64,000 nucleotides of DNA from Parvularcula dongshanensis. Its GTDB lineage: Bacteria; Pseudomonadota; Alphaproteobacteria; Caulobacterales; Parvularculaceae. The notes beneath the pieces were generated by a model, which saw only the letters and a program-made list of their open reading frames with translations, had not been told where the DNA came from and ran no database searches. The position numbers and the translations under genes are program-made. The stretch lies in the NCBI RefSeq assembly GCF_014199615.1, contig NZ_JACHOB010000003.1, forward strand, positions 186,001 to 250,000, read 5' to 3'. How positions within the stretch are numbered: position 1 is the stretch's first letter; each line of letters opens with the position of its first letter. Positions 1 through 64,000 of the stretch are shown one piece after another.

Positions 1-1313
1 GCATCTGCTACGGCCAGCAGGTCATGGTCGATCAGCTCGGCGGCGAGGTCGAAACGGCCGACCACCGCGAGTTCGGCCGGGCCGAGGTGAAGGTGGCGCA
101 GTCCTCCGCGCTCTTCCAAGGCGTCTGGACCACCGGCGGGGCCTACCCCGTTTGGATGAGCCATGGCGACCGCGTCATCAGCCTGCCCGAAGGCTTCCAC
201 CCCATCGCGACGACGCCTTCCGCGCCCTGCGCCGCGATCGCGGACGAGCTTCGCGGCTTCTACGGCGTGCAGTTCCACCCCGAGGTCGTGCATACGCTCG
301 ACGGCGCGCGGCTCTTGTCGAACTTCACGCGGCAGATCTGCGGGCTTTCAGGCGATTGGACCATGGCCGCCTTCCGCGAGGAGATGACGGCGAAGATCCG
401 TGAGCAGGTGGGCTCGGCCCGCGTCCTTTGCGGCCTGTCCGGCGGCGTCGACAGCGCGGTCGCCGCCGTCCTCATCCACGAGGCGATCGGCGATCAGCTG
501 CACTGCGTCTTCGTCGACACGGGCCTGATGCGGAAGGACGAGGGGCGGCAGGTCGTCGAGCTCTTCCGCAACCACTACAACATCCCGCTCGTTCACGTGC
601 AGGCAGAGGAGACCTTCCTGTCCGTCCTCGACGGGCTCGACGACCCGGAGGCGAAGCGCAAGGCGATCGGTAAGACCTTCATCGACGTCTTCGAGGCGGA
701 AGCGAAGAAGCTCGGCGGCGCGGACTTCCTCGCCCAAGGAACGCTGTATCCGGACGTGATCGAGAGCGTCAGCTTCGACGGCGGCCCGTCGGTCACGATC
801 AAGTCGCACCACAATGTCGGCGGCCTGCCCGAGCGCATGAACATGGGCCTCGTCGAGCCCCTGCGCGAACTCTTCAAGGACGAGGTGAGGGCGCTCGGCC
901 GCGAGCTCGGCCTGCCGGATGCCTTCGTGTCGCGCCACCCCTTCCCGGGGCCGGGCCTCGCCATCCGCATCCCGGGCGCCGTGTCGAAGGAGAAGGCGGA
1001 CCTCCTGCGCGAGGCGGACGCGATCTACCTCGACATGATCCGGGAAGAGGGCCTCTACGACGTCATCTGGCAGGCCTTCTCCGTCCTCCTCCCGGTGCGC
1101 ACCGTCGGCGTGATGGGCGACGAGCGGACCTATGACTGGGTGCTGGCGCTTCGCGCCGTGACGTCGACCGACGGGATGACCGCCGACAGCTACCCCTTCG
1201 AGCACGACTTCCTCAGCCGCGTGTCGACCCGCATCATCAACGAGGTCCGCGGCATCAATCGCGTCGTCTACGACGTCACCTCCAAGCCGCCAGGAACGAT
1301 CGAATGGGAATGA
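1..1313 (+). CDS. guaA: GMP synthase (glutamine-hydrolysing), 5' truncated
   Basis: Makes GMP from XMP, ATP and glutamine, the last step of de novo guanine nucleotide synthesis, in the cytoplasm. The reading frame is open from base 3, so the gene begins upstream of the window. The first residues seen are ICYGQQ, which holds the nucleophilic Cys of the class I glutamine amidotransferase domain; its partner FHPEV (His and Glu) follows near base 276. The ATP pyrophosphatase P-loop SGGVDS lies around base 440, and the C-terminal dimerisation domain ends in the family-typical KPPGTIEWE. Only the N-terminal roughly 80 residues are missing. The stop codon overlaps the start of the following membrane-protein gene, suggesting co-translation. 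No frameshift is seen. Confidence 0.98.
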
Positions 1314-2068
1314 GCGAGACGAGAGGGTCGCGCCGCGATCTAGGCAGGGATGGGCTCGTCCTGGTTCTGCTCGGCCTCGCGCCCGTGGTGATCTACGCCG
1401 TTCTCACGCTCGGTTTCCGCACCGGCCTTCTGGGCCTCGGCATCGTCTTCGGCTCGTTCTCCTGGATCGTTCCCTTCCTCCTCGCCGGCGGCGTGGCGGC
1501 GCTCTTCGGCGGGGCGCTGATGCTTTGGGGACGGACGGTCTTCGCAGGTCTCGTGGGCGTCCTCGTCGGCGTCGCGGCCATCGGCATGGGGATGGGACCG
1601 ACGCTGCTTCGCCAGAAGGCCGGAACCGTGCCGCCGATCCACGACATCTCGACGGACACGCAGAACCCGCCCGCCTTCGTCGCCATCCTGCCGCTGCGTG
1701 AGGGGGCACCGAACCCCGCCGCGTACGACCCCGGACAGACGGCGCAGCAGCTCGAAGCCTATCCCGACGTCAAGACGTTGATCATCGAGCGTCCCTATGC
1801 GGAGGCCTTTCCGATCGTCGTCAAAGCCCTTCGCGGCGAAGGGCTGGACCTCGTCGCGACGGTACCGGCCGAGGGACGGATCGAAGCGGTCGCCACCACG
1901 CGCTGGTTCGGATTCAAGGACGATGTCGTCGTCCGCCTCATCGACGCGCACGGCATCGCGACGGTGGTGGACATCCGCTCGAAGTCGCGGATCGGACGGT
2001 CGGACGTGGGCGCGAACGCCGAGCGCATCCGGGCGATCAGCGAACGGATCGTCGAAGCGTCATCCTGA
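1304..2068 (+). CDS. DUF1499 family membrane protein
   Basis: A 254-residue protein of unknown function. The N-terminal 110 residues contain three hydrophobic segments (about 18-40, 47-70 and 76-100), so the protein sits in the inner membrane. The rest matches the DUF1499 pattern: a [12 protein letters not shown] stretch, then a region rich in Ala and Glu, and the [12 protein letters not shown] and [15 protein letters not shown] motifs near the C-terminus. Two starts are possible: ATG at 1304 inside the end of guaA, or ATG at 1310, which forms a classic ATGA overlap with the guaA stop; the second may be the real one. The position implies coupling to guaA translation, but no functional link is known to me. 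Confidence 0.8.
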
Positions 2069-2078
2069 ACGCAGGATG
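2061..2078. terminator. Perfect 7-bp hairpin between convergent genes
   Basis: CATCCTG and CAGGATG form a perfect inverted repeat with an AACG loop, overlapping the stop codon of the DUF1499 gene and lying just before the end of the small minus-strand frame. There is no T-tract on either side, so it may be a bidirectional terminator or only an mRNA 3'-end stabiliser. Confidence 0.45.
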
Positions 2079-2086
2079 CGGCGGCC

Positions 2087-2236
2087 TTACGCCTCGGCGG
2101 CGCGGCGCTGGCGAGCGTCTTCTTCTTGACGAAGCTGACGGAAGATCCGCTCGGCGGTAAGGCTGCGGCGGTGATCCGTGTTGGCGAGCTTCAAGAAGAG
2201 CTGCCGAGTCTTTGAATTCGAAGACGCCGTTTCCAT
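2087..2236 (-). CDS. Small hypothetical protein (49 aa)
   Basis: A short frame that I do not recognise. From ATG at 2236 it encodes a charged, probably helical protein: KTRQLFLKLANTDHRRS is followed by a Gln/Glu/Arg-rich tail. A purine stretch (AAAGGGGC) about 10 nt upstream of this ATG could serve as ribosome binding site; a GTG at 2269 would add 11 residues. It lies downstream of no other gene, between the hairpin at 2061 and phaC on the same strand. Amino-acid composition (few Cys or Trp, balanced Leu) looks more like a protein than the other frames here, but support is modest. Confidence 0.4.
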   Translation of the reverse strand: METASSNSKTRQLFLKLANTDHRRSLTAERIFRQLRQEEDARQRRAAEA

Positions 2237-2308
2237 CGTCCAAAGCCCCTTTATACCCCTGCGACTCACATTGTGGTCATAGAGGTTAAGGGACTGTAAA
2301 CGAGATAT

Positions 2309-4438
2309 CTACTCTGAGCGAACCCGGACGAAGGATCCGGGCGCATCCTCCAACGGCGTCAATCGGCCGCCGCCCGGCTGCCGGGCGGCCACCTTGCCGG
2401 GCGAGTTCTTCGTCAGCCATCGGTCCCAATACGGCCACCAGCTGTGCTCGCATCGCGACGCCTGCGCCGCCCATTCGTCGAGCGTCTCGGCGCCCTTCGC
2501 GCCCGGGGATGTGTCCGAGGCGGCGTAGTGGTACTTCTTCTTCGCCGGCGGGTTCACGACGCCTGCGATGTGACCGGAACCTGCGAGCAGGAAGCGGGGC
2601 GCCCCCCCGAACATCTTGGCCGAACGGAAGACCGAGCGGGCAGGGGCGATGTGATCGGCTTCGCCCGCCTGGAACAGCGTCGGGATCGTCACCTTCGACA
2701 GGTCGATCCGGACCCCCTCCACCTCCAGCGTGCCCGCCGCCAACGCATTGTCGCGGTAGAAGTTGCGCAGGTAGTAGAGCTGGCACGCCTTGGTCATGCG
2801 CGTCGCGTCGGCGTTCCAGAACAGAAGGTCGAACTTCTTCGCCGCCTTGCCGAGGTAGTAGTTGTCGACGAAGGCCTGCCAGATGAGGTCGTTCGGGCGC
2901 AGCATGTTGAAGGTGCGCGCCATGGCCGAGGCCTCGAGCACGCCGCCCGCGGCGTCCATCTGCCGCTCCATCGCGGCGAGCTGCTTGTCGTCGACGAAGA
3001 CCTTGAGATCGCCCGCTTCGGAAAAGTCCGTCTGCGCCGTGAAGAAGGTCGCCGTCTTGATCCGCTCGTCGCCCGTCGCCGCCATGTGGCCGAGCGAGAC
3101 GGCGAGGAGGGTGCCGCCGATGCAGTAGCCGATGGCGTCGAACTCGTCCGCCCCCGTCGCGGCCTCCGCCGCGTCGAGCGCGGCGTAGACGCCTTTGCGC
3201 ATGTAGCCGGGGAAGGCGACGTCCTGGAGCTCCGGACCCGGATTGACCCAGGAGACGACGAGCACGGTCCGCCCCTGGTCCACGGCCCAGCGGATGAAGC
3301 TGTTCTCGGGCTGAAGGTCCAAGATGTAGAACTTGTTGATCCAGGGCGGGAAGATGACGAGGGGGCGCTTCGCGACCTCCTTCGTCGTCGGCGCGTACTG
3401 GATGAGCTGGATCAGATCGTTCTGGTAGATGACCTTGCCGGGCGTCGTCGCGACGTTCACGCCGACCTCGAAGGCCTCCATGTCGGCCTGACGGATCGCG
3501 AGCTCGCCGTGCCCGCGCTCCAGGTCGGCGAGGTAGTTCTTGAGCCCCCGCGTCCAGTTCTCCCCGCCCGAATTGATGGTCTCCTCGACGACTTCCGGGT
3601 TGAGGCCCGGCACGTTGGTGGGAGAGAAGGCCGCCATGAACTGATCGGCATGGAAGTGTGCGCGCCGCCGCGTTGCCTCGTCGACGCCTTCGGCCGAGCC
3701 GATCGCCCGGTCCACGAAGCGCGTCATCAGGAGGTAGCTCTGCTTGACGAAGTCGAGGGCGGGGTTGTCCGACCAGGCGGGGTGGCGCCATCGCTTGTCG
3801 GTGGCGGCGGCCTCGGCGACGGGCTCGGTCGCGCCGCCGGACATCCGCTCCGCGGCGCTCGTGAAGAGGCGCATGTAGTCGCCCCAGAGCTCCATCTGCA
3901 TCGCGGCGAGCTTCACAGGGTCGGCGGCGAGGGCGGCGCCGACCTCGGCCGCCGCTTCGGTCACGTTGAGGGGATCGGCATGCGGGTCCGGCGTCCGCGG
4001 TCCGCGTTCGGCGGCCCGGCTCGCGACCTCACGCATGACGTTCTGCGCCCGTGCGTTCACGTCGGCCACGGTCTCGGCGAAGCGTGCCGCCTGACGGTAA
4101 GGATCGTTCGCAGGCTTCGGCGACGCCAGGGGCGAAGGCGCGGGGACAGGCTCGGGGGAGGGCGGCGACCCCTCGTTCGCTTGGCTCTTCGCAGGGGCCG
4201 CGCGTTTGGACGTCGGCGCGGCGGCGGCCTTGGTTGCGCGCGGCTTCGCGGCGCTGGCGGGAGCCGTCTTCTTGGGCGTGGGCGCCTTGGCAGGCGCGGC
4301 GGCTTTCTTCTGGGCAGCGTTGGTCGACGCAGCCTTCTTCGCAGGCGCGTTCTTCGCTGCCGCGTTCTTTCCTGCCTCCGGGGCGGACTTGGGCGCGCGA
4401 TGAGTCTTCTGCGTCTTCGGCTTGCTCGTGTCGGCCAT
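2309..4438 (-). CDS. phaC: Class I poly(3-hydroxyalkanoate) synthase with H1-like N-terminal extension
   Basis: Polymerises (R)-3-hydroxyacyl-CoA into polyhydroxyalkanoate storage granules. The alpha/beta-hydrolase core carries the lipase-like box GYCIGG with the catalytic Cys at about residue 439, Asp near 595 (GEADHIAP) and His near 623 (GSGHIAG). At 709 residues it is about 110 longer than usual for class I enzymes (about 590). The excess is N-terminal: residues 1-110 are almost only Ala, Lys, Pro, Ser and Thr (for example AAKNAPAKKAAS), like histone H1 or the DNA-binding tail of the phasin PhaF. The start at 4438 begins MADTSKPK; an internal start would remove the tail. No phaA, phaB, phaR or phasin gene is adjacent, so the gene stands alone here. 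Confidence 0.95.
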   Translation of the reverse strand: MADTSKPKTQKTHRAPKSAPEAGKNAAAKNAPAKKAASTNAAQKKAAAPAKAPTPKKTAPASAAKPRATKAAAAPTSKRAAPAKSQANEGSPPSPEPVPAPSPLASPKPANDPYRQAARFAETVADVNARAQNVMREVASRAAERGPRTPDPHADPLNVTEAAAEVGAALAADPVKLAAMQMELWGDYMRLFTSAAERMSGGATEPVAEAAATDKRWRHPAWSDNPALDFVKQSYLLMTRFVDRAIGSAEGVDEATRRRAHFHADQFMAAFSPTNVPGLNPEVVEETINSGGENWTRGLKNYLADLERGHGELAIRQADMEAFEVGVNVATTPGKVIYQNDLIQLIQYAPTTKEVAKRPLVIFPPWINKFYILDLQPENSFIRWAVDQGRTVLVVSWVNPGPELQDVAFPGYMRKGVYAALDAAEAATGADEFDAIGYCIGGTLLAVSLGHMAATGDERIKTATFFTAQTDFSEAGDLKVFVDDKQLAAMERQMDAAGGVLEASAMARTFNMLRPNDLIWQAFVDNYYLGKAAKKFDLLFWNADATRMTKACQLYYLRNFYRDNALAAGTLEVEGVRIDLSKVTIPTLFQAGEADHIAPARSVFRSAKMFGGAPRFLLAGSGHIAGVVNPPAKKKYHYAASDTSPGAKGAETLDEWAAQASRCEHSWWPYWDRWLTKNSPGKVAARQPGGGRLTPLEDAPGSFVRVRSE

Positions 4439-4525
4439 CGGGGCTCGCCCTTCTTGCTCGCGGCTCCGCCCGCGTTATGGTCTCGCGCCAGCTTTAAGGC
4501 GCGAACGCGCGCTTCGCGAGGGTTG

Positions 4526-4960
4526 ATGCCAGTCCGGCGTGTCGTTTTGGTTTCCGTTTCGCTGCTTTGCGCCTGCGCGACGGACACGCCGCCCGCCCCC
4601 GCGGACGGACCGCCGCTGACCCGAGCCGACTATGAAGGCGACCGGGACGCCCTAGACCGCACCGCGTCGATCGAAGAGCGCCGCGAGGCGCGAGTCGAGG
4701 CTGGACGAGAGCGCGGTTTTCCCGACCTCTCCGATGTCCCGGCCCGCGCGACCGACATACCGAGCGCGAGGGAGGTCGCCGACGACACGGCCGCGCTCGA
4801 AGCCGAGGCGGAGGCCCTGCGCCGCCTGCGCGACCGCGCGAGCACGCCGCCCTCGACCGAGGCGCTTCGAGCCGAGGGCCAGTCCTTGCGAAGCGCCGTC
4901 GCACGGGACCGCCGCGCCTTCGACGCACAGGCTCCCATCGCTTTGCCAGAAGCTCGGTGA
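4526..4960 (+). CDS. Small predicted lipoprotein, coiled-coil-like
   Basis: A 144-residue protein starting MPVRRVVLVSVSLLCACA: a basic N-terminus, a short hydrophobic core and LCAC, a plausible lipobox with lipidation at the second Cys. The mature part is hydrophilic and rich in Arg, Glu and Ala, with heptad-like stretches (about residues 85-130) that could form a coiled coil. I do not recognise the family. It is divergent from phaC (start codons 87 bp apart) and precedes hom by 68 bp. The ribosome binding site is weak; a TTG one codon upstream is an alternative start. Confidence 0.6.
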   Translation: MPVRRVVLVSVSLLCACATDTPPAPADGPPLTRADYEGDRDALDRTASIEERREARVEAGRERGFPDLSDVPARATDIPSAREVADDTAALEAEAEALRRLRDRASTPPSTEALRAEGQSLRSAVARDRRAFDAQAPIALPEAR

Positions 4961-5028
4961 GGGCAGACGTTCCCAAGGCGCCCCCGGCTCGTTAGACCGA
5001 CCCCGAGACGAGTGACGAGGGATTATCC

Positions 5029-6318
5029 GTGAAGACTTTACGCCTCAGCATCGCCGGCCTCGGCGTGGTCGGCGGCGGCCTTCTTCGCCTGATCGCGGAG
5101 GACAAGCGCCTCGCCCGTCAGGGCGTGCACTTCGAAGTGACGGGCGTCACCGCGCGCAACCGGAACGCCAAGCGTGCAGTGCCGATCGAGGACTATCCTT
5201 GGTTCGACGACGCGGTCGAGATGGCGCGGGCCGACACCACCGACGTCTTCGTCGAGCTGATGGGCGGCGCCGAGGGGCCGGCGCGGGCGGCGGTCACCGC
5301 CGCGCTCGAGGCGGGCAAGGACGTCGTGACCGCCAACAAGGCGCTGATCGCGACTCACGGCCTCGAACTCGCCGAGATCGCCGAGCGCACGGGCGCCGCG
5401 CTGCGCTACGAGGCCGCCGTGGGCGGCGGGACGCCGGTCATTCGCGGTATCCGCGACGGCCTCGGCGCCTGCCAGGTCGAGACCATCGCCGGCATCCTCA
5501 ACGGCACCTGCAACTTCATGCTGAGCCGCATGGCCGAGACCGGCGAGCCCTTTGACGAGGTGCTGGCCGAGGCGCAGCGTCTCGGCTTCGCCGAGGCGGA
5601 TCCGAGCTTCGACGTCGGCGGCATCGACGCCGCGCACAAGCTCGCCATCCTCGCGACCCTCGCTTTCGACAGCCGGGTCGAGCTCGACGCCGTCGAGACG
5701 ACCGGGATCGACGGCGTCGCTGCCGAGGACCTCGCCGAGGCCGCGAAGCTCGGCATGGGTATCAAGCTCCTGGCGACCGCGACCGTCGTGGACGGGCGAA
5801 TGGCGCTCAGGGTCTGCCCAGCGCTGATCGCCGCGACGAGCCCGCTGGCCCGCGCGCAAGGCCCCGAGAACGTCTTCATCATCGACGCGGACCCCATCGG
5901 CCGCGTCGGCTTCACCGGCCCGGGCGCCGGCGACATGGCGACCGCCGCGGCGGTGGCGGCCGACCTCGTGACCCTGGCGCGGGGCGCGACGGGACCGGTC
6001 TATGCGAGCCCGGTCGACCGTCTTCAGAACCTGGCCGGCGACGCGGCGACGGAACTCGTCAACGCCTACTACCTTCGCGTCCCCCTGAAAGATCAGCCCG
6101 GCGCGCTCGCGGTCATCGCGAGCACGCTCGGAGAGCACGGGGTCAGCATCGATACCGTCGCGCAACGCCCCCGCGCGAACGGCGCGCAGGACCTCGTCAT
6201 CACGACCCATCCCTGCACGGCGGCGATGTTCAGCGCGGCGCAGGGCGCGCTTCCTCATGCGGGACCGGTCGCAGGGCCCTTCTCGGCCTTCCCGATAGCG
6301 GACGCATCCTACTTCTGA
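5029..6318 (+). CDS. hom: Homoserine dehydrogenase
   Basis: Reduces aspartate semialdehyde to homoserine with NAD(P)H, the branch point to threonine and methionine. The 429-residue protein has an N-terminal Rossmann fold with GLGVVGGG (residues 9-16), the catalytic homoserine dehydrogenase domain with GGTPVIRGIRDGL and the Lys of the DAAHKLAIL segment, and a C-terminal ACT domain from about residue 345 (LRVPLKDQPGALAVI), the usual site of threonine feedback control. Start is GTG at 5029, preceded by a good Shine-Dalgarno (CGAGGGA) 6 nt upstream. It is followed by glpX after 7 bp, so the two are likely co-transcribed; in alphaproteobacteria this pairing is common. Confidence 0.97.
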   Translation: MKTLRLSIAGLGVVGGGLLRLIAEDKRLARQGVHFEVTGVTARNRNAKRAVPIEDYPWFDDAVEMARADTTDVFVELMGGAEGPARAAVTAALEAGKDVVTANKALIATHGLELAEIAERTGAALRYEAAVGGGTPVIRGIRDGLGACQVETIAGILNGTCNFMLSRMAETGEPFDEVLAEAQRLGFAEADPSFDVGGIDAAHKLAILATLAFDSRVELDAVETTGIDGVAAEDLAEAAKLGMGIKLLATATVVDGRMALRVCPALIAATSPLARAQGPENVFIIDADPIGRVGFTGPGAGDMATAAAVAADLVTLARGATGPVYASPVDRLQNLAGDAATELVNAYYLRVPLKDQPGALAVIASTLGEHGVSIDTVAQRPRANGAQDLVITTHPCTAAMFSAAQGALPHAGPVAGPFSAFPIADASYF

Positions 6319-6325
6319 GGACACC

Positions 6326-7315
6326 ATGGCCGAAGCCCACGCCGAGTACCTCGATCGCATCCTGACGATCGAGCTCGGGCGCTGCACCGAAGCGGCGGCC
6401 GTCGCCGCCTCGACCATGATCGGTCGCGGCGACAAGGAGGCGGCGGATCAGGCCGCCGTCACGGCGCTGCGGGCGGCCTTCAACAAGCTCGACATCGACG
6501 GCACGATCGTCATCGGCGAGGGCGAACGCGACGAAGCGCCGATGCTCTACATCGGCGAGAAGGTCGGCAAGGGCGGCCCCAAGATCGACATCGCGCTCGA
6601 TCCGCTCGAGGGGACGACGCTGACCGCCAAGGCGATGTCGAACGCGCTCGCGGTCGTCGCCATGGCCACCGGCGGCGGGTTCCTGCATAGCCCCGACGTC
6701 TACATGCAGAAGATCGCCTGCGGACCGGGCTACTCCGACGGCGTCCTCGACCTCGACGCGCCCGCCGACGAGAACGTTCGGCGCCTCGCCAAGGAGAAGG
6801 GCGTCAAGCCCGAGGCGATCACCGTATGCGTCCTCGACCGGGATCGGCACGAGGGCATCATCAACGCGATCCGCTCCGTCGGCGCCCGCGTCTTCTTAAT
6901 CCCCGATGGCGACGTCGCCGGCATCTTCCATACGACCGACCCCGAGGAGACCGGCATCGACCTCTACGTCGGTACGGGCGGCGCTCCCGAGGGCGTCCTC
7001 GCCGCTGCCGCCCTTCGCTGCGTCGGCGGACAGATGCAGGGGCGGCTGATCTTCCGCAACGACGACGAACGGGCGCGGGCGGAAAAGGCGGGGATCACCG
7101 ACCTCGATCGCCGCTACGACCTGCACGACCTCGCCTCCGGCGACGTGATGTTCGCCGCCACGGGTGTGACGGACGGCACGATGCTGAAGGGCGTGAAGTG
7201 GCGCGGCGAACGGGTCTACACTCAGACTGTCGTCATGCGCTCGAAGTCCGGTACGGTGCGGACCATCGACGCGGAGTCGCGCGCGGCGAGCTTCAACCTG
7301 AGCTACCGGGGATGA
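6326..7315 (+). CDS. glpX: Class II fructose-1,6-bisphosphatase
   Basis: Hydrolyses fructose 1,6-bisphosphate to fructose 6-phosphate in gluconeogenesis; metal-dependent class II enzyme. Of 329 residues, the diagnostic motifs are GTIVIGEGERDEAPML (about 58-73), the metal and phosphate site DPLEGTTL (about 92) and the ATGVTDG segment near residue 277. Length is normal. It sits 7 bp behind hom, suggesting one operon. A hairpin overlaps its stop codon, after which cydA begins, so transcription may partly end here. Confidence 0.96.
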   Translation: MAEAHAEYLDRILTIELGRCTEAAAVAASTMIGRGDKEAADQAAVTALRAAFNKLDIDGTIVIGEGERDEAPMLYIGEKVGKGGPKIDIALDPLEGTTLTAKAMSNALAVVAMATGGGFLHSPDVYMQKIACGPGYSDGVLDLDAPADENVRRLAKEKGVKPEAITVCVLDRDRHEGIINAIRSVGARVFLIPDGDVAGIFHTTDPEETGIDLYVGTGGAPEGVLAAAALRCVGGQMQGRLIFRNDDERARAEKAGITDLDRRYDLHDLASGDVMFAATGVTDGTMLKGVKWRGERVYTQTVVMRSKSGTVRTIDAESRAASFNLSYRG

Positions 7316-7329
7316 TGGGTCATACCCCG
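7307..7329. terminator. Imperfect hairpin at the end of glpX
   Basis: CGGGGATGA and TCATACCCCG pair with one bulged A around a TGGG loop, spanning the glpX stop codon. There is no T-run after it, so at most a weak or Rho-assisted terminator between the hom-glpX and cydAB units. Confidence 0.3.
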
Positions 7330-7446
7330 CCGTAACGGGACGTCGCAGGCAGTATGACGCATTGAGCGGTCCTGTTGCCCGACCAATCTTCGGTGGAGGA
7401 AAACAGGGCCGAACGTCGTCGGCCTTCTGCACGGGGGACCGTTAGC

Positions 7447-8904
7447 ATGCTGTCCAGCTTCGATCCGGTAGTCCTGGCGCGCATCCAGTTCGCCTTCACC
7501 GTCTCGTTCCACTTCGTCTTCCCGGCCTTCTCCATCGGGCTGGCGAGCTACCTCGCCGTTCTCAACGGAATGTACCTTCGGACGAAGAACGAAGCCTACC
7601 TTCGTCTTTTCAAGTTCTGGGTGAAGATCTTCGCGATCGCGTTCGCGATGGGCGTCGTCTCGGGCATCACCATGAGCTACCAGTTCGGTACGAACTGGTC
7701 GAAGTTTTCCGACATCGCCGGCCCGGTTCTCGGCCCGCTCATGGCCTACGAGGTGCTGACGGCCTTCTTCCTCGAGGCAGGCTTCCTCGGCATCATGCTG
7801 TTCGGACGGGAGCGGGTCGGCGACAAGCTGCACATGTTCGCCTGCATCATGGTCGCCTTCGGCACCGCCCTCAGCGCGACCTGGATTCTCTCCGTGAACA
7901 GCTGGATGCACACGCCAGCCGGCTACGCGGTCGCCGAGAACGGACAGTTCATTCCGACCGATTGGCTGGCGGTCATCTTCAACCCGTCCTTCCCCTACCG
8001 CCTCGCGCACACGCTGACGGCGGCGTACCTCACCACGGCATTCATCGTCGGCGGGGTCGGGGCCTGGCACCTCTTGAAGGGGCGTCAGGAGAACCCGGGC
8101 GTGAAGACGATGTTCTCGATGGCGATGTGGATGGCGGCGGTCGTGGCGCCTTTGCAGATCGTGCTTGGTGACATGCATGGCCTCAACACGCTCGAGCATC
8201 AGCCGCAAAAGGTGATGGCGATGGAGGGCCACTACGAGAGCCATCCGGACGGCGCGCCGCTCTACCTGTTCGGCATCCCGGACGACGAGGACCAAGAACT
8301 CAAATACGCGGTCGGCATTCCGAAGCTCAGCTCGCTGATCCTGCACCACGACCTCAACGCACCCATGGCGGGCCTCGACACGATCCCCGACGACGAGCAG
8401 CCGCCCGTCAGGATCGTGTTCTGGTCATTCCGCGTCATGGTGGGACTGGGCTTCGCCATGCTCGGCGTCGGCGCGTTCAGCCTCTGGTGCCGCTGGAAGA
8501 AGCAACTCTACACCAACAAGTGGCTGCACCGGGCGGCGCTTCTGATGTCGCCTTCCGGCCTCGTCGCCGTGATTGCGGGCTGGATCACGACGGAGGTCGG
8601 CAGGCAACCCTACACGGTCTATGGCCAGCTGCGGACGGTGGATAGCGTCTCGCCGCTCGCCGCGCCGGCGGTCGGCAGCTCGCTCATGGCCTTCGTAGTG
8701 ATCTACTTCTTCGTCTTCGGGGCGGGGGTCTTCTACATCCTGCGCCTGATGGGACACCCGCCCCAGCGGGGCGAGGAAGGCGTCACCTCCGACGGCGGCC
8801 CGATCCGGACGGCGGGCATCACGCCCGCCTCCGAGGAGGTCGCGAGACGGACGCCGAAGCGGCCTGCGACCGGGGGCGGCCCGCTCCTCGGCCCGGCGGA
8901 ATAG
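7447..8904 (+). CDS. cydA: Cytochrome bd-type (cyanide-insensitive) quinol oxidase subunit I
   Basis: Haem-bearing subunit of a bd-family quinol:O2 oxidoreductase in the inner membrane. Starting at ATG 7447 (GGGGGACC upstream) gives MLSSFDPVVLARIQFAFT, the normal family N-terminus; a TTG at 7375 would add an unlikely hydrophilic leader. The axial His lies in the first membrane helix (SFHFVFPAF). The loop between helices 6 and 7 is short, as in CioA-type enzymes, and the quinol motif reads GRQPYTVYGQLRT where GRQPW is usual. The protein has about nine membrane segments and a Pro/Arg-rich C-terminal tail. It is followed by cydB after 12 bp and a DUF2474 gene, the CioAB arrangement. The terminal oxidase would allow respiration at low O2 or with cyanide/NO. 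Confidence 0.95.
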   Translation: MLSSFDPVVLARIQFAFTVSFHFVFPAFSIGLASYLAVLNGMYLRTKNEAYLRLFKFWVKIFAIAFAMGVVSGITMSYQFGTNWSKFSDIAGPVLGPLMAYEVLTAFFLEAGFLGIMLFGRERVGDKLHMFACIMVAFGTALSATWILSVNSWMHTPAGYAVAENGQFIPTDWLAVIFNPSFPYRLAHTLTAAYLTTAFIVGGVGAWHLLKGRQENPGVKTMFSMAMWMAAVVAPLQIVLGDMHGLNTLEHQPQKVMAMEGHYESHPDGAPLYLFGIPDDEDQELKYAVGIPKLSSLILHHDLNAPMAGLDTIPDDEQPPVRIVFWSFRVMVGLGFAMLGVGAFSLWCRWKKQLYTNKWLHRAALLMSPSGLVAVIAGWITTEVGRQPYTVYGQLRTVDSVSPLAAPAVGSSLMAFVVIYFFVFGAGVFYILRLMGHPPQRGEEGVTSDGGPIRTAGITPASEEVARRTPKRPATGGGPLLGPAE

Positions 8905-8916
8905 GGGAGAACGCGC

Positions 8917-9930
8917 ATGGAAGTCAGCTTCTGGCTCGCGAACGCCTGGGCGTTCCTTCTGGCCCTGGCCGTCTTCATCTACGTCGTCCTCGACGGCTTC
9001 GATCTCGGTCTAGGTATCCTCTACCCCTTCTTCCCGACGAAGAAGGATCGTGACCTGTTGATGAACACGGTCGCGCCGGTCTGGGACGGTAACGAGACCT
9101 GGTTGGTCCTGGGAGGTGGGGGCCTCTTCGCCGCCTTTCCCATGGCCTACGCGATCATCATGCCGGCGCTCTACGCGCCGATCATCGCGATGCTGCTGGC
9201 GCTCATCTTCCGCGGTGTCGCCTTCGAGTTCCGTTGGCGGACGAAGCGGTGGTTGGGGCATTGGGACTACGCGTTCATCGGCGGTTCGGTCACGGCGGCG
9301 CTGGCGCAGGGCATCGCCCTGGGGGCACTCCTGCAGGGGATCGAAGTCGACGGGCGCCAGTATGGCGGCGGGTGGTGGGACTGGTTGACGCCGTTCACTC
9401 TCCTGACGGGCGTCGCCGTCGTCGTCGGCTACGGCCTTCTCGGGGCGACCTGGCTCCTGATGAAGACCGAAGGCGAGGTCCACGACGTCGCGCGCAAGCT
9501 CGCCTGGCGCTTCGGCCTCGGCACGCTCGGCTTCGTCGCCGCCGTCAGCGCGGCGACGCCGTTCCTGGAAGCTTCCTACTTCGAGCGGTGGCTAGGCTGG
9601 CCGAACATCCTGGTCGTCGCGCCGGTCCCGATCGCCGTCGCCCTGATCGCCTGGATGATGTTCAAGTCGATCAACGTCCATAAGCACGAGTATCGCCCAT
9701 TCCTGCTGGCGCTCGGGCTGTTCCTTTTGTGTTTTGGTGGGCTCGGGGTGTCGATGTTCCCCTACATCATCCCGACCGAGGTCACGATCATGGACGCCGC
9801 GACGCCGTTCTACAGCCAGATCTTCATGTTCGTCGGCGCTTGCGTGCTCATTCCCATCATCTTGAGCTACACCGCCTTCGCCTACTGGGTCTTCCGCGGG
9901 AAGGTCGATCCCGAGGCAGGCTATCACTGA
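8917..9930 (+). CDS. cydB: Cytochrome bd-type quinol oxidase subunit II
   Basis: Partner of CydA in the inner membrane. The 337-residue protein opens with the family pattern FVFIYVVLDGFDLGLGILYP-like sequence (seen here as YVVLDGFDLGLGILYPFF), then NTVAPVWDGNETWLVLGGGG, both diagnostic of CydB/CioB. About eight hydrophobic helices follow. A GGGGAGA Shine-Dalgarno precedes ATG 8917. The stop codon TGA overlaps the ATG of the small DUF2474 gene (TGATG), indicating translational coupling of all three subunits. Confidence 0.95.
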   Translation: MEVSFWLANAWAFLLALAVFIYVVLDGFDLGLGILYPFFPTKKDRDLLMNTVAPVWDGNETWLVLGGGGLFAAFPMAYAIIMPALYAPIIAMLLALIFRGVAFEFRWRTKRWLGHWDYAFIGGSVTAALAQGIALGALLQGIEVDGRQYGGGWWDWLTPFTLLTGVAVVVGYGLLGATWLLMKTEGEVHDVARKLAWRFGLGTLGFVAAVSAATPFLEASYFERWLGWPNILVVAPVPIAVALIAWMMFKSINVHKHEYRPFLLALGLFLLCFGGLGVSMFPYIIPTEVTIMDAATPFYSQIFMFVGACVLIPIILSYTAFAYWVFRGKVDPEAGYH

Positions 9931-10055
9931 TGCGGCGCGGGTTCGCCTCTATGCCTGCGGCGCTGCGCAAGGGCCTTTGGTTCGTCGGGCTCTGGCTCGC
10001 CGGCGTCCTCGTGGTGGGCGTCGTCGCCTACGGCATCCGGCTCATGATCCTCTGA
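9930..10055 (+). CDS. DUF2474 small membrane protein, CydX/CioS-like oxidase subunit
   Basis: A 41-residue protein whose start overlaps the cydB stop. A basic N-terminus is followed by one membrane helix (GLWFVGLWLAGVLVVGVV) and AYGIRLMIL, the pattern of DUF2474 proteins encoded right after CioAB oxidases. By analogy with CydX in E. coli, it probably stabilises the oxidase haems; this is inference from position, size and pattern. An internal ATG (residue 8) is an alternative start. Confidence 0.75.
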   Translation: MRRGFASMPAALRKGLWFVGLWLAGVLVVGVVAYGIRLMIL

Positions 10056-10063
10056 GGGGCGGG

Positions 10064-10140
10064 TGGTGACCCCGGCAGGACTCGAACCTGCTGCCTACAG
10101 ATTAGGAATCTGTCGCTCTATCCTGATGAGCTACGGGGTC
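10064..10140 (-). tRNA. tRNA-Arg (anticodon CCT), CCA encoded
   Basis: The minus strand folds as a 77-nt cloverleaf. The acceptor stem GACCCCG pairs with CGGGGTC, followed by discriminator A and an encoded CCA. The D-stem is GCTC/GAGC. The anticodon stem ACAGA/TCTGT closes the loop TTCCTAA with anticodon CCT, reading AGG. The T-arm is GCAGG-TTCGAGT-CCTGC. Confidence 0.97.
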
Positions 10141-10224
10141 GCCCGGGGCCGTTCCTAGCAGACCCCGGCGCCTCGCCGCCACCCCGCGCATGACAAGGCG
10201 GCGCCTGCGGTGTAGCGGGCGTTC

Positions 10225-11589
10225 ATGCCCTTAAGAGTCGCCATCGTCGGCCGCCCCAACGTCGGTAAGTCCACGCTGTTCAACCGCCTCGCCGGGCGGA
10301 AGCTCGCACTGGTGGACGACACCCCGGGGGTCACCCGTGACCGCCGCGAGCATGAGGTCCGCTTCGGCGACTTCGACCTGACGCTGATCGACACGGCGGG
10401 GCTCGAGGACGCGAAGGAGGGCGCACTCGAGGCCCGGATGCGCGCGGGGACGGAGAAGGCGATCTCGCTCGCCGACATCACGCTGTTCCTCGTCGATGGC
10501 CGCGCCGGCATCACCGCCTTCGATCAGGAGCTGGCGGGAATCCTACGTTCGGGCGGCAAACCCGTGGTGCTGGTCGTCAACAAGACCGAGGGCCGGGGGG
10601 CGGACGGCATCTACGATGCGTACAGTCTAGGGCTTGGCGAGCCCGTGCCGATATCTGCCGAGCACGGGGAGGGCATGGCCGACCTCTACGAGGCGATCCG
10701 GCCGCACGCCGAGGGGCGGGCGGAGGCCGTGAAGGCGGAGGCGCTGGAGTGGGACGATCCGCTGAAGCCGCTTCGGGTCGCCATCGTCGGACGGCCGAAC
10801 GCGGGCAAGTCGACGCTGGTGAACAGCATACTCGGCGAGGACCGCCTCCTCGTCGGCCCCGAGGCCGGGATCACGCGGGACACGATCTCGGTCGAGTGGA
10901 CCTGGCGCGGAGAGGACCGCGACTGGCCGGTGAAGCTGTTCGACACGGCGGGGATGCGCAAGCGGTCGCGGGTTCAGGACCGGCTCGAGAAGATGTCGGT
11001 CGGCGACACGATCAGAGCCATCCGCTTCGCCGAGGTGGTGGTCGTCATGCTCGACGTGACGCAGCCCTTCGAGAAGCAGGACCTTCAGATCGCCGACCTC
11101 GCCGTGCGGGAGGGGCGGGCTGTGGTCCTGGCCGCGAACAAGTGGGACCTGATCGAGGACCGCACCGAGATGGGCGTGGCCTTGCGCGAGATGGCGAGCC
11201 GCCTTCTGCCGCAGCTGCCGGGCGTGCCGATCGTAACCTTCAGCGCGCTGACGGGGCAGGGCCTTCGCAAGCTCATGCCCGCGATCACGAAGGTCTACGT
11301 CGACTGGAACGCGCAGGTGAAGACGTCCGCCTTCAACGAGTGGCTCGGCCAGGCGACGACCGCGCATCCGCCGCCGGCGGTCCGGGGGCGTCGGATCAAG
11401 ATGCGCTACGGCGCGCAGATCAAGACGCGCCCGCCGACCTTCTTCGTCCACTGCCAGCGGGCGGACGAGGTGCCGGACAGCTATCAGCGCTACCTCGTGA
11501 ACGCGATCCGCGACGCGTTCGAGATCCAGGCCGTGCCGATCCGCCTCTACCTTCGTAAGGGCGAGAACCCCTACGCGGATAAGAAGTAG
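10225..11589 (+). CDS. der: Ribosome biogenesis GTPase Der
   Basis: Double-Era GTPase needed for 50S ribosomal subunit assembly. The 454-residue protein has two tandem G domains: GRPNVGKST at residues 9-17 with DTAG, and GRPNAGKST near 189-197 with DTAGMRKRS and NKWD. A KH-like domain fills the C-terminal 110 residues ([20 protein letters not shown]). The first domain's G4 motif reads NKTE rather than NKxD, a mild deviation. Start ATG 10225 gives [16 protein letters not shown], which fits the family. It converges with a small minus-strand gene 3 bp away. Confidence 0.98.
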
Positions 11590-11592
11590 CGC

Positions 11593-11778
11593 TCAGCGCG
11601 CCTGGCGCGCGGTCCGGAGGCGTTTGAGGTGTTCGGTCCGCGACTGGCGCTCCTCCGCTTCGCGTTCCGAGCGGGCGCGCTGCGAGGCCTCGTGGCGGGC
11701 CTTGCTCGCGTCGCGTTGCGCCGACGGCACGCTGGTCAGGAGGTCTTGATCGTCCTCGAAGCCGGTGGCGTCGGTCAT
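11593..11778 (-). CDS. Small hydrophilic hypothetical protein (61 aa)
   Basis: I do not recognise a family. The protein is Arg/Glu/Ser/Ala-rich with no hydrophobic segment; an acidic N-terminal third (TGFEDDQDLL) is followed by a basic helix-forming part (about 22-61), so probably a soluble, possibly nucleic-acid-binding or disordered protein. The ATG at 11778 has AAAGGTC about 8 nt upstream, a reasonable ribosome binding site. It is downstream of the cold-shock gene on the same strand, separated by hairpins. Confidence 0.5.
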   Translation of the reverse strand: MTDATGFEDDQDLLTSVPSAQRDASKARHEASQRARSEREAEERQSRTEHLKRLRTARQAR

Positions 11779-11831
11779 GATGCGACCTTTCAGGTCGAGG
11801 ACGCCGCGGATGCGGCGCCCTGGAGATCCTA

Positions 11832-11851
11832 GGCGCCGCGAGTGCGGCGCC
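11832..11851 (-). terminator. GC-rich hairpin downstream of the cold-shock gene
   Basis: GGCGCCGC and GCGGCGCC make a perfect 8-bp stem with a 4-nt loop, 15 bp past the stop of the cold-shock gene. A second, similar short stem (GCCGC/GCGGC) lies about 20 bp further on. No T-run follows, so this is a likely but unproven terminator. Confidence 0.45.
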
Positions 11852-11866
11852 CGGCGTCGCCTTAGC

Positions 11867-12070
11867 TCAGAGGAGCTCGAGCTGCGTCGCGGAGCTTTTG
11901 CCGCGCTGCTCGGTGATCTCGTAGGAGATCTTCTGCCCGTCGGGCAGGCTGCGGATCCCGGCCGCTTCGAGTGCCGTCGCGTGAACGAAGACGTCGTTGC
12001 CGCCCGCGTCAGGCTGAATGAAGCCGTAGCCCTTGTCGGCGTTGTACCATTTCACTGTACCAGTGGACAT
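11867..12070 (-). CDS. CspA-family cold-shock protein
   Basis: A 67-residue single-domain OB-fold RNA chaperone. RNP1 appears as KGYGFIQP (residues 13-20) and RNP2 as DVFVHATAL (26-34). The opening [14 protein letters not shown] is nearly invariant in the family. Start is ATG 12070. Cold-shock mRNAs often have long structured leaders, and more than 1 kb of non-coding DNA lies upstream, so some of it could be leader. No other gene is close enough to share an operon. Confidence 0.95.
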
Positions 12071-12630
12071 CGTGGGTATTCTTTCATCGTGTGTAGTGCC
12101 CGGCAGACGCCGAAGCTTAGTGAGCGCAACCGTTGTAGAGGAAAGTTCGAAGCATCCGCTCGGACGCTGAAGTGTGAGCCTAGACTCAGGATGCGACCCA
12201 GACGTGGGCGCAAAGAGCCGCGAGCGCAAGGTAAAGCTGTAGTCGGGGGCGGCAGGCACCGGACGGCAGGCACGCCGAAGCGTCCGCCCCGAGTGCGGTA
12301 TGAGAAGTCCGGGGTGTCCCGCGCGCGGCTCGCCGCAGTTCGGGGTGGTAGTAGGTTGTCTGCGACGCAAGGGGTCCCACACCCTCGCCGCGCGCGGCAC
12401 GAAGTCCTCCACGCTCCTCAGCGCGATCCGCCAGGGCCGTTCTTCAGCTCGCCCGGCGCGTGTCCAACCTGACCAAGTGGGATGCATTCCATCATCCAGA
12501 CTTCGCCAGCACGTGACCTCGTGGCGGCAGGCAGGGGAGACGTCAGCTGTCCGCCCCGCCCCGGCCCTGCCGCGACGGAGGCAACATGGCACGGCGGCAG
12601 GGCGCGGGGATAAGTTCCCCGCGCGCTTCA

Positions 12631-12749
12631 CCTCTCCCCGCTGGGGAGAGGTCGCCAGCTTCGCTGCCGGGTGAGGGGGAGCTAGGCTTCCGCTTCGCAC
12701 GGGCGCCGCTCCCCCTCACCCCGGCCCTCTCCCCAGCGGGGAGAGGGGG
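12631..12749. repeat. Paired REP-like extragenic palindromes in inverted orientation
   Basis: Two copies of a GC-rich element face each other. Copy 1 (about 12631-12682) has CCTCTCCCCGCTGGGGAGAG followed by a TGAGGGGGAGC end. Copy 2 (about 12708-12749) is the reverse form, GCTCCCCCTCACC then CTCTCCCCAGCGGGGAGAG. Each contains its own hairpin, and the two can also pair with each other over a spacer of about 25 bp. Similar elements are common in intergenic regions of alphaproteobacterial genomes. Boundaries are approximate. Confidence 0.6.
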
Positions 12750-12810
12750 CGCAAGACGCGCAGCGGCGCTCTCCTATCACTGCGGCGTAAGCCGACAGCC
12801 CAGGTGCTGG

Positions 12811-12831
12811 ACCCCGGGACGAGCCCGGGGT
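12811..12831. repeat. Short extragenic palindrome
   Basis: ACCCCGGG and CCCGGGGT form a perfect 8-bp stem with the loop ACGAG, in the setting CTGG-stem-GACGG. Elements with this layout recur between genes in many alphaproteobacteria. It could equally act as a transcription terminator hairpin. Confidence 0.5.
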
Positions 12832-13124
12832 GACGGTGGGGCTAGGTTGGGAGCGCGGTCCGCCGGGGCCCCTCTGGCGCTCGCCCGGTCTGTCTTGATC
12901 ATCCGGAAGGTCGAGCGGCGCACCGCCCCCAGTTCCGAAGGCACGAAGCCTCCCGGCGCCGCACGCGAGGGCAAGGCGCGCTCCCACCCCGGATCGTACG
13001 ACGCGAGGGTGAGGACGGCATGAGCGGCAGGGGGCGAGGACAAGTCCGTAGAACAGCTCGCGAAGCTATCCGCCGATGATCGCGGCAGCGAGGACCCTTA
13101 GACTAGACGAACACCCGAGAGAGG

Positions 13125-15635
13125 CTAGAAGCTCTTGTCGCGTAGGTCATTCGCCAGCTTCCTTAGTGTCCAATCGTCTTTTGAAGCTTCCTCGCGAGCC
13201 ATAGCCCATCGACCAAGTGGCTCCTGCTGCCGTAGATCTTGGACAAGCGCAAAATATCGATCTCGAAGTCCTGCCATCGTTGATGTTAGACATAGGCCCA
13301 TAGTTGGGGACGGGTTCGAACTACTTGTCAAATCGCCCTCAGGGCCTACGAAGAGTAATCCAAGGCGCTCGTGATCCGGGTAGGTGTCTTCGAGGTACCG
13401 TTCATGATCATGCCCCTGTCCGATGTCATCCTTCCGGTAACTCGCGGGCTTGTCCTTGTCGGTTTTCAACTCAAAAGCGAGTACCAGACGTAATTCTGGG
13501 TCCTCCCAGACGACATCTGGACCAGTACCCTCAGTCTCATCTGGCCGAGTGTCCACAAATCCAAGAAGCTTTCCGAGCCAAGCAACTCCATCCTCGGCTT
13601 GCTTCGGCGTACCATCGTCAATACGATTAAGCCTCAACTTGTGCACTCCAAAATCTTTCTCAAACTTTGGTGCATGAAGTGTATGTGTGAGATCAAGAAG
13701 GGCGCGTGTTAACGGCTTTAGTTGCTCACCCTTCACGCTTTCGTCCCCCGCCCGTCTGCGCCTAGTTAGGGGTATCGTATTCGGCAGACGCGAGCGGGCA
13801 ATATCATACATCTTATCAGCAGCTTCGCTATCTTGATTAAGATCGAATGTCAGTCCAAGCCACGCTTGGTGCCAACCGGCCAGGTACTCATCGTACTGCA
13901 AAACGTCAGCTATTGTCTTCTCAAGTGCATTGCGGGCGACATCAATACCACCGGACCACATGGCAGCCGCATACTTCGCTTCTGCTAACGCTGCCGAAAC
14001 AAGCGTATCCTCAGCATCCTCTGTTCGTTGCGCTTCGGTTTGATCAAGTTCAGCTCCCAACACTTCACTCTGATAGTATTTTACCCAACCCTCATTGCGG
14101 CTCAGGACGGCGTCAACAGCGTTTAGTGCTTCGTTCGCATTGTGCTCGTCCATGTTCTCGACAACGGTTCGACCAACGACGATTTGACGTTGGAGAAGTG
14201 GAGGAAGGAGTGCGACGTTACGGTCATTTCGGAGCCACTTCGCAAGATCGCGCCCTTCGATCAGAAATGCACCGTAATCGTTCCGTCCCCTGTTGATACG
14301 CCCAAAAAGCTGGGCAATTCGACTTGCCACGCGCCGATTTTGCGTACTCGTGGTTGGCATGTACGCGGCAATAAGACGTTCGAGAAGGGACGTACCGACG
14401 GGGAGTCCGTCCATGATCATTATACGACAAGTATTCGCTGGGAGGTCGATTCCATCGGATCGGCTTACCAGGACGAAGCCGCCTGAGTTAGCTTCGCGGA
14501 AAGCATCAAGTTCGTCCGAAAACTTCTCTCTGATAGGAGGTTCAGCAATCGCAGACCAACGCGACGCCATGTTGTAGGTAGGCACGGCAATAACAGCCTT
14601 ACGACTGGTCGTAAGCTGTTTGGCAAAGGAAGGACCAAAACCTCCTTGTACCTCGCGACCATCAAGGATCAGCCTTTCCCCATTACCAGCATCGTTGTTC
14701 GGAGCAATTACGTGTTCCGGCTTTCGTCCGAATGCACGGACGAACTCAACTTGAGACTGGAGCGTTGCAGACAGGTACACTCGGCGTACTCCGGTGCCGA
14801 AGGCAGGATGACACCGAGATGGCAAAAAGGGAGGCGTGATCTCAATCTTGCTGTCGCCGAAGATGACAGCACAACTGTTAAGGTGATCTGCCAGATGAGA
14901 GTAAGCGTAACTAAGATCGCCCTCATCGGCCCCATGTTTGAGTAGAAGGTCTCGTAACCTATTCGCTCGTTCAACAATCCCGCGTGGCGCCGCCATCACG
15001 AATTCAAAGAGGCCAGTTGCTTTCGCCTTGCGGAATCGCTCCGCAATATGAAGATCAGTAAAATGATCTTCGAACAGAAGTGTGATTTCTTCGTATAGGT
15101 CGCGGTATTTCGCTGCGGGAATTGAAAGGGTGTAGGCGTCTCGTATCATTCCCTCAGCGACATGGGCGTCATCGAAAACTATTGCCTGTGGCCGATTCCG
15201 CCGCATGAGCGTACTTCGACCGTTGAAGATAGCTGCGTAGTTCGTAATGCAGAACGCACGCCCCTCTTCAAAAAGATCGTTCGAAAAGTCTCGTCCCATT
15301 TTTGTCGTACAAGCAACACCGAGCTCTTTTGCCTCTCGAGCCGTTTGCATAACCAGATCATTGGTCGAACAGACATATAAGACATTTTCACATCCCTCGT
15401 TCATAAGACTCTGTGCGATCAAAAGTCCTACAACTGTTTTTCCCGCGCCAGTATTCAGTGAAAGAAGGACATCACTCTTGTCGCGGTATCGATTCCATTC
15501 TTCAAGAGCATCTGCCTGTCCACGCCATAAATCTTTGACGTCAGTGTCACCGCTCGGACGCCGTTCAAAGATTTTAACTGGGTCGTTGGGTCGATTATCT
15601 GCTCGTGAGCTCGGCAACTTACTGAAATCAACCAT
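13125..15635 (-). CDS. XPD/DinG-like superfamily 2 helicase with predicted C-terminal PD-(D/E)XK nuclease
   Basis: An 836-residue protein from ATG 15635, which has AAAGG 8 nt upstream; a TTG two codons earlier is possible. Helicase motifs: Walker A NTGAGKTV (about 63-70), Walker B box VFDDAH (155-160, DDAH for DEAH), SAT (291-293), SDGIDLP (395-401) and QLFGRINRGRNDYG (444-457), in the Rad3/XPD/DinG pattern, without an obvious FeS-cluster insertion. The C-terminus carries GPDVVW, then FELK 14 residues later and a following Gln (about 709, 724-726, 742), matching a PD-(D/E)XK nuclease core. The gene is visibly AT-richer than its surroundings, stands alone and is flanked by non-coding DNA and repeats, all signs of transfer. 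A phage-defence role is plausible, but I cannot place it in a named system. Confidence 0.85.
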   Translation of the reverse strand: MVDFSKLPSSRADNRPNDPVKIFERRPSGDTDVKDLWRGQADALEEWNRYRDKSDVLLSLNTGAGKTVVGLLIAQSLMNEGCENVLYVCSTNDLVMQTAREAKELGVACTTKMGRDFSNDLFEEGRAFCITNYAAIFNGRSTLMRRNRPQAIVFDDAHVAEGMIRDAYTLSIPAAKYRDLYEEITLLFEDHFTDLHIAERFRKAKATGLFEFVMAAPRGIVERANRLRDLLLKHGADEGDLSYAYSHLADHLNSCAVIFGDSKIEITPPFLPSRCHPAFGTGVRRVYLSATLQSQVEFVRAFGRKPEHVIAPNNDAGNGERLILDGREVQGGFGPSFAKQLTTSRKAVIAVPTYNMASRWSAIAEPPIREKFSDELDAFREANSGGFVLVSRSDGIDLPANTCRIMIMDGLPVGTSLLERLIAAYMPTTSTQNRRVASRIAQLFGRINRGRNDYGAFLIEGRDLAKWLRNDRNVALLPPLLQRQIVVGRTVVENMDEHNANEALNAVDAVLSRNEGWVKYYQSEVLGAELDQTEAQRTEDAEDTLVSAALAEAKYAAAMWSGGIDVARNALEKTIADVLQYDEYLAGWHQAWLGLTFDLNQDSEAADKMYDIARSRLPNTIPLTRRRRAGDESVKGEQLKPLTRALLDLTHTLHAPKFEKDFGVHKLRLNRIDDGTPKQAEDGVAWLGKLLGFVDTRPDETEGTGPDVVWEDPELRLVLAFELKTDKDKPASYRKDDIGQGHDHERYLEDTYPDHERLGLLFVGPEGDLTSSSNPSPTMGLCLTSTMAGLRDRYFALVQDLRQQEPLGRWAMAREEASKDDWTLRKLANDLRDKSF

Positions 15636-15647
15636 ATTCAACCTTTG

Positions 15648-15689
15648 ATAGTTTACATAGTGCGCCTACCACTTACTATCATAAACTAT
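15648..15689. promoter_or_regulatory. Inverted repeat upstream of the helicase gene
   Basis: ATAGTTTA (15648-15655) and TAAACTAT (15682-15689) are exact reverse complements 26 bp apart, in an AT-rich stretch 13-54 bp upstream of the helicase start. They could be operator half-sites for a repressor or flank the promoter; no regulator gene is adjacent. Confidence 0.4.
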
Positions 15690-15769
15690 GGTATTGCTAC
15701 AATAAAATTAGATGGGTTTAGGATTGTCAAAAGTTGCACGTTAGAACCCTGCCACGACCATCTGCTTCG

Positions 15770-16903
15770 TCACCGCAACTCCTCCACCATCCCAGCCATC
15801 ACCCCCAGACAATCCCGCCCCAACTGCCGACACCGCTCCGGCGACCATCCGTACACCTCGTCCGGGTTCGACAGCGCGTCCTTGAACGGCATCTCCAGGG
15901 TCAGGGCGAGGGCGTCGAAGGTTTGCGCCGTCCAGGAGGTGGCGAGGGCCATGTTGGCCTTGCCTGCAGGGGGGATGGGGTAGCCTTCCTGGGTTTGGAA
16001 GTCGGGGGTGCGGTCGACCATCTCCTTCTTGAAGCGGTCCTGCAGGGACTGGAGCCGGTCCGACCAGCCGGGGATGCCCTCGGCGCCCGCGACGAAGTTG
16101 TTGGGGATGACCTCGTCGCCGTGGACGTCGAAGAAGAAGTCGAGGCCCGTCTCCTCCATCTTCTGCCGGACGAGGAAGACCTCGGGGCTTTTGTCCATCG
16201 AGGGCTCGGCCCAGGCGCGGTTGAGGTCGGTTCCGGCTGCGTTGGTGCGCAGGTGCCCCCGTCGCGCGCCGTCGGGGTTCATCAGCGGGACGGCGTAGAC
16301 GACGGCCTTGTCGAGGAGAGTTTTGGCCTCCGCGTCGGCCTCGTCGCAGAGCTTCTGAAGGAAGCCCTCCATCCAGAAGCTCGCCATGGTCTCGCCGGGG
16401 TGCTGGCGCGCGATGAACCAGAGGCGGGCCTTGCCCTCGGCGGGCTCGCCGATGGTCAGGAGGTCCAAAGGCTCGCCGTCGATCGTGTGGCCGAGCGTGG
16501 TGAGCGTCGTGCGGGGGGCGGCGCAGGCGCGCTCGATCATCGCCTGCTGCTCTGAGAGGCCAAAGGGCGCGAAGTAGGCGAAGCGGACGCTGTCCGACGC
16601 CGGGGTGTGGGTGATCGTCAGGACGCCGTCCTCATAGGCGGTGTCCACGCGCCGCCACTCGGTCCCGTCCGTGCTCATGACCGCGCGGTAGTTGGGCCAG
16701 CCCCTCGCGTAGGAGCTGTCGCCGCAGTTCTCGATGCGCAGGGTGAGGGGCGTGCCCTTGGCGCCCGAGACGCGGAAGTGGAACCACTGGTGGAACTTCG
16801 CCGCGCCGTCGGGGCGGATGGCGAGGCGGATCTGGGCGGCGTTCGAGGCGTCCAGCACCTCGATGTTGCCGCCATCGGCGGGGGCGGTGACGTCGATGCT
16901 CAT
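15770..16903 (-). CDS. M14-family zinc carboxypeptidase (cytosolic carboxypeptidase type)
   Basis: Zinc metallo-carboxypeptidase that removes C-terminal residues from peptides or proteins. The N-terminal 110 residues form the beta-rich domain typical of the CCP/AGTPBP1-like subgroup ([18 protein letters not shown]). The catalytic domain has the zinc motif [10 protein letters not shown] (HxxE, near residue 165), the substrate-binding [20 protein letters not shown] segment, the third zinc His in FFDVHGDE and a Glu in [11 protein letters not shown] at 16903 gives [12 protein letters not shown]; an ATG 12 codons upstream adds a basic leader and seems less likely. No signal peptide is seen, so it is probably cytoplasmic. 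It is divergent from sucD. Confidence 0.85.
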
Positions 16904-17046
16904 GGGGGAGGGCGTCGCGCCGGGGCGGCGGCGTGTCAATCTTCGGGGGCTTCTGGGTGCACCGATCGCGCTCTTCGCCTTGTGCGGCGCGGGGCGCGTC
17001 GCTAGTCCCGCGCGGAACCCAAAGATCGGCCGCGCCGGGAGTCAGC

Positions 17047-17946
17047 ATGTCCATCCTCGTCGACAAGAACACCAAGGTCCTCTGCCAGGGGCTGACCGGG
17101 AAGACCGGGACGTTCCACACCGAGCAGGCGATCGCCTACGGCACGAAGATGGTCGGCGGCGTCGTGCCCGGTAAGGGCGGGCAGACCTGGGAGGCGGGCG
17201 AGGCCGCGAAGGGCGCGACGCTGCCCGTCTTCGACACGATGAAGGACGCGCGGGAGAAGACGGGCGCGGACGCCTCGGTCGTCTACGTGCCGCCGAAGTT
17301 CGCCGCGGCGTCGATCATCGAGGCGATCGAGGCGGAGATCCCGCTGGTCATCGTGATCACGGAGGGCATTCCGGTGCTCGACATGGTCAAGGTGAAGAGC
17401 GCGCTCGAAGGCTCGAAGACGCGCCTCGTGGGGCCGAACTGCCCCGGCGTCATCACGCCCGACGAGTGCAAGATCGGCATCATGCCCGGTCACATTCACC
17501 GGCGCGGCTCGGTCGGGATCGTCTCGCGCTCGGGGACTTTGACCTACGAGGCCGTGCACCAGACGACCGGCGCGGGCCTCGGCCAGTCGACCTGCGTCGG
17601 CATCGGCGGCGACCCGGTGAAGGGCACGGACTTCATCGACGTGCTCGAGATGTTCCTCGCCGACGACGAGACCGAGAGCATCATCATGATCGGCGAGATC
17701 GGCGGCTCCGCCGAGGCGGACGCGGCGCGGTTCCTGGCCGAGAACAAGGTGAAGAAGCCGACCGTGGGCTTCATCGCGGGCGTCACGGCGCCCCCCGGCC
17801 GCCGCATGGGCCACGCCGGCGCGCTCGTCTCCGGCGCGGACGACACCGCCGCCGCCAAGATCGACGCGATGAAGGCGGCCGGCATCGCGGTCAGCCCGAC
17901 GCCCGCGGCGCTCGGGACGACTTTGGTAGAGCTTCTGAAAGGTTAA
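17047..17946 (+). CDS. sucD: Succinate-CoA ligase, alpha subunit
   Basis: Converts succinyl-CoA to succinate with substrate-level phosphorylation in the TCA cycle. The 299-residue protein starts [21 protein letters not shown], contains GPNCPGVI and the [22 protein letters not shown] stretch, and carries the phospho-His region ending in [13 protein letters not shown]. Normal length. The unusual point is context: sucC, which encodes the beta subunit and normally sits directly upstream, is absent; a carboxypeptidase gene on the other strand lies there instead. sucA follows after 133 bp. Confidence 0.97.
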
Positions 17947-18079
17947 GCCCGCTAGCTTGCCCGTGTGCCGCGGTTGCGAAAGCGCGGCGCACCTTTAAGT
18001 AGCGTGCAAACCCGGCGGGTGGCGCCCGCCGCCCCGATCATGCCGGCCCGCCCCCGGCGCCAGAGTTCCAAGGCCCCCT

Positions 18080-21043
18080 ATGGCCCACGACGGTTCGAAC
18101 CCCCGCGAGTTCGACGCGCGCGACGCGGTCGCGATGACCGACTTCCTCTCCGGCGGCAATGCCGGCTACCTCGCCGAGCAGCATGCGCGCTGGGCTTCGG
18201 ACCCGACGAGCGTCGACCCGGAACTGCGCGCCTGGTTCGAGGAGATGGGCGGCGACGGCGCCGCCGAGAACGCGGCCGGCCCGTCCTGGGCGCGGCGCGA
18301 CTGGCCGACGAGGCCCGGCGACGAGCTGACGGCGGCGCTGTCGGGCGACTGGTCGGGCGTCGAGGGCGCGTTCGAGAAGAAGGTCGAAGCGCGCACGCCG
18401 CAACTCGCCCCCGCCGACGTGCAGGCCGCGGTGCGCGACTCCGTCCGCGCCCTCATGCTCATCCGGGCCTACCGGATCCGCGGTCACCTGATCGCCGACC
18501 TCGACCCGCTGGAGATGCGGAAGGTCGACGTCCACCCCGAGCTCGACCCTGCGACCTACGGTTTCACCGAGAGCGATTGGGAGCGCGAGATCTTCCTCGA
18601 TCACGTGCTCGGCTTGGAGACGGCGAACCTCAAGACGATCATGGAGATCCTGCAGCGGACCTATTGCGGGACCTTCGCGATCGAGTTCATGCACATCTCC
18701 GACCCCGCGCAGAAGCTTTGGCTTCAGCAGCGGATCGAAGGCATGGACAAGGAGATCAAGTTCACCACCGAGGGCAAGCACGCCATCCTGCAGAAGCTGT
18801 TGGAGGCGGAAGGCTTCGAGAACTTCCTCCAGACCAAGTATCAAGGCACGAAGCGGTTCGGCCTCGACGGGGGCGAGTCGATGGTCCCCGCGCTCGAGCA
18901 GATCATCAAGCGCGGCGGCGCGCTCGGCGTCGAGGAGATCTCGATCGGGATGCCGCACAGGGGGCGGCTGAACGTCCTGGCGGCGGTGATGGGCAAGCCC
19001 TACCATCAGATCTTCCACGAGTTCCAAGGCGGCGCGGCGATCCCGTCCGACGTCGGCGGCTCGGGCGACGTGAAGTACCACCTCGGCGCCTCGTCGGACC
19101 GCGAGTTCGACGGCAACAAGGTCCACCTCAGCCTCGCCGCGAACCCGTCGCACCTCGAAGCCGTCGACCCCGTCGTCCTCGGCAAGTGCCGGGCGAAGCA
19201 GGATCTGAACCCGCCCAAGGACCCGCTTCCGGTCTCGCGCACCCACGTGCTGCCGCTTCTCCTGCACGGCGACGCCGCCTTCGCGGGCCAAGGCGTCATC
19301 GCGGAGTGCTTCGGCTTCACGGGGCTCAAGGGCTACCGCACCGGCGGGACGATCCACTTCATCGTCAACAACCAGATCGGCTTCACGACGAGCCCGCGCT
19401 TCGCGCGAAGCTCTCCTTACCCGTCCGACGTCGCCAAGATGGTCGAAGCGCCGATCCTGCACGTCAACGGCGACGACCCTGAAGCCGTAGTCTATGCGGC
19501 GAAGGTCGCGACCGAGTTCCGCATGGAGTTCGGCCACGACGTCGTCATCGACATGTGGTGCTACCGCAGATACGGCCACAACGAGGGCGACGAGCCGTCC
19601 TTCACGCAGCCGCTCATGTACAAGAAGATCCGCGCCCGCGAGTCGACGCGCGCGATCTACGCGCGGCGTCTGGTCGAGGAAGGCCTCGTCGGCGAAGCCG
19701 ACGTCCAGTCGCGCATGGACGAGTTCAAAGGCTTCCTGACGGCCGAGTTCGACGCGGGCGAAGCGTACGAGCCCAAGAAGGCCGACTGGCTCGACGCGCA
19801 GTGGAAGGGCTTCCGCCCGCCCGCCGACGACGACCGCAAGGGCGACACGGCCGTCCCGCTCGAACGGCTGAAGTCGGTCGGCGAGCGCCTGACCTACGTG
19901 CCCGAGAAGCTGACGATACACCGCACGCTCGACCGCATCCTGAAGGCGAAGGCGTCCGCGCTCGAAGCGGGCGAGGGCATCGATTGGGCGACCGGCGAGG
20001 CGCTCGCCTTCGGCACGCTTCTGGAGGAGGGCTATCGGGTCCGACTGTCCGGCCAGGACTCCGTCCGCGGCACGTTCAGCCAACGCCACGCCTCCTTCGT
20101 CGATCAGGAGACCGAGCGCCGTTGGACGCCGCTCCGCCACCTCTCCGACGGTCAGGCCGAGTTCGAAGTGATCGACTCGAACCTGTCGGAGTTCGCGGTG
20201 ATGGGCTTCGAGTACGGCTACTCGCTCGCCGACCCCTGCACGCTGACCTTGTGGGAAGCGCAGTTCGGCGACTTCGCCAACGGCGCGCAGGTCATCTTCG
20301 ACCAGTTCATCTCCTCGGCCGAGCGCAAGTGGCTGCGGATGTCGGGCCTCGTCCTCCTGCTGCCGCACGGCTATGAGGGCCAGGGGCCGGAGCACTCCTC
20401 CGCCCGCCTGGAGCGGTACCTTCAGGCTTGCGCGCAGGACAACATCCAAGTCGCCAACTGCACGACGCCCGCGAACTACTTCCACATCCTCCGCCGTCAG
20501 ATGAAGCGCGACTTCCGCAAGCCTCTCGTCCTGATGACGCCGAAGAGCCTCCTGCGCCACAAGCGGGCGGTCTCGACCTTCGACGAGATGGGTCCGGGCA
20601 GCTCGTTCCACCGCGTGTTGTGGGACGATGCGCAGTACCGGCCGGGCAGCACGGTCGAACTCGTCCCCGACAACGTCATGCGGCGGGTCGTCCTGTGTTC
20701 GGGCAAGGTCTACTACGACCTTCTCGAAGAGCGCGAAGCGCGGGGCATCAACGACGTCTACCTTCTCCGGGTCGAGCAGTTCTATCCGTATCCGGCGAAG
20801 TCGCTGGCCGCGGAGCTGCGCCGCTTCGGCGACGCGGAGATGGTCTGGTGCCAGGAAGAACCCAAGAACATGGGCGGCTGGACCTTCATGCAGCCGAACC
20901 TCGAATGGACGCTCGATCAGATCGGCGCCAAGCATACGCGTCCGCGCTATGCCGGCCGGCCGGCTTCGGCGTCGACCGCCACGGGACATGCGAAACAACA
21001 TAGAGAAGAGCTCGCCGCCTTCCTCGAAGACGCGCTGGGTTAG
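18080..21043 (+). CDS. sucA: 2-oxoglutarate dehydrogenase E1 component
   Basis: Thiamine-diphosphate enzyme that decarboxylates 2-oxoglutarate and passes the succinyl group to the E2 lipoyl arm. It has 987 residues, the expected length. Visible signatures include the N-terminal E2-binding helix region (LSGGNAGYLAEQHARW), EISIGMPHRGRLNVL, GGSGDVKYHLG, the ThDP-binding NPSHLEAVDPVV, and the transketolase-like C-terminal half (SGQDSVRGTFSQRHA, LLPHGYEGQGPEHSSARLER). Start ATG 18080. A GC hairpin (18014-18030, GGCGGG/CCCGCC) in the leader could modulate read-through from sucD. sucB follows after 9 bp. Confidence 0.98.
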   Translation: MAHDGSNPREFDARDAVAMTDFLSGGNAGYLAEQHARWASDPTSVDPELRAWFEEMGGDGAAENAAGPSWARRDWPTRPGDELTAALSGDWSGVEGAFEKKVEARTPQLAPADVQAAVRDSVRALMLIRAYRIRGHLIADLDPLEMRKVDVHPELDPATYGFTESDWEREIFLDHVLGLETANLKTIMEILQRTYCGTFAIEFMHISDPAQKLWLQQRIEGMDKEIKFTTEGKHAILQKLLEAEGFENFLQTKYQGTKRFGLDGGESMVPALEQIIKRGGALGVEEISIGMPHRGRLNVLAAVMGKPYHQIFHEFQGGAAIPSDVGGSGDVKYHLGASSDREFDGNKVHLSLAANPSHLEAVDPVVLGKCRAKQDLNPPKDPLPVSRTHVLPLLLHGDAAFAGQGVIAECFGFTGLKGYRTGGTIHFIVNNQIGFTTSPRFARSSPYPSDVAKMVEAPILHVNGDDPEAVVYAAKVATEFRMEFGHDVVIDMWCYRRYGHNEGDEPSFTQPLMYKKIRARESTRAIYARRLVEEGLVGEADVQSRMDEFKGFLTAEFDAGEAYEPKKADWLDAQWKGFRPPADDDRKGDTAVPLERLKSVGERLTYVPEKLTIHRTLDRILKAKASALEAGEGIDWATGEALAFGTLLEEGYRVRLSGQDSVRGTFSQRHASFVDQETERRWTPLRHLSDGQAEFEVIDSNLSEFAVMGFEYGYSLADPCTLTLWEAQFGDFANGAQVIFDQFISSAERKWLRMSGLVLLLPHGYEGQGPEHSSARLERYLQACAQDNIQVANCTTPANYFHILRRQMKRDFRKPLVLMTPKSLLRHKRAVSTFDEMGPGSSFHRVLWDDAQYRPGSTVELVPDNVMRRVVLCSGKVYYDLLEEREARGINDVYLLRVEQFYPYPAKSLAAELRRFGDAEMVWCQEEPKNMGGWTFMQPNLEWTLDQIGAKHTRPRYAGRPASASTATGHAKQHREELAAFLEDALG

Positions 21044-21052
21044 GAACGTAGA

Positions 21053-22609
21053 ATGACCGAGATCCGAGTACCCGCCGCCGGTGAAAGCGTGACCGAGGCC
21101 GATATCGGCCAGTGGCTCGTCAAGGTCGGCGACCGCGTCAAGGCCGACCAGCCGATCGTCAGCCTAGAGACCGACAAGGCCGCGATGGACGTGCCGGCCC
21201 CCGCCGACGGCGTCATCACCGCGATCAATGCGAAGGAAGGCGACACGGTCTCGGTCGGCGACGTCATCGCCGAGATGGAAGAGGGCGGCCAAGCCGCCGG
21301 CAAGGCGCCGACCGCGAAGGCTTCGAACGAGCCCGCATCGGGCGGCATCGAACGCGACCCGGCCCCCGCCGAGACCGAGGAGGAAGGCGCCAAGGCGGCC
21401 CTCGCCGCGGTGACCGACGATAGCGCCCAGGACGCGGTCGAGATCACCGCGCCCTCGTCGGGCGAGAGCGTGACCGAAGCCGACATCGGATCCTGGCTCG
21501 TCAAGGTCGGGCAGTTCGTGAAGCAGGACGATCCGGTCGTCAGCCTGGAGACGGACAAGGCGGCGGTCGACGTGCCGGCGCCGATCTCCGGCGTGCTGAC
21601 CGAGATCCGCGCCAATGAAGGCGACACGGTCGCCGTCGGCGACGTCCTCGGCCTCATCGTGCCCGGCGAAGCGGGCAAGGAAGCCGCGCCGAGCAGCGCC
21701 GCCGCCCCGAAGGCGGAAGCCAAACCCGCCGCCCAAGCGCCGGTCTCGCCCGCGCCTCGGCGCGTGATCGAGCAGAACGGCCTCGACGCCGGTTCGATCG
21801 CGGGCACCGGCAAGGGCGGCCGCATCACCAAGGGCGACGCCCTCGCCGCCGCCTCGCGTCCGGCACAGAGCGCCAAGCCGCAGGCGTCCGCCGCGCCCCG
21901 GCCCCTGGGCGAGCGCGAAGAGCGCGTGAAGATGTCCCGCCTTCGGCAGACGATCGCCCGTCGCCTCAAGGAGAGCCAGGACGTCGCAGCGCAGCTCACC
22001 ACCTTCAACGACGTCGACATGACGGCGGTGATGGAAGCGCGCTCTCAGTACAAGGAGCTCTTCGAGAAGAAGCACGGCGTCAAGCTCGGCTTCATGTCGT
22101 TCTTCGTGAAGGCCTGCGTTCAGGCGCTGCGCGAGGTGCCGGAGGTCAACGCCGAGATCGACGGCGCGGACATCATCTACAAGAACCACTACGACATCGG
22201 CATCGCGGTCGGCACGGAGAAGGGCCTCGTCGTCCCCGTGCTGAAGGACGCGGACATGAAGTCCCTCGCCCAGATCGAGAAGGACATCAACGATTTCGGC
22301 CGCAGGGCCCGTTCGGGCGACCTGAAGCTCGAGGAGATGCAGGGCGGGACGTTCACCATCACCAATGGCGGCGTCTACGGATCGCTGATGTCGACGCCGA
22401 TCCTCAACATGCCGCAGTCCGGCATCCTCGGCATGCACCGGATCGAGCAGCGTCCGGTCGCGGTGAAGGGCGAGATCAAGCTGCGCCCCATGATGTACCT
22501 GGCGCTGAGCTACGATCACCGCATCGTCGACGGCAAGGGCGCGGTCACCTTCCTCGTCCGCGTGAAAGAGAACCTCGAGGACCCGCAGCGCCTGCTGCTC
22601 GACCTCTGA
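21053..22609 (+). CDS. sucB: Dihydrolipoyl succinyltransferase (E2o) with two lipoyl domains
   Basis: Core of the 2-oxoglutarate dehydrogenase complex. At 518 residues it is about 110 longer than a typical SucB because it has two N-terminal lipoyl domains, with the modified Lys in [11 protein letters not shown] (about 42) and [11 protein letters not shown] (about 169). They are joined by an Ala/Pro/Glu-rich linker. A peripheral-subunit-binding domain follows ([20 protein letters not shown], about 236-255), then the acyltransferase core with the catalytic [12 protein letters not shown] (His about 489). Most alphaproteobacterial SucB proteins have a single lipoyl domain. No lpd gene follows; a hairpin and the convergent pqi operon come next. 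Confidence 0.97.
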
Positions 22610-22622
22610 GTATCAAGACGGC

Positions 22623-22643
22623 GGCGGCCCCTGACGGGCCGCC
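22623..22643 (+). terminator. Hairpin downstream of sucB
   Basis: GGCGGCCC and GGGCCGCC form a perfect 8-bp stem with loop CTGAC, 13 bp after the sucB stop and 41 bp before the end of the convergent pqiC. No T-tract follows; it probably ends the sucDAB transcript, perhaps in both directions. Confidence 0.5.
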
Positions 22644-22684
22644 GACCGGAAGCGAGGAGGCGGTCCGCCGCGGGCGGGCGCCGT

Positions 22685-23284
22685 TCAGTCCGCGCCCGCC
22701 TCTTCGCGCTCTTCGATCCGGGCCCGTATGCGGTCCCCGAGCTCGCCGAGCAGTCCCGCCGAGGCTTCGAAGAAGCCGGCGTAGTCCGCGGCGGACTGCG
22801 TCGTCTCAAGCGTGAAGGGCTCGATCGCCAGCACGTCTTCGCTGCCGCCTTCCATCACGATGAACTGCCCCGCCAGGCGCGCCCTGTCCGCGCCCACGCG
22901 GAGGAAGTCGTCGAGCGTGACCCGGACGCGCACGTCGGGATCGAAGCGCCTCGGCCAGGGTTCGGAGAGCACGGTGAGGCCCTCGTCCCGCGCGAGCGAG
23001 GCGGTCAGCGTGCGGGTGATCGCGGTGCGCGGATCCTCCGCCCAGCGGGCGTGCTCGTCCAAGGTGACGGTGGTGCCGTCCGCCGTGCTGGCGACACGGT
23101 CCTCCGACAAGTAGCCGGGAAGCCCCACCCGTTCGAGCGCGACGCGGACGGGCTCGCTCTGCGGGGATGCCGTCACGCGCGTCGGCGAGGGCAGGAGGTA
23201 GCGCTCGGCGCTGATCCCGCCGCCCGCGCAGGCAGAAAGCGCGAGGACGGCGAGGGTGAGGGCGGGGAGGGTTCTTCTGGTCAT
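22685..23284 (-). CDS. pqiC: PqiC/YmbA-family outer-membrane lipoprotein
   Basis: Lipoprotein component of the PqiABC envelope lipid-transport bridge. The N-terminus MTRRTLPALTLAVLALSACAGG has a signal peptide with lipobox LSAC (lipidation at Cys 19). The remainder shows the ABC-type transport auxiliary lipoprotein pattern: RYLLPSP near the start, RVALERVGLPGYLSEDRV and a C-terminal helix. Length 199 residues is normal. Its start overlaps the pqiB stop, so it is the last gene of pqiA-pqiA-pqiB-pqiC. Confidence 0.85.
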   Translation of the reverse strand: MTRRTLPALTLAVLALSACAGGGISAERYLLPSPTRVTASPQSEPVRVALERVGLPGYLSEDRVASTADGTTVTLDEHARWAEDPRTAITRTLTASLARDEGLTVLSEPWPRRFDPDVRVRVTLDDFLRVGADRARLAGQFIVMEGGSEDVLAIEPFTLETTQSAADYAGFFEASAGLLGELGDRIRARIEEREEAGAD

Positions 23285-24882
23285 CAGTCGCGTCCTACGA
23301 TCAGGGCGTTCGGTTGCTCCTCGAGCGTCTGCGCCAGGGCACCGATGCGGCGCGCGGCCTCTCTGAACTCGCGCACCGCGTCGATGAGCTCGACCTGCAG
23401 TTCGGAGTTCGGCGAGACGCTGCCGGTCGCCGCTTCGAGCTGCTCGGCGGCCTGCGCGAAGGCCTGAAGCGCTTCGCTGAGGTCCGCCGGGACCTCGGCG
23501 ACGGCCGGCGATCCGAGAAGGGCGTCGATCTCGGCGAAGGCGGCCGCGGCGTTGGCGACGAGATCCTCGAGGGGGAGGTTCGCGACCTTCTGCAGGATGC
23601 TCTGCACGTCCGCCGCGATCGCCTCCGTCGAGGAGGGGACGGTCGGGAAGGAAGGATAGGGGCTCGCCGCGTAGTCGATGCTGGCGGTCGGCGCGTCCGG
23701 TTGGCTGACGAGGCGGACGGCGAGGGCGCCGGTCAAGAGGTTGCCCGTCGTCAGCTGAACCCGCGAGCCCTCCTCGACGAAGGTGTCGAACCGCGTGCGC
23801 AGCTCGTCCGGGCCGAGGCCTTCGAGGCCCAGGCGGCGCGGCTGGAACTGTAGGACGGCGTAGGTCCGGCTGTCCCCGGCGAGCCCGCCCGCGATGTCGA
23901 GATAGACGTCGACGACCGTGCCGATGCGGATGCCGAGATAGGTGATCGGGGCGCCGGTCTTGAGGCCCGCGACCGACTGATCGAACTCGGCGACGAAGCG
24001 GACGCCTTCCTCCTCCTCGCTCGCGAAGAGGCTCTCCTCGGCCTCGGGGCGGGAGGGGAAGAGCGTGAAGGTCTCGCCGTCCTGGGTGAGCGGGTCGCCG
24101 AGCGCGCCGCCGACCTCGCCGAACGAGACCGCGCCGCTGAGGATGTTGGTGAGGGTACCGACGTCGATCGACACGCCCGAGGTGCTGGCCGAGATGTTGA
24201 CGCCGATCGTGTTCCAGAACCGCGTCGAGGGCGTGACGTACGCGTTGTAGGGCGCTTCGACGAAGGCCTCGTAGCGCACCGCCTCGCCCTCGTCGGTGAG
24301 CTCGCGCGTCTCGATGCGACCGACCTCAAGCCCCCGGTAGAGGAGCGGCGAGCCGGGACGGACGGAGCCGGCGTCCTCGGCCGTCAGCACGATGCGCACG
24401 CCCGGCGTCCCGGCCGGCGTTCGCGGCGGCGTCACCGCGCCTTCGAAGCGGCGGGCGGAGCGGCGAGCCTCCTCCTCCCAATCGACGGCGATGTAGGCGC
24501 CCGACAGCAGGGTCTCGAGGCCGGACACGCCCGCCGAAGAGATCTGAGCGTTGACGACCCAGAACTGGGTCGTCTGGCCGAGGAAGGGTTCGAGTTCCGG
24601 GTCCAGGCGCGCGGAGACCACGACCGACGCCGCGTCCTCGGACAGTCGCACGTCTTCGACCTCGCCCACCGGCACGTCGTTGCGGCGGATCTCGGTGCCC
24701 GACTCGATGCCGGCGGCGCTGGGGAAGGTGATCTCGACCAGGGGCCCCCGGTCCTGCGCCGAGGACCAAATGACCCAAATGCAGATGATCACGGCCGCGA
24801 TCGGCGCGATCCAGACGAGCGAGATCGGGCGGCTGCGCGTCGGAGACACGCGGGGGTAGGGCGGGTGGATCTCGTCGGTCAA
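23284..24882 (-). CDS. pqiB: PqiB-type MCE (MlaD-domain) membrane protein
   Basis: Periplasm-spanning MCE protein thought to form a tube for phospholipid passage between membranes. After a short cytoplasmic start there is one membrane helix (about 18-38, ISLVWIAPIAAVIICIWVIW), then three MCE modules: PLVEITFPSAAGIESGTEIR, VRIVLTAEDAGSVRPGSPLLYRG and VRFVAEFDQSVAGLKTGAPI mark their starts (cut here to the leading segments). A helical C-terminus follows. Length 532 is typical of PqiB. The start is TTG at 24882 in a TTGA overlap with the upstream pqiA-like gene; no ATG is available near the expected N-terminus. Confidence 0.9.
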   Translation of the reverse strand: MTDEIHPPYPRVSPTRSRPISLVWIAPIAAVIICIWVIWSSAQDRGPLVEITFPSAAGIESGTEIRRNDVPVGEVEDVRLSEDAASVVVSARLDPELEPFLGQTTQFWVVNAQISSAGVSGLETLLSGAYIAVDWEEEARRSARRFEGAVTPPRTPAGTPGVRIVLTAEDAGSVRPGSPLLYRGLEVGRIETRELTDEGEAVRYEAFVEAPYNAYVTPSTRFWNTIGVNISASTSGVSIDVGTLTNILSGAVSFGEVGGALGDPLTQDGETFTLFPSRPEAEESLFASEEEEGVRFVAEFDQSVAGLKTGAPITYLGIRIGTVVDVYLDIAGGLAGDSRTYAVLQFQPRRLGLEGLGPDELRTRFDTFVEEGSRVQLTTGNLLTGALAVRLVSQPDAPTASIDYAASPYPSFPTVPSSTEAIAADVQSILQKVANLPLEDLVANAAAAFAEIDALLGSPAVAEVPADLSEALQAFAQAAEQLEAATGSVSPNSELQVELIDAVREFREAARRIGALAQTLEEQPNALIVGRD

Positions 24883-25502
24883 ACGGCACTTCCTTGAAGA
24901 GGCTCAGGGTCGAACTTGTCCCAAAAGACGCGCGGGTCCAGCGCGCCGGCGGACAGCATGGAGAAGATGACGGTCAGCGCGAAGGGCAGGACGCCGACGC
25001 CCGGCCGGACTTGGGCTACCGCGCCGAGCTGCACGAGGGCGACGAGCACGGCCACGACGAAGACGTCGATCATCGACCACCGGCCGACGAGCTCCACGAC
25101 GCGGTGAACGCGGTGCAGCCCCTCGGGGTGGCGCACCCGTGTCCGCGCGGCGGCGATGGCGAGCCAGCCGATCGCGCCGAACTTGGCGGTCGGGATGATG
25201 ATGCTCGCGACGAAGACGACGCCCGCGATGAAGTAGTCATGGTGCTCCAAGAGGACGAAGACGCCGCCGATGATGGTCTGCGGGTCGCCCCTGCCGAGCG
25301 TCACGGTCTCCATGATCGGCAGCAGGTTCGCGGGCACGTAGGCGATGAGCGCGACGAGCCAGAAGGCCCAGACGCGCTGGAGCTGGCGCGGTTGGCGCAG
25401 GACGATGCGGTCGTGGCAGACCGGGCAGCGCGGCTCGTCCGCCGGCACCACGGTGCGGCAGTAGCGGCAGAGCGCGAGGCCTTCTTCCGCGGCGCTCCTC
25501 AC
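24879..25502 (-). CDS. pqiA: PqiA-type membrane protein, second half-length unit
   Basis: Inner-membrane partner of PqiB. The 207-residue product begins with a zinc-ribbon-like segment (CRYCRTVV and CPVCHDRI) and then has four hydrophobic helices, with the family signature PANLLPIMET (first helix) and SMIDVFVVAVLVALVQL. E. coli PqiA is one chain with two such halves; here each half is a separate gene. Start is GTG at 25502 in a GTGA overlap with the preceding gene. No ATG lies nearby, so overlap and conserved N-terminus set the start. Confidence 0.85.
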   Translation of the reverse strand: MRSAAEEGLALCRYCRTVVPADEPRCPVCHDRIVLRQPRQLQRVWAFWLVALIAYVPANLLPIMETVTLGRGDPQTIIGGVFVLLEHHDYFIAGVVFVASIIIPTAKFGAIGWLAIAAARTRVRHPEGLHRVHRVVELVGRWSMIDVFVVAVLVALVQLGAVAQVRPGVGVLPFALTVIFSMLSAGALDPRVFWDKFDPEPLQGSAV

Positions 25503-26146
25503 CGGGCCCGCACCGCCGCCCAGATCGTGTCCTCGCAGAGGTAGACCGTGGCCATGGCCAGAAGGACGACCGTCGCGAGGAGGCCGAGGAAGGCGGGGCC
25601 GAAGCTCAAGTGAGCGAGGCCCGCCACCTTCACGAGCGACACGGCCGTTCCGACGAGGAAGATCTCGGCCATGGCCCACGGCGCGAGGCGCCGAACGACC
25701 TTCAACTCGGCGGCGGCGTAGCGCGGCGCGGGGCGGCCCAGGCGGATCGGTACCGTGACCATGAGCAGCGAGACGATCATCCAAAGCGGAAAGGCGAGGG
25801 TGAAGACGCCGAGGACGACGGCGAGGAGGCCCAACCGCCCCTCGGCGAGCGCGACGACCGCGTCGATCACGGAGATCTGGTTCGCGAGGCCCGCCTCCGA
25901 GACGCCCACGAAGGGGAACGTCACCGCGACGAGGTAGGCGAGGAGCGCAGCGGCGGCGGCGGGGACCACCCGGTCGACCGAACGGTGCTTGCGCGCGAGG
26001 ATAACGGCGTGACAGCGCACGCAGTGAGCGACTTCGCCCTCGTCCAGCGCGGGCCGGCTATGCAGCGCATCGCAGGCCGGACAGGCCAGGAGGTCCAGGC
26101 GCTCGCGCCCGTCAGCGGTCACCATGCGGACCCCGCCCGCCTGCAC
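25499..26146 (-). CDS. pqiA: PqiA-type membrane protein, first half-length unit
   Basis: First gene of the pqi operon. It contains the zinc-ribbon-like pattern CPACDALH and CVRCHAVI, followed by four hydrophobic helices including AYLVAVTFPFVGVSEAG, LWMIVSLLMVTVPI and WAMAEIFLVGTAVSLVK. Together with the next gene it equals one full-length PqiA. Two starts are possible: GTG 26146 or ATG 26125. It lies 58 bp behind the DNA glycosylase gene on the same strand, so the pqi genes may be transcribed from further upstream (gshA). Confidence 0.85.
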   Translation of the reverse strand: MQAGGVRMVTADGRERLDLLACPACDALHSRPALDEGEVAHCVRCHAVILARKHRSVDRVVPAAAAALLAYLVAVTFPFVGVSEAGLANQISVIDAVVALAEGRLGLLAVVLGVFTLAFPLWMIVSLLMVTVPIRLGRPAPRYAAAELKVVRRLAPWAMAEIFLVGTAVSLVKVAGLAHLSFGPAFLGLLATVVLLAMATVYLCEDTIWAAVRAR

Positions 26147-26204
26147 GTTCGTCGCGCCATCCTTGCGACTTAGCCCGTAAGATCGAGGTTTCGAGTCCCG
26201 CCGG

Positions 26205-26843
26205 TCAGCCCGGCTTCCGGCCCTTCAGCACGGCGTAGTGAGTCCAAAGGACGTGCGCCGCGACGCCGCGCCACGGGGCGTAGCGGCGGTCGGCCTCCGC
26301 GTCGAAGTCGCGCTGCGCGGGCTTCGCCGCGAAGCCGCTGGCGGCGGCGTAGCTCGCGAGCAGCGCGACGTCGCTCTTCGGCCAGACATCGAGCCTGCCG
26401 TCGCAGAACAGAAGGTAGATGGCCGCCGTCCAGGGGCCGACGCCGGGGACGGCGACCAGGTGCCTGGCCGCGTCCTCGTCGGAGAGCGCGCCGAGCCCTT
26501 CGAGGTCGAGCGTACCCTCCGCGACCGCGTCGGCGGCGGCACGAAGGTAGCGGATCTTCGGCCTCGACAGGCCGCAGCCGCGCAAGGCGTCGTCCGAGGC
26601 GGCGAGGACGACGCTCGGCGTCGGCTCGCCCAGCTTCGCGTGGCAGCGGGCGAGGATCGCCCGAGCGCTCGGCACGGAGAGCTGCTGCTCGGTTATGATG
26701 CGGAAGAGGCCCGGATAGCCCGGCGTCCGGCGCCGGACGACCGGCGGCCCCGCCCGGTCCAGCGCGCGAGCGAGGACGGGGTCCGCCTCGCGCAGGTAGG
26801 TCAGCGCCTCGTCGGGCGCCGTGACGTAGGACGTCTCGCTCAG
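26205..26843 (-). CDS. DNA-3-methyladenine glycosylase II (AlkA-like), probable CTG start
   Basis: Base-excision repair glycosylase removing alkylated purines. The helix-hairpin-helix is VPGVGPWTAAIYLLF, followed by the catalytic Asp in WPKSDVAL; ITEQQLS before it is the usual IIxQQLS helix. In this frame the first ATG/GTG/TTG is GTG 26675, which would delete the first 56 residues including FRIITEQQLS. The frame is open further up to the gshA stop, where CTG (26843-26841) makes a CTGA overlap with the gshA TGA. Starting there gives 212 residues and a family-like N-terminus (DEALTYLREADPVLARALDR). I therefore call a CTG start; a sequencing error or another rare codon is the alternative. Confidence 0.85.
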   Translation of the reverse strand: MSETSYVTAPDEALTYLREADPVLARALDRAGPPVVRRRTPGYPGLFRIITEQQLSVPSARAILARCHAKLGEPTPSVVLAASDDALRGCGLSRPKIRYLRAAADAVAEGTLDLEGLGALSDEDAARHLVAVPGVGPWTAAIYLLFCDGRLDVWPKSDVALLASYAAASGFAAKPAQRDFDAEADRRYAPWRGVAAHVLWTHYAVLKGRKPG

Positions 26844-28213
26844 AAGGCGTAGCGGTCGAAGAGGACGTTCGTGTTCCCCCCGGCGCCCTCGTAGTCGGCG
26901 AGGAGGTTGCAGGCGAAGCTGTTCCCCGTCCGCGCGATCTCGTGGAGCGGCGCGAGGAATCCGGACTCGTCATTGCCGGAGGCATCGAGCTTGCCGCGCC
27001 GTTTCAGCCCCTCGCTCGCGATGCCGAGGACGTCCTTGGCCACGTCCTGAAGCGTCTCGCCGCCGATCTCGGCCTGAAGGCCATGCTGGGCCGCATCGCC
27101 GCGGAGCTGGCGCAACTCGTCCACGGTCCAGTGCGCCACCCGCTCCGACGCCGCGCCGAGCGCGTGCTCGTCGTAGAGGAGGCCCACCCAGAAGGCCGGC
27201 AGCGCGCAGATGCGGCCCCAACTGCCCGAGTCCGCGCCGCGCATCTCGAGGAACGTCTTCAGCCGCACCTCGGGGAAGGCGGTCGAGAGGTGGTCCTGCC
27301 AGTCGAGGATGGTCGGCTTCATGCCCGGCGCGGCCGGCAACTCTCCCCGGAGGAAGTCGCGGAAGGACTGGCCCGTCGCGTCCATGTACCGCCCGTTCCG
27401 CCAGACGAAGTACATCGGCACGTCGAGCATGTACTGCGTGTACCGCTCGAAGCCGAAGCTCTCGTCGAAGACGAAGTCCAGCATGCCGGTGCGCGCGGCG
27501 TCCGTGTCCGTCCAAATGTGCGCGCGCCAAGAGCGGTAGCCGTTGGGCTTCCCTTCGGTCAGGGGCGAGTTCGCGAAGAGCGCGGTCGCGAGCGGCTGCA
27601 GCGCGAGCGAGGTGCGGAACTTGTTCGCCATGTCGGCTTCGGTCGAGAAGTCGAGGTTCACCTGCACGGTCGCGGTCCGGTGCATCATGTCGAGGCCGAG
27701 GGAGCCGACCTTCGGCATGTAGGCGCGCATGATGCCGTAGCGGCCCTTGGGCACCTTCGGCATGTCGTCGCGCGTCCAGTTCGGGGCCGCGCCGAGGCCG
27801 ATGAAGCCGACCTCGAGCGGCTTCGAGATCGCCTTCACCTCGGCGAGGTGACGATGAACCTCGCCGCAGGTCTGATGGATGGTCTCGAGCGGCGCGCCCG
27901 ACAGCTCGAACTGCCCGCCCGGCTCGAGCGTGATGGAGGCGCCGTCCTTCTTGAGCGCGACGAGAACGCCGTCCTCCTCCAGCGGTTGCCAGCCGAATTC
28001 GGAGGCGAGGCCGCGCAGGACCGCCTGGATCGAGCGTTCGCCCGCGAAGGGAAGGGGGGCGTAGGAATCCCACAGGAAGCCGAACTTCTCGTGCTCGGTG
28101 CCGATGCGCCACTGGTCCGGCGGCTTGCATCCCGAGGCGAGGTAGTCGGTCAGCTCGGAGACGTCTTCGATCTCCGGCAGGTCGCCCCGCGTGCTGGCGT
28201 CGAGCTGTGTCAT
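26840..28213 (-). CDS. gshA: Glutamate-cysteine ligase, plant/alphaproteobacterial type
   Basis: First step of glutathione synthesis: ATP-dependent joining of glutamate and cysteine. The 457-residue protein carries the GCS2-type signatures WRIGTEHEKFGF (about 36-47), the substrate-site ITLEPGGQFELSG (about 93-105), the HRTATVQVNLDF strand and RSWRAHIWTDTD. Two cysteines typical of the redox-regulated plant enzyme are not obviously conserved. The final codons overlap the glycosylase gene by 4 nt. Upstream (28214-28454) is a promoter-sized gap separating it from the divergent antiporter gene. Confidence 0.93.
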   Translation of the reverse strand: MTQLDASTRGDLPEIEDVSELTDYLASGCKPPDQWRIGTEHEKFGFLWDSYAPLPFAGERSIQAVLRGLASEFGWQPLEEDGVLVALKKDGASITLEPGGQFELSGAPLETIHQTCGEVHRHLAEVKAISKPLEVGFIGLGAAPNWTRDDMPKVPKGRYGIMRAYMPKVGSLGLDMMHRTATVQVNLDFSTEADMANKFRTSLALQPLATALFANSPLTEGKPNGYRSWRAHIWTDTDAARTGMLDFVFDESFGFERYTQYMLDVPMYFVWRNGRYMDATGQSFRDFLRGELPAAPGMKPTILDWQDHLSTAFPEVRLKTFLEMRGADSGSWGRICALPAFWVGLLYDEHALGAASERVAHWTVDELRQLRGDAAQHGLQAEIGGETLQDVAKDVLGIASEGLKRRGKLDASGNDESGFLAPLHEIARTGNSFACNLLADYEGAGGNTNVLFDRYAF

Positions 28214-28454
28214 CGCGAGGTCTCCCTCAACCGTAGGCAGAAGAGCAGGGCGGGCCGCAGAGGGGAAAGCGGGACGAACCGCGAGCGGGAAGGCGTCATG
28301 TGCCCGCAGGTAAGGCGATGTGGCGCTCGGGCCAAGGAAAAGAGTCGTCTAAACCGCGCGGCAAGGCGAAGGGGGGTAAGGCGGCGCGGGGGCGAACGCT
28401 GGCCTATCGCCAGCAGGACGGGCATAGCGGCCCCCGGTCGGTCCGGAGGCAGGC

Positions 28455-30428
28455 TTGGACGTCGGCATCATCATCCTCGCGATCTCGGCCCTCTGCGTCG
28501 GGGCGATCCTGGCCGGCGCCGCCGGCCAGAAGATCGACGCACCGATCCTGCTCGTCTTCTTGCTGGCAGGCATGCTCGCGGGCCGCGAAGGGCCGGGCGG
28601 CATCTCCTTCGACGCTTCGCAGGGCGTGCTCGTATGGGGGTCTGCGGCGCTCGCCGCGATCCTGTTCGAGGGCGGCTTGCGAACGGAAGCCTCGGCCTTT
28701 CGCCTCGGCACGAAGCCGGGCCTGTCGCTCGCCCTGATCGGAACGATCGCGACCGCCTTCCTGGTAACGCCCTTCGCCCGCCAGGCCTTCGGCCTCGACT
28801 GGTCCGCGGCGCTCCTGTTCGGCGCGATCGTCAGCTCGACCGACGCCGCCGCCGTCTTCGCGCTCGCGGCCTCCGGGCTGAAGATGCCGAAGCGGATCGT
28901 GGCGGCGCTGGAGGTCGAGTCCGGCTTCAACGACCCGATCGCTATCCTGCTGGTCGTCGGCCTGTCCATCTCGATCGCGACGGAGCCGCTCAGCGCCGGG
29001 GCCTGGGCCTTCACCCTCCTCGCCAAGCTCGTCGTGGGCGCCCTGGTCGGCGGCGCGACGGGGATCGCCGTCCCCAGAATCCTTCAGCGCCTCGCCCTGC
29101 CCAGCGGCCTGATATCGATCCTGACGGCGGGCTTCGGCTTCATGGCCTTCGGCGCCGCCGAGGTTCTCGGCGGCAGCGGGTTCCTCGCCATCTACCTCGC
29201 CGGTCTGACGATCTCCACGGTCGCACCGAAGCAGGCGGAGCGGGTCGGCGGGGTCATGGACGGCATCGCCTGGCTCGCCCAGACGGGGTTGTTCCTGCTC
29301 CTCGGTCTTCTCGTCACGCCGTCGCACCTCGCGACCGTCGCCGCTCCAGCGCTCGGCGTGGCGCTGGCCTTGATCTTCGTCGCGAGGCCGCTCGCGGTCG
29401 CGGGCGCGCTGGCGCCCTTCGGCTTTCGCCAGCGGGAGGTCGGCTTCGTCGCCTGGGTCGGCCTTCGCGGGGCGACGCCCGTCTATCTGGGCTTGCTCCC
29501 CGCCGCCCTCGGCGTGCCGAACGGCAACCTCTACCTGAGCGCCGCGGCGGTCGTCGTGCTCATCTCCCTCGTCATCCAGGGCTGGACCGCACCGGTCGTC
29601 GGCCAGGCCCTGCGCCTGTCCGACGAGGAAGAGCGCTCGCCGATGAGCCGCGGCGGGGCGCTCGCGCGGATCGCCGCAGCGGCAGCCTCCATCGCGGTGG
29701 GCGGCTGGTTCGCCGTCGCGCTGCAACCGCCGGCGGCGCCGTCCCTGGTCACGGTGTCGACGCAGGAAGAGCTTCGCACCGCGCTGAGCGACCGGACCCG
29801 CGTGCCCGCCACCTTCCCGCCGGGCTTCGCCGAGCGGCCGCTCGAGGAACGGCGCGCCCTGTTCATCGACACGATCACCACGGTCGTCGAGGCGTCCAAC
29901 GCGCGCATCCGGTCCGACCGCGCGCGGTTGGAGGCGCTCGCCGAGGCGGAGGAGACGCGCGGACGCCTGACGCTGGAGGAGGAAGCGACGGTGTCGGCGA
30001 TCGCGCGGCGTTACGGCCTGCGCTTCGCGGAGCCCGCTGTCCTTCTCGGCCGGATCGACATCGTCCCGCCGCGCCTGGCCGCGGCGCAGGCCGCCCTGTC
30101 CACGGGCTGGGGCGGCTCTGCGAGCGCCGTCGAGAAGAACGCGGTCTTCGGCCTCGACCTGAAGGACGGCTACCCCAACCTCCTCGCCGCGGCGCGGGCG
30201 CTCACCCGGCTCTACGCCAGCCACGAGCAGTTCGAGGACTTCCGCAGCGTCCGCGCGCAGACGCGCGTCGACGGCGAGGAGCCGAGCGCCAGCGCGCTCG
30301 CGCCTTACGTCGGGCCCTTCGCGAGCGACAGCCAGGCCTATGTCGAGTCCGTCCGCTCGATCGTCGAGAGCGCCGTCTTCGACGAGGTGGAACCAACGGC
30401 GGAAGTGGCCGCGCCGCCGGAGCTCTAG
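28455..30428 (+). CDS. CPA1/NhaP-type cation-proton antiporter fused to a Bax-like glucosaminidase domain
   Basis: Residues 1-385 form a monovalent cation (K+ or Na+)/H+ antiporter with about 12 membrane helices and the CPA1 motif ESGFNDPIAILL (155-166; Asn159-Asp160). A charged linker (389-400) leads to an extra helix (about 403-423), and residues 430-657 are soluble. Within them, 464-600 match the Bax/FlgJ-type N-acetylglucosaminidase family: RIDIVPPRLAAAQAAL, GWGGS, KNAVFGLD and YASHEQFEDFRSVR. The catalytic Glu expected in the ALESGWG motif is Ser549 (ALSTGWG), so the domain may bind rather than cut peptidoglycan. The extra helix would place it in the periplasm. Start TTG 28455 has GGAGG 5 nt upstream. 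The fusion is continuous with no frameshift. Confidence 0.9.
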   Translation: MDVGIIILAISALCVGAILAGAAGQKIDAPILLVFLLAGMLAGREGPGGISFDASQGVLVWGSAALAAILFEGGLRTEASAFRLGTKPGLSLALIGTIATAFLVTPFARQAFGLDWSAALLFGAIVSSTDAAAVFALAASGLKMPKRIVAALEVESGFNDPIAILLVVGLSISIATEPLSAGAWAFTLLAKLVVGALVGGATGIAVPRILQRLALPSGLISILTAGFGFMAFGAAEVLGGSGFLAIYLAGLTISTVAPKQAERVGGVMDGIAWLAQTGLFLLLGLLVTPSHLATVAAPALGVALALIFVARPLAVAGALAPFGFRQREVGFVAWVGLRGATPVYLGLLPAALGVPNGNLYLSAAAVVVLISLVIQGWTAPVVGQALRLSDEEERSPMSRGGALARIAAAAASIAVGGWFAVALQPPAAPSLVTVSTQEELRTALSDRTRVPATFPPGFAERPLEERRALFIDTITTVVEASNARIRSDRARLEALAEAEETRGRLTLEEEATVSAIARRYGLRFAEPAVLLGRIDIVPPRLAAAQAALSTGWGGSASAVEKNAVFGLDLKDGYPNLLAAARALTRLYASHEQFEDFRSVRAQTRVDGEEPSASALAPYVGPFASDSQAYVESVRSIVESAVFDEVEPTAEVAAPPEL

Positions 30429-30459
30429 CGCTCCTGGATACTTGCGCTAGACGGCCAGG

Positions 30460-31506
30460 ATGCGGACCGCCGACTTCGACTTCGACCTGCCCGAGGACAG
30501 GATCGCCCTTCGCCCGGCCGAGCGCAGGGACGCTTCGCGCCTGCTGCACGTGCGGGGCGGGGGCTTCGGCGACCGGCGCTTCGCCGAGCTGCCCGAAATC
30601 CTGCGCCCCGGCGACCTCCTCGTCCTCAACGACACCAAGGTGCTGCCCGCGGCGCTGCGCGGCATCCGGCCCGCGCGGCCGGAGGGCGGGGGCGGGGACG
30701 TCGCGGTCGAGGCGAACCTGCTCGCGCCGGTGGGCGAGGGGGTCTGGCGCGCGCTGGCGCGGCCCGGAAAGCGGTTGCGCGACGGCGACCGGATCGACTT
30801 CGGCGCGGGGCTTTCGGGGACGGTCCTGTCTCGCGATGGCGGGGAAGTCAGCCTGCGGCTCGACGCGGAGGGCGACCTCGATGCGGCGCTGCGCGCGGCG
30901 GGGCACATGCCGCTGCCGCCCTACATCGCGCGTCGCCGCCCCGCGGACGACGAGGACCGCGAGCGGTACCAGACCGTCTTCGCCCAGGCCGAGGGCTCCG
31001 TCGCGGCGCCGACCGCCGGGCTGCACTTCACGCCCGAAGTGCTGGCGACCTGCGAGGCGCGCGGCATCGGGGCGGTCCACGTCACGCTCCACGTCGGGGC
31101 GGGCACCTTCCTGCCGGTGAGCGCGGAGGAGACGTCGGACCACAAGATGCACGCCGAGTGGGGACACGTCTCCGAGGAGGCCGCCGCCGCCATGCGCGAG
31201 GCGAAGGCGCGGGGTGGGCGGATCGTCTGCGTAGGCACGACCGCACTCAGGCTGACCGAGACGGCGGCCGCTTCGGGCGAAGTCCGCGCGTTCTTAGGCG
31301 AGACAGACATCTTCATCACGCCGGGCTACGACTTTCGCGCCTGCGACGTCCTCCTCACCAACTTCCACCTGCCGCGCTCGACACTATTCATGCTGGTCTG
31401 CGCGTTCAGCGGGACGGACACGATGAAGGCCGCCTACGCGCACGCGGTCGAGGCGGGGTACCGCTTCTACTCCTACGGCGATGCGTGCCTCCTGGAGCGC
31501 GAATGA
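30460..31506 (+). CDS. queA: S-adenosylmethionine:tRNA ribosyltransferase-isomerase
   Basis: Adds the epoxycyclopentanediol of queuosine from SAM to 7-aminomethyl-7-deazaguanine in tRNA. The 348-residue protein shows [20 protein letters not shown] at the start, [14 protein letters not shown], the [14 protein letters not shown] motif and the C-terminal [16 protein letters not shown] and YSYGDACLL, all diagnostic. Start ATG 30460 follows the antiporter gene by 31 bp. The stop overlaps tgt (ATGA), the other queuosine gene, as in many bacteria. Confidence 0.97.
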
Positions 31507-32642
31507 CACCCTTCACCTTAGAGCTGACGCACACGGACGGCGCCGCCCGTCGCGGCCGCATCACCACGTCTCGCGGCCCCATCGACACGCCCGCCTTCAT
31601 GCCGGTCGGCACGGCGGGCACGGTCAAGGCGATGCAGTTCCGCGACGTGAAGCAGACGGGCGCGCAGGTCGTGCTCGGCAACACCTATCACCTGATGCTG
31701 CGCCCGACGGCGGAGCGGGTGGACCGCTTCGGCGGGCTTCACCGCTTCATGGGATGGGACGGGCCGATCTTAACTGACTCCGGCGGCTTCCAGGTCATGT
31801 CGCTGACGGACATCCGCAAGCTGACCGAAGAGGGCGTCGAGTTCGCGAGCCACATCGACGGCTCGCGCCACATGCTGACGCCGGAGCGTTCGATCGAGGT
31901 CCAGTGCCTCCTGCACTCCGACATCCAGATGCAGCTCGACGAGTGCCCGCCCTTTCCCATCGAGGAGGCGGCTTCGCGCGAGAGCATGGAGATGTCGGTG
32001 CGCTGGGCGAAGCGGTCCAAGGCCGCCTTCGAGCGCATGGCGGGCGGACACCAGGCGCTCTTCGGCATCGTGCAGGGCTCGGTCTTCCCGGACCAGCGGG
32101 CGGCCTCGGTGCGGGCGCTGACCGACATCGGGTTTCACGGCTACTCCGTCGGCGGGCTCGCGGTCGGGGAGGGACGCGAGGCGATGCTGCGCGTGCTCGA
32201 CGCGACGTGCCCGCTCCTGCCTGAGGACAAGCCGCACTACCTGATGGGCGTCGGAAAGCCGCTCGACATCCTTGGCGCCGTCGAACGGGGCATCGACATG
32301 TTCGACTGCGTCCTGCCGACGAGAGCCGGGCGGCACGGTCAGGCTTGGACATGGGACGGCCCGATCAACCTCAAGAACGCCCGCTTCGCCGACGACGAGG
32401 CGCCGCTCGATGCGACCTCGGACTGTCCGGCGAGCCGCGACTACTCGAAGGCGTATCTCCACCACCTCTTCCGGGCGGGCGAGTACCTCGCGGCGACGCT
32501 CCTCACCTGGCACAACCTCGCCTTCTACCAGGCGCTGATGCGCGCCATGCGCGACGCGATCGAGGCGGGGGCGTTCGCAGAGTTCGCCGCCGCGTTCAGG
32601 GCGCGACACCAAGAACGCGCAGGTGGGCAAGGGGCCGGTTGA
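31503..32642 (+). CDS. tgt: tRNA-guanine transglycosylase
   Basis: Exchanges guanine 34 for preQ1 in tRNAs with GUN anticodons, one step before QueA. The 379-residue TIM-barrel enzyme has the opening [19 protein letters not shown], the active-site Asp in [24 protein letters not shown] (substrate pocket), a nucleophile Asp in [13 protein letters not shown], and a partial zinc site C-terminally (the [18 protein letters not shown] segment, which here keeps Cys and His). Start ATG 31503 overlaps the queA stop. Normal length. Confidence 0.97.
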
Positions 32643-32678
32643 CGGCCCGCGCGCACGCCTCTACCTCCCGCCTTGCGT

Positions 32679-32754
32679 GGGCCCGTAGCTCAGTTGGTAG
32701 AGCAGCTGACTTTTAATCAGCGGGTCACAGGTTCGATCCCTGTCGGGCTCACCA
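32679..32754 (+). tRNA. tRNA-Lys (anticodon TTT), CCA encoded
   Basis: A 76-nt cloverleaf. Acceptor GGGCCCG pairs with CGGGCTC (one G-T pair), then A and an encoded CCA. D-stem GCTC/GAGC; anticodon stem GCTGA/TCAGC with loop CTTTTAA, anticodon TTT; T-arm ACAGG-TTCGATC-CCTGT. It lies 36 bp after tgt. Confidence 0.97.
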
Positions 32755-32778
32755 TCCCATTCCCGAGGTTCGGACGGC

Positions 32779-34929
32779 TCAGTCGCTTCTGCTGCCGTCC
32801 GCCTCTTGGGTCTGTCCCATCAGCTGCCGCACGAAGTAGGCGTATTCGAGCGCCGTTCGCATGGCGAGCTGCTCTTGGTTGGCCGTGCCCCCGTGCCCGC
32901 CCTCGATGTTCTCGTAGTAGAGGAAGTCGTCGCCGAAGCTCTCGAGCTTCGCGGCCAGCTTGCGCGCGTGGCCGGGGTGGACGCGGTCGTCCTTGGTCGA
33001 GGTGTAGATGAAGGGGACGGGGTAGTCCGCGTCGGCCGACAGGTTCTGGTAGGGCGAGTAGGCGCCGATGAACGCCCGCTCTTCGGGGATGTCGGGGTCG
33101 CCGTACTCTCCGACCCAGGACGCGCCCGCGAGGAGCTTGTCGTAGCGGAACATGTCGATCAGCGGCACGCCGATATCGAGCGCGGCGTATAGGTCCGGCC
33201 GCTGCGTCAGCATCGCGCCCATGAGGAGCCCGCCGTTCGACCGGCCGATCGCGCCGAGCTTGCCCGGCGTCGTCACGCCGTCCGCGATCAGGTCCTCCGA
33301 GATCGCGATGAAATCGTCGAACGCCCGCTGGCGGTTCTCCTTCAGCGCCGCCTCGTGCCAGGCGGGCCCGAACTCGCCGCCGCCGCGAATGTTCGAGAGG
33401 ACGAGCACGCCGCCGCGCGACACCCACATCTTGCCGGCGAGCGCGCCGTTCTGCGGCCGGGCCGGGTCGTCGTAGTAGACAGGCAGGATCGGGATCAGGA
33501 AGCCGCCATAACCGTACTGGATCGTCGGCGCGTCGCCTGCCTCCAGCACGTCGCGCTTGCCCATGACGAAGTAGGGGACGCGCGTGCCGTCCGCGCTCTC
33601 CGCCTCGCGCTGCTCCACGACGACATCGGACGCATCGTAGAAGGCGGGCAGGGCCATGACCTCGGCCATGCCGCTGCCCGCGTCGTAGTGATAGAGCGTG
33701 TCGGGCTGCGTCAGGCTCTCGAAGGACAAAAAGAGGTCCGGCCGGTCGCCGTCCGCCGCCGCGATCGAGACGACGCCGTTCTCGGGCAGCGCCAGCGTCT
33801 CCGCTGTCCAGCCGTCCGGCCCGGGCGTCAGGCGGATCGCCTCGCCCGCCACGTCGTCCAAGAGCTCGACGTAGAGCGCGTCCGAGGTCGCCGCCGCCCG
33901 CTGCACCGCCTGCCGGTCATTGGGCGAGAAGACGGCCTCCGCCGTCATGTCTTCGAGCGACAGGGCGACCAGGTCACCCTGCGCGTACGCCGTGCCCTGA
34001 TAGGACCAGTCCTCGCGCAGAAGGACGATCAGCTTGCCGTCCACGATGTCCTCGAAGTCCGCCCGCTTCGGAATCGGCAGCTTCGTCAGGCCGTCTTCGC
34101 CCTGATAGAAGAGGACGTCCTCGAAGAACGTCTCGGCGCGCAGGACGAAGGCGTATGTCCGGCCGCCCCGATGCACCGTGATGCCGGCGGCGCGAACGTC
34201 CTTAGGCTGGCCCTCGAACACGGGCACCGCTTCGCCGAGCGGCGTGCCGCGCCGCCACCGCTTCACGACGAAGGGGTAGCCCGACTCGGTCATCGTGCCG
34301 TCGCCCCAATCGGTCGCGACGAGCAGCGTGTCCTCGTCCACCCAGGCTGCGTCCTGTTTCGCCTCCGGCAGCACGAAGCCGCCCTCCACGAACGCCTTCG
34401 TCTCGACCGAGAACTCGCGCGCCACGTCGGCGTCCGAGCCGCCATGGCTGAGGGAGACGAGGCAGCGGTCGCTGGCGGGGGCGCAGCTCGCGCCGTGCCA
34501 GACCCAGTCCTCGCCCTCCGCCTCGCGCAGCGCGTCGACATCGAGGAGGATTTCCCACTCAGGCGCGCCGCCCGCATAGGCCTCGATGGACGAACGCCGC
34601 CACAGGCCTTGGACATGCGCCTCGTCCTGCCAGAAGTTGTAGACGTACTCGCCCCTGATCTCGGGCGCGGGGATCCGCGCGTCCGAGGTCAGGACCGCCA
34701 GCGCCTCGTCGTAGAGGTCGTCATAGGCCGGCACCGCCTCGAGGACCGGAAGGGAGCGCTCGTTCCAGGCGCGAACCTTCTCGAGCGTCCGCTCCCCTTC
34801 GACGTCCTCGAGCCACGAGAAGGGATCGGCCCGATCGTAGCCCGCACCTTCGGCGCCAGGAGTCTCCTGCGCGGCGGCGGTGCCGGTCAGAAGCGCCGCC
34901 GCAGCGGCCGTGAGGAGTAGCGATCGCAT
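32779..34929 (-). CDS. S9A prolyl oligopeptidase, secreted
   Basis: Serine peptidase cleaving after proline in short peptides. The 716-residue protein has a signal peptide (MRSLLLTAAAAALLTGTAAA), the N-terminal YDRADPFSWLEDVEGE typical of the family, a seven-bladed propeller in the middle, and a C-terminal hydrolase domain with nucleophile GRSNGG (Ser about 564), the Asp in TSTKDDRVHPGHA and the His in IEGGHGG. The signal peptide predicts a periplasmic enzyme, common for S9A members of aquatic alphaproteobacteria. It converges on tRNA-Lys and is divergent from modABC. Confidence 0.93.
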   Translation of the reverse strand: MRSLLLTAAAAALLTGTAAAQETPGAEGAGYDRADPFSWLEDVEGERTLEKVRAWNERSLPVLEAVPAYDDLYDEALAVLTSDARIPAPEIRGEYVYNFWQDEAHVQGLWRRSSIEAYAGGAPEWEILLDVDALREAEGEDWVWHGASCAPASDRCLVSLSHGGSDADVAREFSVETKAFVEGGFVLPEAKQDAAWVDEDTLLVATDWGDGTMTESGYPFVVKRWRRGTPLGEAVPVFEGQPKDVRAAGITVHRGGRTYAFVLRAETFFEDVLFYQGEDGLTKLPIPKRADFEDIVDGKLIVLLREDWSYQGTAYAQGDLVALSLEDMTAEAVFSPNDRQAVQRAAATSDALYVELLDDVAGEAIRLTPGPDGWTAETLALPENGVVSIAAADGDRPDLFLSFESLTQPDTLYHYDAGSGMAEVMALPAFYDASDVVVEQREAESADGTRVPYFVMGKRDVLEAGDAPTIQYGYGGFLIPILPVYYDDPARPQNGALAGKMWVSRGGVLVLSNIRGGGEFGPAWHEAALKENRQRAFDDFIAISEDLIADGVTTPGKLGAIGRSNGGLLMGAMLTQRPDLYAALDIGVPLIDMFRYDKLLAGASWVGEYGDPDIPEERAFIGAYSPYQNLSADADYPVPFIYTSTKDDRVHPGHARKLAAKLESFGDDFLYYENIEGGHGGTANQEQLAMRTALEYAYFVRQLMGQTQEADGSRSD

Positions 34930-35054
34930 GGCGAACCTCGCAGAGCTTGCCGATGTGCTTGGGCGGGGGCGCGGCGGCCTGCAAGCTGCGTGCTGCTGTT
35001 CGGCCGAACGCGAAGCGCGCTAGGGCGGCGCGGACGCAACCCCGAGGCCCCTGC

Positions 35055-35807
35055 TTGCCGCATCGTTCGCTCTTCTTCCTTCTCGTCGTTCTCGGCGCGC
35101 TCATGCGTCCCGCCGCGGCGGCGGAGGTGCGGGTGGCCGTCGCCGGCAACTTCGTCCCGGCAATGGAGGCGCTCGAAGCCGCCTTCGAAGCCGAGACCGG
35201 CCACGAGGTCACGCTGGCGGCGGGATCGACGGGCAAGCTCTACGCGCAGATCGTGCACGGCGCGCCGTTCGACGTCTTCCTCGCCGCCGACGAGGATCGG
35301 CCCGCCAGGCTGGAGGCGGGGGGGATGACCGTACCGGGGTCGCGCTTCACCTACGCCGTGGGGCGGATCGTGCTCTGGGCACCGGACGGCGCCGCGAACG
35401 AAGAGCGGCTAAAGGCGGGAGACTTCCGCAGGCTGGCCGTCGCGAACCCCTCCCTCGCGCCCTACGGCGCGGCGGCGATGCAGGTGATCGGCGCCGTCGG
35501 CGTCGAAGAAGCGCTCGCGCCGAAGCTCGTCCTCGGCGAGGATGTGGGGCAGGCCTTCGCCTTCGTGCGGACGGGCAATGCGGAGCTCGGCTTCGTCGCG
35601 CTGTCCCAGATCCTCGCTCTGCCCGAGGAAGAACGGGGCGGGTGGTGGACCCCGGCGCAAGCGCTCTACACGCCCGTTCGTCAGGATGCGGCGCTCCTTC
35701 GGCGCGGGGCGGAGAACGAGGCGGCAACCGCGTTCCTCGATTTCCTGCGCAGCGCGGCGGGACGCGCGGTCCTCGAACGCTACGGCTACGGCGACGGGGC
35801 GGAATGA
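35055..35807 (+). CDS. modA: Molybdate-binding periplasmic protein
   Basis: Substrate-binding component of the molybdate ABC importer. TTG at 35055 gives MPHRSLFFLLVVLGALMRPAAA, a clear signal peptide; frames further upstream are Arg-rich and implausible. The mature part begins EVRVAVAGNFVPAMEALEA and includes AGSTGKLYAQI (oxyanion-binding Ser/Thr), APFDVFLAADEDRPARL and GNAELGFVALSQI, all ModA hallmarks. Mature size about 230 residues is normal. Its stop overlaps modB by 4 nt. Confidence 0.92.
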   Translation: MPHRSLFFLLVVLGALMRPAAAAEVRVAVAGNFVPAMEALEAAFEAETGHEVTLAAGSTGKLYAQIVHGAPFDVFLAADEDRPARLEAGGMTVPGSRFTYAVGRIVLWAPDGAANEERLKAGDFRRLAVANPSLAPYGAAAMQVIGAVGVEEALAPKLVLGEDVGQAFAFVRTGNAELGFVALSQILALPEEERGGWWTPAQALYTPVRQDAALLRRGAENEAATAFLDFLRSAAGRAVLERYGYGDGAE

Positions 35808-36478
35808 GCGGCGCCGACGCCGCCGCGCTCTGGCTCACCGTGCGGTTGGCCCTCGTGGTGACGGCGATCCTGCTCGCCCTCGGCACGCCGCTCGGCTGGT
35901 GGCTCGCACGGACGCGGTCGCGGGCAAGGCCCTTCGTGGAAGCGGTCGTCGCGCTGCCGCTCGTCCTGCCGCCGACCGTGCTCGGCTTCTACCTCCTGAT
36001 CGGCCTCGGTCCCGCCTCGCCGATAGGAGGCGCCTGGCTGGAGCTTACGGGCGGTACGCTGACCTTCTCCTTCACGGGGCTCGTCCTCGCTTCGGTCCTC
36101 TACTCGCTGCCCTTCGCCGTGCAGCCGCTTCAAGCCGCCTTCGAGGCGGTGCCGGAGCCGCTGCTCGAGGCGGCGCAGAGCCTTCGCGCCTCGCCGCTCG
36201 ACGCCTTCTGGAGCATAGCCGTGCCGCTCTCGGCGCGCGGCTTCCTGATCGCCGCGGTCCTCAGCTTCGCGCACACGATCGGCGAGTTCGGCGTCGTCCT
36301 GATGGTCGGCGGGAACATCGCCGGGGAGACGCGCGTCGTGTCGATCGCGATCTACGAGGCGGTCGAAACCCTGTCCTACGGCGATGCGCACGCGCTCTCC
36401 TTGATCCTGCTGAGCTTCTCCTTCGCGGTCCTTCTCTGCGTCGCCCTGTTCAGGCGGAGGCCCGCCCGTGCGGTCTGA
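35804..36478 (+). CDS. modB: Molybdate ABC transporter permease
   Basis: Inner-membrane permease, 224 residues with five or six helices. The N-terminal helix contains TVRLALVVTAILLALGTPLGWWLA, and the cytoplasmic EAA-loop is present as EAAQSLRASPLDAFWSIAVP. PLVLPPTVLGFYLL and HTIGEFGVVLMVGGNI are characteristic of ModB. ATG 35804 forms an ATGA overlap with modA, and the 3' end overlaps modC by 11 nt, so the three subunits are co-translated. Confidence 0.93.
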   Translation: MSGADAAALWLTVRLALVVTAILLALGTPLGWWLARTRSRARPFVEAVVALPLVLPPTVLGFYLLIGLGPASPIGGAWLELTGGTLTFSFTGLVLASVLYSLPFAVQPLQAAFEAVPEPLLEAAQSLRASPLDAFWSIAVPLSARGFLIAAVLSFAHTIGEFGVVLMVGGNIAGETRVVSIAIYEAVETLSYGDAHALSLILLSFSFAVLLCVALFRRRPARAV

Positions 36479-37544
36479 CGCGCTCGAGGTCGAAGCGGTC
36501 GTTCGCTACCGTGACTTCACGCTCGACGTGGCGCAGCGCTTTCCCCCGTCGGGCTGCACCGCCGTCTTCGGACCGAGCGGCAGCGGCAAGTCCACGCTTC
36601 TTCGCGCGGTCGCCGGGTTCGTGCGGCCCCAGGCGGGACGCATCGCCTTCGGCGAAGCGGTCTGGTTCGAGGCCGGCGCCGGCCGCTTCGTTCCGCCTCA
36701 TCGCCGTCCGGTCGGCAGCGTATTCCAGGACGGAAGGCTGTTTCCCCACCTCAGCGTCGAGCGGAACCTCGCTTACGCGCAGAAGCGCGGGCAGAGGCGC
36801 GAGCAGGCGTTCGGCCTCGACGAGGTCGTCGAGGCGTTCGCCCTCGGCGACCTACTAAGCCGCAGCCCCGCGACCTTGTCCGGCGGGGAAGGGCGGCGCG
36901 TCGCGCTCGCCCGCACCTTGCTTTGCGGGCCGAGGCTGCTCCTACTCGACGAGCCGCTGGCAGGCCTCGACGGGGGGCGGAAGGCGGAGATCCTTCCCTA
37001 TCTGGAGGCGCTCATCGCGCGCTTCGCGCTGCCCGTCCTCCTCGTCAGCCACGATGCGCGCGAGGCGGCGCTCCTCGCGGAGCGCACGGCCGTGATGAGC
37101 GGCGGCCGAATCGCGGCGTTCGGTCCGACGGCGGAGGTCCTGAGCGCGGAGGGCATAGCCGGACATGCCGGCAGCGTCCTTACGGGAACCGTCGCGGGGC
37201 ACGACGAGGAAGCTTGGCTGACGACGATCGAGACCGGCGCGGGGGCGGTCTTCGTGCCTCTCGCACGGGAGCGCGCGGTGGGCGCCGCCGTCCGCCTCTA
37301 CGTCGATCCGCGTAACGTCGCCCTCGCGACGGCGCCGCCGCGAGGGCTGAGCATCAGGAACGTCCTGTCGGCGCAGGTGGCATCGGTGCAGCCCGAACCC
37401 GGGACGGCCTTCGCCGAAATCGTTCTGGACGCGGCGGGCGACCCGCTCCGCTCGCAGATCACCAAGGCGGCCGCCGCCGAGCTCGCGCTCGACGAAGGGC
37501 AAGCCGTCTTCGCCCTGATCAAGAGCGCCAGCTTCGACGATTAG
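36468..37544 (+). CDS. modC: Molybdate ABC transporter ATP-binding protein with TOBE domain
   Basis: ATPase powering molybdate uptake. Walker A GPSGSGKST (about 34-42), signature LSGGEGRR and Walker B LLLLDEPLAGLD are intact, with the switch His in LLVSHDAREAA. The C-terminal third holds a TOBE/MOP oxyanion-binding domain (GLSIRNVLSAQVASVQPEPG). Start is GTG at 36468, 11 nt inside modB. It ends in a 4-nt convergent overlap with the aldo/keto reductase gene. No ModE gene is seen in the window. Confidence 0.93.
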   Translation: MRSDALEVEAVVRYRDFTLDVAQRFPPSGCTAVFGPSGSGKSTLLRAVAGFVRPQAGRIAFGEAVWFEAGAGRFVPPHRRPVGSVFQDGRLFPHLSVERNLAYAQKRGQRREQAFGLDEVVEAFALGDLLSRSPATLSGGEGRRVALARTLLCGPRLLLLDEPLAGLDGGRKAEILPYLEALIARFALPVLLVSHDAREAALLAERTAVMSGGRIAAFGPTAEVLSAEGIAGHAGSVLTGTVAGHDEEAWLTTIETGAGAVFVPLARERAVGAAVRLYVDPRNVALATAPPRGLSIRNVLSAQVASVQPEPGTAFAEIVLDAAGDPLRSQITKAAAAELALDEGQAVFALIKSASFDD

Positions 37545-38524
37545 ACCGGGACGCGGATCGCGGGCTTCACCTCGGCGTCGTAGAGCTTCCGCAGCTCGTC
37601 ATGCACTTCCGGCGACAGCGCCGGCATCTCCGAGGCGGCGGCGTTGGCGCGGGCCTGAGCGGGCTTGGACGCGCCGGCGATGACCGAGCTGACGGCGTCG
37701 TGGTCCAGGCACCAGCGGATCGCGACCTGGGCGAGGGAGCCGTCGTGATCGGGCAGCGCGGCCTGTACCTTGTCGACGAGATCCAAGCCGGTATCGAAGG
37801 GGATGCCGGAGAAGGTCTCTCCGACGGAGAACGCTTCGCCGTTGCGGTTGTAGTTGCGGTGATCGGTCGGCGCGAAGTGCGTGTCGCGGCTGAACTTGCC
37901 CGTGAGAAGCCCGCTCGCCAGGGGCAGGCGGACGATGATGCCGACGTCCTGTTCCTTCGCGCGCGGCAGGAGCTCGTCGGCGGCGTCCTGGCGGAAGATG
38001 TTGAAGATGAGCTGGATGGAGGCGCAGCCGGGCTCGTCCAGGCAGACCATGCCCTCCTCGATCGTCTCGACGCTCGTTCCCCACGCCCGGACGAGGCCGT
38101 CCGCCTGCGCCTCGTTCATCACCTCGAAGAGGTCGCCGCCGCGCAGGACCTCCGGCGGGACGCAGTGGAGCTGGACGAGGTCGAGCGCGTCGACCCGCAA
38201 GCGGTCCGCCGACTGCTTGAGGTGGTCGCGAACGCCGTCCCGTCCGTAGGCGTCGGGATAGAGGTCGGCCGTGCGGCCGACCTTCGTCGCGAGGACCGGC
38301 CGGCGGGGCAGGGACGCCGCATGCTCCCCGACCAGCGCCTCGCTGCGTCCGTCGCCGTAGACGTCGGCGGTGTCGAAGAAGTCGATCCCCGCCTCGGTGG
38401 CGGCCGCGAGGACCGACTTCGCCTTCTCGTCCTCGATCGGACCGAAGTCGCCGCCGAGCTGCCAGCAGCCGAGCCCGACCTCGGAAACTTCGAAGCCCGT
38501 CTTGCCCAGTCGTCTGTGTCTCAC
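37541..38524 (-). CDS. Aldo/keto reductase
   Basis: NAD(P)H-dependent oxidoreductase of the aldo/keto reductase superfamily, 327 residues. The catalytic tetrad is visible: Asp and Tyr in FFDTADVYGDGRSE (about 49-62), Lys in VLATKVGR and His in LVQLHCVP. The start motif RRLGKTGFEVSEVGLGCWQLGG is typical of the YajO/Tas-like branch. The physiological substrate is not evident; it resembles enzymes annotated as L-glyceraldehyde 3-phosphate or pyridoxal reductases. Start is GTG 38524. It is probably monocistronic, upstream of nothing on its strand. Confidence 0.9.
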   Translation of the reverse strand: MRHRRLGKTGFEVSEVGLGCWQLGGDFGPIEDEKAKSVLAAATEAGIDFFDTADVYGDGRSEALVGEHAASLPRRPVLATKVGRTADLYPDAYGRDGVRDHLKQSADRLRVDALDLVQLHCVPPEVLRGGDLFEVMNEAQADGLVRAWGTSVETIEEGMVCLDEPGCASIQLIFNIFRQDAADELLPRAKEQDVGIIVRLPLASGLLTGKFSRDTHFAPTDHRNYNRNGEAFSVGETFSGIPFDTGLDLVDKVQAALPDHDGSLAQVAIRWCLDHDAVSSVIAGASKPAQARANAAASEMPALSPEVHDELRKLYDAEVKPAIRVPV

Positions 38525-38589
38525 GGCGTCCTCCAGCGTCTCAGAGCCAGGGAGCTATGCCGGAAGGGCGGACTAGGCAATTCCGGCCG

Positions 38590-40518
38590 TCAGTCAGCCG
38601 CCTCGATGGGGAGGCGGAACGGCGTGACGGGGCGGTCGTCCTCTTCGTAGAGGTTGACCAGCGGCACGTCGGCCCAGCCGTAGCGGACCTCCGTCGGCGA
38701 CGTGCCCTCGGCGTCGAGCCTGACCTCGTCGCCGTCGAGCACCGCGGCGGCGTAGCGGCACGCGCCGTCCTCTTCGCACAGCTCGAACCCGACCGGCGCG
38801 CCGTAGCCGACGGCCCGGATCTCAGGGCCGTCGGGGAAGGTCACGACGACGTCCCCGCCGTCCATCCGCGCCGCCGCCGGCGAGCGGCCGTCCGTCGCGC
38901 CCTCTTCGCCGTAGGCGAGCCGTTCCAGCATGGTCGCGACGCGGTGGCCGACGATCTGCTTGTTGGCGGGATGGATGTCGAAGCGGTCGCCCGCGTCGAT
39001 GATGACGGCGAGGCCGACGTTCTCGTCATCGAGCGCGACCTGCCGCTCCGCCTCCCGCACGCCCGCCCAGCCAGAGTCAGCAGGACCCGCAGGCAAGGCG
39101 CCGAAGCCCGGCAGCTGGACGAGGACGACGGGGAGGTCCTCGCCGAACATTCCGCGCCACTCCGCGATCATGGCGTTGAGGAGCGCTTCGTACGTGTCCG
39201 GCTTGCCGGTGTTCGATTCCCCCTGATACCAGACGCCCGCCTTGAACCGGCGCCCGTCGAGGGGCGCCATCATGCCGTTGGCGATGGTCGTCAGTCCGTG
39301 GACGGACTCCCACGGCGCGCGCGGCGGCTGGCCGACCTCCTTCGGCGCGACGTCGTAGGTCCAGCCCTCGGCGAGCGGCACCGTGCCGTTCGCCCGAAGC
39401 TGCATCGCCTCGGCCGGGCCGTGCAGGCCGCCAGGGCCCCACCGGTTGTTCACGTTGACGACGATCGTGTTCTCGCCCTCGCGCAGCACGCCTTGCGGCA
39501 GCGCGTGATCGCGTGGCGTGCTCCAGCCGAACTCGTTGGCGACGTACTCGCCGTTGATCCAGACCGAGTCGACCTCGCTGAGCGAGCCGAGCGACAGGAC
39601 GGGCGCCTCGGCGGCGGCTTGCTCCGCCGTGAGGTCGGCGGTGTTGCGCAGCCAGACGACGCCGTCCGACCCCGAAAGGCGCGGGTCGCCCCACTCCCGC
39701 CAATCGCTCATCGCGGGCACGGCCTTCCACGCCGACGCGTCGTGGTCCTCGGCCCAGGGCGAGGTGTCGCCGGCAGCGTCGTGCCACCAGGCTTCCCACT
39801 GCTCGCCGAAGGTCGCGAGGCCGTCCGCCTCGTCCTTCGCATAGTCCGCGAGGAGGGCCAGCTCGTCGCCGAACTCGTCCGTCGTCTCCTTCAGCGTCTC
39901 GGCGCTGACATAGGCCTCGATCTGCGCGCCACCCCAGGAGTTGTCGATGAGGCCGAGGGGCACGTCCTCGTTCTCCTGAACCTCGCGCGCGGCGAAGTAG
40001 CAGACGGCCGAGAAGTCGCGCAGGCTCTCGGCGGAGGCGACTTTCCAAGCCGCCCCGTCGGGCAGAGCGTCGGCCGGGGCAGGGGTCGCCTCGAGCGGAA
40101 CCTTCATGACGCGAATCGTCTCGCTCGTCGGCTTGGCAAGCTCGTCGTCGGCGTTGAGCGCCTTCCTGACCGGGAACTCCATGTTCGACTGGCCCGAGCA
40201 GAGCCAGACGTCGCCGACGAGAACGTCCGAGACCTCGGCATAGCCGTCGCCCGCGTCCGCGCTGAGCGTGTAGGGGCCGCCGGCGGACATGGCCGGCAGG
40301 GTGACCTCGAACCGCCCGTTCCGGTCGGCGCGCGTGCGCTGGGTCGCGTCGCCGAGCCTGACCGTGACGCGCGTACGCGGCGCCGCCGTACCGCGAATCG
40401 CGATCGGCTCGTCGCGCTGCACGACCATCGAGTCGCCGACGTCGCTGGAAAAGGACACCGAGCCGTCGTCAGCCGCGGCTTGCACGGCGATTGCTAGAAG
40501 GGCAGCGTGTAAGATCAT
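38590..40518 (-). CDS. Sialate O-acetylesterase family SGNH esterase, secreted
   Basis: SGNH-fold carbohydrate esterase that removes acetyl groups from sugars (sialic acid or other acetylated glycans). ATG at 40518 gives a signal peptide (MILHAALLAIAVQAAAD). The catalytic Ser is in LCSGQSNMEF (about 109), the oxyanion-hole residues in IDNSWGGAQIEAY, and the Asp-His pair in DIHPANKQIVGHR. A beta-sandwich insert with WINGEYVANEFGW lies between the catalytic halves, as in bacterial SASA proteins. It is divergent from a sugar/H+ symporter with a palindromic site between them, suggesting joint control in glycan use. Confidence 0.88.
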   Translation of the reverse strand: MILHAALLAIAVQAAADDGSVSFSSDVGDSMVVQRDEPIAIRGTAAPRTRVTVRLGDATQRTRADRNGRFEVTLPAMSAGGPYTLSADAGDGYAEVSDVLVGDVWLCSGQSNMEFPVRKALNADDELAKPTSETIRVMKVPLEATPAPADALPDGAAWKVASAESLRDFSAVCYFAAREVQENEDVPLGLIDNSWGGAQIEAYVSAETLKETTDEFGDELALLADYAKDEADGLATFGEQWEAWWHDAAGDTSPWAEDHDASAWKAVPAMSDWREWGDPRLSGSDGVVWLRNTADLTAEQAAAEAPVLSLGSLSEVDSVWINGEYVANEFGWSTPRDHALPQGVLREGENTIVVNVNNRWGPGGLHGPAEAMQLRANGTVPLAEGWTYDVAPKEVGQPPRAPWESVHGLTTIANGMMAPLDGRRFKAGVWYQGESNTGKPDTYEALLNAMIAEWRGMFGEDLPVVLVQLPGFGALPAGPADSGWAGVREAERQVALDDENVGLAVIIDAGDRFDIHPANKQIVGHRVATMLERLAYGEEGATDGRSPAAARMDGGDVVVTFPDGPEIRAVGYGAPVGFELCEEDGACRYAAAVLDGDEVRLDAEGTSPTEVRYGWADVPLVNLYEEDDRPVTPFRLPIEAAD

Positions 40519-40598
40519 TCGAGGCGTTTCCTGTCTCGTTGGACTCGGTGGAGGGTAGAGAGCCCGAAGAGGCTCCGCCAACCGCCGGATGCAGCGAG

Positions 40599-40619
40599 GT
40601 TGCCGGGCGCTCCGGCAAC
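40599..40619. promoter_or_regulatory. Perfect 8-bp palindrome in the esterase/sugar-porter divergent promoter region
   Basis: GTTGCCGG and CCGGCAAC flank the 5-bp centre GCGCT. Just beside it (40621-40632) is TGATAGCGATCA, a TGAT/ATCA dyad around AGCG, reminiscent of LacI-family operators. The sites lie 81 bp from the esterase start and about 50-63 bp from the porter start, the right place to control both. No LacI-type gene is in the window. Confidence 0.45.
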
Positions 40620-40681
40620 ATGATAGCGATCACAAGTCACAAAACAGGCGAATCGGCTCGCCAAGCTAGGGTAGGAACAAG

Positions 40682-42130
40682 ATGAGCGTCACCACCACGC
40701 CCGAGGGGGCGCAAACGCCGGAGGGGGCGCACGGCGCGCACGTCCTCGCGGCGCCGAACACTGCCTACATCATCACCATCGCGGTCATCGCCACGCTCGG
40801 CGGCTTCCTGTTCGGCTTCGACTCGGGCGTGATCAACGGCACGGTCGACGGCCTTCAGACGGCCTTCGGATCGACGACGGTCGGCACGGGCTGGTCCGTC
40901 TCCTCGATGCTGCTCGGCTCGGCCGCGGGCGCGCTCGCGGCGGGCCGCCTCGCCGATGCGTTCGGGCGGCGGGCCATGCTGATGGTGGCGGCCGTCTGCT
41001 TCATCATCTCGGCCTGGGGGTCGGGGATCGCGACCGGCGTCACCGAGTTCGTCATCTACCGCATCATCGGCGGCCTCGCCGTCGGCGCGGCGTCGGTCAT
41101 GTCGCCCGCCTACATCTCCGAGATCGCGCCCGCGCGTCACCGGGGCGCGCTCGGCACGGCGCAGCAGATCGCCATCGTGACGGGCCTCTTCATCGCGTTC
41201 TTGTCGAACTTCCTCCTCGCGCGGTCGGCCGGGGGTTCCACGGCTGAGTTCGCCCTGGGCTATGAGACCTGGCGCTGGATGTTCTGGGTCGAGCTGCTGC
41301 CGGCCTTCATCTTCCTCGGCGCGCTCTTCGCGATCCCGGAGAGCCCCCGCTTCCTCGTCGCGAAGGGCAAGGCCGATAGCGCCAAAGGCGTGCTCGCCAA
41401 GCTCTTCGGCGGCGGCGCGGACGCCAAGGTCGCCGAGATCGAGCGTACGCTCGCGCGTGATCACAAGCCGCGCTTCTCCGACCTGACGAATGGCGGCAAG
41501 ATCCGTCCGATCGTCTGGGTCGGCATCGGCCTCGCCGTGTTCCAGCAGCTCGTCGGCATCAACGTCATCTTCTACTACGGCGCGGTGCTGTGGCAGTCGG
41601 CCGGCTTCTCCGAGGACAGCGCGCTGCTGCAGAACGTCCTTTCGGGCGGGATCAGCATCCTGGCCGTGGTCGTCTGCCTCGCCATGATCGACCGCGTCGG
41701 GCGCAAGCCGTTCTTGTTCTGGGGTTCGATCGGCATGGTCGTCACCCTCGGCATCATGTGCTTCGCCTTCTCGACCGGCAGCCTCGGCGATGACGGCAAC
41801 CTGCAGCTGTCCGGTTCCATGGGCACGGTCGCGTTGGTCGCGGGCCTCGCCTACGTCTTCGCCTTCAACCTCTCCTGGGGTCCGGTGATGTGGGTGCTCC
41901 TGGGCGAGATGTTCCCGAACCAGTTCCGCGGTTCGGCCCTGGCGGTCGCGGGACTGTCGCAATGGCTCGCGAACTTCCTCGTGACCTGGAGCTTCCCGAT
42001 CTTCCTCGCGGGCATCGGCCTGGCGGGCGCCTACGGCATCTACGCCTTCTTCGCGCTCGTCTCGGTGTTCTTCGTCGCCAAGATGGTGCGCGAGACCAAG
42101 GGCATGGAACTCGAGGACATGGTCGGCTGA
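40682..42130 (+). CDS. MFS sugar porter (sugar:H+ symporter)
   Basis: Major facilitator transporter of the sugar porter family (XylE/GalP/AraE-like), 482 residues with 12 membrane helices. Diagnostic motifs: GGFLFGFDSGVINGTVDGLQ in helix 1, GRLADAFGRR after helix 2, RIIGGLAVGAASV, PAYISEIAPARHRGALG, PESPRFLV, QQLVGINVIFYYG in helix 7, DRVGRKP and GEMFPNQFRG. The sugar cannot be told from sequence; D-glucose, xylose or galactose are all possible. AGGA sits 6 nt before ATG 40682. A strong terminator follows. Divergent partner: the acetyl-esterase gene. Confidence 0.9.
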   Translation: MSVTTTPEGAQTPEGAHGAHVLAAPNTAYIITIAVIATLGGFLFGFDSGVINGTVDGLQTAFGSTTVGTGWSVSSMLLGSAAGALAAGRLADAFGRRAMLMVAAVCFIISAWGSGIATGVTEFVIYRIIGGLAVGAASVMSPAYISEIAPARHRGALGTAQQIAIVTGLFIAFLSNFLLARSAGGSTAEFALGYETWRWMFWVELLPAFIFLGALFAIPESPRFLVAKGKADSAKGVLAKLFGGGADAKVAEIERTLARDHKPRFSDLTNGGKIRPIVWVGIGLAVFQQLVGINVIFYYGAVLWQSAGFSEDSALLQNVLSGGISILAVVVCLAMIDRVGRKPFLFWGSIGMVVTLGIMCFAFSTGSLGDDGNLQLSGSMGTVALVAGLAYVFAFNLSWGPVMWVLLGEMFPNQFRGSALAVAGLSQWLANFLVTWSFPIFLAGIGLAGAYGIYAFFALVSVFFVAKMVRETKGMELEDMVG

Positions 42131-42153
42131 GGCCGTCAGCCTCTCTTCAGACG

Positions 42154-42187
42154 AAAGGGCGGACCTTCGGGTCCGCCCTTTTTCTTT
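42154..42187 (+). terminator. Rho-independent terminator of the sugar-porter gene
   Basis: AAAGGGCGGACC pairs with GGTCCGCCCTTT around the very stable TTCG tetraloop, followed by a T-rich tail (TTTCTTT). It starts 24 bp after the stop codon and lies between convergent genes. This is the best intrinsic terminator in the window. Confidence 0.9.
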
Positions 42188-42196
42188 GCTGGTCGG

Positions 42197-43105
42197 CTAA
42201 CGCCAGGCGCCGCTGCGCAGGACCTTGGCGAGGAGCACCGGTGACCAAAGGATCGGATGGCGGCGCTGGCTCTCGGTCAGCTGCAGCTCGACGCCGGAGT
42301 GGCTCTTGAGCTTGTGCAGCGCATAGTCGACGCCGCCGTCGAAGGTGAAGGCGGCCTTGAGCACCCGCGCCACCGTCAGCGGCTTGCCGAGCGCGCGACG
42401 AAGCGCCCACCTGTCGGCACCGCCCTTCGGCAAGGCATGGCGGCCCTCCGCGTCCGGCGTGCCGAAGAGCGCTGTCGTCAGCGCTTCGTAGCGGCGCAGG
42501 TCCGCCTCGACGATGCTGGCCGCACGGCCCTCGGCGTCCTCGGCGCGAAGCTCCGTTCGGTAGGACGCGGCGAGGGCGCCGGTCCAGAACGCTCGCGCGG
42601 TGACGGGACCGGAGAAGAGCGGCAGGGCGGCGCTCGCAAAGCTGCGCACGCTGGCGGCGAGGCCGCGCAGCATCCGGGACCGGACCTCTTCGTCCTGAGG
42701 CTCCACCACCAGCGTCCTTTGCGCGAAGCGTCCCCAGACCGACGAGAGGAGCGCCGCTTCGCTCGCGCGTCGTTCGAAGGCGGGGAGGGAGAGGACCGAA
42801 GCCTTCGCCCGGACCGTCCCGCCCTCGGGCGTCGGCACCTCGAGGTAGAAGACGTTGGGCGGCAGGGCGGCGTTCGCCGCCGCGCTGAGCGCGCGGCCAT
42901 GAAAGGCGCGGTAGCTGTGCACGAGGACGTAGAGGTCCAGCATCTTCGACGGATCGTCCGACTCGCGCAGCCCCGAGCCGTAGAAGAGAAAGCCTGCGAT
43001 CGAATCGCGGGGCGCGCGGGCGCGGATCGCCTCGGTCAGCGCGAGCAGGCGGGCGGGGGGCGGGGCCTGCTCCGCCTCGACGACGTCGAGCACCGCATCC
43101 GTCAC
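42197..43105 (-). CDS. Tam41/Mmp37-like nucleotidyltransferase, candidate CDP-diacylglycerol synthase
   Basis: A 302-residue soluble protein. Near the N-terminus GFLFYGSGLRES followed by KMLDLYVLVHSYRAFHG has the nucleotidyltransferase G-S-x(n)-D-x layout seen in the mitochondrial CDP-DAG synthase Tam41 (YGSGxF...KMxDFxxAVxxxxxWH), and a small insertion precedes the DLY. The rest is helical, without membrane segments. Context supports the call: its GTG start overlaps the stop of a diacylglycerol-kinase-family gene, which would supply phosphatidic acid, the Tam41 substrate. The second metal Asp of the family motif is Tyr here (DLY), so activity is uncertain. I am moderately confident of the fold, less of the reaction. 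Confidence 0.55.
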   Translation of the reverse strand: MTDAVLDVVEAEQAPPPARLLALTEAIRARAPRDSIAGFLFYGSGLRESDDPSKMLDLYVLVHSYRAFHGRALSAAANAALPPNVFYLEVPTPEGGTVRAKASVLSLPAFERRASEAALLSSVWGRFAQRTLVVEPQDEEVRSRMLRGLAASVRSFASAALPLFSGPVTARAFWTGALAASYRTELRAEDAEGRAASIVEADLRRYEALTTALFGTPDAEGRHALPKGGADRWALRRALGKPLTVARVLKAAFTFDGGVDYALHKLKSHSGVELQLTESQRRHPILWSPVLLAKVLRSGAWR

Positions 43106-43992
43106 GGCATCACCACCGTCAGGGACCGAGGCGAAGTGACCGTCAGAGGCCCGGTCGGGATGTCCTCGCCGTCGAGGACGAGCGGCGCCTCGGTGTCCAG
43201 CCGCAAGGTATGGACGTTGCGGCTGAGGTAGCCGTCGACCGCCGTCCGGTTCGGCTTCATGCCGAGCCAGAGCTGGACCAGGCGGCGGCGCAGGTGGCGG
43301 CTGTCGCCCCGCGCCAGGGTCACGCGGATCGGCGCCTTCTCGCGGCCCCAGAAAGGATCGAGGCCGACCATCAGGCCGGGCAGAGTGGTGACGAGGGCGA
43401 AGCGCGCGTCCGGGCCGAAGGTCTCGCCGTCGAGGTCCGCCCGCGTCGCGTCAGGCGCCATGATCGCCTTGCGTCGTCCCTTCTCGCCCCACGCGATGCC
43501 CGCGACGGCGCCTGCGACCTGCAGGCTGCCCTCAGCGCCCTGAGACTGGATCGCCTCGCGGGCGTAGGCGATGCCGCGCGGCACGGCGCCCGCGGCGAGG
43601 AAGAAGCCGAAGAGAGGGTCGCCCGCGCCCTCGACCCTGAGGACGGGCAGGCGGCGGAGGCGGCCGCCCTTCGTCAGGAGGCGGGTGAGGACGCTCGCCT
43701 CCCGCGGGGCGCCTGCGATGCGGGCCACGAGATCGGTCATGCCGCCGGGGACGAGGATCAGGCGGGGGGCCGGCGCCCCGGCCTCGACCCGTCGCATGAC
43801 CGCCGTGGTGACCGCGAGCACGGTGCCGTCGCCGCCTTCGACCGCGATGAGGTCGTGGCCCTCGATCTGCGCCTCGATCGCGCCGAAGTCCGGCACGGCG
43901 CGGGCTGCCCCCGGCAGGTCCACGCGCGCGAGCACGGAGCCACGCGTCGCGACCGTGTGGCTCTCGGGGTTCGTCAGCAGGAGAGGCCTCAG
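43102..43992 (-). CDS. Diacylglycerol kinase-family lipid kinase, probable CTG start
   Basis: Lipid kinase of the DgkB/YegS/sphingosine-kinase catalytic family, phosphorylating diacylglycerol or a similar lipid. The nucleotide site is IAVEGGDGTVLAV, and the C-terminal beta-sandwich domain is present. The N-terminal LRPLLLTNPES is exactly the usual first strand ([M]RPLLLxNPxS), and its Leu is CTG (43992-43990), overlapping the lptG TGA as CTGA. No ATG/GTG/TTG occurs before Val-19 (GTG), which would delete that strand. I therefore propose CTG initiation. It is the third gene of lptF-lptG-DAGK-Tam41-like. The exact lipid substrate is unknown; ceramide is conceivable given the nearby sphingolipid-type genes. 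Confidence 0.85.
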   Translation of the reverse strand: MRPLLLTNPESHTVATRGSVLARVDLPGAARAVPDFGAIEAQIEGHDLIAVEGGDGTVLAVTTAVMRRVEAGAPAPRLILVPGGMTDLVARIAGAPREASVLTRLLTKGGRLRRLPVLRVEGAGDPLFGFFLAAGAVPRGIAYAREAIQSQGAEGSLQVAGAVAGIAWGEKGRRKAIMAPDATRADLDGETFGPDARFALVTTLPGLMVGLDPFWGREKAPIRVTLARGDSRHLRRRLVQLWLGMKPNRTAVDGYLSRNVHTLRLDTEAPLVLDGEDIPTGPLTVTSPRSLTVVMP

Positions 43993-45071
43993 CGCGGCCT
44001 CTCCCGACTGAGGCAGAGGTAGACGCCGAGGAGCGCGAAGAGGCCGATCGGGAAGGCGATGGCCCAGCCTGGCTTGGTCGCGCCCGCCTCGGCGAAGGAG
44101 AGCATGACGCCGTCGAAGATGAGGTAGCCGAAGCCGAGCGCGAGGCAGCCGATCATGGCGAGGTCTCCCGAGGCCTGCCGGCTGAGCTGTTGCATCAGGG
44201 GCACGGAGCACAGGACGAGCGCGAGGGCGGCGAGGGGGCGCGTCAGGCGGTGGATGAACCAGGTCTGATAGGTGAAGCCGGGCCGGCTGCCCGAACCTCG
44301 CAGCTGCTCGAGCGCCTGCATGTCGGCGAGGGACAGGTCGCGCGGCTCCGCGATGACGCGGTCGAGCGAGGCGGGCGTCTGCTCGCTCCGCCACCGGGCG
44401 GAAGGCTTCGGCGCACCGGGCTCCAACGAGACGACGCGGGTGCCGCCGAGTTCCCACTCCTCGTCCCCCCTCCACGTCGCGGTGTCGGCGAAGGTGATCG
44501 CGCTCGGCGCTCCGTCCTCGCCGATGTCGTAGATCTGCACGTCGCCGAAGGTCTCGGGTCCGCGCCGGGAGGCGATGCGGACGATCCGGCCCTGGTCGGC
44601 GATCCAAAGGGGGTCTTCATCGGAGAGGAGGTCCCCGGAGTAGCCCGGCGCGCCCCAGGACTGAAGGCCGCGCACGGCGCTCGGCATGGCCGTGTCGACG
44701 ATGAGGATCGACAGGCCGGCGATCAGCAGCGTCATCGGCGCGATCAGCACGACTTGGCGGAAGGCGGAGAGGCCCGCCGCGGTCAGCGCGACGATCTCCC
44801 GCCGCCGCACGAGGGAGACGTAGGTCAGGACGACGGCGAGGAGGATCGCGACCAAGAGAGTGCGGTCGAAGATCACCGGCATGCGCTGAATCAGGTAGGT
44901 GGTCGCGCCCCCGGCGCCCATCGCCTCGGCCCGCTCGGCGATCTCGGAAGAGTTGGCGAGGCTGTCGAGGAGGCCGATCAGGGTCACGCTCGCGATCGCG
45001 GCCATGGCCCAACGGCTGGCGAGCATGCCGCTGAGATAGACGGCGAAGCGGAACTGGCTGCCCCCCATCAC
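43989..45071 (-). CDS. lptG: LPS export permease LptG
   Basis: Inner-membrane component of the LptB2FG transporter that extracts LPS and feeds it to the LptC-A-D bridge. About 360 residues with six helices; three N-terminal helices, a periplasmic beta-jellyroll domain (about 130-260), then three more. YjgP/YjgQ signatures include SLVRRREIVALTAAGLS. The start is GTG 45071 (GTGA overlap with lptF) or the ATG directly after. It ends in a CTGA overlap with the lipid-kinase gene. Confidence 0.93.
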   Translation of the reverse strand: MMGGSQFRFAVYLSGMLASRWAMAAIASVTLIGLLDSLANSSEIAERAEAMGAGGATTYLIQRMPVIFDRTLLVAILLAVVLTYVSLVRRREIVALTAAGLSAFRQVVLIAPMTLLIAGLSILIVDTAMPSAVRGLQSWGAPGYSGDLLSDEDPLWIADQGRIVRIASRRGPETFGDVQIYDIGEDGAPSAITFADTATWRGDEEWELGGTRVVSLEPGAPKPSARWRSEQTPASLDRVIAEPRDLSLADMQALEQLRGSGSRPGFTYQTWFIHRLTRPLAALALVLCSVPLMQQLSRQASGDLAMIGCLALGFGYLIFDGVMLSFAEAGATKPGWAIAFPIGLFALLGVYLCLSRERPR

Positions 45072-46243
45072 GCCCCCGCGGGCACGGGGTTCTGGCGACC
45101 GAAGCGCGGAAGCTTGGGCAGGTCGGGCAGCGACTCCATCGGCGGCGGCGCGGCCGTGTAGGCGGAGCGGTAGAAGAGCCACGCGCCGAGGCTCGCGCTG
45201 GCGATCACGGCGCCCCAGCAGCCGAGCCAGGCGGGCACCTGGCCGGCCATGCCGGCAGCGCTCGCCGCCTCGAGCGTCTTCTGCAGGAGGACGAGGTAGA
45301 GGAGGCCGACGAAGACGCCGCCCGAGCGCTGGGAGCGGTTGAAGCTCATGCCCAGGGGGATGCCGATGAAGGGGAAGGTCATCAAGATGGCGGCGCGGGA
45401 CAGGCGCGTGTTGAGCGCCGTGCCCGCCGCCCGCGCCTGGTCCTCCGTCAGGCCGCCCTCGGACAGCGCGCCGAGGAGCTCCCCGATTGTCATCTCCTCC
45501 TCGTCCACGCCGCGCGGGCGGTAGGCCGTCAGCTCCTCCGCGCCCGCCACGGCGAGGGTGTCGAACCGGACAGACGCTTCGGGCGTGCCGTCCGGCCGGA
45601 CCACGTAGGACGCGCCGCCGCTGAGGATCAGGCTCGGCACACGCGTCTGGGGATCGACGCGCAGCACGCCTTCGGGCGCGGTCGCGACGCGGATCGTGCC
45701 GTCCGGCTGGAGCTCGTGGATGAAGACGCCCGTGACGCCGCCCGTGTCGCCGAGCTCGTCGCGGGTCCAGATCGTGCGGTCGCCGAGCCGCACGAACTTG
45801 CCCTCGCGGAAGGCGCCGGTGAATGTCTGCTGCTGCGCGATGTGGACCGCCTCGCGGTACCCGTAGCGACTATGCGGCTGCATGTAGCCTTCGACGAAGA
45901 CCACGAGCAGCGACAGCATGATGGAGAGGAGGATGAAGGGCTTGGCGAAGCGCGTCAGCGGCACCGAGGAGGCAAGGATCGCCGTCAGCTCCTCGCCGCG
46001 GTTGAGACGATCCGTCGCGATGATGGTGCCGAGCAGGAACGCCGCCGGGATGGCGAGGCCGAGATAGTGCGGGATCAGGTTGATCACCATGCGCACCGCG
46101 TCCGAGGCCGGGTTCGAGCTGAGCGAGATCACCTCCATGATCCGCAGCATCCGCTCGAGCATCAGGACGGACAGTGCGAGCAGCACCAGTCCGCCGACGA
46201 CGAACGCAGCGTTCCGAAACACATATCGATCAAGGAGGCTCAT
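45068..46243 (-). CDS. lptF: LPS export permease LptF
   Basis: Partner of LptG. ATG at 46243 gives MSLLDRYVFRNAAFVVGGLV, the standard LptF opening. DRLNRGEELTAILASSVPL is the coupling-helix signature; a periplasmic jellyroll (about 120-260) separates the two sets of three helices, and FPFIGIPLGMS lies in the second set. Normal length (391 residues). First gene of the minus-strand unit, divergent from the DUF2141 gene 54 bp away; promoters for both must lie in that short gap. Confidence 0.93.
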   Translation of the reverse strand: MSLLDRYVFRNAAFVVGGLVLLALSVLMLERMLRIMEVISLSSNPASDAVRMVINLIPHYLGLAIPAAFLLGTIIATDRLNRGEELTAILASSVPLTRFAKPFILLSIMLSLLVVFVEGYMQPHSRYGYREAVHIAQQQTFTGAFREGKFVRLGDRTIWTRDELGDTGGVTGVFIHELQPDGTIRVATAPEGVLRVDPQTRVPSLILSGGASYVVRPDGTPEASVRFDTLAVAGAEELTAYRPRGVDEEEMTIGELLGALSEGGLTEDQARAAGTALNTRLSRAAILMTFPFIGIPLGMSFNRSQRSGGVFVGLLYLVLLQKTLEAASAAGMAGQVPAWLGCWGAVIASASLGAWLFYRSAYTAAPPPMESLPDLPKLPRFGRQNPVPAGA

Positions 46244-46296
46244 GATGATGTGGTAGAGGGACCTTACGTGCAGGGCGAGCAACGTACGGCTGGGTT

Positions 46297-46806
46297 ATGA
46301 AGACAAACGCACCGAGAAGGAAGGGCGCGGCCGTCGCGGCTTTGTCCGCGGCCTGTCTGGCCAGCGCCGGGTTGGCGGCGCAGGAACTCGACATCAGGCC
46401 TTATGAAGCGCCCGATTCCTGCGATCCTTATGCCGTTCAGCTCAAGATCACCGTGACGGGGATAGAGGCGGCCGTCGGCATCCTTACCGTCGACGTCTAC
46501 GAGAACGACCCCGACCGCTTCTTGAACAAGAAGGGCCGCGTGCGCCGCATACGGGTGCCGGCCGAGAAGGGCAGCCAGACCGTCTGCATGACGGCGCCGC
46601 CCCCGGGCCTCTACGCCGCCGCGACCTATCACGACGAGGACGGCGACCGGGACCTCGACAAGAAGTGGAACCTGATGCCGAAGGAGCCCTTCGCGCTGTC
46701 CAACGATCCGAAGCTGAAGCTCGGCTTCCCGCCCATCGAGCCCAGCCTGTTCGAGGTGACCGACCGGGGCGCGGCGATCACCCTCTCGCTGCGCACCGCC
46801 GACTGA
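46297..46806 (+). CDS. DUF2141 family secreted protein
   Basis: A 169-residue protein with a signal peptide (AAVAALSAACLASAGLAAQ). The body matches the DUF2141 pattern: a beta-sandwich with GILTVDVYENDPDRFL, a VCMTAPPPGLYAAATYHDED strand pair and the WNLMPKEPFALSNDPK loop, ending FEVTDRGAAITLSL. The function is unknown. In alphaproteobacteria DUF2141 genes are often beside envelope-lipid genes, which is the case here: lptFG divergent, a hydroxylase downstream after 128 bp. Confidence 0.8.
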   Translation: MKTNAPRRKGAAVAALSAACLASAGLAAQELDIRPYEAPDSCDPYAVQLKITVTGIEAAVGILTVDVYENDPDRFLNKKGRVRRIRVPAEKGSQTVCMTAPPPGLYAAATYHDEDGDRDLDKKWNLMPKEPFALSNDPKLKLGFPPIEPSLFEVTDRGAAITLSLRTAD

Positions 46807-46934
46807 CCGCCGAACCGCGACCGTTCGGTGTCACAGACATGAACAGGATGTGACGGCCGCATGGTAGCGTGGTTAAAAGGGGCGGGCCATGTACCGCTCC
46901 TTCGCTAACGCCGAGACGCGCTGGAGCCTGCCCG

Positions 46935-47708
46935 ATGTTCGCCCGCCGCTGGAAAGAACAGAACTACCTGCTCGATAAGATGGGTCTGCGCGAGTTGAAC
47001 CGCGCCTATGCGACCTATCCGGGCGTCTGGGCCTATGCGATCCTGCTGGTCGCCAGCCTTATCGCGGGCCTCGCGCTCGGCCCGTCCCTCATGGGCGGCG
47101 CGCTGTCGGTCGTCGCGGTCGTGCTGCTCTACCCGCTCTTCTGGTACGGGCTGCACCGCTTCGTCCTGCACAGCCAGTTCCTGTACCGCTTCCAGAAGAC
47201 TTCGGCGCTGTGGAAGCGGATCCACTACGATCACCACCGCCGTCCGAACGACCTGTCGGTCCTCTTCGGCAGCCTCGCCAACACGCTGCCGACGATCGGC
47301 ATCCTCTGCGGCGTCACCGGGGCGCTGATCGCGGGCTGGCCCGGCTTCTTCCTGGCGGTCGCGACCGGCCTTCTGATGACGATGCTGTACGAGTACGTGC
47401 ACTGCATCCAGCACCTCGGCTACCTGCCTGACTCGGCGCGCCTTCAGCGCATGAAGCGGCTGCACCTGCTGCACCACTTCCACAACGAGAACGGCAATTA
47501 CGGCATCACCGAGTTCTGGCCGGACAGGCTGCTCGGTTCGTTCTACGGGGAGGGTGCCGCCAAGCCGCTGCCGCGCAGCGCGACGGTGCGGAACCTCGGC
47601 TACACGTCAGAGGTCGCCAAGCGCTACCCCTGGGTCGAGCAGCTCTCCGGCGACGGGACCGACGTGCCGAAGGGGCGGCCCCGTCCGGGCGCGCCGCTCG
47701 AGGCGTGA
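46935..47708 (+). CDS. Fatty acid hydroxylase / sterol desaturase superfamily protein
   Basis: Integral-membrane di-iron oxygenase. The His clusters are LHRFVLH, HYDHHRRPND, HCIQH and HLLHHFHNENGNYG, the superfamily's metal ligands. Four hydrophobic segments flank them. ATG 46935 gives MFARRWKEQNYLLDKMGLRE; an upstream GTG-type start would add a Pro-rich leader and seems unlikely. The 257-residue product could hydroxylate the acyl or sphingoid chain of a lipid. Its stop overlaps the next gene's GTG (GTGA), tying it to the GNAT-like acyltransferase. Confidence 0.85.
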   Translation: MFARRWKEQNYLLDKMGLRELNRAYATYPGVWAYAILLVASLIAGLALGPSLMGGALSVVAVVLLYPLFWYGLHRFVLHSQFLYRFQKTSALWKRIHYDHHRRPNDLSVLFGSLANTLPTIGILCGVTGALIAGWPGFFLAVATGLLMTMLYEYVHCIQHLGYLPDSARLQRMKRLHLLHHFHNENGNYGITEFWPDRLLGSFYGEGAAKPLPRSATVRNLGYTSEVAKRYPWVEQLSGDGTDVPKGRPRPGAPLEA

Positions 47709-48883
47709 GCCCGCTGGGCGAGGCGCCGGACGCCCTCATCGACGCCGACCTGACGGTCCGCCGCGTAGACGATGCGGCGGGCCGCCGCGCGTTCCTGGAC
47801 CTGCCTTACACGCTCTACGGGCGCGACCCCAACTTCCGCCCGCCGCTGCGGTTCGAGCGGGCGAGCCACTTGAAGCGGCACCTGAGCGGCAAGGAGCCGA
47901 CCGAGCAGCACGCGCTGTTCCTTTGCGAGCGGCGCGGCGAGGTCGTCGGGCGCATCGCGGCCTTCCTGAACCGCGCCCATCTGGACCGATACGAAGACGG
48001 GGCGGGGCACTTCGGCCTCCTCGCAGCAGTGGACGACCAGAGGGTCGTCGCGGCGCTCCTGCGCGCGGCCGAGGAACACCTGCGCGGCCTCGGGATGACG
48101 CAGATCGTCGGGCCCTACGACTTCTCGGTGAACGAGGAGATCGGCCTGCCCGAGAGCGGCTTCGACACGCCCCCCATGCTGATGATGCCTTACGCGCGGC
48201 CCGCCCTCGCCGAGGCCGTTGCGGCGACGGGCTACGAGACGAAGATGCGCCTCCTCGCCTTCGTCGTGGACCTCGACGCGCACTACCCGCGGCCGCCCGT
48301 CGTTCAGAAGCTCCAGGCGCAGGTGGAGGCCGACCCGAGCCTGCGCCTCCGGAAGATGGAGCCGAAGCGGTTCCGCGAGGACGTCCGGGCCTGCATGGCG
48401 ATCTTCAACGACGCCTGGGCGAACAATTGGAGCTACCTGCCGTTCTCGGACGAGCAGGTCGATCACGTCGCAAGCGAGCTGAAGCCGCTCCTGGAGCCCG
48501 ACGCCTTCTGGATCGGCGAGAAGAACGGCGAGCCCATGGCCTTCGTCGTCATGGCGCCGAACGTGAACGAGGCGGCGCGCGACCTTTCCGGGCGGATGCT
48601 GCCCTTCGGCTGGGCGAAGCTTCTGTGGCGCCTCAAGCGGCACGAGGTGACGACCGCTCGCATGATGCTGATGGGCGTGAAGCAGGACCTTCAGAAGTCG
48701 CGCACCGGCGTGGCTCTGGTCTGCTCGCTCTTCGAGGAGGCGTTCGCCGCGGGCCGCGCCAAGGGCATCAAGACCTGCGAGATGTCCTGGGTGCTCGACA
48801 ACAACGTCGACGTCCAGCGGCTGATCAAGCTGTCGGGCGCCGAGGTCTACAAGACCTACCGCATGGTCGGAAAGGCGCTCTGA
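47705..48883 (+). CDS. GNAT-fold acyltransferase, candidate bacterial ceramide synthase
   Basis: A 392-residue protein made of two GNAT-like halves, without membrane helices. It opens RRVDDAAGRRAFLDLPYTLY and YGRDPNFRPPLRFERASHL, contains CERRGEVVGRIAAFLNRAH, GPYDFSVNEEIGLPESGFD, and a second half with IFNDAWANNWSYLPFSDEQ. This is the architecture of the Caulobacter N-acyltransferase-type ceramide synthase (bCerS) and of a broader unnamed family. Surrounding genes (hydroxylase, nucleotidyltransferases, flippase, CDP-alcohol transferase) match a sphingolipid locus, which favours the ceramide role. Family membership seems sure; the substrate is inferred from context. Start is GTG 47705. Confidence 0.6.
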   Translation: MSPLGEAPDALIDADLTVRRVDDAAGRRAFLDLPYTLYGRDPNFRPPLRFERASHLKRHLSGKEPTEQHALFLCERRGEVVGRIAAFLNRAHLDRYEDGAGHFGLLAAVDDQRVVAALLRAAEEHLRGLGMTQIVGPYDFSVNEEIGLPESGFDTPPMLMMPYARPALAEAVAATGYETKMRLLAFVVDLDAHYPRPPVVQKLQAQVEADPSLRLRKMEPKRFREDVRACMAIFNDAWANNWSYLPFSDEQVDHVASELKPLLEPDAFWIGEKNGEPMAFVVMAPNVNEAARDLSGRMLPFGWAKLLWRLKRHEVTTARMMLMGVKQDLQKSRTGVALVCSLFEEAFAAGRAKGIKTCEMSWVLDNNVDVQRLIKLSGAEVYKTYRMVGKAL

Positions 48884-48886
48884 GCC

Positions 48887-49648
48887 GTGGGCGCAGGGGC
48901 GGACAGCACCGGGCAGCCTTCTGCCCTCGTCCTCGCCGGGCGCAGGGGCGGTGACGACCCGCTCCTGGCGGCGCATCCCGGCCTCGCGACCAAGGCCCTT
49001 CTTCCCGTCGCGGGCCGACCGATGGTCGAGCGGGTGCTCGAAGCGCTCGACGGCTTCGACGTCTGGATCAGCGGCCTGACCGCCGAAGAAGCGCCTGCGC
49101 GCCACATCGCCCCGCCCGCGGCGAGCCCGGCGAGCGCCGTGCTCGCCGCGGCGGAGGCGGGCGCGCCGCTGCCGCTGCTGGTCACCACGGCCGACCACGC
49201 GCTGCTCACGCGCGAACTGGTCGATGCCTTCGTCACGCAGGCGAAGGCGAGCGGCGCTGACCTCTGCGTGGGCCTTACCCGGCGCGAGGCGATCGAGGCG
49301 CGCTTTCCCGGCGTCTCGCGGACCTATCTGCGGTTCCGCGGCGCCGAGGTCTCGGGTTGCAACCTCTTCTACCTGGCGAACGAGCGCGGCCTCGAAGGCG
49401 TGCGCTTCTGGCGGCGCGCCGAGGCGGACCGGAAGCGGCCCCTGCGCCTCGCGCGCCGGATCGGACCTTCCGTCCTGGTCGCATACGCCCTCAAGCGTCT
49501 CACGCTCGGCGGGCTCTTCGAGCACGCTTCCCGCCGCCTCGGTGCGAACGTCGCTCCCATCCTGCTCGCGGACGGCGCCGCCGCGGTGGACGTGGACAAG
49601 CCCTCGGACCTCGCCCTCGTCGAGGCCGTCCTGAGAGGCGAGGCATGA
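48887..49648 (+). CDS. MobA-like nucleotidyltransferase
   Basis: A 253-residue protein with the Rossmann-like nucleotidyltransferase fold. The pyrophosphorylase loop reads LVLAGRRGGDDPLLAAHPG, followed by TKALLPVAGRPMVERVLEAL and the metal Asp in VTTADHALLT. It would transfer a nucleotide to a phosphorylated alcohol or sugar, plausibly making the CDP- or NDP-head group used later in the cluster. The N-terminal loop deviates from the consensus GxGxR, so specificity is unclear. Start GTG 48887 follows the previous stop by 3 bp; its stop overlaps the flippase ATG. Confidence 0.8.
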   Translation: MGAGADSTGQPSALVLAGRRGGDDPLLAAHPGLATKALLPVAGRPMVERVLEALDGFDVWISGLTAEEAPARHIAPPAASPASAVLAAAEAGAPLPLLVTTADHALLTRELVDAFVTQAKASGADLCVGLTRREAIEARFPGVSRTYLRFRGAEVSGCNLFYLANERGLEGVRFWRRAEADRKRPLRLARRIGPSVLVAYALKRLTLGGLFEHASRRLGANVAPILLADGAAAVDVDKPSDLALVEAVLRGEA

Positions 49649-51117
49649 GCGCGGGGCGGGCGGAGCGCCTGCCGGGGTCCACCGGCATGGGGCGGCGCGT
49701 TCGGCGCAACACCGGCCTGATGGTCGGCGCCAAGATCGGCGGCGGCGTCCTGTCGCTCGGCGCGCTCGCGGTCGCGACGCGCGCTCTGACCCCGGCGGAG
49801 TTCGGCACGCTCGTCTTCGTCCATGCCCTCGTCCTCGTCTTCACCGAGGCGGTGACCTTCGAATCCTGGCTGACCGTCGTGCGCTTCGGCGCCGAGGCGA
49901 AGGCGGCGAAGGACGACGAGCGCTACGCGCGGACCGTCCGCTTCTGCGCGACGCTCGACGCGGTCGCCGCCGCCGCCGCCTTCAGCCTCGCCGTCCTCGT
50001 CTGCAGCCTCAGCGTCGAGGCCTCGGGCGCGCTGTCGGTGCTGCCGCTGCCGGTGCTCCTGTCCTACCTCACCCTCATCCTCTTCAAGCAGACCTCGGCG
50101 AGCCTCGGCGTCCTTCGCCTCAGCGGTCGCTTCGCGGTCCTCGCGGCGCAGTCCGTCGTCATCTCGACCCTTCGCCTCGTCGGTGGGCTCGTGGTCCTGT
50201 TCCTCGGCGGCGGGCTGATCGGCTTCCTCTGCGCCTGGTACGCCGCGTCCTTGACCTCCTACCTCATCCTCATGGTCCTCGGCTGGCGGGCGCTCGGCGA
50301 GGACGGCGACCGGGCGCTCGTCTTCTCCGGCGGACCGACGCTGAAGGCGCCGGCCGAAGGGGTGTGGAAGTTCGCCTGGCTCACCAACCTCGATGCGAGC
50401 CTCGGCTCGGGCACGACGCAACTTCCGCTCGTCCTGACCGGGATCGCGGGCGGCGCGCACGCTTCGGCGCTCTTCAAGGTCGGCCAGGAGGTCGCCTCCA
50501 TCCTCTCCAAGAGCACGAAGGCCATCGACCGGGTCATCTATCCCGAGCTCGCCACGCTGACCGCGCGGGGCGAGGGCGGCCGCGTCGTCGGCGTGGTGCT
50601 GCGCACGGGCGCGGCGCTCCTGGCCTTCGGCGGCGCGCTCAGCCTCGCTTTCGGGATCGCGGGGCCGCCGCTCCTCGCAGGGCTCCTGGGCAGGCCGATC
50701 TACGCCGAGGCGGCGACGATCTCCGTCCTCTTGCTGCTCGCCGCGGCGCTCGGCGGCGCGGTCGCGCCGCTCTTTCCCGCCTTCTACGCGACGGGGCACC
50801 CGGGCAAGCCGCTGATCGCCAGGGCCGCGGGGCTCGTGACGCTCCTCGCCGCCTTCTTCCCGCTCACCGGCCGCTTCGGCGTCGAGGGCGCGGGCCTGGC
50901 CCTCCTCGCGAGCAGCCTCGCGACCGTCGCCGTCGCCGTTCTCCTGGCACGCGGGCACGCCTGGCAGGGCGCCGGCGGTCAGGCGGCCGGCCAGACCTTC
51001 GACAAAGCCTCCTTCGCCGCCGCAGCCACGTCGCCGACGGAGGCCGAGAGGTCCGGAACGCCCGGCCACCCTACGTCCCGCTTCTCGCTGCCCGCGAAGG
51101 CGCGCGGCGTCTCGTAG
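49645..51117 (+). CDS. MOP-superfamily (oligosaccharide/lipid) flippase
   Basis: A 490-residue membrane protein with about 12-14 helices; the early LTPAEFGTLVFVHALVLVF and the paired KQTSASLGVLRLSGRF loops fit the polysaccharide-transport (Wzx-like) branch of the MOP superfamily. It likely flips a lipid-linked or complex lipid across the inner membrane. ATG 49645 makes an ATGA overlap with the nucleotidyltransferase, so it is translationally coupled. The last 45 codons overlap the 3' end of the minus-strand HIT gene by 139 bp, and the final 40 residues are hydrophilic and low-complexity. Confidence 0.85.
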   Translation: MSAGRAERLPGSTGMGRRVRRNTGLMVGAKIGGGVLSLGALAVATRALTPAEFGTLVFVHALVLVFTEAVTFESWLTVVRFGAEAKAAKDDERYARTVRFCATLDAVAAAAAFSLAVLVCSLSVEASGALSVLPLPVLLSYLTLILFKQTSASLGVLRLSGRFAVLAAQSVVISTLRLVGGLVVLFLGGGLIGFLCAWYAASLTSYLILMVLGWRALGEDGDRALVFSGGPTLKAPAEGVWKFAWLTNLDASLGSGTTQLPLVLTGIAGGAHASALFKVGQEVASILSKSTKAIDRVIYPELATLTARGEGGRVVGVVLRTGAALLAFGGALSLAFGIAGPPLLAGLLGRPIYAEAATISVLLLLAAALGGAVAPLFPAFYATGHPGKPLIARAAGLVTLLAAFFPLTGRFGVEGAGLALLASSLATVAVAVLLARGHAWQGAGGQAAGQTFDKASFAAAATSPTEAERSGTPGHPTSRFSLPAKARGVS

Positions 51118-51410
51118 CGGGGAAGGATGTGCGCGTGGACGTGAGGATCGACCATCATCAAGGTCAGGTAGTTGATCTTGTCGGGCGCGAAGGCCGCCCG
51201 CAGCGCCGCCTCGACGTCGCGCACGACGCTCGCCTGCTCGGCGAAGGCCTCGTCCGGCAGGGCGGAGACTGCGGTCACCTCCGCATGCGCCACCATCACC
51301 ATCGCGCCCAGGGTCGCCTGCTTGGGCCGGATCAGGACGGACCAGTGCCGATAGGCATGGATCAGGCTTCCGTCCCCACCGAACTTCTCATAGGTCGAAT
51401 GATGCCTCAC
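50979..51410 (-). CDS. HIT-domain nucleotide hydrolase/transferase
   Basis: Histidine-triad protein of 143 residues. The active-site triad is DPHVHAHILPRYE, with the catalytic middle His. It belongs to the branch with a leading HAYRHWSVLIRPKQATLG, related to diadenosine polyphosphate hydrolases and adenylyltransferases. GTG at 51410, with GGAGAGCGGA upstream, gives VRHHSTYEKFGG; longer versions add an Arg-rich leader. It is divergent from the CDP-alcohol transferase gene (41 bp between starts) and overlaps the flippase tail at its 3' end. A housecleaning role on nucleotides from the neighbouring transferases is possible. Confidence 0.85.
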   Translation of the reverse strand: MRHHSTYEKFGGDGSLIHAYRHWSVLIRPKQATLGAMVMVAHAEVTAVSALPDEAFAEQASVVRDVEAALRAAFAPDKINYLTLMMVDPHVHAHILPRYETPRAFAGSEKRDVGWPGVPDLSASVGDVAAAAKEALSKVWPAA

Positions 51411-51451
51411 TCCGCTCTCCGTTCTCTTCCGCGCTTCTGCCTGGGGGTAGC

Positions 51452-52615
51452 ATGACCCCTGATACCGTCGCCAACGCCGCCGTGGCCTCGTCCGATCCTG
51501 CAGAGCAGCCACTGCGCGTCGTCGGCTCGCTGCCCGTTCGCCTCTACGGTCTCGACCTCGACGAGTGGCAGGCGCGGGCGTGGTCGAAGGCGGGCGTGGG
51601 GAACGCGCAGGGGCGCATCCTCGTCGATGCGGCTTGGATCCTCTCCCCGGCGCTGATGCGGGCGCTCGTCAGGCGGCCGGGCACGGCGCTGGTCGAGCGA
51701 ACCGCGACGGGACAGCGGCGCCTGGCGGCCGCCCACCTTCCGGCGGGCGAAGCCGAGGCACCGATCGCCGCGATGATGCAGGCCGACCTCGACGAGGGCG
51801 CGCTCGAAGCGCTGGGCCTCGCGCCCTACGACGCCGAGGGGCTGGCGGGCCGCTACGATCACCAGCTGCGCAAGCGCGAGGCGCCCTACGCGCTCGACCT
51901 TCTCTCGACCGCCCCGTCCGACGTCGAGTGGCGCCTGTTCCAGTCCGCCTACAAGGGCGTGACGGACTTCGTCACCAAGTACGCCTGGCCGCGTCCGGCC
52001 TTCGCGGTGACGCGCTGGGCGGCGGGCGCGGGCCTCACGCCCAACATGGTGACGACCGCCAGCCTGGTTCTGACGATCCTCGCCTTCTTCTTCTTCATGC
52101 AAGGGCAGTGGGTCCTAGGCTTCCTGAGCGGCTGGGGCATGACCTTCCTCGATACCGTGGACGGCAAGCTCGCACGCACGACGATGACGAGTTCCAAGTG
52201 GGGCAACCGGTTCGACCACGGCCTCGACCTGATCCACCCGCCGTTCTGGTACTGGGCCTGGTATCAGGGGACGGTGCAGAGCGGCGCGTTCCCGGGCGTC
52301 GCGCCCGAGTGGCTCGAGCTGTCCTTGTGGATCATCCTCGTCGGCTACTGCGCGGACCGCGTGGTCGAGGGCATCTTCATCCGCAGGCACGGCTTCCACA
52401 TCCACGTCTGGCGTCCGGCGGACAGCCTTCTTCGGTCGTTCAGCGCGCGTCGCAACCCGAACATGTTCGTCTTCATGGTCGCGGTGATCCTCGCCGCGCC
52501 GGCGGTCGGGATCGCGGTCGTCGCCGCCTGGACGGCGATCTGCCTCGTCTTCCATGCCGTGCGCCTCTTCGAGGCAGAGGGCGGCGAGCAGACTTCGTGG
52601 TTGGAGGCGGCGTGA
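51452..52615 (+). CDS. CDP-alcohol phosphatidyltransferase with N-terminal nucleotidyltransferase-like region
   Basis: Transfers a phospho-alcohol from CDP-alcohol to a lipid or the reverse. The family motif DG(x2)AR(x8)G(x3)D(x3)D is complete in TVDGKLARTTMTSSKWGNRF followed by DHGLD, near residue 237. About six membrane helices fill residues 195-375. Residues 1-170 are soluble, without the GxGxR loop, and resemble the degenerate half of bifunctional IPCT/DIPPS-type proteins; I am less sure of this part. ATG 51452 follows GGGGGT. The stop overlaps the HAD phosphatase start (GTGA), then a cytidylyltransferase-like gene, suggesting one head-group pathway. Confidence 0.88.
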   Translation: MTPDTVANAAVASSDPAEQPLRVVGSLPVRLYGLDLDEWQARAWSKAGVGNAQGRILVDAAWILSPALMRALVRRPGTALVERTATGQRRLAAAHLPAGEAEAPIAAMMQADLDEGALEALGLAPYDAEGLAGRYDHQLRKREAPYALDLLSTAPSDVEWRLFQSAYKGVTDFVTKYAWPRPAFAVTRWAAGAGLTPNMVTTASLVLTILAFFFFMQGQWVLGFLSGWGMTFLDTVDGKLARTTMTSSKWGNRFDHGLDLIHPPFWYWAWYQGTVQSGAFPGVAPEWLELSLWIILVGYCADRVVEGIFIRRHGFHIHVWRPADSLLRSFSARRNPNMFVFMVAVILAAPAVGIAVVAAWTAICLVFHAVRLFEAEGGEQTSWLEAA

Positions 52616-53265
52616 GCCTAGCGATCTTCGACATCGACCTGACGCTGACGCGCAAGCCGACCTGGCGGCAGTTCCTTCTCTTCGCGAACGAGGGGAAGCC
52701 GGGCTTCGCCGCTCGCCTCGGCGCCGCGATGGCGCCCGCCGCTCTCGCCTACGGCCTGCGTCAGGGCACGCGCATGCAGGTCAAGGAGGCGGCGCTTCGG
52801 ACCGGCCTTGCGGGCCGGACGGAGGCCGAGCTTCGGCCGCTGGCCGAACGATTCGTGGATCGACTGGTCACGGAGGGACTGCGCAAGAAGGCGCAGGGCG
52901 TGATCGCCTCGCACAAAGCCGACGGACACGGCGTCGCGGTCGCGACGGCGGCGGTGGACCTGATCGTCGATCCGCTCTGCGACCGCCTCGGGATCGAGAC
53001 GCGGCTCTGCACCCCGATGGCGTGGAAGGACGGCGTGCTGCAAGACCACTTCTCGGGGCCGAACTGCTACGCCGAGGAGAAGGAGCGACAGGTCCGCGCG
53101 CTGCTGGAGAAGCGCGGCGAGGACCTCGCCGCCTTCTACTCCGATCACGTCAGCGACCTCGGGCTCCTCAAGCTCGCGCGGCGCGGCGTCGCGGTGAACC
53201 CTTCGCCCGCGCTCGCCGGGGTGGTCGCCGCCGAAGGGCTCGAAATGGAGGACTGGGACGCATGA
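52612..53265 (+). CDS. HAD-superfamily (IB) phosphatase
   Basis: Soluble 217-residue phosphatase of the SerB-like HAD-IB group. Motif I is IFDIDLTLT (residues 5-13; DxDxT), a helical cap follows, motif II is the Thr/Ala-rich strand VAVATAAVDLIVDPL, and motif IV is YSDHVSDLGLL with the acidic pair. It probably dephosphorylates a phospho-alcohol or phospholipid intermediate (for example CDP-alcohol transferase product phosphates). It overlaps its neighbours by 4 nt at both ends (GTGA, ATGA), so it acts in the same pathway. Confidence 0.88.
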   Translation: MSLAIFDIDLTLTRKPTWRQFLLFANEGKPGFAARLGAAMAPAALAYGLRQGTRMQVKEAALRTGLAGRTEAELRPLAERFVDRLVTEGLRKKAQGVIASHKADGHGVAVATAAVDLIVDPLCDRLGIETRLCTPMAWKDGVLQDHFSGPNCYAEEKERQVRALLEKRGEDLAAFYSDHVSDLGLLKLARRGVAVNPSPALAGVVAAEGLEMEDWDA

Positions 53266-53981
53266 AGGCCATCATCCTCAGCGCCGGACGCGGCTCGCGC
53301 CTTCTGCCTCTGACCGCGGCGCGGCCGAAGTGCCTGCTCGACGTCGGCGGCGTCACCGTAGTGCGGCATCAGATCGGCGCGCTCGCGAGGGCAGGGGTGG
53401 ACGATATCACCGTCATCACCGGCTTCCTGCCCCACCTCGTCGAGGAGGACGTGGCGCGTCACGGGACGAATGCGGACGTGCGCTGCCAGTTCAATCCGTT
53501 CTATCAGATCGCGGACAACCTCGCCTCGTGCTGGATGGCGCGGGGGCGGATGACGAGCGACTTCCTCCTCATCAACGGCGATACGCTGTTCGAAGACGCG
53601 CTGCTCGAACGCGTCCTCTCCGCGCCGCCCGCCGCCGTGTCCGTCACCGTCGACAAGAAGGCCGCCTACGACGAGGACGACATGAAGGTGACGCTGCGCG
53701 GCACGCAGCTCATGGGCATCGGCAAGACGCTCAACCACTCCGAGACCGACGCCGAGTCGATCGGCATGCTGCGCTTCATGGGGGACGGGCCGCGCGTCTT
53801 CACCGATCGCCTCGAAGCGATGATGCGCAGCCCCGAGGGCGTGCGCTCCTGGTTCCTGAAGGCGATCGACGGGCTCGCGAAGTCCGGGATCACCGTCGAG
53901 ACCTGCTCGATCGAGGGCTGCACCTGGTCCGAGCTCGACACGCCGGAGGACTACGAGGCCGTCCGCTCCCTGTTCGGCTGA
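53262..53981 (+). CDS. LicC-like sugar/choline-phosphate nucleotidyltransferase
   Basis: A 239-residue single-domain nucleotidyltransferase. It starts MKAIILSAGRGSRLLPLTAA, a complete GxGxR(L) pyrophosphorylase loop, then RPKCLLDVGGVTVVRHQIGAL with the Lys-Cys-Leu-Leu motif, DDITVITGF, and LLINGDTLF with the metal Asp. Such proteins activate phosphocholine, phosphoethanolamine or sugar phosphates with CTP/NTP. It likely makes the CDP-alcohol used by the upstream phosphatidyltransferase; the alcohol is unknown. It is the last gene of the unit and converges with an MFS gene 1 bp away. Confidence 0.88.
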   Translation: MKAIILSAGRGSRLLPLTAARPKCLLDVGGVTVVRHQIGALARAGVDDITVITGFLPHLVEEDVARHGTNADVRCQFNPFYQIADNLASCWMARGRMTSDFLLINGDTLFEDALLERVLSAPPAAVSVTVDKKAAYDEDDMKVTLRGTQLMGIGKTLNHSETDAESIGMLRFMGDGPRVFTDRLEAMMRSPEGVRSWFLKAIDGLAKSGITVETCSIEGCTWSELDTPEDYEAVRSLFG

Positions 53982-53982
53982 C

Positions 53983-55197
53983 TCAGGCCGTTGCGGGCGC
54001 CTGCTGCCGGGCGACCACGGCACGCGTCGCGAAGACGAGGCTCGCGCAGGCCGCCGCGCACCACAGCGCCATGCCGTAGAGCTGCGCTTCGTAGGGCACG
54101 CCGAAGTCGAGGAGCGGACCGACGAGCCCCGGGCCGATCGCCGTCGCCACGACCATGCCGGAGCTTACGAGCGCGCGGACCCCGCCGAGGTAGCGCGTGC
54201 CGTAGACCTCAGGCCAGAGCGCGCCGAACAGCGTCGAGGAGAGGCCGTAGGAGACCCCGAGCAGCGCCATGAAGACGAAGACGCCCGCCGCGCTGTGCGT
54301 CACCGCGACCGCGATGCAAGCGCTCGCGAGGGGCAGGAGGAAGAAGGGCAGGATCCTTACCGCGCCGAATCGGTCGACCAGCCGTCCGCAGACGAGCGCG
54401 AAGATGACGGTGAGCGCCGCCTTCACCGGGAAGGCGAGGGCGAAGACCGCCGGGTCGAGACCCCGGATCTCCGCCAGCGTGCCGAGGTAGAAGAAGATCG
54501 TCGTGCCGATGAAGGGCGGGGCGAGGACGCCCGTCAGCAGGAGGTAGAAGAGCGGGTCGCGCGCGACCTCACCTTGCGTCCAGCTTCGCACCGGCGAGAC
54601 CGCCGCCGCCTCCTCGTTTCGGGGCGCGCGCTCCTTGCGGAGGAGACCGGTGATGAGCGGCAGCGCGAGGATGAGGACCGCCGCCGAGCCGAGCCAGATG
54701 CCGCGGAAGCCGTAGGCCGCCGCGAGCGCGACGCTCAGCGCGGGCAGGATCGCCTCGCCGCCCTGATAGCCGAGGACGACGAGCGAGGTCGCGCGCCCCC
54801 GGCTCGCCGCGAACCAGCGGCCGGTCTCGGTCAGCGCGATGTGGCTCATCATGCCCTGGCCGAGGAGGCGCAGGAGGAAGAGCGCGAGGACCAGGAGCGC
54901 GACGTTCGGCGCGTAGGCGAGGAGGACGCAGGCCCCTGCGAGCGCAGGCATGGTGAAGGCCGTCACCCGCCATCCCGGCGCGACGTCGAGGACGCGGCCC
55001 AAGAAGGGCAGGGTGGCGGCGCTGCCGAGCGTCGCGGTCATGTAGAGGAGACCGAGCCCGCCGTCGGAGAGCGAGAAGTGCGCCCTGATCTCCGCGCTCG
55101 ACAGACCGATGAAGAAGGTCTGCCCGAACGACGAGAACATGGTGAGGAGGAAGCCGCCGAAGAGCCAGCGGAGGTTCTGACGGATGAAGGTAAGCAC
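53983..55197 (-). CDS. MFS transporter
   Basis: A 404-residue major facilitator with 12 helices. GTG at 55197 gives VLTFIRQNLRWLFGGFLLTM; longer frames have no plausible N-terminus. FIGLSSAEIRAHFSLSDGGLG and GRVLDVAPGWRV are the helix 1-3 motifs, and GRLVDRFGAVRILP sits between helices 8 and 9. Similar proteins are annotated as oxalate/formate-like antiporters or simply MFS; the substrate cannot be inferred. It converges with the nucleotidyltransferase operon and is divergent from the PQQ-dehydrogenase-like gene. Confidence 0.88.
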   Translation of the reverse strand: MLTFIRQNLRWLFGGFLLTMFSSFGQTFFIGLSSAEIRAHFSLSDGGLGLLYMTATLGSAATLPFLGRVLDVAPGWRVTAFTMPALAGACVLLAYAPNVALLVLALFLLRLLGQGMMSHIALTETGRWFAASRGRATSLVVLGYQGGEAILPALSVALAAAYGFRGIWLGSAAVLILALPLITGLLRKERAPRNEEAAAVSPVRSWTQGEVARDPLFYLLLTGVLAPPFIGTTIFFYLGTLAEIRGLDPAVFALAFPVKAALTVIFALVCGRLVDRFGAVRILPFFLLPLASACIAVAVTHSAAGVFVFMALLGVSYGLSSTLFGALWPEVYGTRYLGGVRALVSSGMVVATAIGPGLVGPLLDFGVPYEAQLYGMALWCAAACASLVFATRAVVARQQAPATA

Positions 55198-55311
55198 GGG
55201 CTGGCTTTGCGCTGCGGTGCAGCATCTGTGAACCCCTCGGTTCCCGAATTGAAACGCCCAGCGTTCACAGGCGTTAGAGGAGGAACCGAACCCGCTTCCG
55301 CAGGTAACCTT

Positions 55312-57195
55312 ATGACCCGTTCCGCCCTCCTCGCCGCCCTCGCAGCGACCGCCGCTTGGCCTGCCTTCGCCGCCGCTCAGCAGGACACGGTGCGAGGGCT
55401 CGACCGGGAGCAGCCCGTGCCGAAGGTCTCCGAGCAGTTGAAGGATCAGAAGACCGCGGACGTGACCGTCGTCGGGCACGTCCTCAAGCCGAAATCCGTC
55501 GAGCCGAGCGCGAAGGGCATGGAGCGCCTCGCCCTGCCCGAAGGGTTCACGATCGACGTCTTCGCCGAGGACCTCGTCAACCCGCGCATGATCCGCGTCG
55601 CGGACGACGGCACCGTCTACGTCACGCGCAGAGAGGTCGGCGACGTTCTGATGCTGCGTGACGAGGACGGCGACGGGAAGGCGGACAGCCAGAAGGTCGT
55701 CGCGTCCCGTCCGATGATGCACGGCATCGAGATCGACGGCGACGACGTGTACCTCATGACCGTATCAGAGCTGTTCCACGCGACGAGGAACGAGGACGGC
55801 ACGTTCGGCGAGCTCGAACGCCTGATCGACGACCTGCCCGAAGGCGGTCAGCACGCGAACCGCATGGTGGTGAGGGGCGGGGACGGGAACCTCTACGTCT
55901 CGGTCGGCTCGACCTGCAACGCCTGCGACGAGACGAACCCCGAGAACGCGACGATCCTTCAGGTGAAGCCGGACGGCTCTTCGCGGAAGATCTACGCTTC
56001 GGGCCTCCGCAACACGATCGGCTACGGCTTCTCGCCCGACACCGGAGAGCTCTACGGCTTCGACCACGGCATCGACTGGCTCGGCGACGACGAGCAGCCA
56101 GAAGAGATCAACAAGATCGAAGAGGGGGCGAAGTACGGCTGGCCCTACGTCTACGGCGATCAGATGACGAACCCGCAGGACGAGCCCTCGGGCGGGATCA
56201 CCGCCGAGGAGTGGGCGGCGCAGAGTCATGGGCCGATCGGGCTCTACACGCCGCACTCCGCCCCGATGCAGCTCGCCTTCTACGACGGCGAAGCGTTCCC
56301 CGAGGACTATCGCGGCGACGCCTTCGTCGCCATGCGCGGCTCGTGGAACCGCCTGCCGCCCTCGGGCTACGAGGTCGTGCGCCTCGACTTCGAAAACGGC
56401 GAGCCCGTGGGCATCGAGCCCTTCTTGTCAGGCTTCGTCTACGAGGACGAGGAGAGCCCGTCCGGCTGGTCGCAGATGGGCCGCCTTTGCGGCCTCGCGC
56501 AGGGACCGGACGGCGCGCTCTACCTTTCGGACGACACGAACGGGGTGATCTACAAGATCGCCTATGACGGCGAAGGGGCGGGGCGTGAGGCGCCGCGCAT
56601 GACCAACGCTGAGCGGGTGACGAACGGCCTCATCACCGCCGCGGCACCGGACCCCACGCCGCAGAAGGTCGCGAAGCTGTCGAGCGAGCAGGTGAAGGCG
56701 AAGGGCAAGCTGCAGGTCAGCTCGGCCGACTTCTCCGAGGGCGGCGCCATTGACGAGAACCAGGCCGCCGAGGGCGACAACGCCTCGCCCGCCGTCTCGT
56801 GGGAAGGCGCGCCCAAGAAGACTAGGAGCTTTGCCCTTCTGATGGAGGACCCGGACGCGCCCGAGGACGCGCCGATCATTCACTGGGTCGCCTACGACAT
56901 CCCAGCGGACGTCACGAGCCTGCCCGAAGGCCTGTCCGGCGCGCCCGCCGTCGAGGTGCCCGCGAAGTTCTATCAGGGTGCGAACGACAACGGCTCGACC
57001 GGCTATTACGGCCCGCGCCCGCCTGAAGGTCAGACGCACAGCTACCACGTCCAGGTCTACGCGCTCGACAAGGAGCTGGGCTTGCCGCACGGCGCGACGA
57101 GGCAGCAGGTCGTCGAGGCGATGAAGGGCCACGTGTTGGCGATGGGCGAGACGGTCGGAAGCTACACGCGGCCTGCGGAAGGGCAGGGGGACTGA
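55312..57195 (+). CDS. PQQ-dependent sugar dehydrogenase-like propeller fused to a YbhB/PEBP domain
   Basis: A 627-residue secreted protein. The signal peptide is MTRSALLAALAATAAWPAFA. Residues about 65-420 form a six-bladed propeller like soluble aldose/L-sorbosone dehydrogenases: LALPEGFTIDVFAEDLVNPR, ANRMVVRGGDGNLYVSVGS, ASGLRNTIGYGF, GFDHGIDWLGDD and GAKYGWPYVYGD. Residues about 463-622 are a phosphatidylethanolamine-binding (YbhB/YbcL) domain with MEDPDAPE, IIHWVAYDIP and GYYGPRPPEGQTHSYHV. The two halves are read in one frame. PQQ synthesis genes are not in the window, so activity depends on PQQ made elsewhere or taken up. ATG 55312 is preceded by AGGAGGAA about 30 nt upstream and GCAGG nearer. 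Confidence 0.9.
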   Translation: MTRSALLAALAATAAWPAFAAAQQDTVRGLDREQPVPKVSEQLKDQKTADVTVVGHVLKPKSVEPSAKGMERLALPEGFTIDVFAEDLVNPRMIRVADDGTVYVTRREVGDVLMLRDEDGDGKADSQKVVASRPMMHGIEIDGDDVYLMTVSELFHATRNEDGTFGELERLIDDLPEGGQHANRMVVRGGDGNLYVSVGSTCNACDETNPENATILQVKPDGSSRKIYASGLRNTIGYGFSPDTGELYGFDHGIDWLGDDEQPEEINKIEEGAKYGWPYVYGDQMTNPQDEPSGGITAEEWAAQSHGPIGLYTPHSAPMQLAFYDGEAFPEDYRGDAFVAMRGSWNRLPPSGYEVVRLDFENGEPVGIEPFLSGFVYEDEESPSGWSQMGRLCGLAQGPDGALYLSDDTNGVIYKIAYDGEGAGREAPRMTNAERVTNGLITAAAPDPTPQKVAKLSSEQVKAKGKLQVSSADFSEGGAIDENQAAEGDNASPAVSWEGAPKKTRSFALLMEDPDAPEDAPIIHWVAYDIPADVTSLPEGLSGAPAVEVPAKFYQGANDNGSTGYYGPRPPEGQTHSYHVQVYALDKELGLPHGATRQQVVEAMKGHVLAMGETVGSYTRPAEGQGD

Positions 57196-57201
57196 TCCGG
57201 C

Positions 57202-57894
57202 CTAGGGCAGTCCCGTCAGTGCGCTGACGGTGAGCCGTCCCTGCCGGTCCCAGTCGAGCTGCCGGTGTTCGCCCTGCAAGACGGGCAGCGGCACGGCGCG
57301 GGGACGGAAGAGGACGACGTTGGTGCCGCCGGGCGCTCTGACGCTGTCGTAGATCAGGCCGTCCTCGCCAGGCTCCGCCCGCGGCCAGCGCCGCTGCGCC
57401 GCGAAGCCTTGCGGCAAGGCGTAGTCGTCAGGCGCGTAGAGGTCTTCGGGTCCGCCCCTGACATCGAGAAGCTCCGCGTCGAGCGTCGTGGCCAAGCCGC
57501 GAAGCTGGATCGTGTTCGGGAAGCCGCCCTCCGACGCGCGCAGGCGGCGCTCGTTGTGATAGGCCGCTTCGCTGACCGCCGTTTCCTCTTCGGTCGCGGC
57601 GTACCAGGCGCCGAGTTCGGGCCCGTTGAACCGGCCGCCCGTCTCAGCCGTGTAGATGAAGGCCGCCACGACCCAGGTCGCGCCGTCGCCAGGCTCGGGC
57701 AGCGAGCCTTCCGGCAGGACCGCGAGCCGCCGGGCAGGGTCGGCGAGGCGGGCGTTGGTCGCAGCTTCCAGCTCGAAGGCGAGCCGCTGTTCTTCCTCGG
57801 TGTCGTAGAGGCCGTCGAAGACATCGACCGGCGGGTAGCGGCTGTCGATGTAGCGGTAGACGGGGCCTGAGAGGCGGGAGCGGGCCTCGCTCAC
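57202..57894 (-). CDS. RES-domain toxin (NAD-degrading type)
   Basis: A 230-residue RES-domain protein. Conserved features include the initial RYIDSRYPP region, TGGRFNGPELGAWYAATEEETAVSEAAYH (start of the RES core; Arg and Tyr/Glu residues line the active site) and a C-terminal ALPQGFAAQRR with YDSVRAPGGTNVVLF. RES toxins such as MbcT deplete NAD+. Start is GTG at 57894, overlapping the antitoxin stop (GTGA), giving the usual antitoxin-toxin order. Confidence 0.85.
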   Translation of the reverse strand: MSEARSRLSGPVYRYIDSRYPPVDVFDGLYDTEEEQRLAFELEAATNARLADPARRLAVLPEGSLPEPGDGATWVVAAFIYTAETGGRFNGPELGAWYAATEEETAVSEAAYHNERRLRASEGGFPNTIQLRGLATTLDAELLDVRGGPEDLYAPDDYALPQGFAAQRRWPRAEPGEDGLIYDSVRAPGGTNVVLFRPRAVPLPVLQGEHRQLDWDRQGRLTVSALTGLP

Positions 57895-58343
57895 CGACCG
57901 CCGCGCCAGGCGTCGAGGTAGGCGCGCGTCCGGTGCAGCGCGAAGAGGCCGCCCTGCATCATGACCTCGATCGGCGCGTGGCCGCCGAAGGGCAGGTCGG
58001 TGTTCGCCGCCTTCAGCCAGCGAAGCCCCGCCTCGTCGCGCGCGAAGATCGTCTTGAGCCCCTTCTCGATGCCGAGGCAGAGGGAGACACGCTCCATCTG
58101 ATCGCGCGTCAGCTCGACCGTGCCCCCGGCCTCCGCCGCCTTGCGCCAGCGGTGATAGGTCGGGCGGGAGACGTCGCCCAGAAGCGCGCGCTGCTCGTCG
58201 ATCGAGAGGCCCCACCGCTCGCAGAGCCGCGCGAAGAGCTTGATCGCCCCGGCCCCGCCCGCACGGCGGCGCACGGGGTCGGTCAGGATCGTGTCCGGCG
58301 GCGTGACCGGGCGAAGCGGCAGCGGCGAGATAGGCTGAAGCAT
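57891..58343 (-). CDS. Xre/MbcA/ParS-type antitoxin
   Basis: A 150-residue antitoxin for the RES toxin. An N-terminal helix-turn-helix-like region (LFARLCERWGLSIDEQRALL, SRPTYHRWRKAAEA) is followed by the toxin-binding DUF2384 domain (ERVSLCLGIEKGLKTIFARD, LRWLKAANTDLPFGGHAPIE). ATG 58343 is chosen because GAGG lies 5 nt upstream and a promoter lies just before it; an in-frame ATG at 58382 would put the -10 box inside the gene. It may repress its own promoter. Confidence 0.88.
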   Translation of the reverse strand: MLQPISPLPLRPVTPPDTILTDPVRRRAGGAGAIKLFARLCERWGLSIDEQRALLGDVSRPTYHRWRKAAEAGGTVELTRDQMERVSLCLGIEKGLKTIFARDEAGLRWLKAANTDLPFGGHAPIEVMMQGGLFALHRTRAYLDAWRGGR

Positions 58344-58368
58344 CGTGACCTCAAATGATCTCTTGCGT

Positions 58369-58398
58369 ATCATATGAGACATAGCGGGTAGAATGCAA
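58369..58398 (-). promoter_or_regulatory. Sigma-70 promoter and operator of the RES-Xre toxin-antitoxin pair
   Basis: On the minus strand TTGCAT (-35, 58398-58393) and TATGAT (-10, 58374-58369) are separated by 18 bp. The -10 box lies within TCATATGA, a perfect 8-bp palindrome, and a related half-site (GATCATTTGA) follows; these are candidate antitoxin-binding operators. The spacing to the ATG leaves a leader of about 20 nt. Confidence 0.55.
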
Positions 58399-58427
58399 GG
58401 GGCTCGGGAACGATACGGAGCAGCCCG

Positions 58428-59021
58428 CTAACGCAGCATCTCCAGGCTCAAGCCGCCCGCCAACACGATCAAGGTCGAGCCGACCGCGAGGTTGAAGACC
58501 CGCATCGCCGCCGGGCGGCTCAGCACCCGGCGCATAGACCGGCCCGCGAGTGCCCAGCTGCCAACGCCGATCAAGCATAGGACGAAGTAGAGCACCGTGA
58601 AGACGCCGAGCCGGGGCAGGTCGCCTGCGAGCTGAAACAAAGAGACGGCGGCGAGGCAGGCAGCCCAAGCCTTCGGGTTGATCCATTGCAGCACCGCGCC
58701 CTGCCAGAAGCGGGGCAGGCTCGGCTTCGCCTCATCGAGGCCGCTCGGCGCGGTCGCGATCTTGATCCCGAAGTAGACGATGACGAGCGCCCCAGCGGCG
58801 CCCATCACGCGCTGCCAGCCGTCGCCGAAGCCGAAGAGGAGGTTCGCCGCGAGGCCGACCGCGAGGAGGAGGGAGGTGAAGCCGATGGTCGATCCGAGGA
58901 CGAAGGGGAAGGCGCTGCGCGGGCCGTGATGCAGCCCGGCGGCGAGGGTGATCATGTTCACCGGTCCGGGCGAGATCGACATGGTCAGGGCGAACGCCCC
59001 CATCGCGAGCAGGTTGGTCAT
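58428..59021 (-). CDS. LysE-family amino-acid exporter
   Basis: A 197-residue inner-membrane protein of the LysE/RhtB family with about six helices. The N-terminal ALTMSISPGPVNMITLAAGL and GPRSAFPFVLGSTIGF are the family signature (the SPGP motif), and LQWINPKAWAACLAAVSLF follows mid-protein. It exports an amino acid or related metabolite; the substrate is unknown. It is divergent from a LysR-type regulator gene (86 bp between starts), which probably controls it. Confidence 0.92.
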   Translation of the reverse strand: MTNLLAMGAFALTMSISPGPVNMITLAAGLHHGPRSAFPFVLGSTIGFTSLLLAVGLAANLLFGFGDGWQRVMGAAGALVIVYFGIKIATAPSGLDEAKPSLPRFWQGAVLQWINPKAWAACLAAVSLFQLAGDLPRLGVFTVLYFVLCLIGVGSWALAGRSMRRVLSRPAAMRVFNLAVGSTLIVLAGGLSLEMLR

Positions 59022-59107
59022 GGCGGGTCTCCTTCCGACCCGACCTATCGCGCCGCCAGGCGTTCGATTATCCCGTCCTTATCGATTTCACTGTTCGATG
59101 GGGCCGT

Positions 59108-59989
59108 ATGATGCTCGACCGCCTGAAAGCGCTGACGACCTTCGCTGCGATCCTGGAGGAGGGCTCGTTCCGCGGCGCCGCGCGACGGCTCGGAATCACG
59201 CCCTCGACCGTGAGCTATCACGTCGGCGAGCTGGAAGCGTTCCTGGGCGCGCCTCTCCTGCGCCGGAGCACGCGCAGGCTCGCGCCGACCGAGCTGGGCC
59301 TCGAGGTCGGGCGGGAGGCCAAGACGATCCTCGCGGCGGCGGAGAGCGCTCTGGGCGCAGCCGGAAGGGCGGGCGGACAGTTGAGGGGGACGCTCTCGCT
59401 GACGATGACCTCGGCCCTCATCGGGGCAGGCATCGCCGAGCGTATCGCCGCCTTCGTGCAAGCGCACCCGCAGGCGCGGTTCCGGCTCGACGTCTCGGAC
59501 GCCGCAGCGGACCTCGTCGGCGAACGCTACGACCTCGCTCTTCGCGCCGGGACGCTGGCGGACAGCGCGCTCAAGTCGCGGCGGATCGGCGCCGTCGAGC
59601 GCGTGATCGTCCGCGCACCCGCTTACCGCACGCCGCCCGGGGCGGGGCCGGACCGTCTCGACTGGATCATGCTCGAGAGCATGCCGCCCAAGCGGCGCCT
59701 GACCTCACCAGCGGGCGACGAGGTGGAGGTCGAGCCGAAGGCCGTCACGACCGTCGGCAGCCTCGAGGCGATGATCGAGCTTTGCGTCGCGGGCATCGGC
59801 ATCGCGACGCCGCCGCGCCACCGGGTGGCGGGCGAACTCGCTGCCGGGACGCTGACCGAGGCGCTGCCGGGCTGGTCGATCCCGCCCATCGACCTCTACG
59901 CCGTCTGGCCAGCCGCGAAGACGGAGTCCCCTCTGCGCAGGGCGTTTCTCGACGAGGCGCTGCGGTCCTGGTCGCCGCCGAAGCGGTAG
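59108..59989 (+). CDS. LysR-family transcriptional regulator
   Basis: A 293-residue regulator. The winged helix-turn-helix is EEGSFRGAARRLGITPSTVS followed by YHVGELEAFLG (about 18-48), and residues 90-290 form the ligand-binding domain (LTMTSALIGAGIAERIAAFV, GERYDLALRAGTLADSALKS), most like the AaeR/DsdC-type LTTR subgroup that regulates a divergent gene. ATG 59108 is followed immediately by a second ATG. It most likely regulates the divergent lysE gene. It converges with prfC, 8 bp away. Confidence 0.93.
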   Translation: MMLDRLKALTTFAAILEEGSFRGAARRLGITPSTVSYHVGELEAFLGAPLLRRSTRRLAPTELGLEVGREAKTILAAAESALGAAGRAGGQLRGTLSLTMTSALIGAGIAERIAAFVQAHPQARFRLDVSDAAADLVGERYDLALRAGTLADSALKSRRIGAVERVIVRAPAYRTPPGAGPDRLDWIMLESMPPKRRLTSPAGDEVEVEPKAVTTVGSLEAMIELCVAGIGIATPPRHRVAGELAAGTLTEALPGWSIPPIDLYAVWPAAKTESPLRRAFLDEALRSWSPPKR

Positions 59990-59997
59990 GGTGCGGG

Positions 59998-61605
59998 TCA
60001 GCCCCGCTCCTTCGTCTTGGCGAAGCTGAGCTTGGTCCAGTCGTCGGTCACCCGGCCGAGGTCCCAGGCGCTCGGCGCGAGGTAGACGGGGTCGCCGTCG
60101 CGGTCGTCGGCGATGCGGGCGGGGTACTTCTTGAGGAAGTCCGCCATCGCCTTCTGGTCGTCCGACGACACCCACCGCACGGTCTCGCACGGCGCGGGGT
60201 CGAAGCCTGCGGTGACGCCGTACTCAGCCGAGAGGCGGGAGAGGAGGACGTCGAGCTGCAATTGCCCGACGACGCCGACCACCGTGCCGCTGCCAGAGCG
60301 CGGGAAGAAGATCTGCGTCACGCCCTCCTCGGCGAGGTCATGCAGCGCGCGGTTCAGCTGCTTCGCCTTCAGGGGGTCGTCGAGCCGCACCTTGCGCAGG
60401 ATCTCGGGCGCGAAGTCCGGGATGCCAGTGAAGCGGGTCTCGGTCCCCTCGTAGAGCGTGTCGCCCACGCGCAGCGTGCCGTGGTTCGGGATGCCGATGA
60501 TGTCGCCGGCGAAGGCTTCCTCGGCCAACTCCCGTTCCCGTGCGAAGAAGAAGATCGGGTTCTGGACGGCGAGCGGCTTGCCGGTGCGCGACTGCTTCAG
60601 CTTCATGCCGCGCGTGAACTTGCCCGAGCAGAGGCGGGTGAAGGCGATGCGGTCCCGGTGGTTCGGGTCCATGTTCGCCTGGACCTTGAAGACGAAGCCT
60701 GAGACGCGGTCCTCGTCGGGCTGCACGGGCGCGGGGGCCGCAGGCTGGGTCCGCGGCGGGGGCGCGAGACGGCTCAGCAGGTTCAGAAGCTCCGGCACGC
60801 AGAAGTCCTTGAGCGCGCTGCCGAAGACGACCGGGGAGAGGTGCCCGTCTCGGTAGGACTGCCCGTCCACGGGCGGGTAGGCGGCCTCGGACAGCGCGAC
60901 CTCTTCGCGGGCCTGTTCGAGGACGGACGGATCGACGAGCTTCTCGATGGCCGGATCGTCCAGGCTCTCGAAGCTCCGCCCGCCATCCGCCGTGCCGCTC
61001 TCGCCCTGCGGGCGGATCAGGCGGTTCCCGACCATGTCCCAGCAGCCTTGGAACTGCGTCCCCGAGCCGAGCGCCCAGGTGACGGGCGACAGGTCGAGCG
61101 CCAGCGTCTCGCCGATCTCGTCGAGGAGGCTGAAGGGGTCGCGCGCCTCGCGGTCGACCTTGTTGATGAAGACCGTGATCGGCACATCGCGCAGGCGGCA
61201 GACCTCGAGCAGCTTCAGGGTCTGGCTCTCGATGCCCTTGGCGGCGTCGATCACCATGACCGCCGAGTCGACGGCCGTCAGCGTGCGGTAGGTGTCTTCG
61301 GAGAAGTCCTGGTGCCCCGGCGTGTCGAGGAGGTTGAAGGTGGTCTCGCCCGCCTCGAACGTCATAACGGAGGAAGTGATGGAGATGCCGCGCTTCTGCT
61401 CGACCTCCATCCAGTCCGACTGCGTCCGACGCCGCTCGCCCCTCGCCTTGACCTGACCCGCCATGCGCAGCGCGCCGCCCGCGACGAGCAAGCGCTCGGT
61501 CAGCGTCGTCTTGCCCGCGTCCGGGTGGGCGATGATGGCGAAGGTGCGCCTGCGCATCCACTCAGGGGTGACGGCGTCCTTGGCGATTGGAAGCGATCCG
61601 TCCAC
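59998..61605 (-). CDS. prfC: Peptide chain release factor 3
   Basis: Translational GTPase that recycles RF1/RF2 after termination. The 535-residue protein has G1 AHPDAGKTTL (about 25-34), the G2 region RGISITSS, G3 DTPGHQDFSEDT and G4 NKVD, followed by two beta-barrel domains and a C-terminal domain ending YLAPSAWDLGRV. Length and order match the family. ATG 61605 gives MDGSLPIAKDAVTPEWMRRR. It follows topA by 3 bp on the same strand, so the two may be cotranscribed. Confidence 0.97.
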   Translation of the reverse strand: MDGSLPIAKDAVTPEWMRRRTFAIIAHPDAGKTTLTERLLVAGGALRMAGQVKARGERRRTQSDWMEVEQKRGISITSSVMTFEAGETTFNLLDTPGHQDFSEDTYRTLTAVDSAVMVIDAAKGIESQTLKLLEVCRLRDVPITVFINKVDREARDPFSLLDEIGETLALDLSPVTWALGSGTQFQGCWDMVGNRLIRPQGESGTADGGRSFESLDDPAIEKLVDPSVLEQAREEVALSEAAYPPVDGQSYRDGHLSPVVFGSALKDFCVPELLNLLSRLAPPPRTQPAAPAPVQPDEDRVSGFVFKVQANMDPNHRDRIAFTRLCSGKFTRGMKLKQSRTGKPLAVQNPIFFFARERELAEEAFAGDIIGIPNHGTLRVGDTLYEGTETRFTGIPDFAPEILRKVRLDDPLKAKQLNRALHDLAEEGVTQIFFPRSGSGTVVGVVGQLQLDVLLSRLSAEYGVTAGFDPAPCETVRWVSSDDQKAMADFLKKYPARIADDRDGDPVYLAPSAWDLGRVTDDWTKLSFAKTKERG

Positions 61606-61608
61606 GGC

Positions 61609-64000
61609 CTACTCCGCCGCCGCCTTGCGCGCGGTCTTCTTGGCGGGCGCCTTCTTGGCGGCCTTCTTCGTCGCCTTCTTCTTGGCCGGCGCCTTCTTCT
61701 TCGCCGCCTTCTTGGTCTTCTTGGCGGGCGCCTTCGCCTCGCGCTCGGCGATCAAGGCGACCGCCTGCTCCAGCGTCACGTCATCGGGCTTCACGTCCTT
61801 CGGAACGGTCGCGTTCGTCTTGCCGTGCTTCACATAGGGACCGTAGCGGCCCTCGAAGACGTTGACCGGCTCCCCCGTCTCGGGGTGCGCGCCGAGTTCC
61901 TTGAGCGGCTTCGCGGCCGCCCGGCCGCGGCCGCGCGGGTTGTTCTTCTTGTCCTCGAGCACCGAGACCGCGCGGTTGAGACCGATCTCGAACACGTCGT
62001 CCACGGAGGGGAGGTTCGCGTAGAGGCTGTTATGCTTCACATAGGGGCCGTACCTGCCGATGGCGGCGGTGATCATCTCGCCGTCCTCGGGGTGAGGCCC
62101 GACGTCGCGCGGCAGCTCCAGAAGCATCATCGCCCGGTCGAAGTCGAGCGTGGCCACGTCCCAACCCTTCGGGATCGAGGCCCGCTTCGGCTTCTCCTTC
62201 GTCTCGGGATCCGGCTCGCCGAGCTGCACGTAGGGACCGAAGCGGCCCTTCTTGAGCATGACTTCGAGCGAGGTGTTCGGGTCGACCCCGAGGACGCGGT
62301 CGCCTTCCTCCAGCGCCTCCTCCTCGGACTGGCCGAGCTGCCGGGTGTAGTTGCACTCGGGGTAGCGGGTGCAGCCGATGAAGGCGCCGTAGCGGCTCAT
62401 CTTGAGGCTGAGCTGCCCCTCATGGCAGGTCGGGCACTCGCGCGGGTCGCTGCCGTCGCCCCGGTCGGGGAAGATGTGCGGGCCGAGCGCCTCGTTCAGC
62501 GCGTCCAGGACTTCGGTGATCCGGAGGCCCGACATGCCTTCGACCTGAGCGTGGAACTCGCGCCAGAACCTCGCGAGGAAGGCCCGCCAGTCGACGTCGC
62601 CGTTGGAGATCTCGTCGAGCGTCTCCTCCATATCGGCGGTGAAGTCGTAGGCGACGTACTTGCCGAAGAAGTTCTCGAGAAACGCGGTGACGATCCGGCC
62701 TTTGTCGCCCGGGATGAAGCGCTTCCCGTCCATCTCGACGTAGGCGCGGTCCTGCAGCGTCGAGATGATCGACGCGTAGGTCGACGGACGCCCGATGCTG
62801 AGCTCTTCGAGACGCTTGACCAGGCTCGCCTCGGTGTAGCGGGGCGGGGGCTGGGTGAAGTGCTGCTCCGGGGTCGCCTTATCGACGTCGGTATTCGCGC
62901 CTTCCTCGACCTTCGGCAGGCGGGCGCTGTCGGCGAAGTGGCCTTCGGTGTCGCCCGTATCGTCGCGGCCTTCTTCGTAGACCTTGAGGAAGCCATCGAA
63001 GGTGACGACGGAGCCCGTCGCGCGAAGGCCGACCTGCTTGTCCGCGCTCTCGATCTCGATCGTCGTCTGCTCTAGCCGCGCGCTTTCGATCTGGCAGGCC
63101 ATGGCCCGCTTCCAGATGAGGTCGTAGAGGCGGTACTGGTCGCTCTCGAGGTTCTTGAGGTCGTCAGGGTGCCGAGTGAAGCTCGTCGGCCGGATACACT
63201 CGTGGGCCTCCTGCGCGTTCTTCTGCTTCGACTTGTACATGCGCGGCGAGGAGGGGACGTAGTCCTCGCCGTAGAGCTTACGGACTTCGTCGCGGCAGGC
63301 CATCACGGCTTCGGGCGCCATGTCGATGCCGTCGGTCCGCATGTAGGTGATGAGGCCCGTCGTCTCGCCGCCGATGGTTATGCCTTCATAAAGGCGCTGC
63401 GCCGCCTGCATCGTCCGCTTCGCCGAGAAGCCGAGCTTGCGCGAGGCTTCCTGTTGCAGGGTCGAGGTGGTGAAGGGCGCGGAGGGGTTCCGCTTTACGG
63501 GCTTCGCCTCGACGCTGCCGATGCGGAAGGTCGCGTTCTCGACGGCGGCCTTGGCGCGCGCGCCGTCCTCGGCGGTGGTCAGCGAGAACTTCTCGAGCTT
63601 GTTCCCGTCCAGCCGCACGAGGCGGGCTTCGAAGGGGCCGGTCCCGGCGTTCGCCTCGGCCTTCAGGGTCCAGAACTCTTCGGCCTTGAAGCGCTCGATC
63701 TCGATCTCGCGCTCGCAGATGATCCGCAGCGCGACGGACTGCACGCGGCCCGCGGAGCGCGCGCCCGGCAGCTTGCGCCAGAGGACGGGGGAGAGGGTGA
63801 AGCCGACGAGGTAGTCGAGGGCGCGGCGCGCGAGGTAGGCGTCGACGAGGTCCTGATCGACCCGGCGCGGGTTCGCGATGGCTTCCTGCACGGCCGTCTT
63901 GGTGATCGCGTTGAACGCGACCCGGTCGACCGGCTTGTCCTTCAGGACCTTCTTGTTCTGAAGGACTTCGAGCAGGTGCCAAGAGATCGCCTCGCCCTCG
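61609..64000 (-). CDS. topA: DNA topoisomerase I, 5' end beyond the window
   Basis: Type IA topoisomerase that relaxes negative supercoils. The frame is open to base 64000, so the start lies outside. Seen here are VDAYLARRALDYLVGFTLSP, the catalytic tyrosine segment GLITYMRTDGIDMAP, GRPSTYASIISTLQDRAY, one C4-type zinc motif (CPTCHEGQLSLKMSRYGAFI then CTRYPEC), further C-terminal repeat units (RYGPYVKH) and a Lys/Ala-rich tail from about base 61750 to the stop. About 797 residues are visible. The lysine-rich tail resembles those of many topoisomerases and phaC's extension in this window. Confidence 0.97.
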   Translation of the reverse strand, partial: EGEAISWHLLEVLQNKKVLKDKPVDRVAFNAITKTAVQEAIANPRRVDQDLVDAYLARRALDYLVGFTLSPVLWRKLPGARSAGRVQSVALRIICEREIEIERFKAEEFWTLKAEANAGTGPFEARLVRLDGNKLEKFSLTTAEDGARAKAAVENATFRIGSVEAKPVKRNPSAPFTTSTLQQEASRKLGFSAKRTMQAAQRLYEGITIGGETTGLITYMRTDGIDMAPEAVMACRDEVRKLYGEDYVPSSPRMYKSKQKNAQEAHECIRPTSFTRHPDDLKNLESDQYRLYDLIWKRAMACQIESARLEQTTIEIESADKQVGLRATGSVVTFDGFLKVYEEGRDDTGDTEGHFADSARLPKVEEGANTDVDKATPEQHFTQPPPRYTEASLVKRLEELSIGRPSTYASIISTLQDRAYVEMDGKRFIPGDKGRIVTAFLENFFGKYVAYDFTADMEETLDEISNGDVDWRAFLARFWREFHAQVEGMSGLRITEVLDALNEALGPHIFPDRGDGSDPRECPTCHEGQLSLKMSRYGAFIGCTRYPECNYTRQLGQSEEEALEEGDRVLGVDPNTSLEVMLKKGRFGPYVQLGEPDPETKEKPKRASIPKGWDVATLDFDRAMMLLELPRDVGPHPEDGEMITAAIGRYGPYVKHNSLYANLPSVDDVFEIGLNRAVSVLEDKKNNPRGRGRAAAKPLKELGAHPETGEPVNVFEGRYGPYVKHGKTNATVPKDVKPDDVTLEQAVALIAEREAKAPAKKTKKAAKKKAPAKKKATKKAAKKAPAKKTARKAAAE

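Follow-up and report, generated by a model that had tools for sequence, protein, structure and literature searches.

The window analysed here, a stretch of 64,000 nucleotides from a Parvularcula dongshanensis contig, contains a gene that joins a CPA1-type K+/H+ antiporter, an additional membrane helix and a Bax/GH73-like domain in a single frame (Table 1). The fusion recurs at distinct loci within the order, and the domain has lost the glutamate that serves as catalytic residue in its unfused relatives. Judged from its sequence, the fused Bax-like domain is a conserved pseudoenzyme: its catalytic Glu is lost, its core motifs are kept and all copies found within the order have it attached to the antiporter, as would fit a pseudoenzyme module. 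Its most likely role is to anchor the antiporter or to act as its sensor, facing the wall from the periplasm.

Table 1. Position of the fused gene and its parts in the window.
Feature	Position	Strand	Description
Fused gene	28455..30428	+	657 aa, TTG start, stop codon included
CPA1 K+/H+ antiporter core	28455..29609	+	aa 1-385; Pfam/NCBIfam, alignment, model, structure match
Extra helix	29649..29720	+	aa 399-422; hydropathy peak 406-424, model helix 399-422
Bax/GH73-like pseudoenzyme domain	29742..30425	+	aa 430-657; Pfam/NCBIfam, alignment, model; probably periplasm-facing
Former catalytic motif	30096..30113	+	L548-S549-T-G-W-G553; Ser549 replaces the general acid/base Glu
Short loop	30153..30221	+	between G566 and H590, 23 residues in the window; site of the FlgJ-type beta-hairpin with the second catalytic Glu

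The initial annotation had read the gene as one continuous frame linking a CPA1-type antiporter, an extra helix and a Bax-like domain, and the open frame together with the Pfam and NCBIfam matches bears this out. The 657 codons contain no internal stop, a GGAGG stretch lies a few bases 5' of the TTG start, and the start position is the same in relatives, with GTG in L002 (directly after a stop) and ATG in L003. Full-length matches free of stops were obtained in four genomes (G002, G006, G022, G015), and full-length relatives from the same genus or family are 70, 60, 47 and 47 percent identical to the window protein, all of them unbroken. An assembly or frameshift artefact was considered and ruled out, since the same continuous antiporter-Bax frame was found at 30 distinct loci, which makes assembly error a very unlikely source of the fusion. 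The TAG reported inside the match in genome G303 terminates the gene itself, after 655 residues that comprise both halves.

Other frames in this part of the window deserve brief mention. A 1392-aa open frame at 26942-31120 (+) runs antisense over a gshA-like gene and, in a different frame, over the fusion gene; it probably arises from the high G+C content and is no real gene. The frame at 32673-33011, which overlaps a tRNA-Lys (TTT) gene at 32679-32754 (+), is probably spurious. At 23284-26146 (-), an MlaD-domain protein with three MlaD stretches adjoins two frames that appear PqiA-like by eye, and together they form a probable Pqi-type lipid transport operon.

Of the 30 distinct fused proteins, 28 were found when 398 genomes of the order were scanned with a profile of the last domain (up to seven candidates scored per genome; 28 genomes with one match each, in frames of 649-765 aa). 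The remaining two (L030, L037) came from a contig pattern search covering 18 loci with two patterns, one of which fixes Ala or Ser at the Glu position and thus biases the search towards dead copies. When all candidates were scored in a family-level scan, nine of 62 genomes matched, all in frames of 650-735 aa. Split genes for the antiporter and Bax-like parts were not seen among the candidates scored in the order and family scans, the domain occurring there only in long fused frames. Carriers include Parvularcula oceani, Aquisalinus flavus, A. luteolus, Alkalicaulis satelles, Marinicauda pacifica, Glycocaulis albus and Euryhalocaulis caribicus as well as metagenome-assembled genomes of Oceanicaulis, Maricaulis and others; within the genus, the distribution is patchy (three of ten genomes). 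Beyond the order, matches to the domain are common in the class (169 of 385 genomes) and were also obtained in the phylum (123 of 398), mostly in frames of 250-450 aa among the matches listed. From the best matches of these genomes we took 57 unfused loci, none of which encodes an antiporter in the same frame or within the flank (up to 1.5 kb); likewise, no fusion outside the order was seen among these 57, long-frame matches (e.g., of 582, 589 and 592 aa) lying outside this set. Among 41 relatives, the Pfam GH73 model hit four genomes, each time in the fused gene, so that only the fused form was seen there, as opposed to the frequent Bax-like domains elsewhere in the class; at least one fused copy, that of G015, escaped the model, which hence is an insensitive probe. 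No relatives were found in viral contigs.

By its sequence and NhaP fold, the N-terminal half is a K+/H+ antiporter of the NhaP2 type (PRK05326), with exchange activity predicted. Pfam Na_H_Exchanger matches aa 17-381 (E 1.3e-43), and the NCBIfam K+/H+ antiporter model NF003715 matches aa 3-399 (E 6.5e-123) with 411 bits against a cut-off of 309, while two sister models of the latter score below their own cut-offs on the fused protein. The ND motif, initially placed at about positions 159-160 and called intact, is indeed N159-D160 and belongs to a set of residues (T129-D130, E155, N159-D160, R338) that are invariant in 19 aligned fused proteins. The whole-protein AlphaFold model (pLDDT 84, pTM 0.80) contains discontinuous helices in the antiporter core (116-126/132-140 and 326-335/340-351), and PaNhaP (4cz8) is the best solved-structure match of this part, with a TM-score of 0.80 on the target. 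The NF003715 match ends at model position 402 of 595, and a Pfam scan found no cytoplasmic RCK/CorC tail in the fused protein. An unfused antiporter relative in the genus (L006) gave a weak, sub-threshold CorC_HlyC match (E 9.5e-5). Such a tail is not universal, as antiporter relatives with frames of about 400-450 aa exist. An antiporter search of 299 genomes (E up to 1e-40) gave matches in 61. The 24 best matches are fused, as set by the position they share with matches of the order scan; the other 38 fall into two size classes of frames, of about 400-450 and about 600-710 aa, apart from one frame of 899 with a stop, and L006 is among the longer ones. One genome (G208) carries both a fused copy and a 606-aa copy.

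The placement of the Bax-like domain on the periplasmic side, already suggested by the initial annotation, fits the predicted topology. Thirteen antiporter helices and one more can be read from the whole-protein model; hydropathy alone yields 12 core segments and none for aa 311-363, so that the count of 13 rests on the model. Vibrio NhaP2 has likewise been modelled with 13 helices (PMC6567090), and the tail of YcgO, through which the E. coli protein is regulated, is cytoplasmic (PMC11808508). One extra crossing would then put the last domain into the periplasm, and we infer that it probably faces the outer side of the inner membrane. Four Lys/Arg residues are found in the loop preceding the extra helix, around which model confidence is low (block means of 54-63 for aa 391-430). 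Visual inspection of eight unfused Bax proteins showed a hydrophobic N-terminal segment ahead of the shared region in each.

The likeness of the C-terminal domain to the Bax/GH73 group was judged by several comparisons. Pfam Glucosaminidase (PF01832) matches aa 537-602 with E 1.5e-6 and 29.3 bits against a cut-off of 30.2 (32.8 bits in the genome search), and the NCBIfam model 'protein bax' (NF007681) matches aa 465-617 with E 3.7e-12 and 46 bits against a cut-off of 193. Modelled alone, the C-terminal part is compact and nearly all helical (pLDDT 91, pTM 0.88). For this domain, a putative lysozyme-like helical fold, the best solved match is the GH73 autolysin Auto (3fi7), a weak one (E 0.46, probability 0.82), no match to solved structures reaching E 0.001 or better. 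None of the 30 fused copies departs from the GWG motif or from residues N562, G566, R597, N482 and R489, whereas Asn 586, kept in 53 of the 57 unfused domains, is most often Leu in the fused set (18/30), and Tyr 593, invariant in the 57, is Phe in 29 of 30. As a separate observation, locus L084 holds at 1480-3633 (-) a frame of at least 718 aa that ends in a Glu-bearing GH73 domain and in which about 580 residues ahead of this domain are without any Pfam match.

Loss of the catalytic Glu, noticed at the outset in the window copy as Ser549 in the motif ALSTGWG, proved to be a property of the whole fused set. Ala occupies the position in 28 of the 30 fused proteins, Ser in the window protein and Thr in one more, while all 57 unfused Bax domains have Glu. 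The copy with Thr (L065) is the only one of its kind, and its branch in the antiporter tree is long. For Salmonella FlgJ, the Glu at this position is described as the putative general acid/base; activity further depends on a second Glu, located on a mobile beta-hairpin (PMC4752226). The corresponding loop is 20-34 residues long in the fused proteins (median 24, n = 30) versus 26-42 in the unfused ones (median 38, n = 57), being shorter in 27 of the 30 than in any of the 57, although loops of 34 or fewer residues also occur in 22 of the 57 Glu-bearing unfused copies; the domain model of the window protein has no strands there. The initial view that the rest of the fold had been kept thus stands for the core motifs (GWG, N562, G566) and fails at the hairpin, where the loop is short and the strands are absent in the model.

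As to origin, the 30 fused copies are set apart by a branch with 100/100 support in the unrooted tree of the Bax half, and the tree of the antiporter half needs one change (79/98 support, found in 78% of bootstrap trees, with long-branch warnings). Both trees are consistent with the notion that the fusion probably arose once, support from the antiporter half being moderate. The fused copy of G217 (L048), a genome that belongs to a different family of the order, clusters with the Parvularcula copies in the two trees and is a candidate for lateral transfer.

We propose that an NhaP2-type antiporter devoid of an RCK/CorC tail would have been joined once, in the ancestor of the group, to a whole Bax-type glucosaminidase, whose N-terminal membrane segment was perhaps brought along and became the extra helix. 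The glucosaminidase would then have died by exchange of Glu for Ala and shortening of the hairpin loop, and would have been kept as a non-catalytic module. Probably situated in the periplasm, with two copies per antiporter dimer, the dead module may touch the wall, directly or via a partner bound to it, and may tether or regulate K+/H+ exchange from outside, thereby replacing the usual cytoplasmic regulation. Taken as a whole, with its single fusion, enzyme death and a periplasmic module that tethers or regulates the exchanger, we regard this account as an evenly balanced proposition. The short loop speaks against it, as this loop forms half of the sugar cleft and its shortening could abolish glycan binding; with the strands absent in the model as well, retained glycan binding cannot be assumed. 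The weak match to solved GH73 enzymes, the patchy distribution, the moderate support from the antiporter tree and the dN/dS of the Bax-like part between the window copy and L021 (given below) also count against the account. In a more specific form, the dead domain would read peptidoglycan strands or wall tension on the periplasmic side and directly gate exchange, which we consider possible but unlikely. If true, a wall-gated antiporter would be a one-protein link of wall state to turgor or pH.

Alternatively, the dead domain might act as a platform on which periplasmic wall enzymes dock or are regulated, with the antiporter serving mainly as an anchor or setting local pH or K+. There is precedent in Caulobacter DipM, whose inactive LytM domain binds and stimulates autolysins (PMC10336132), and retention of the six core elements listed above despite the lost active-site Glu would be in line with such a role. 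The antiporter half, however, does not behave like a mere anchor, being strongly conserved with invariant ion-site residues in the 19 aligned proteins. In five of the least diverged pairs (L022/L023, L025/L034, L030/L036, L031/L035, L033/L038; chosen by us, Nei-Gojobori method), its dN/dS is 0.01-0.06 as compared with 0.10-0.27 for the Bax-like part. Neither was a wall-enzyme neighbour recognised in the flanks of 1.5-4 kb, where gene calls are crude. When 28 fused loci, in some cases with one gene represented twice, were searched by tblastn with the fusion and its eight neighbours in the window, the neighbours were found only in the window's own genome. Clustering of 19 loci gave no neighbour pattern common to all, the Maricaulaceae loci sharing a few neighbours (an ABC-ATPase-like cluster at 5/19, a transporter-like one at 4/19; crude longest-frame calls, named by eye). 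On balance, we hold the docking platform to be unlikely.

Another reading, which we judge to be rather improbable, is that the domain, without any binding to the wall, has a purely structural part on the periplasmic side, where it stabilises, orients or dimerises the antiporter. A compact helical domain that is confidently predicted and has lost both the catalytic Glu and the long hairpin loop would suit such a task. The positions that are conserved, however, belong largely to the old enzyme core and are not obviously needed in a spacer, an argument that we do not take as decisive.

One may also ask whether the domain is still an active glycosidase that employs an unusual catalytic residue. 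The GWG motif persists along with much of the conserved core, and acidic residues (Asp/Glu) are enriched in the fused versus the unfused set at 582 (25/30 vs 5/57), 556 and 592 (each 19/30 vs 0/57), 514 (27/30 vs 20/57) and 488 (29/30 vs 42/57), further acid-rich positions of the fused set including 439, 526 and 535. Yet no replacement acid is found at the active-site position itself in any of the 30 fused copies, and no position across the domain is acidic in all of them. The window protein has Ala 556, Ala 582 and Gln 592 and is acidic only at 488 among the five positions compared, in addition to lacking the hairpin strands in its model; in Salmonella FlgJ, the E223Q exchange alone leaves no more than residual activity (PMC4752226). 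A stand-in catalytic acid thus appears unlikely in the window copy, while some other fused members may possess one, and we consider retained glycosidase activity highly improbable.

Selection on the Bax-like domain looks purifying in the close pairs and weak between the window copy and its nearest relative L021 (dN/dS 0.63, as against 0.26 for the antiporter); in distant pairs, the Bax-like dN/dS reaches about 1, with dS being high and unreliable. That the fusion is vestigial or an artefactual read-through, as its patchy distribution, the faster evolution of the domain and the value of 0.63 could be taken to mean, is hardly credible given the continuous frame at 30 distinct loci and the low ratios in the five close pairs.

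We found no description of an antiporter-glucosaminidase fusion in the open-licence literature searched, and a term search of the main text of a broad CPA phylogeny (PMC6181914) yielded no occurrence of glucosaminidase or peptidoglycan. The fusion hints at a possible response of ion flow to cell-wall state. A single conserved protein that joins ion transport and a wall-enzyme domain would offer a direct handle on wall-ion coupling. To our knowledge, the coupling of turgor-setting ion transport to wall state in bacteria is largely open.

Among known systems, YcgO/CvrA and Vibrio NhaP2 (CPA1, PRK05326 models) have the antiporter core, the ND motif and the 13 helices in common with the fusion. 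YcgO, however, ends in a cytoplasmic region that bears a putative RCK and a putative CorC domain, in place of which the fusion has a helix and a domain predicted to be periplasmic. With Bax (NF007681) and the GH73 enzymes FlgJ and Auto, the fused domain shares the helical core, the motifs PP..A.AQ..L..GWG and NAxFG and the C-terminal helices; unlike these, it is without the catalytic Glu, has a short hairpin loop and is joined to a transporter. The MotB flagellar stator is an ion-conducting membrane complex whose C-terminal domain contacts peptidoglycan, but it combines an OmpA-like domain with an ion channel rather than an antiporter. DipM, a degenerate LytM regulator, resembles the fusion in that an inactive wall-enzyme domain is kept in the envelope, although LytM regulators of this type are not known to be joined to a transporter. 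EnvC is another degenerate LytM regulator, and the LytM fold is unrelated to that of Bax/GH73. The fusion would extend the range of folds seen among cell-wall pseudoenzymes by one.
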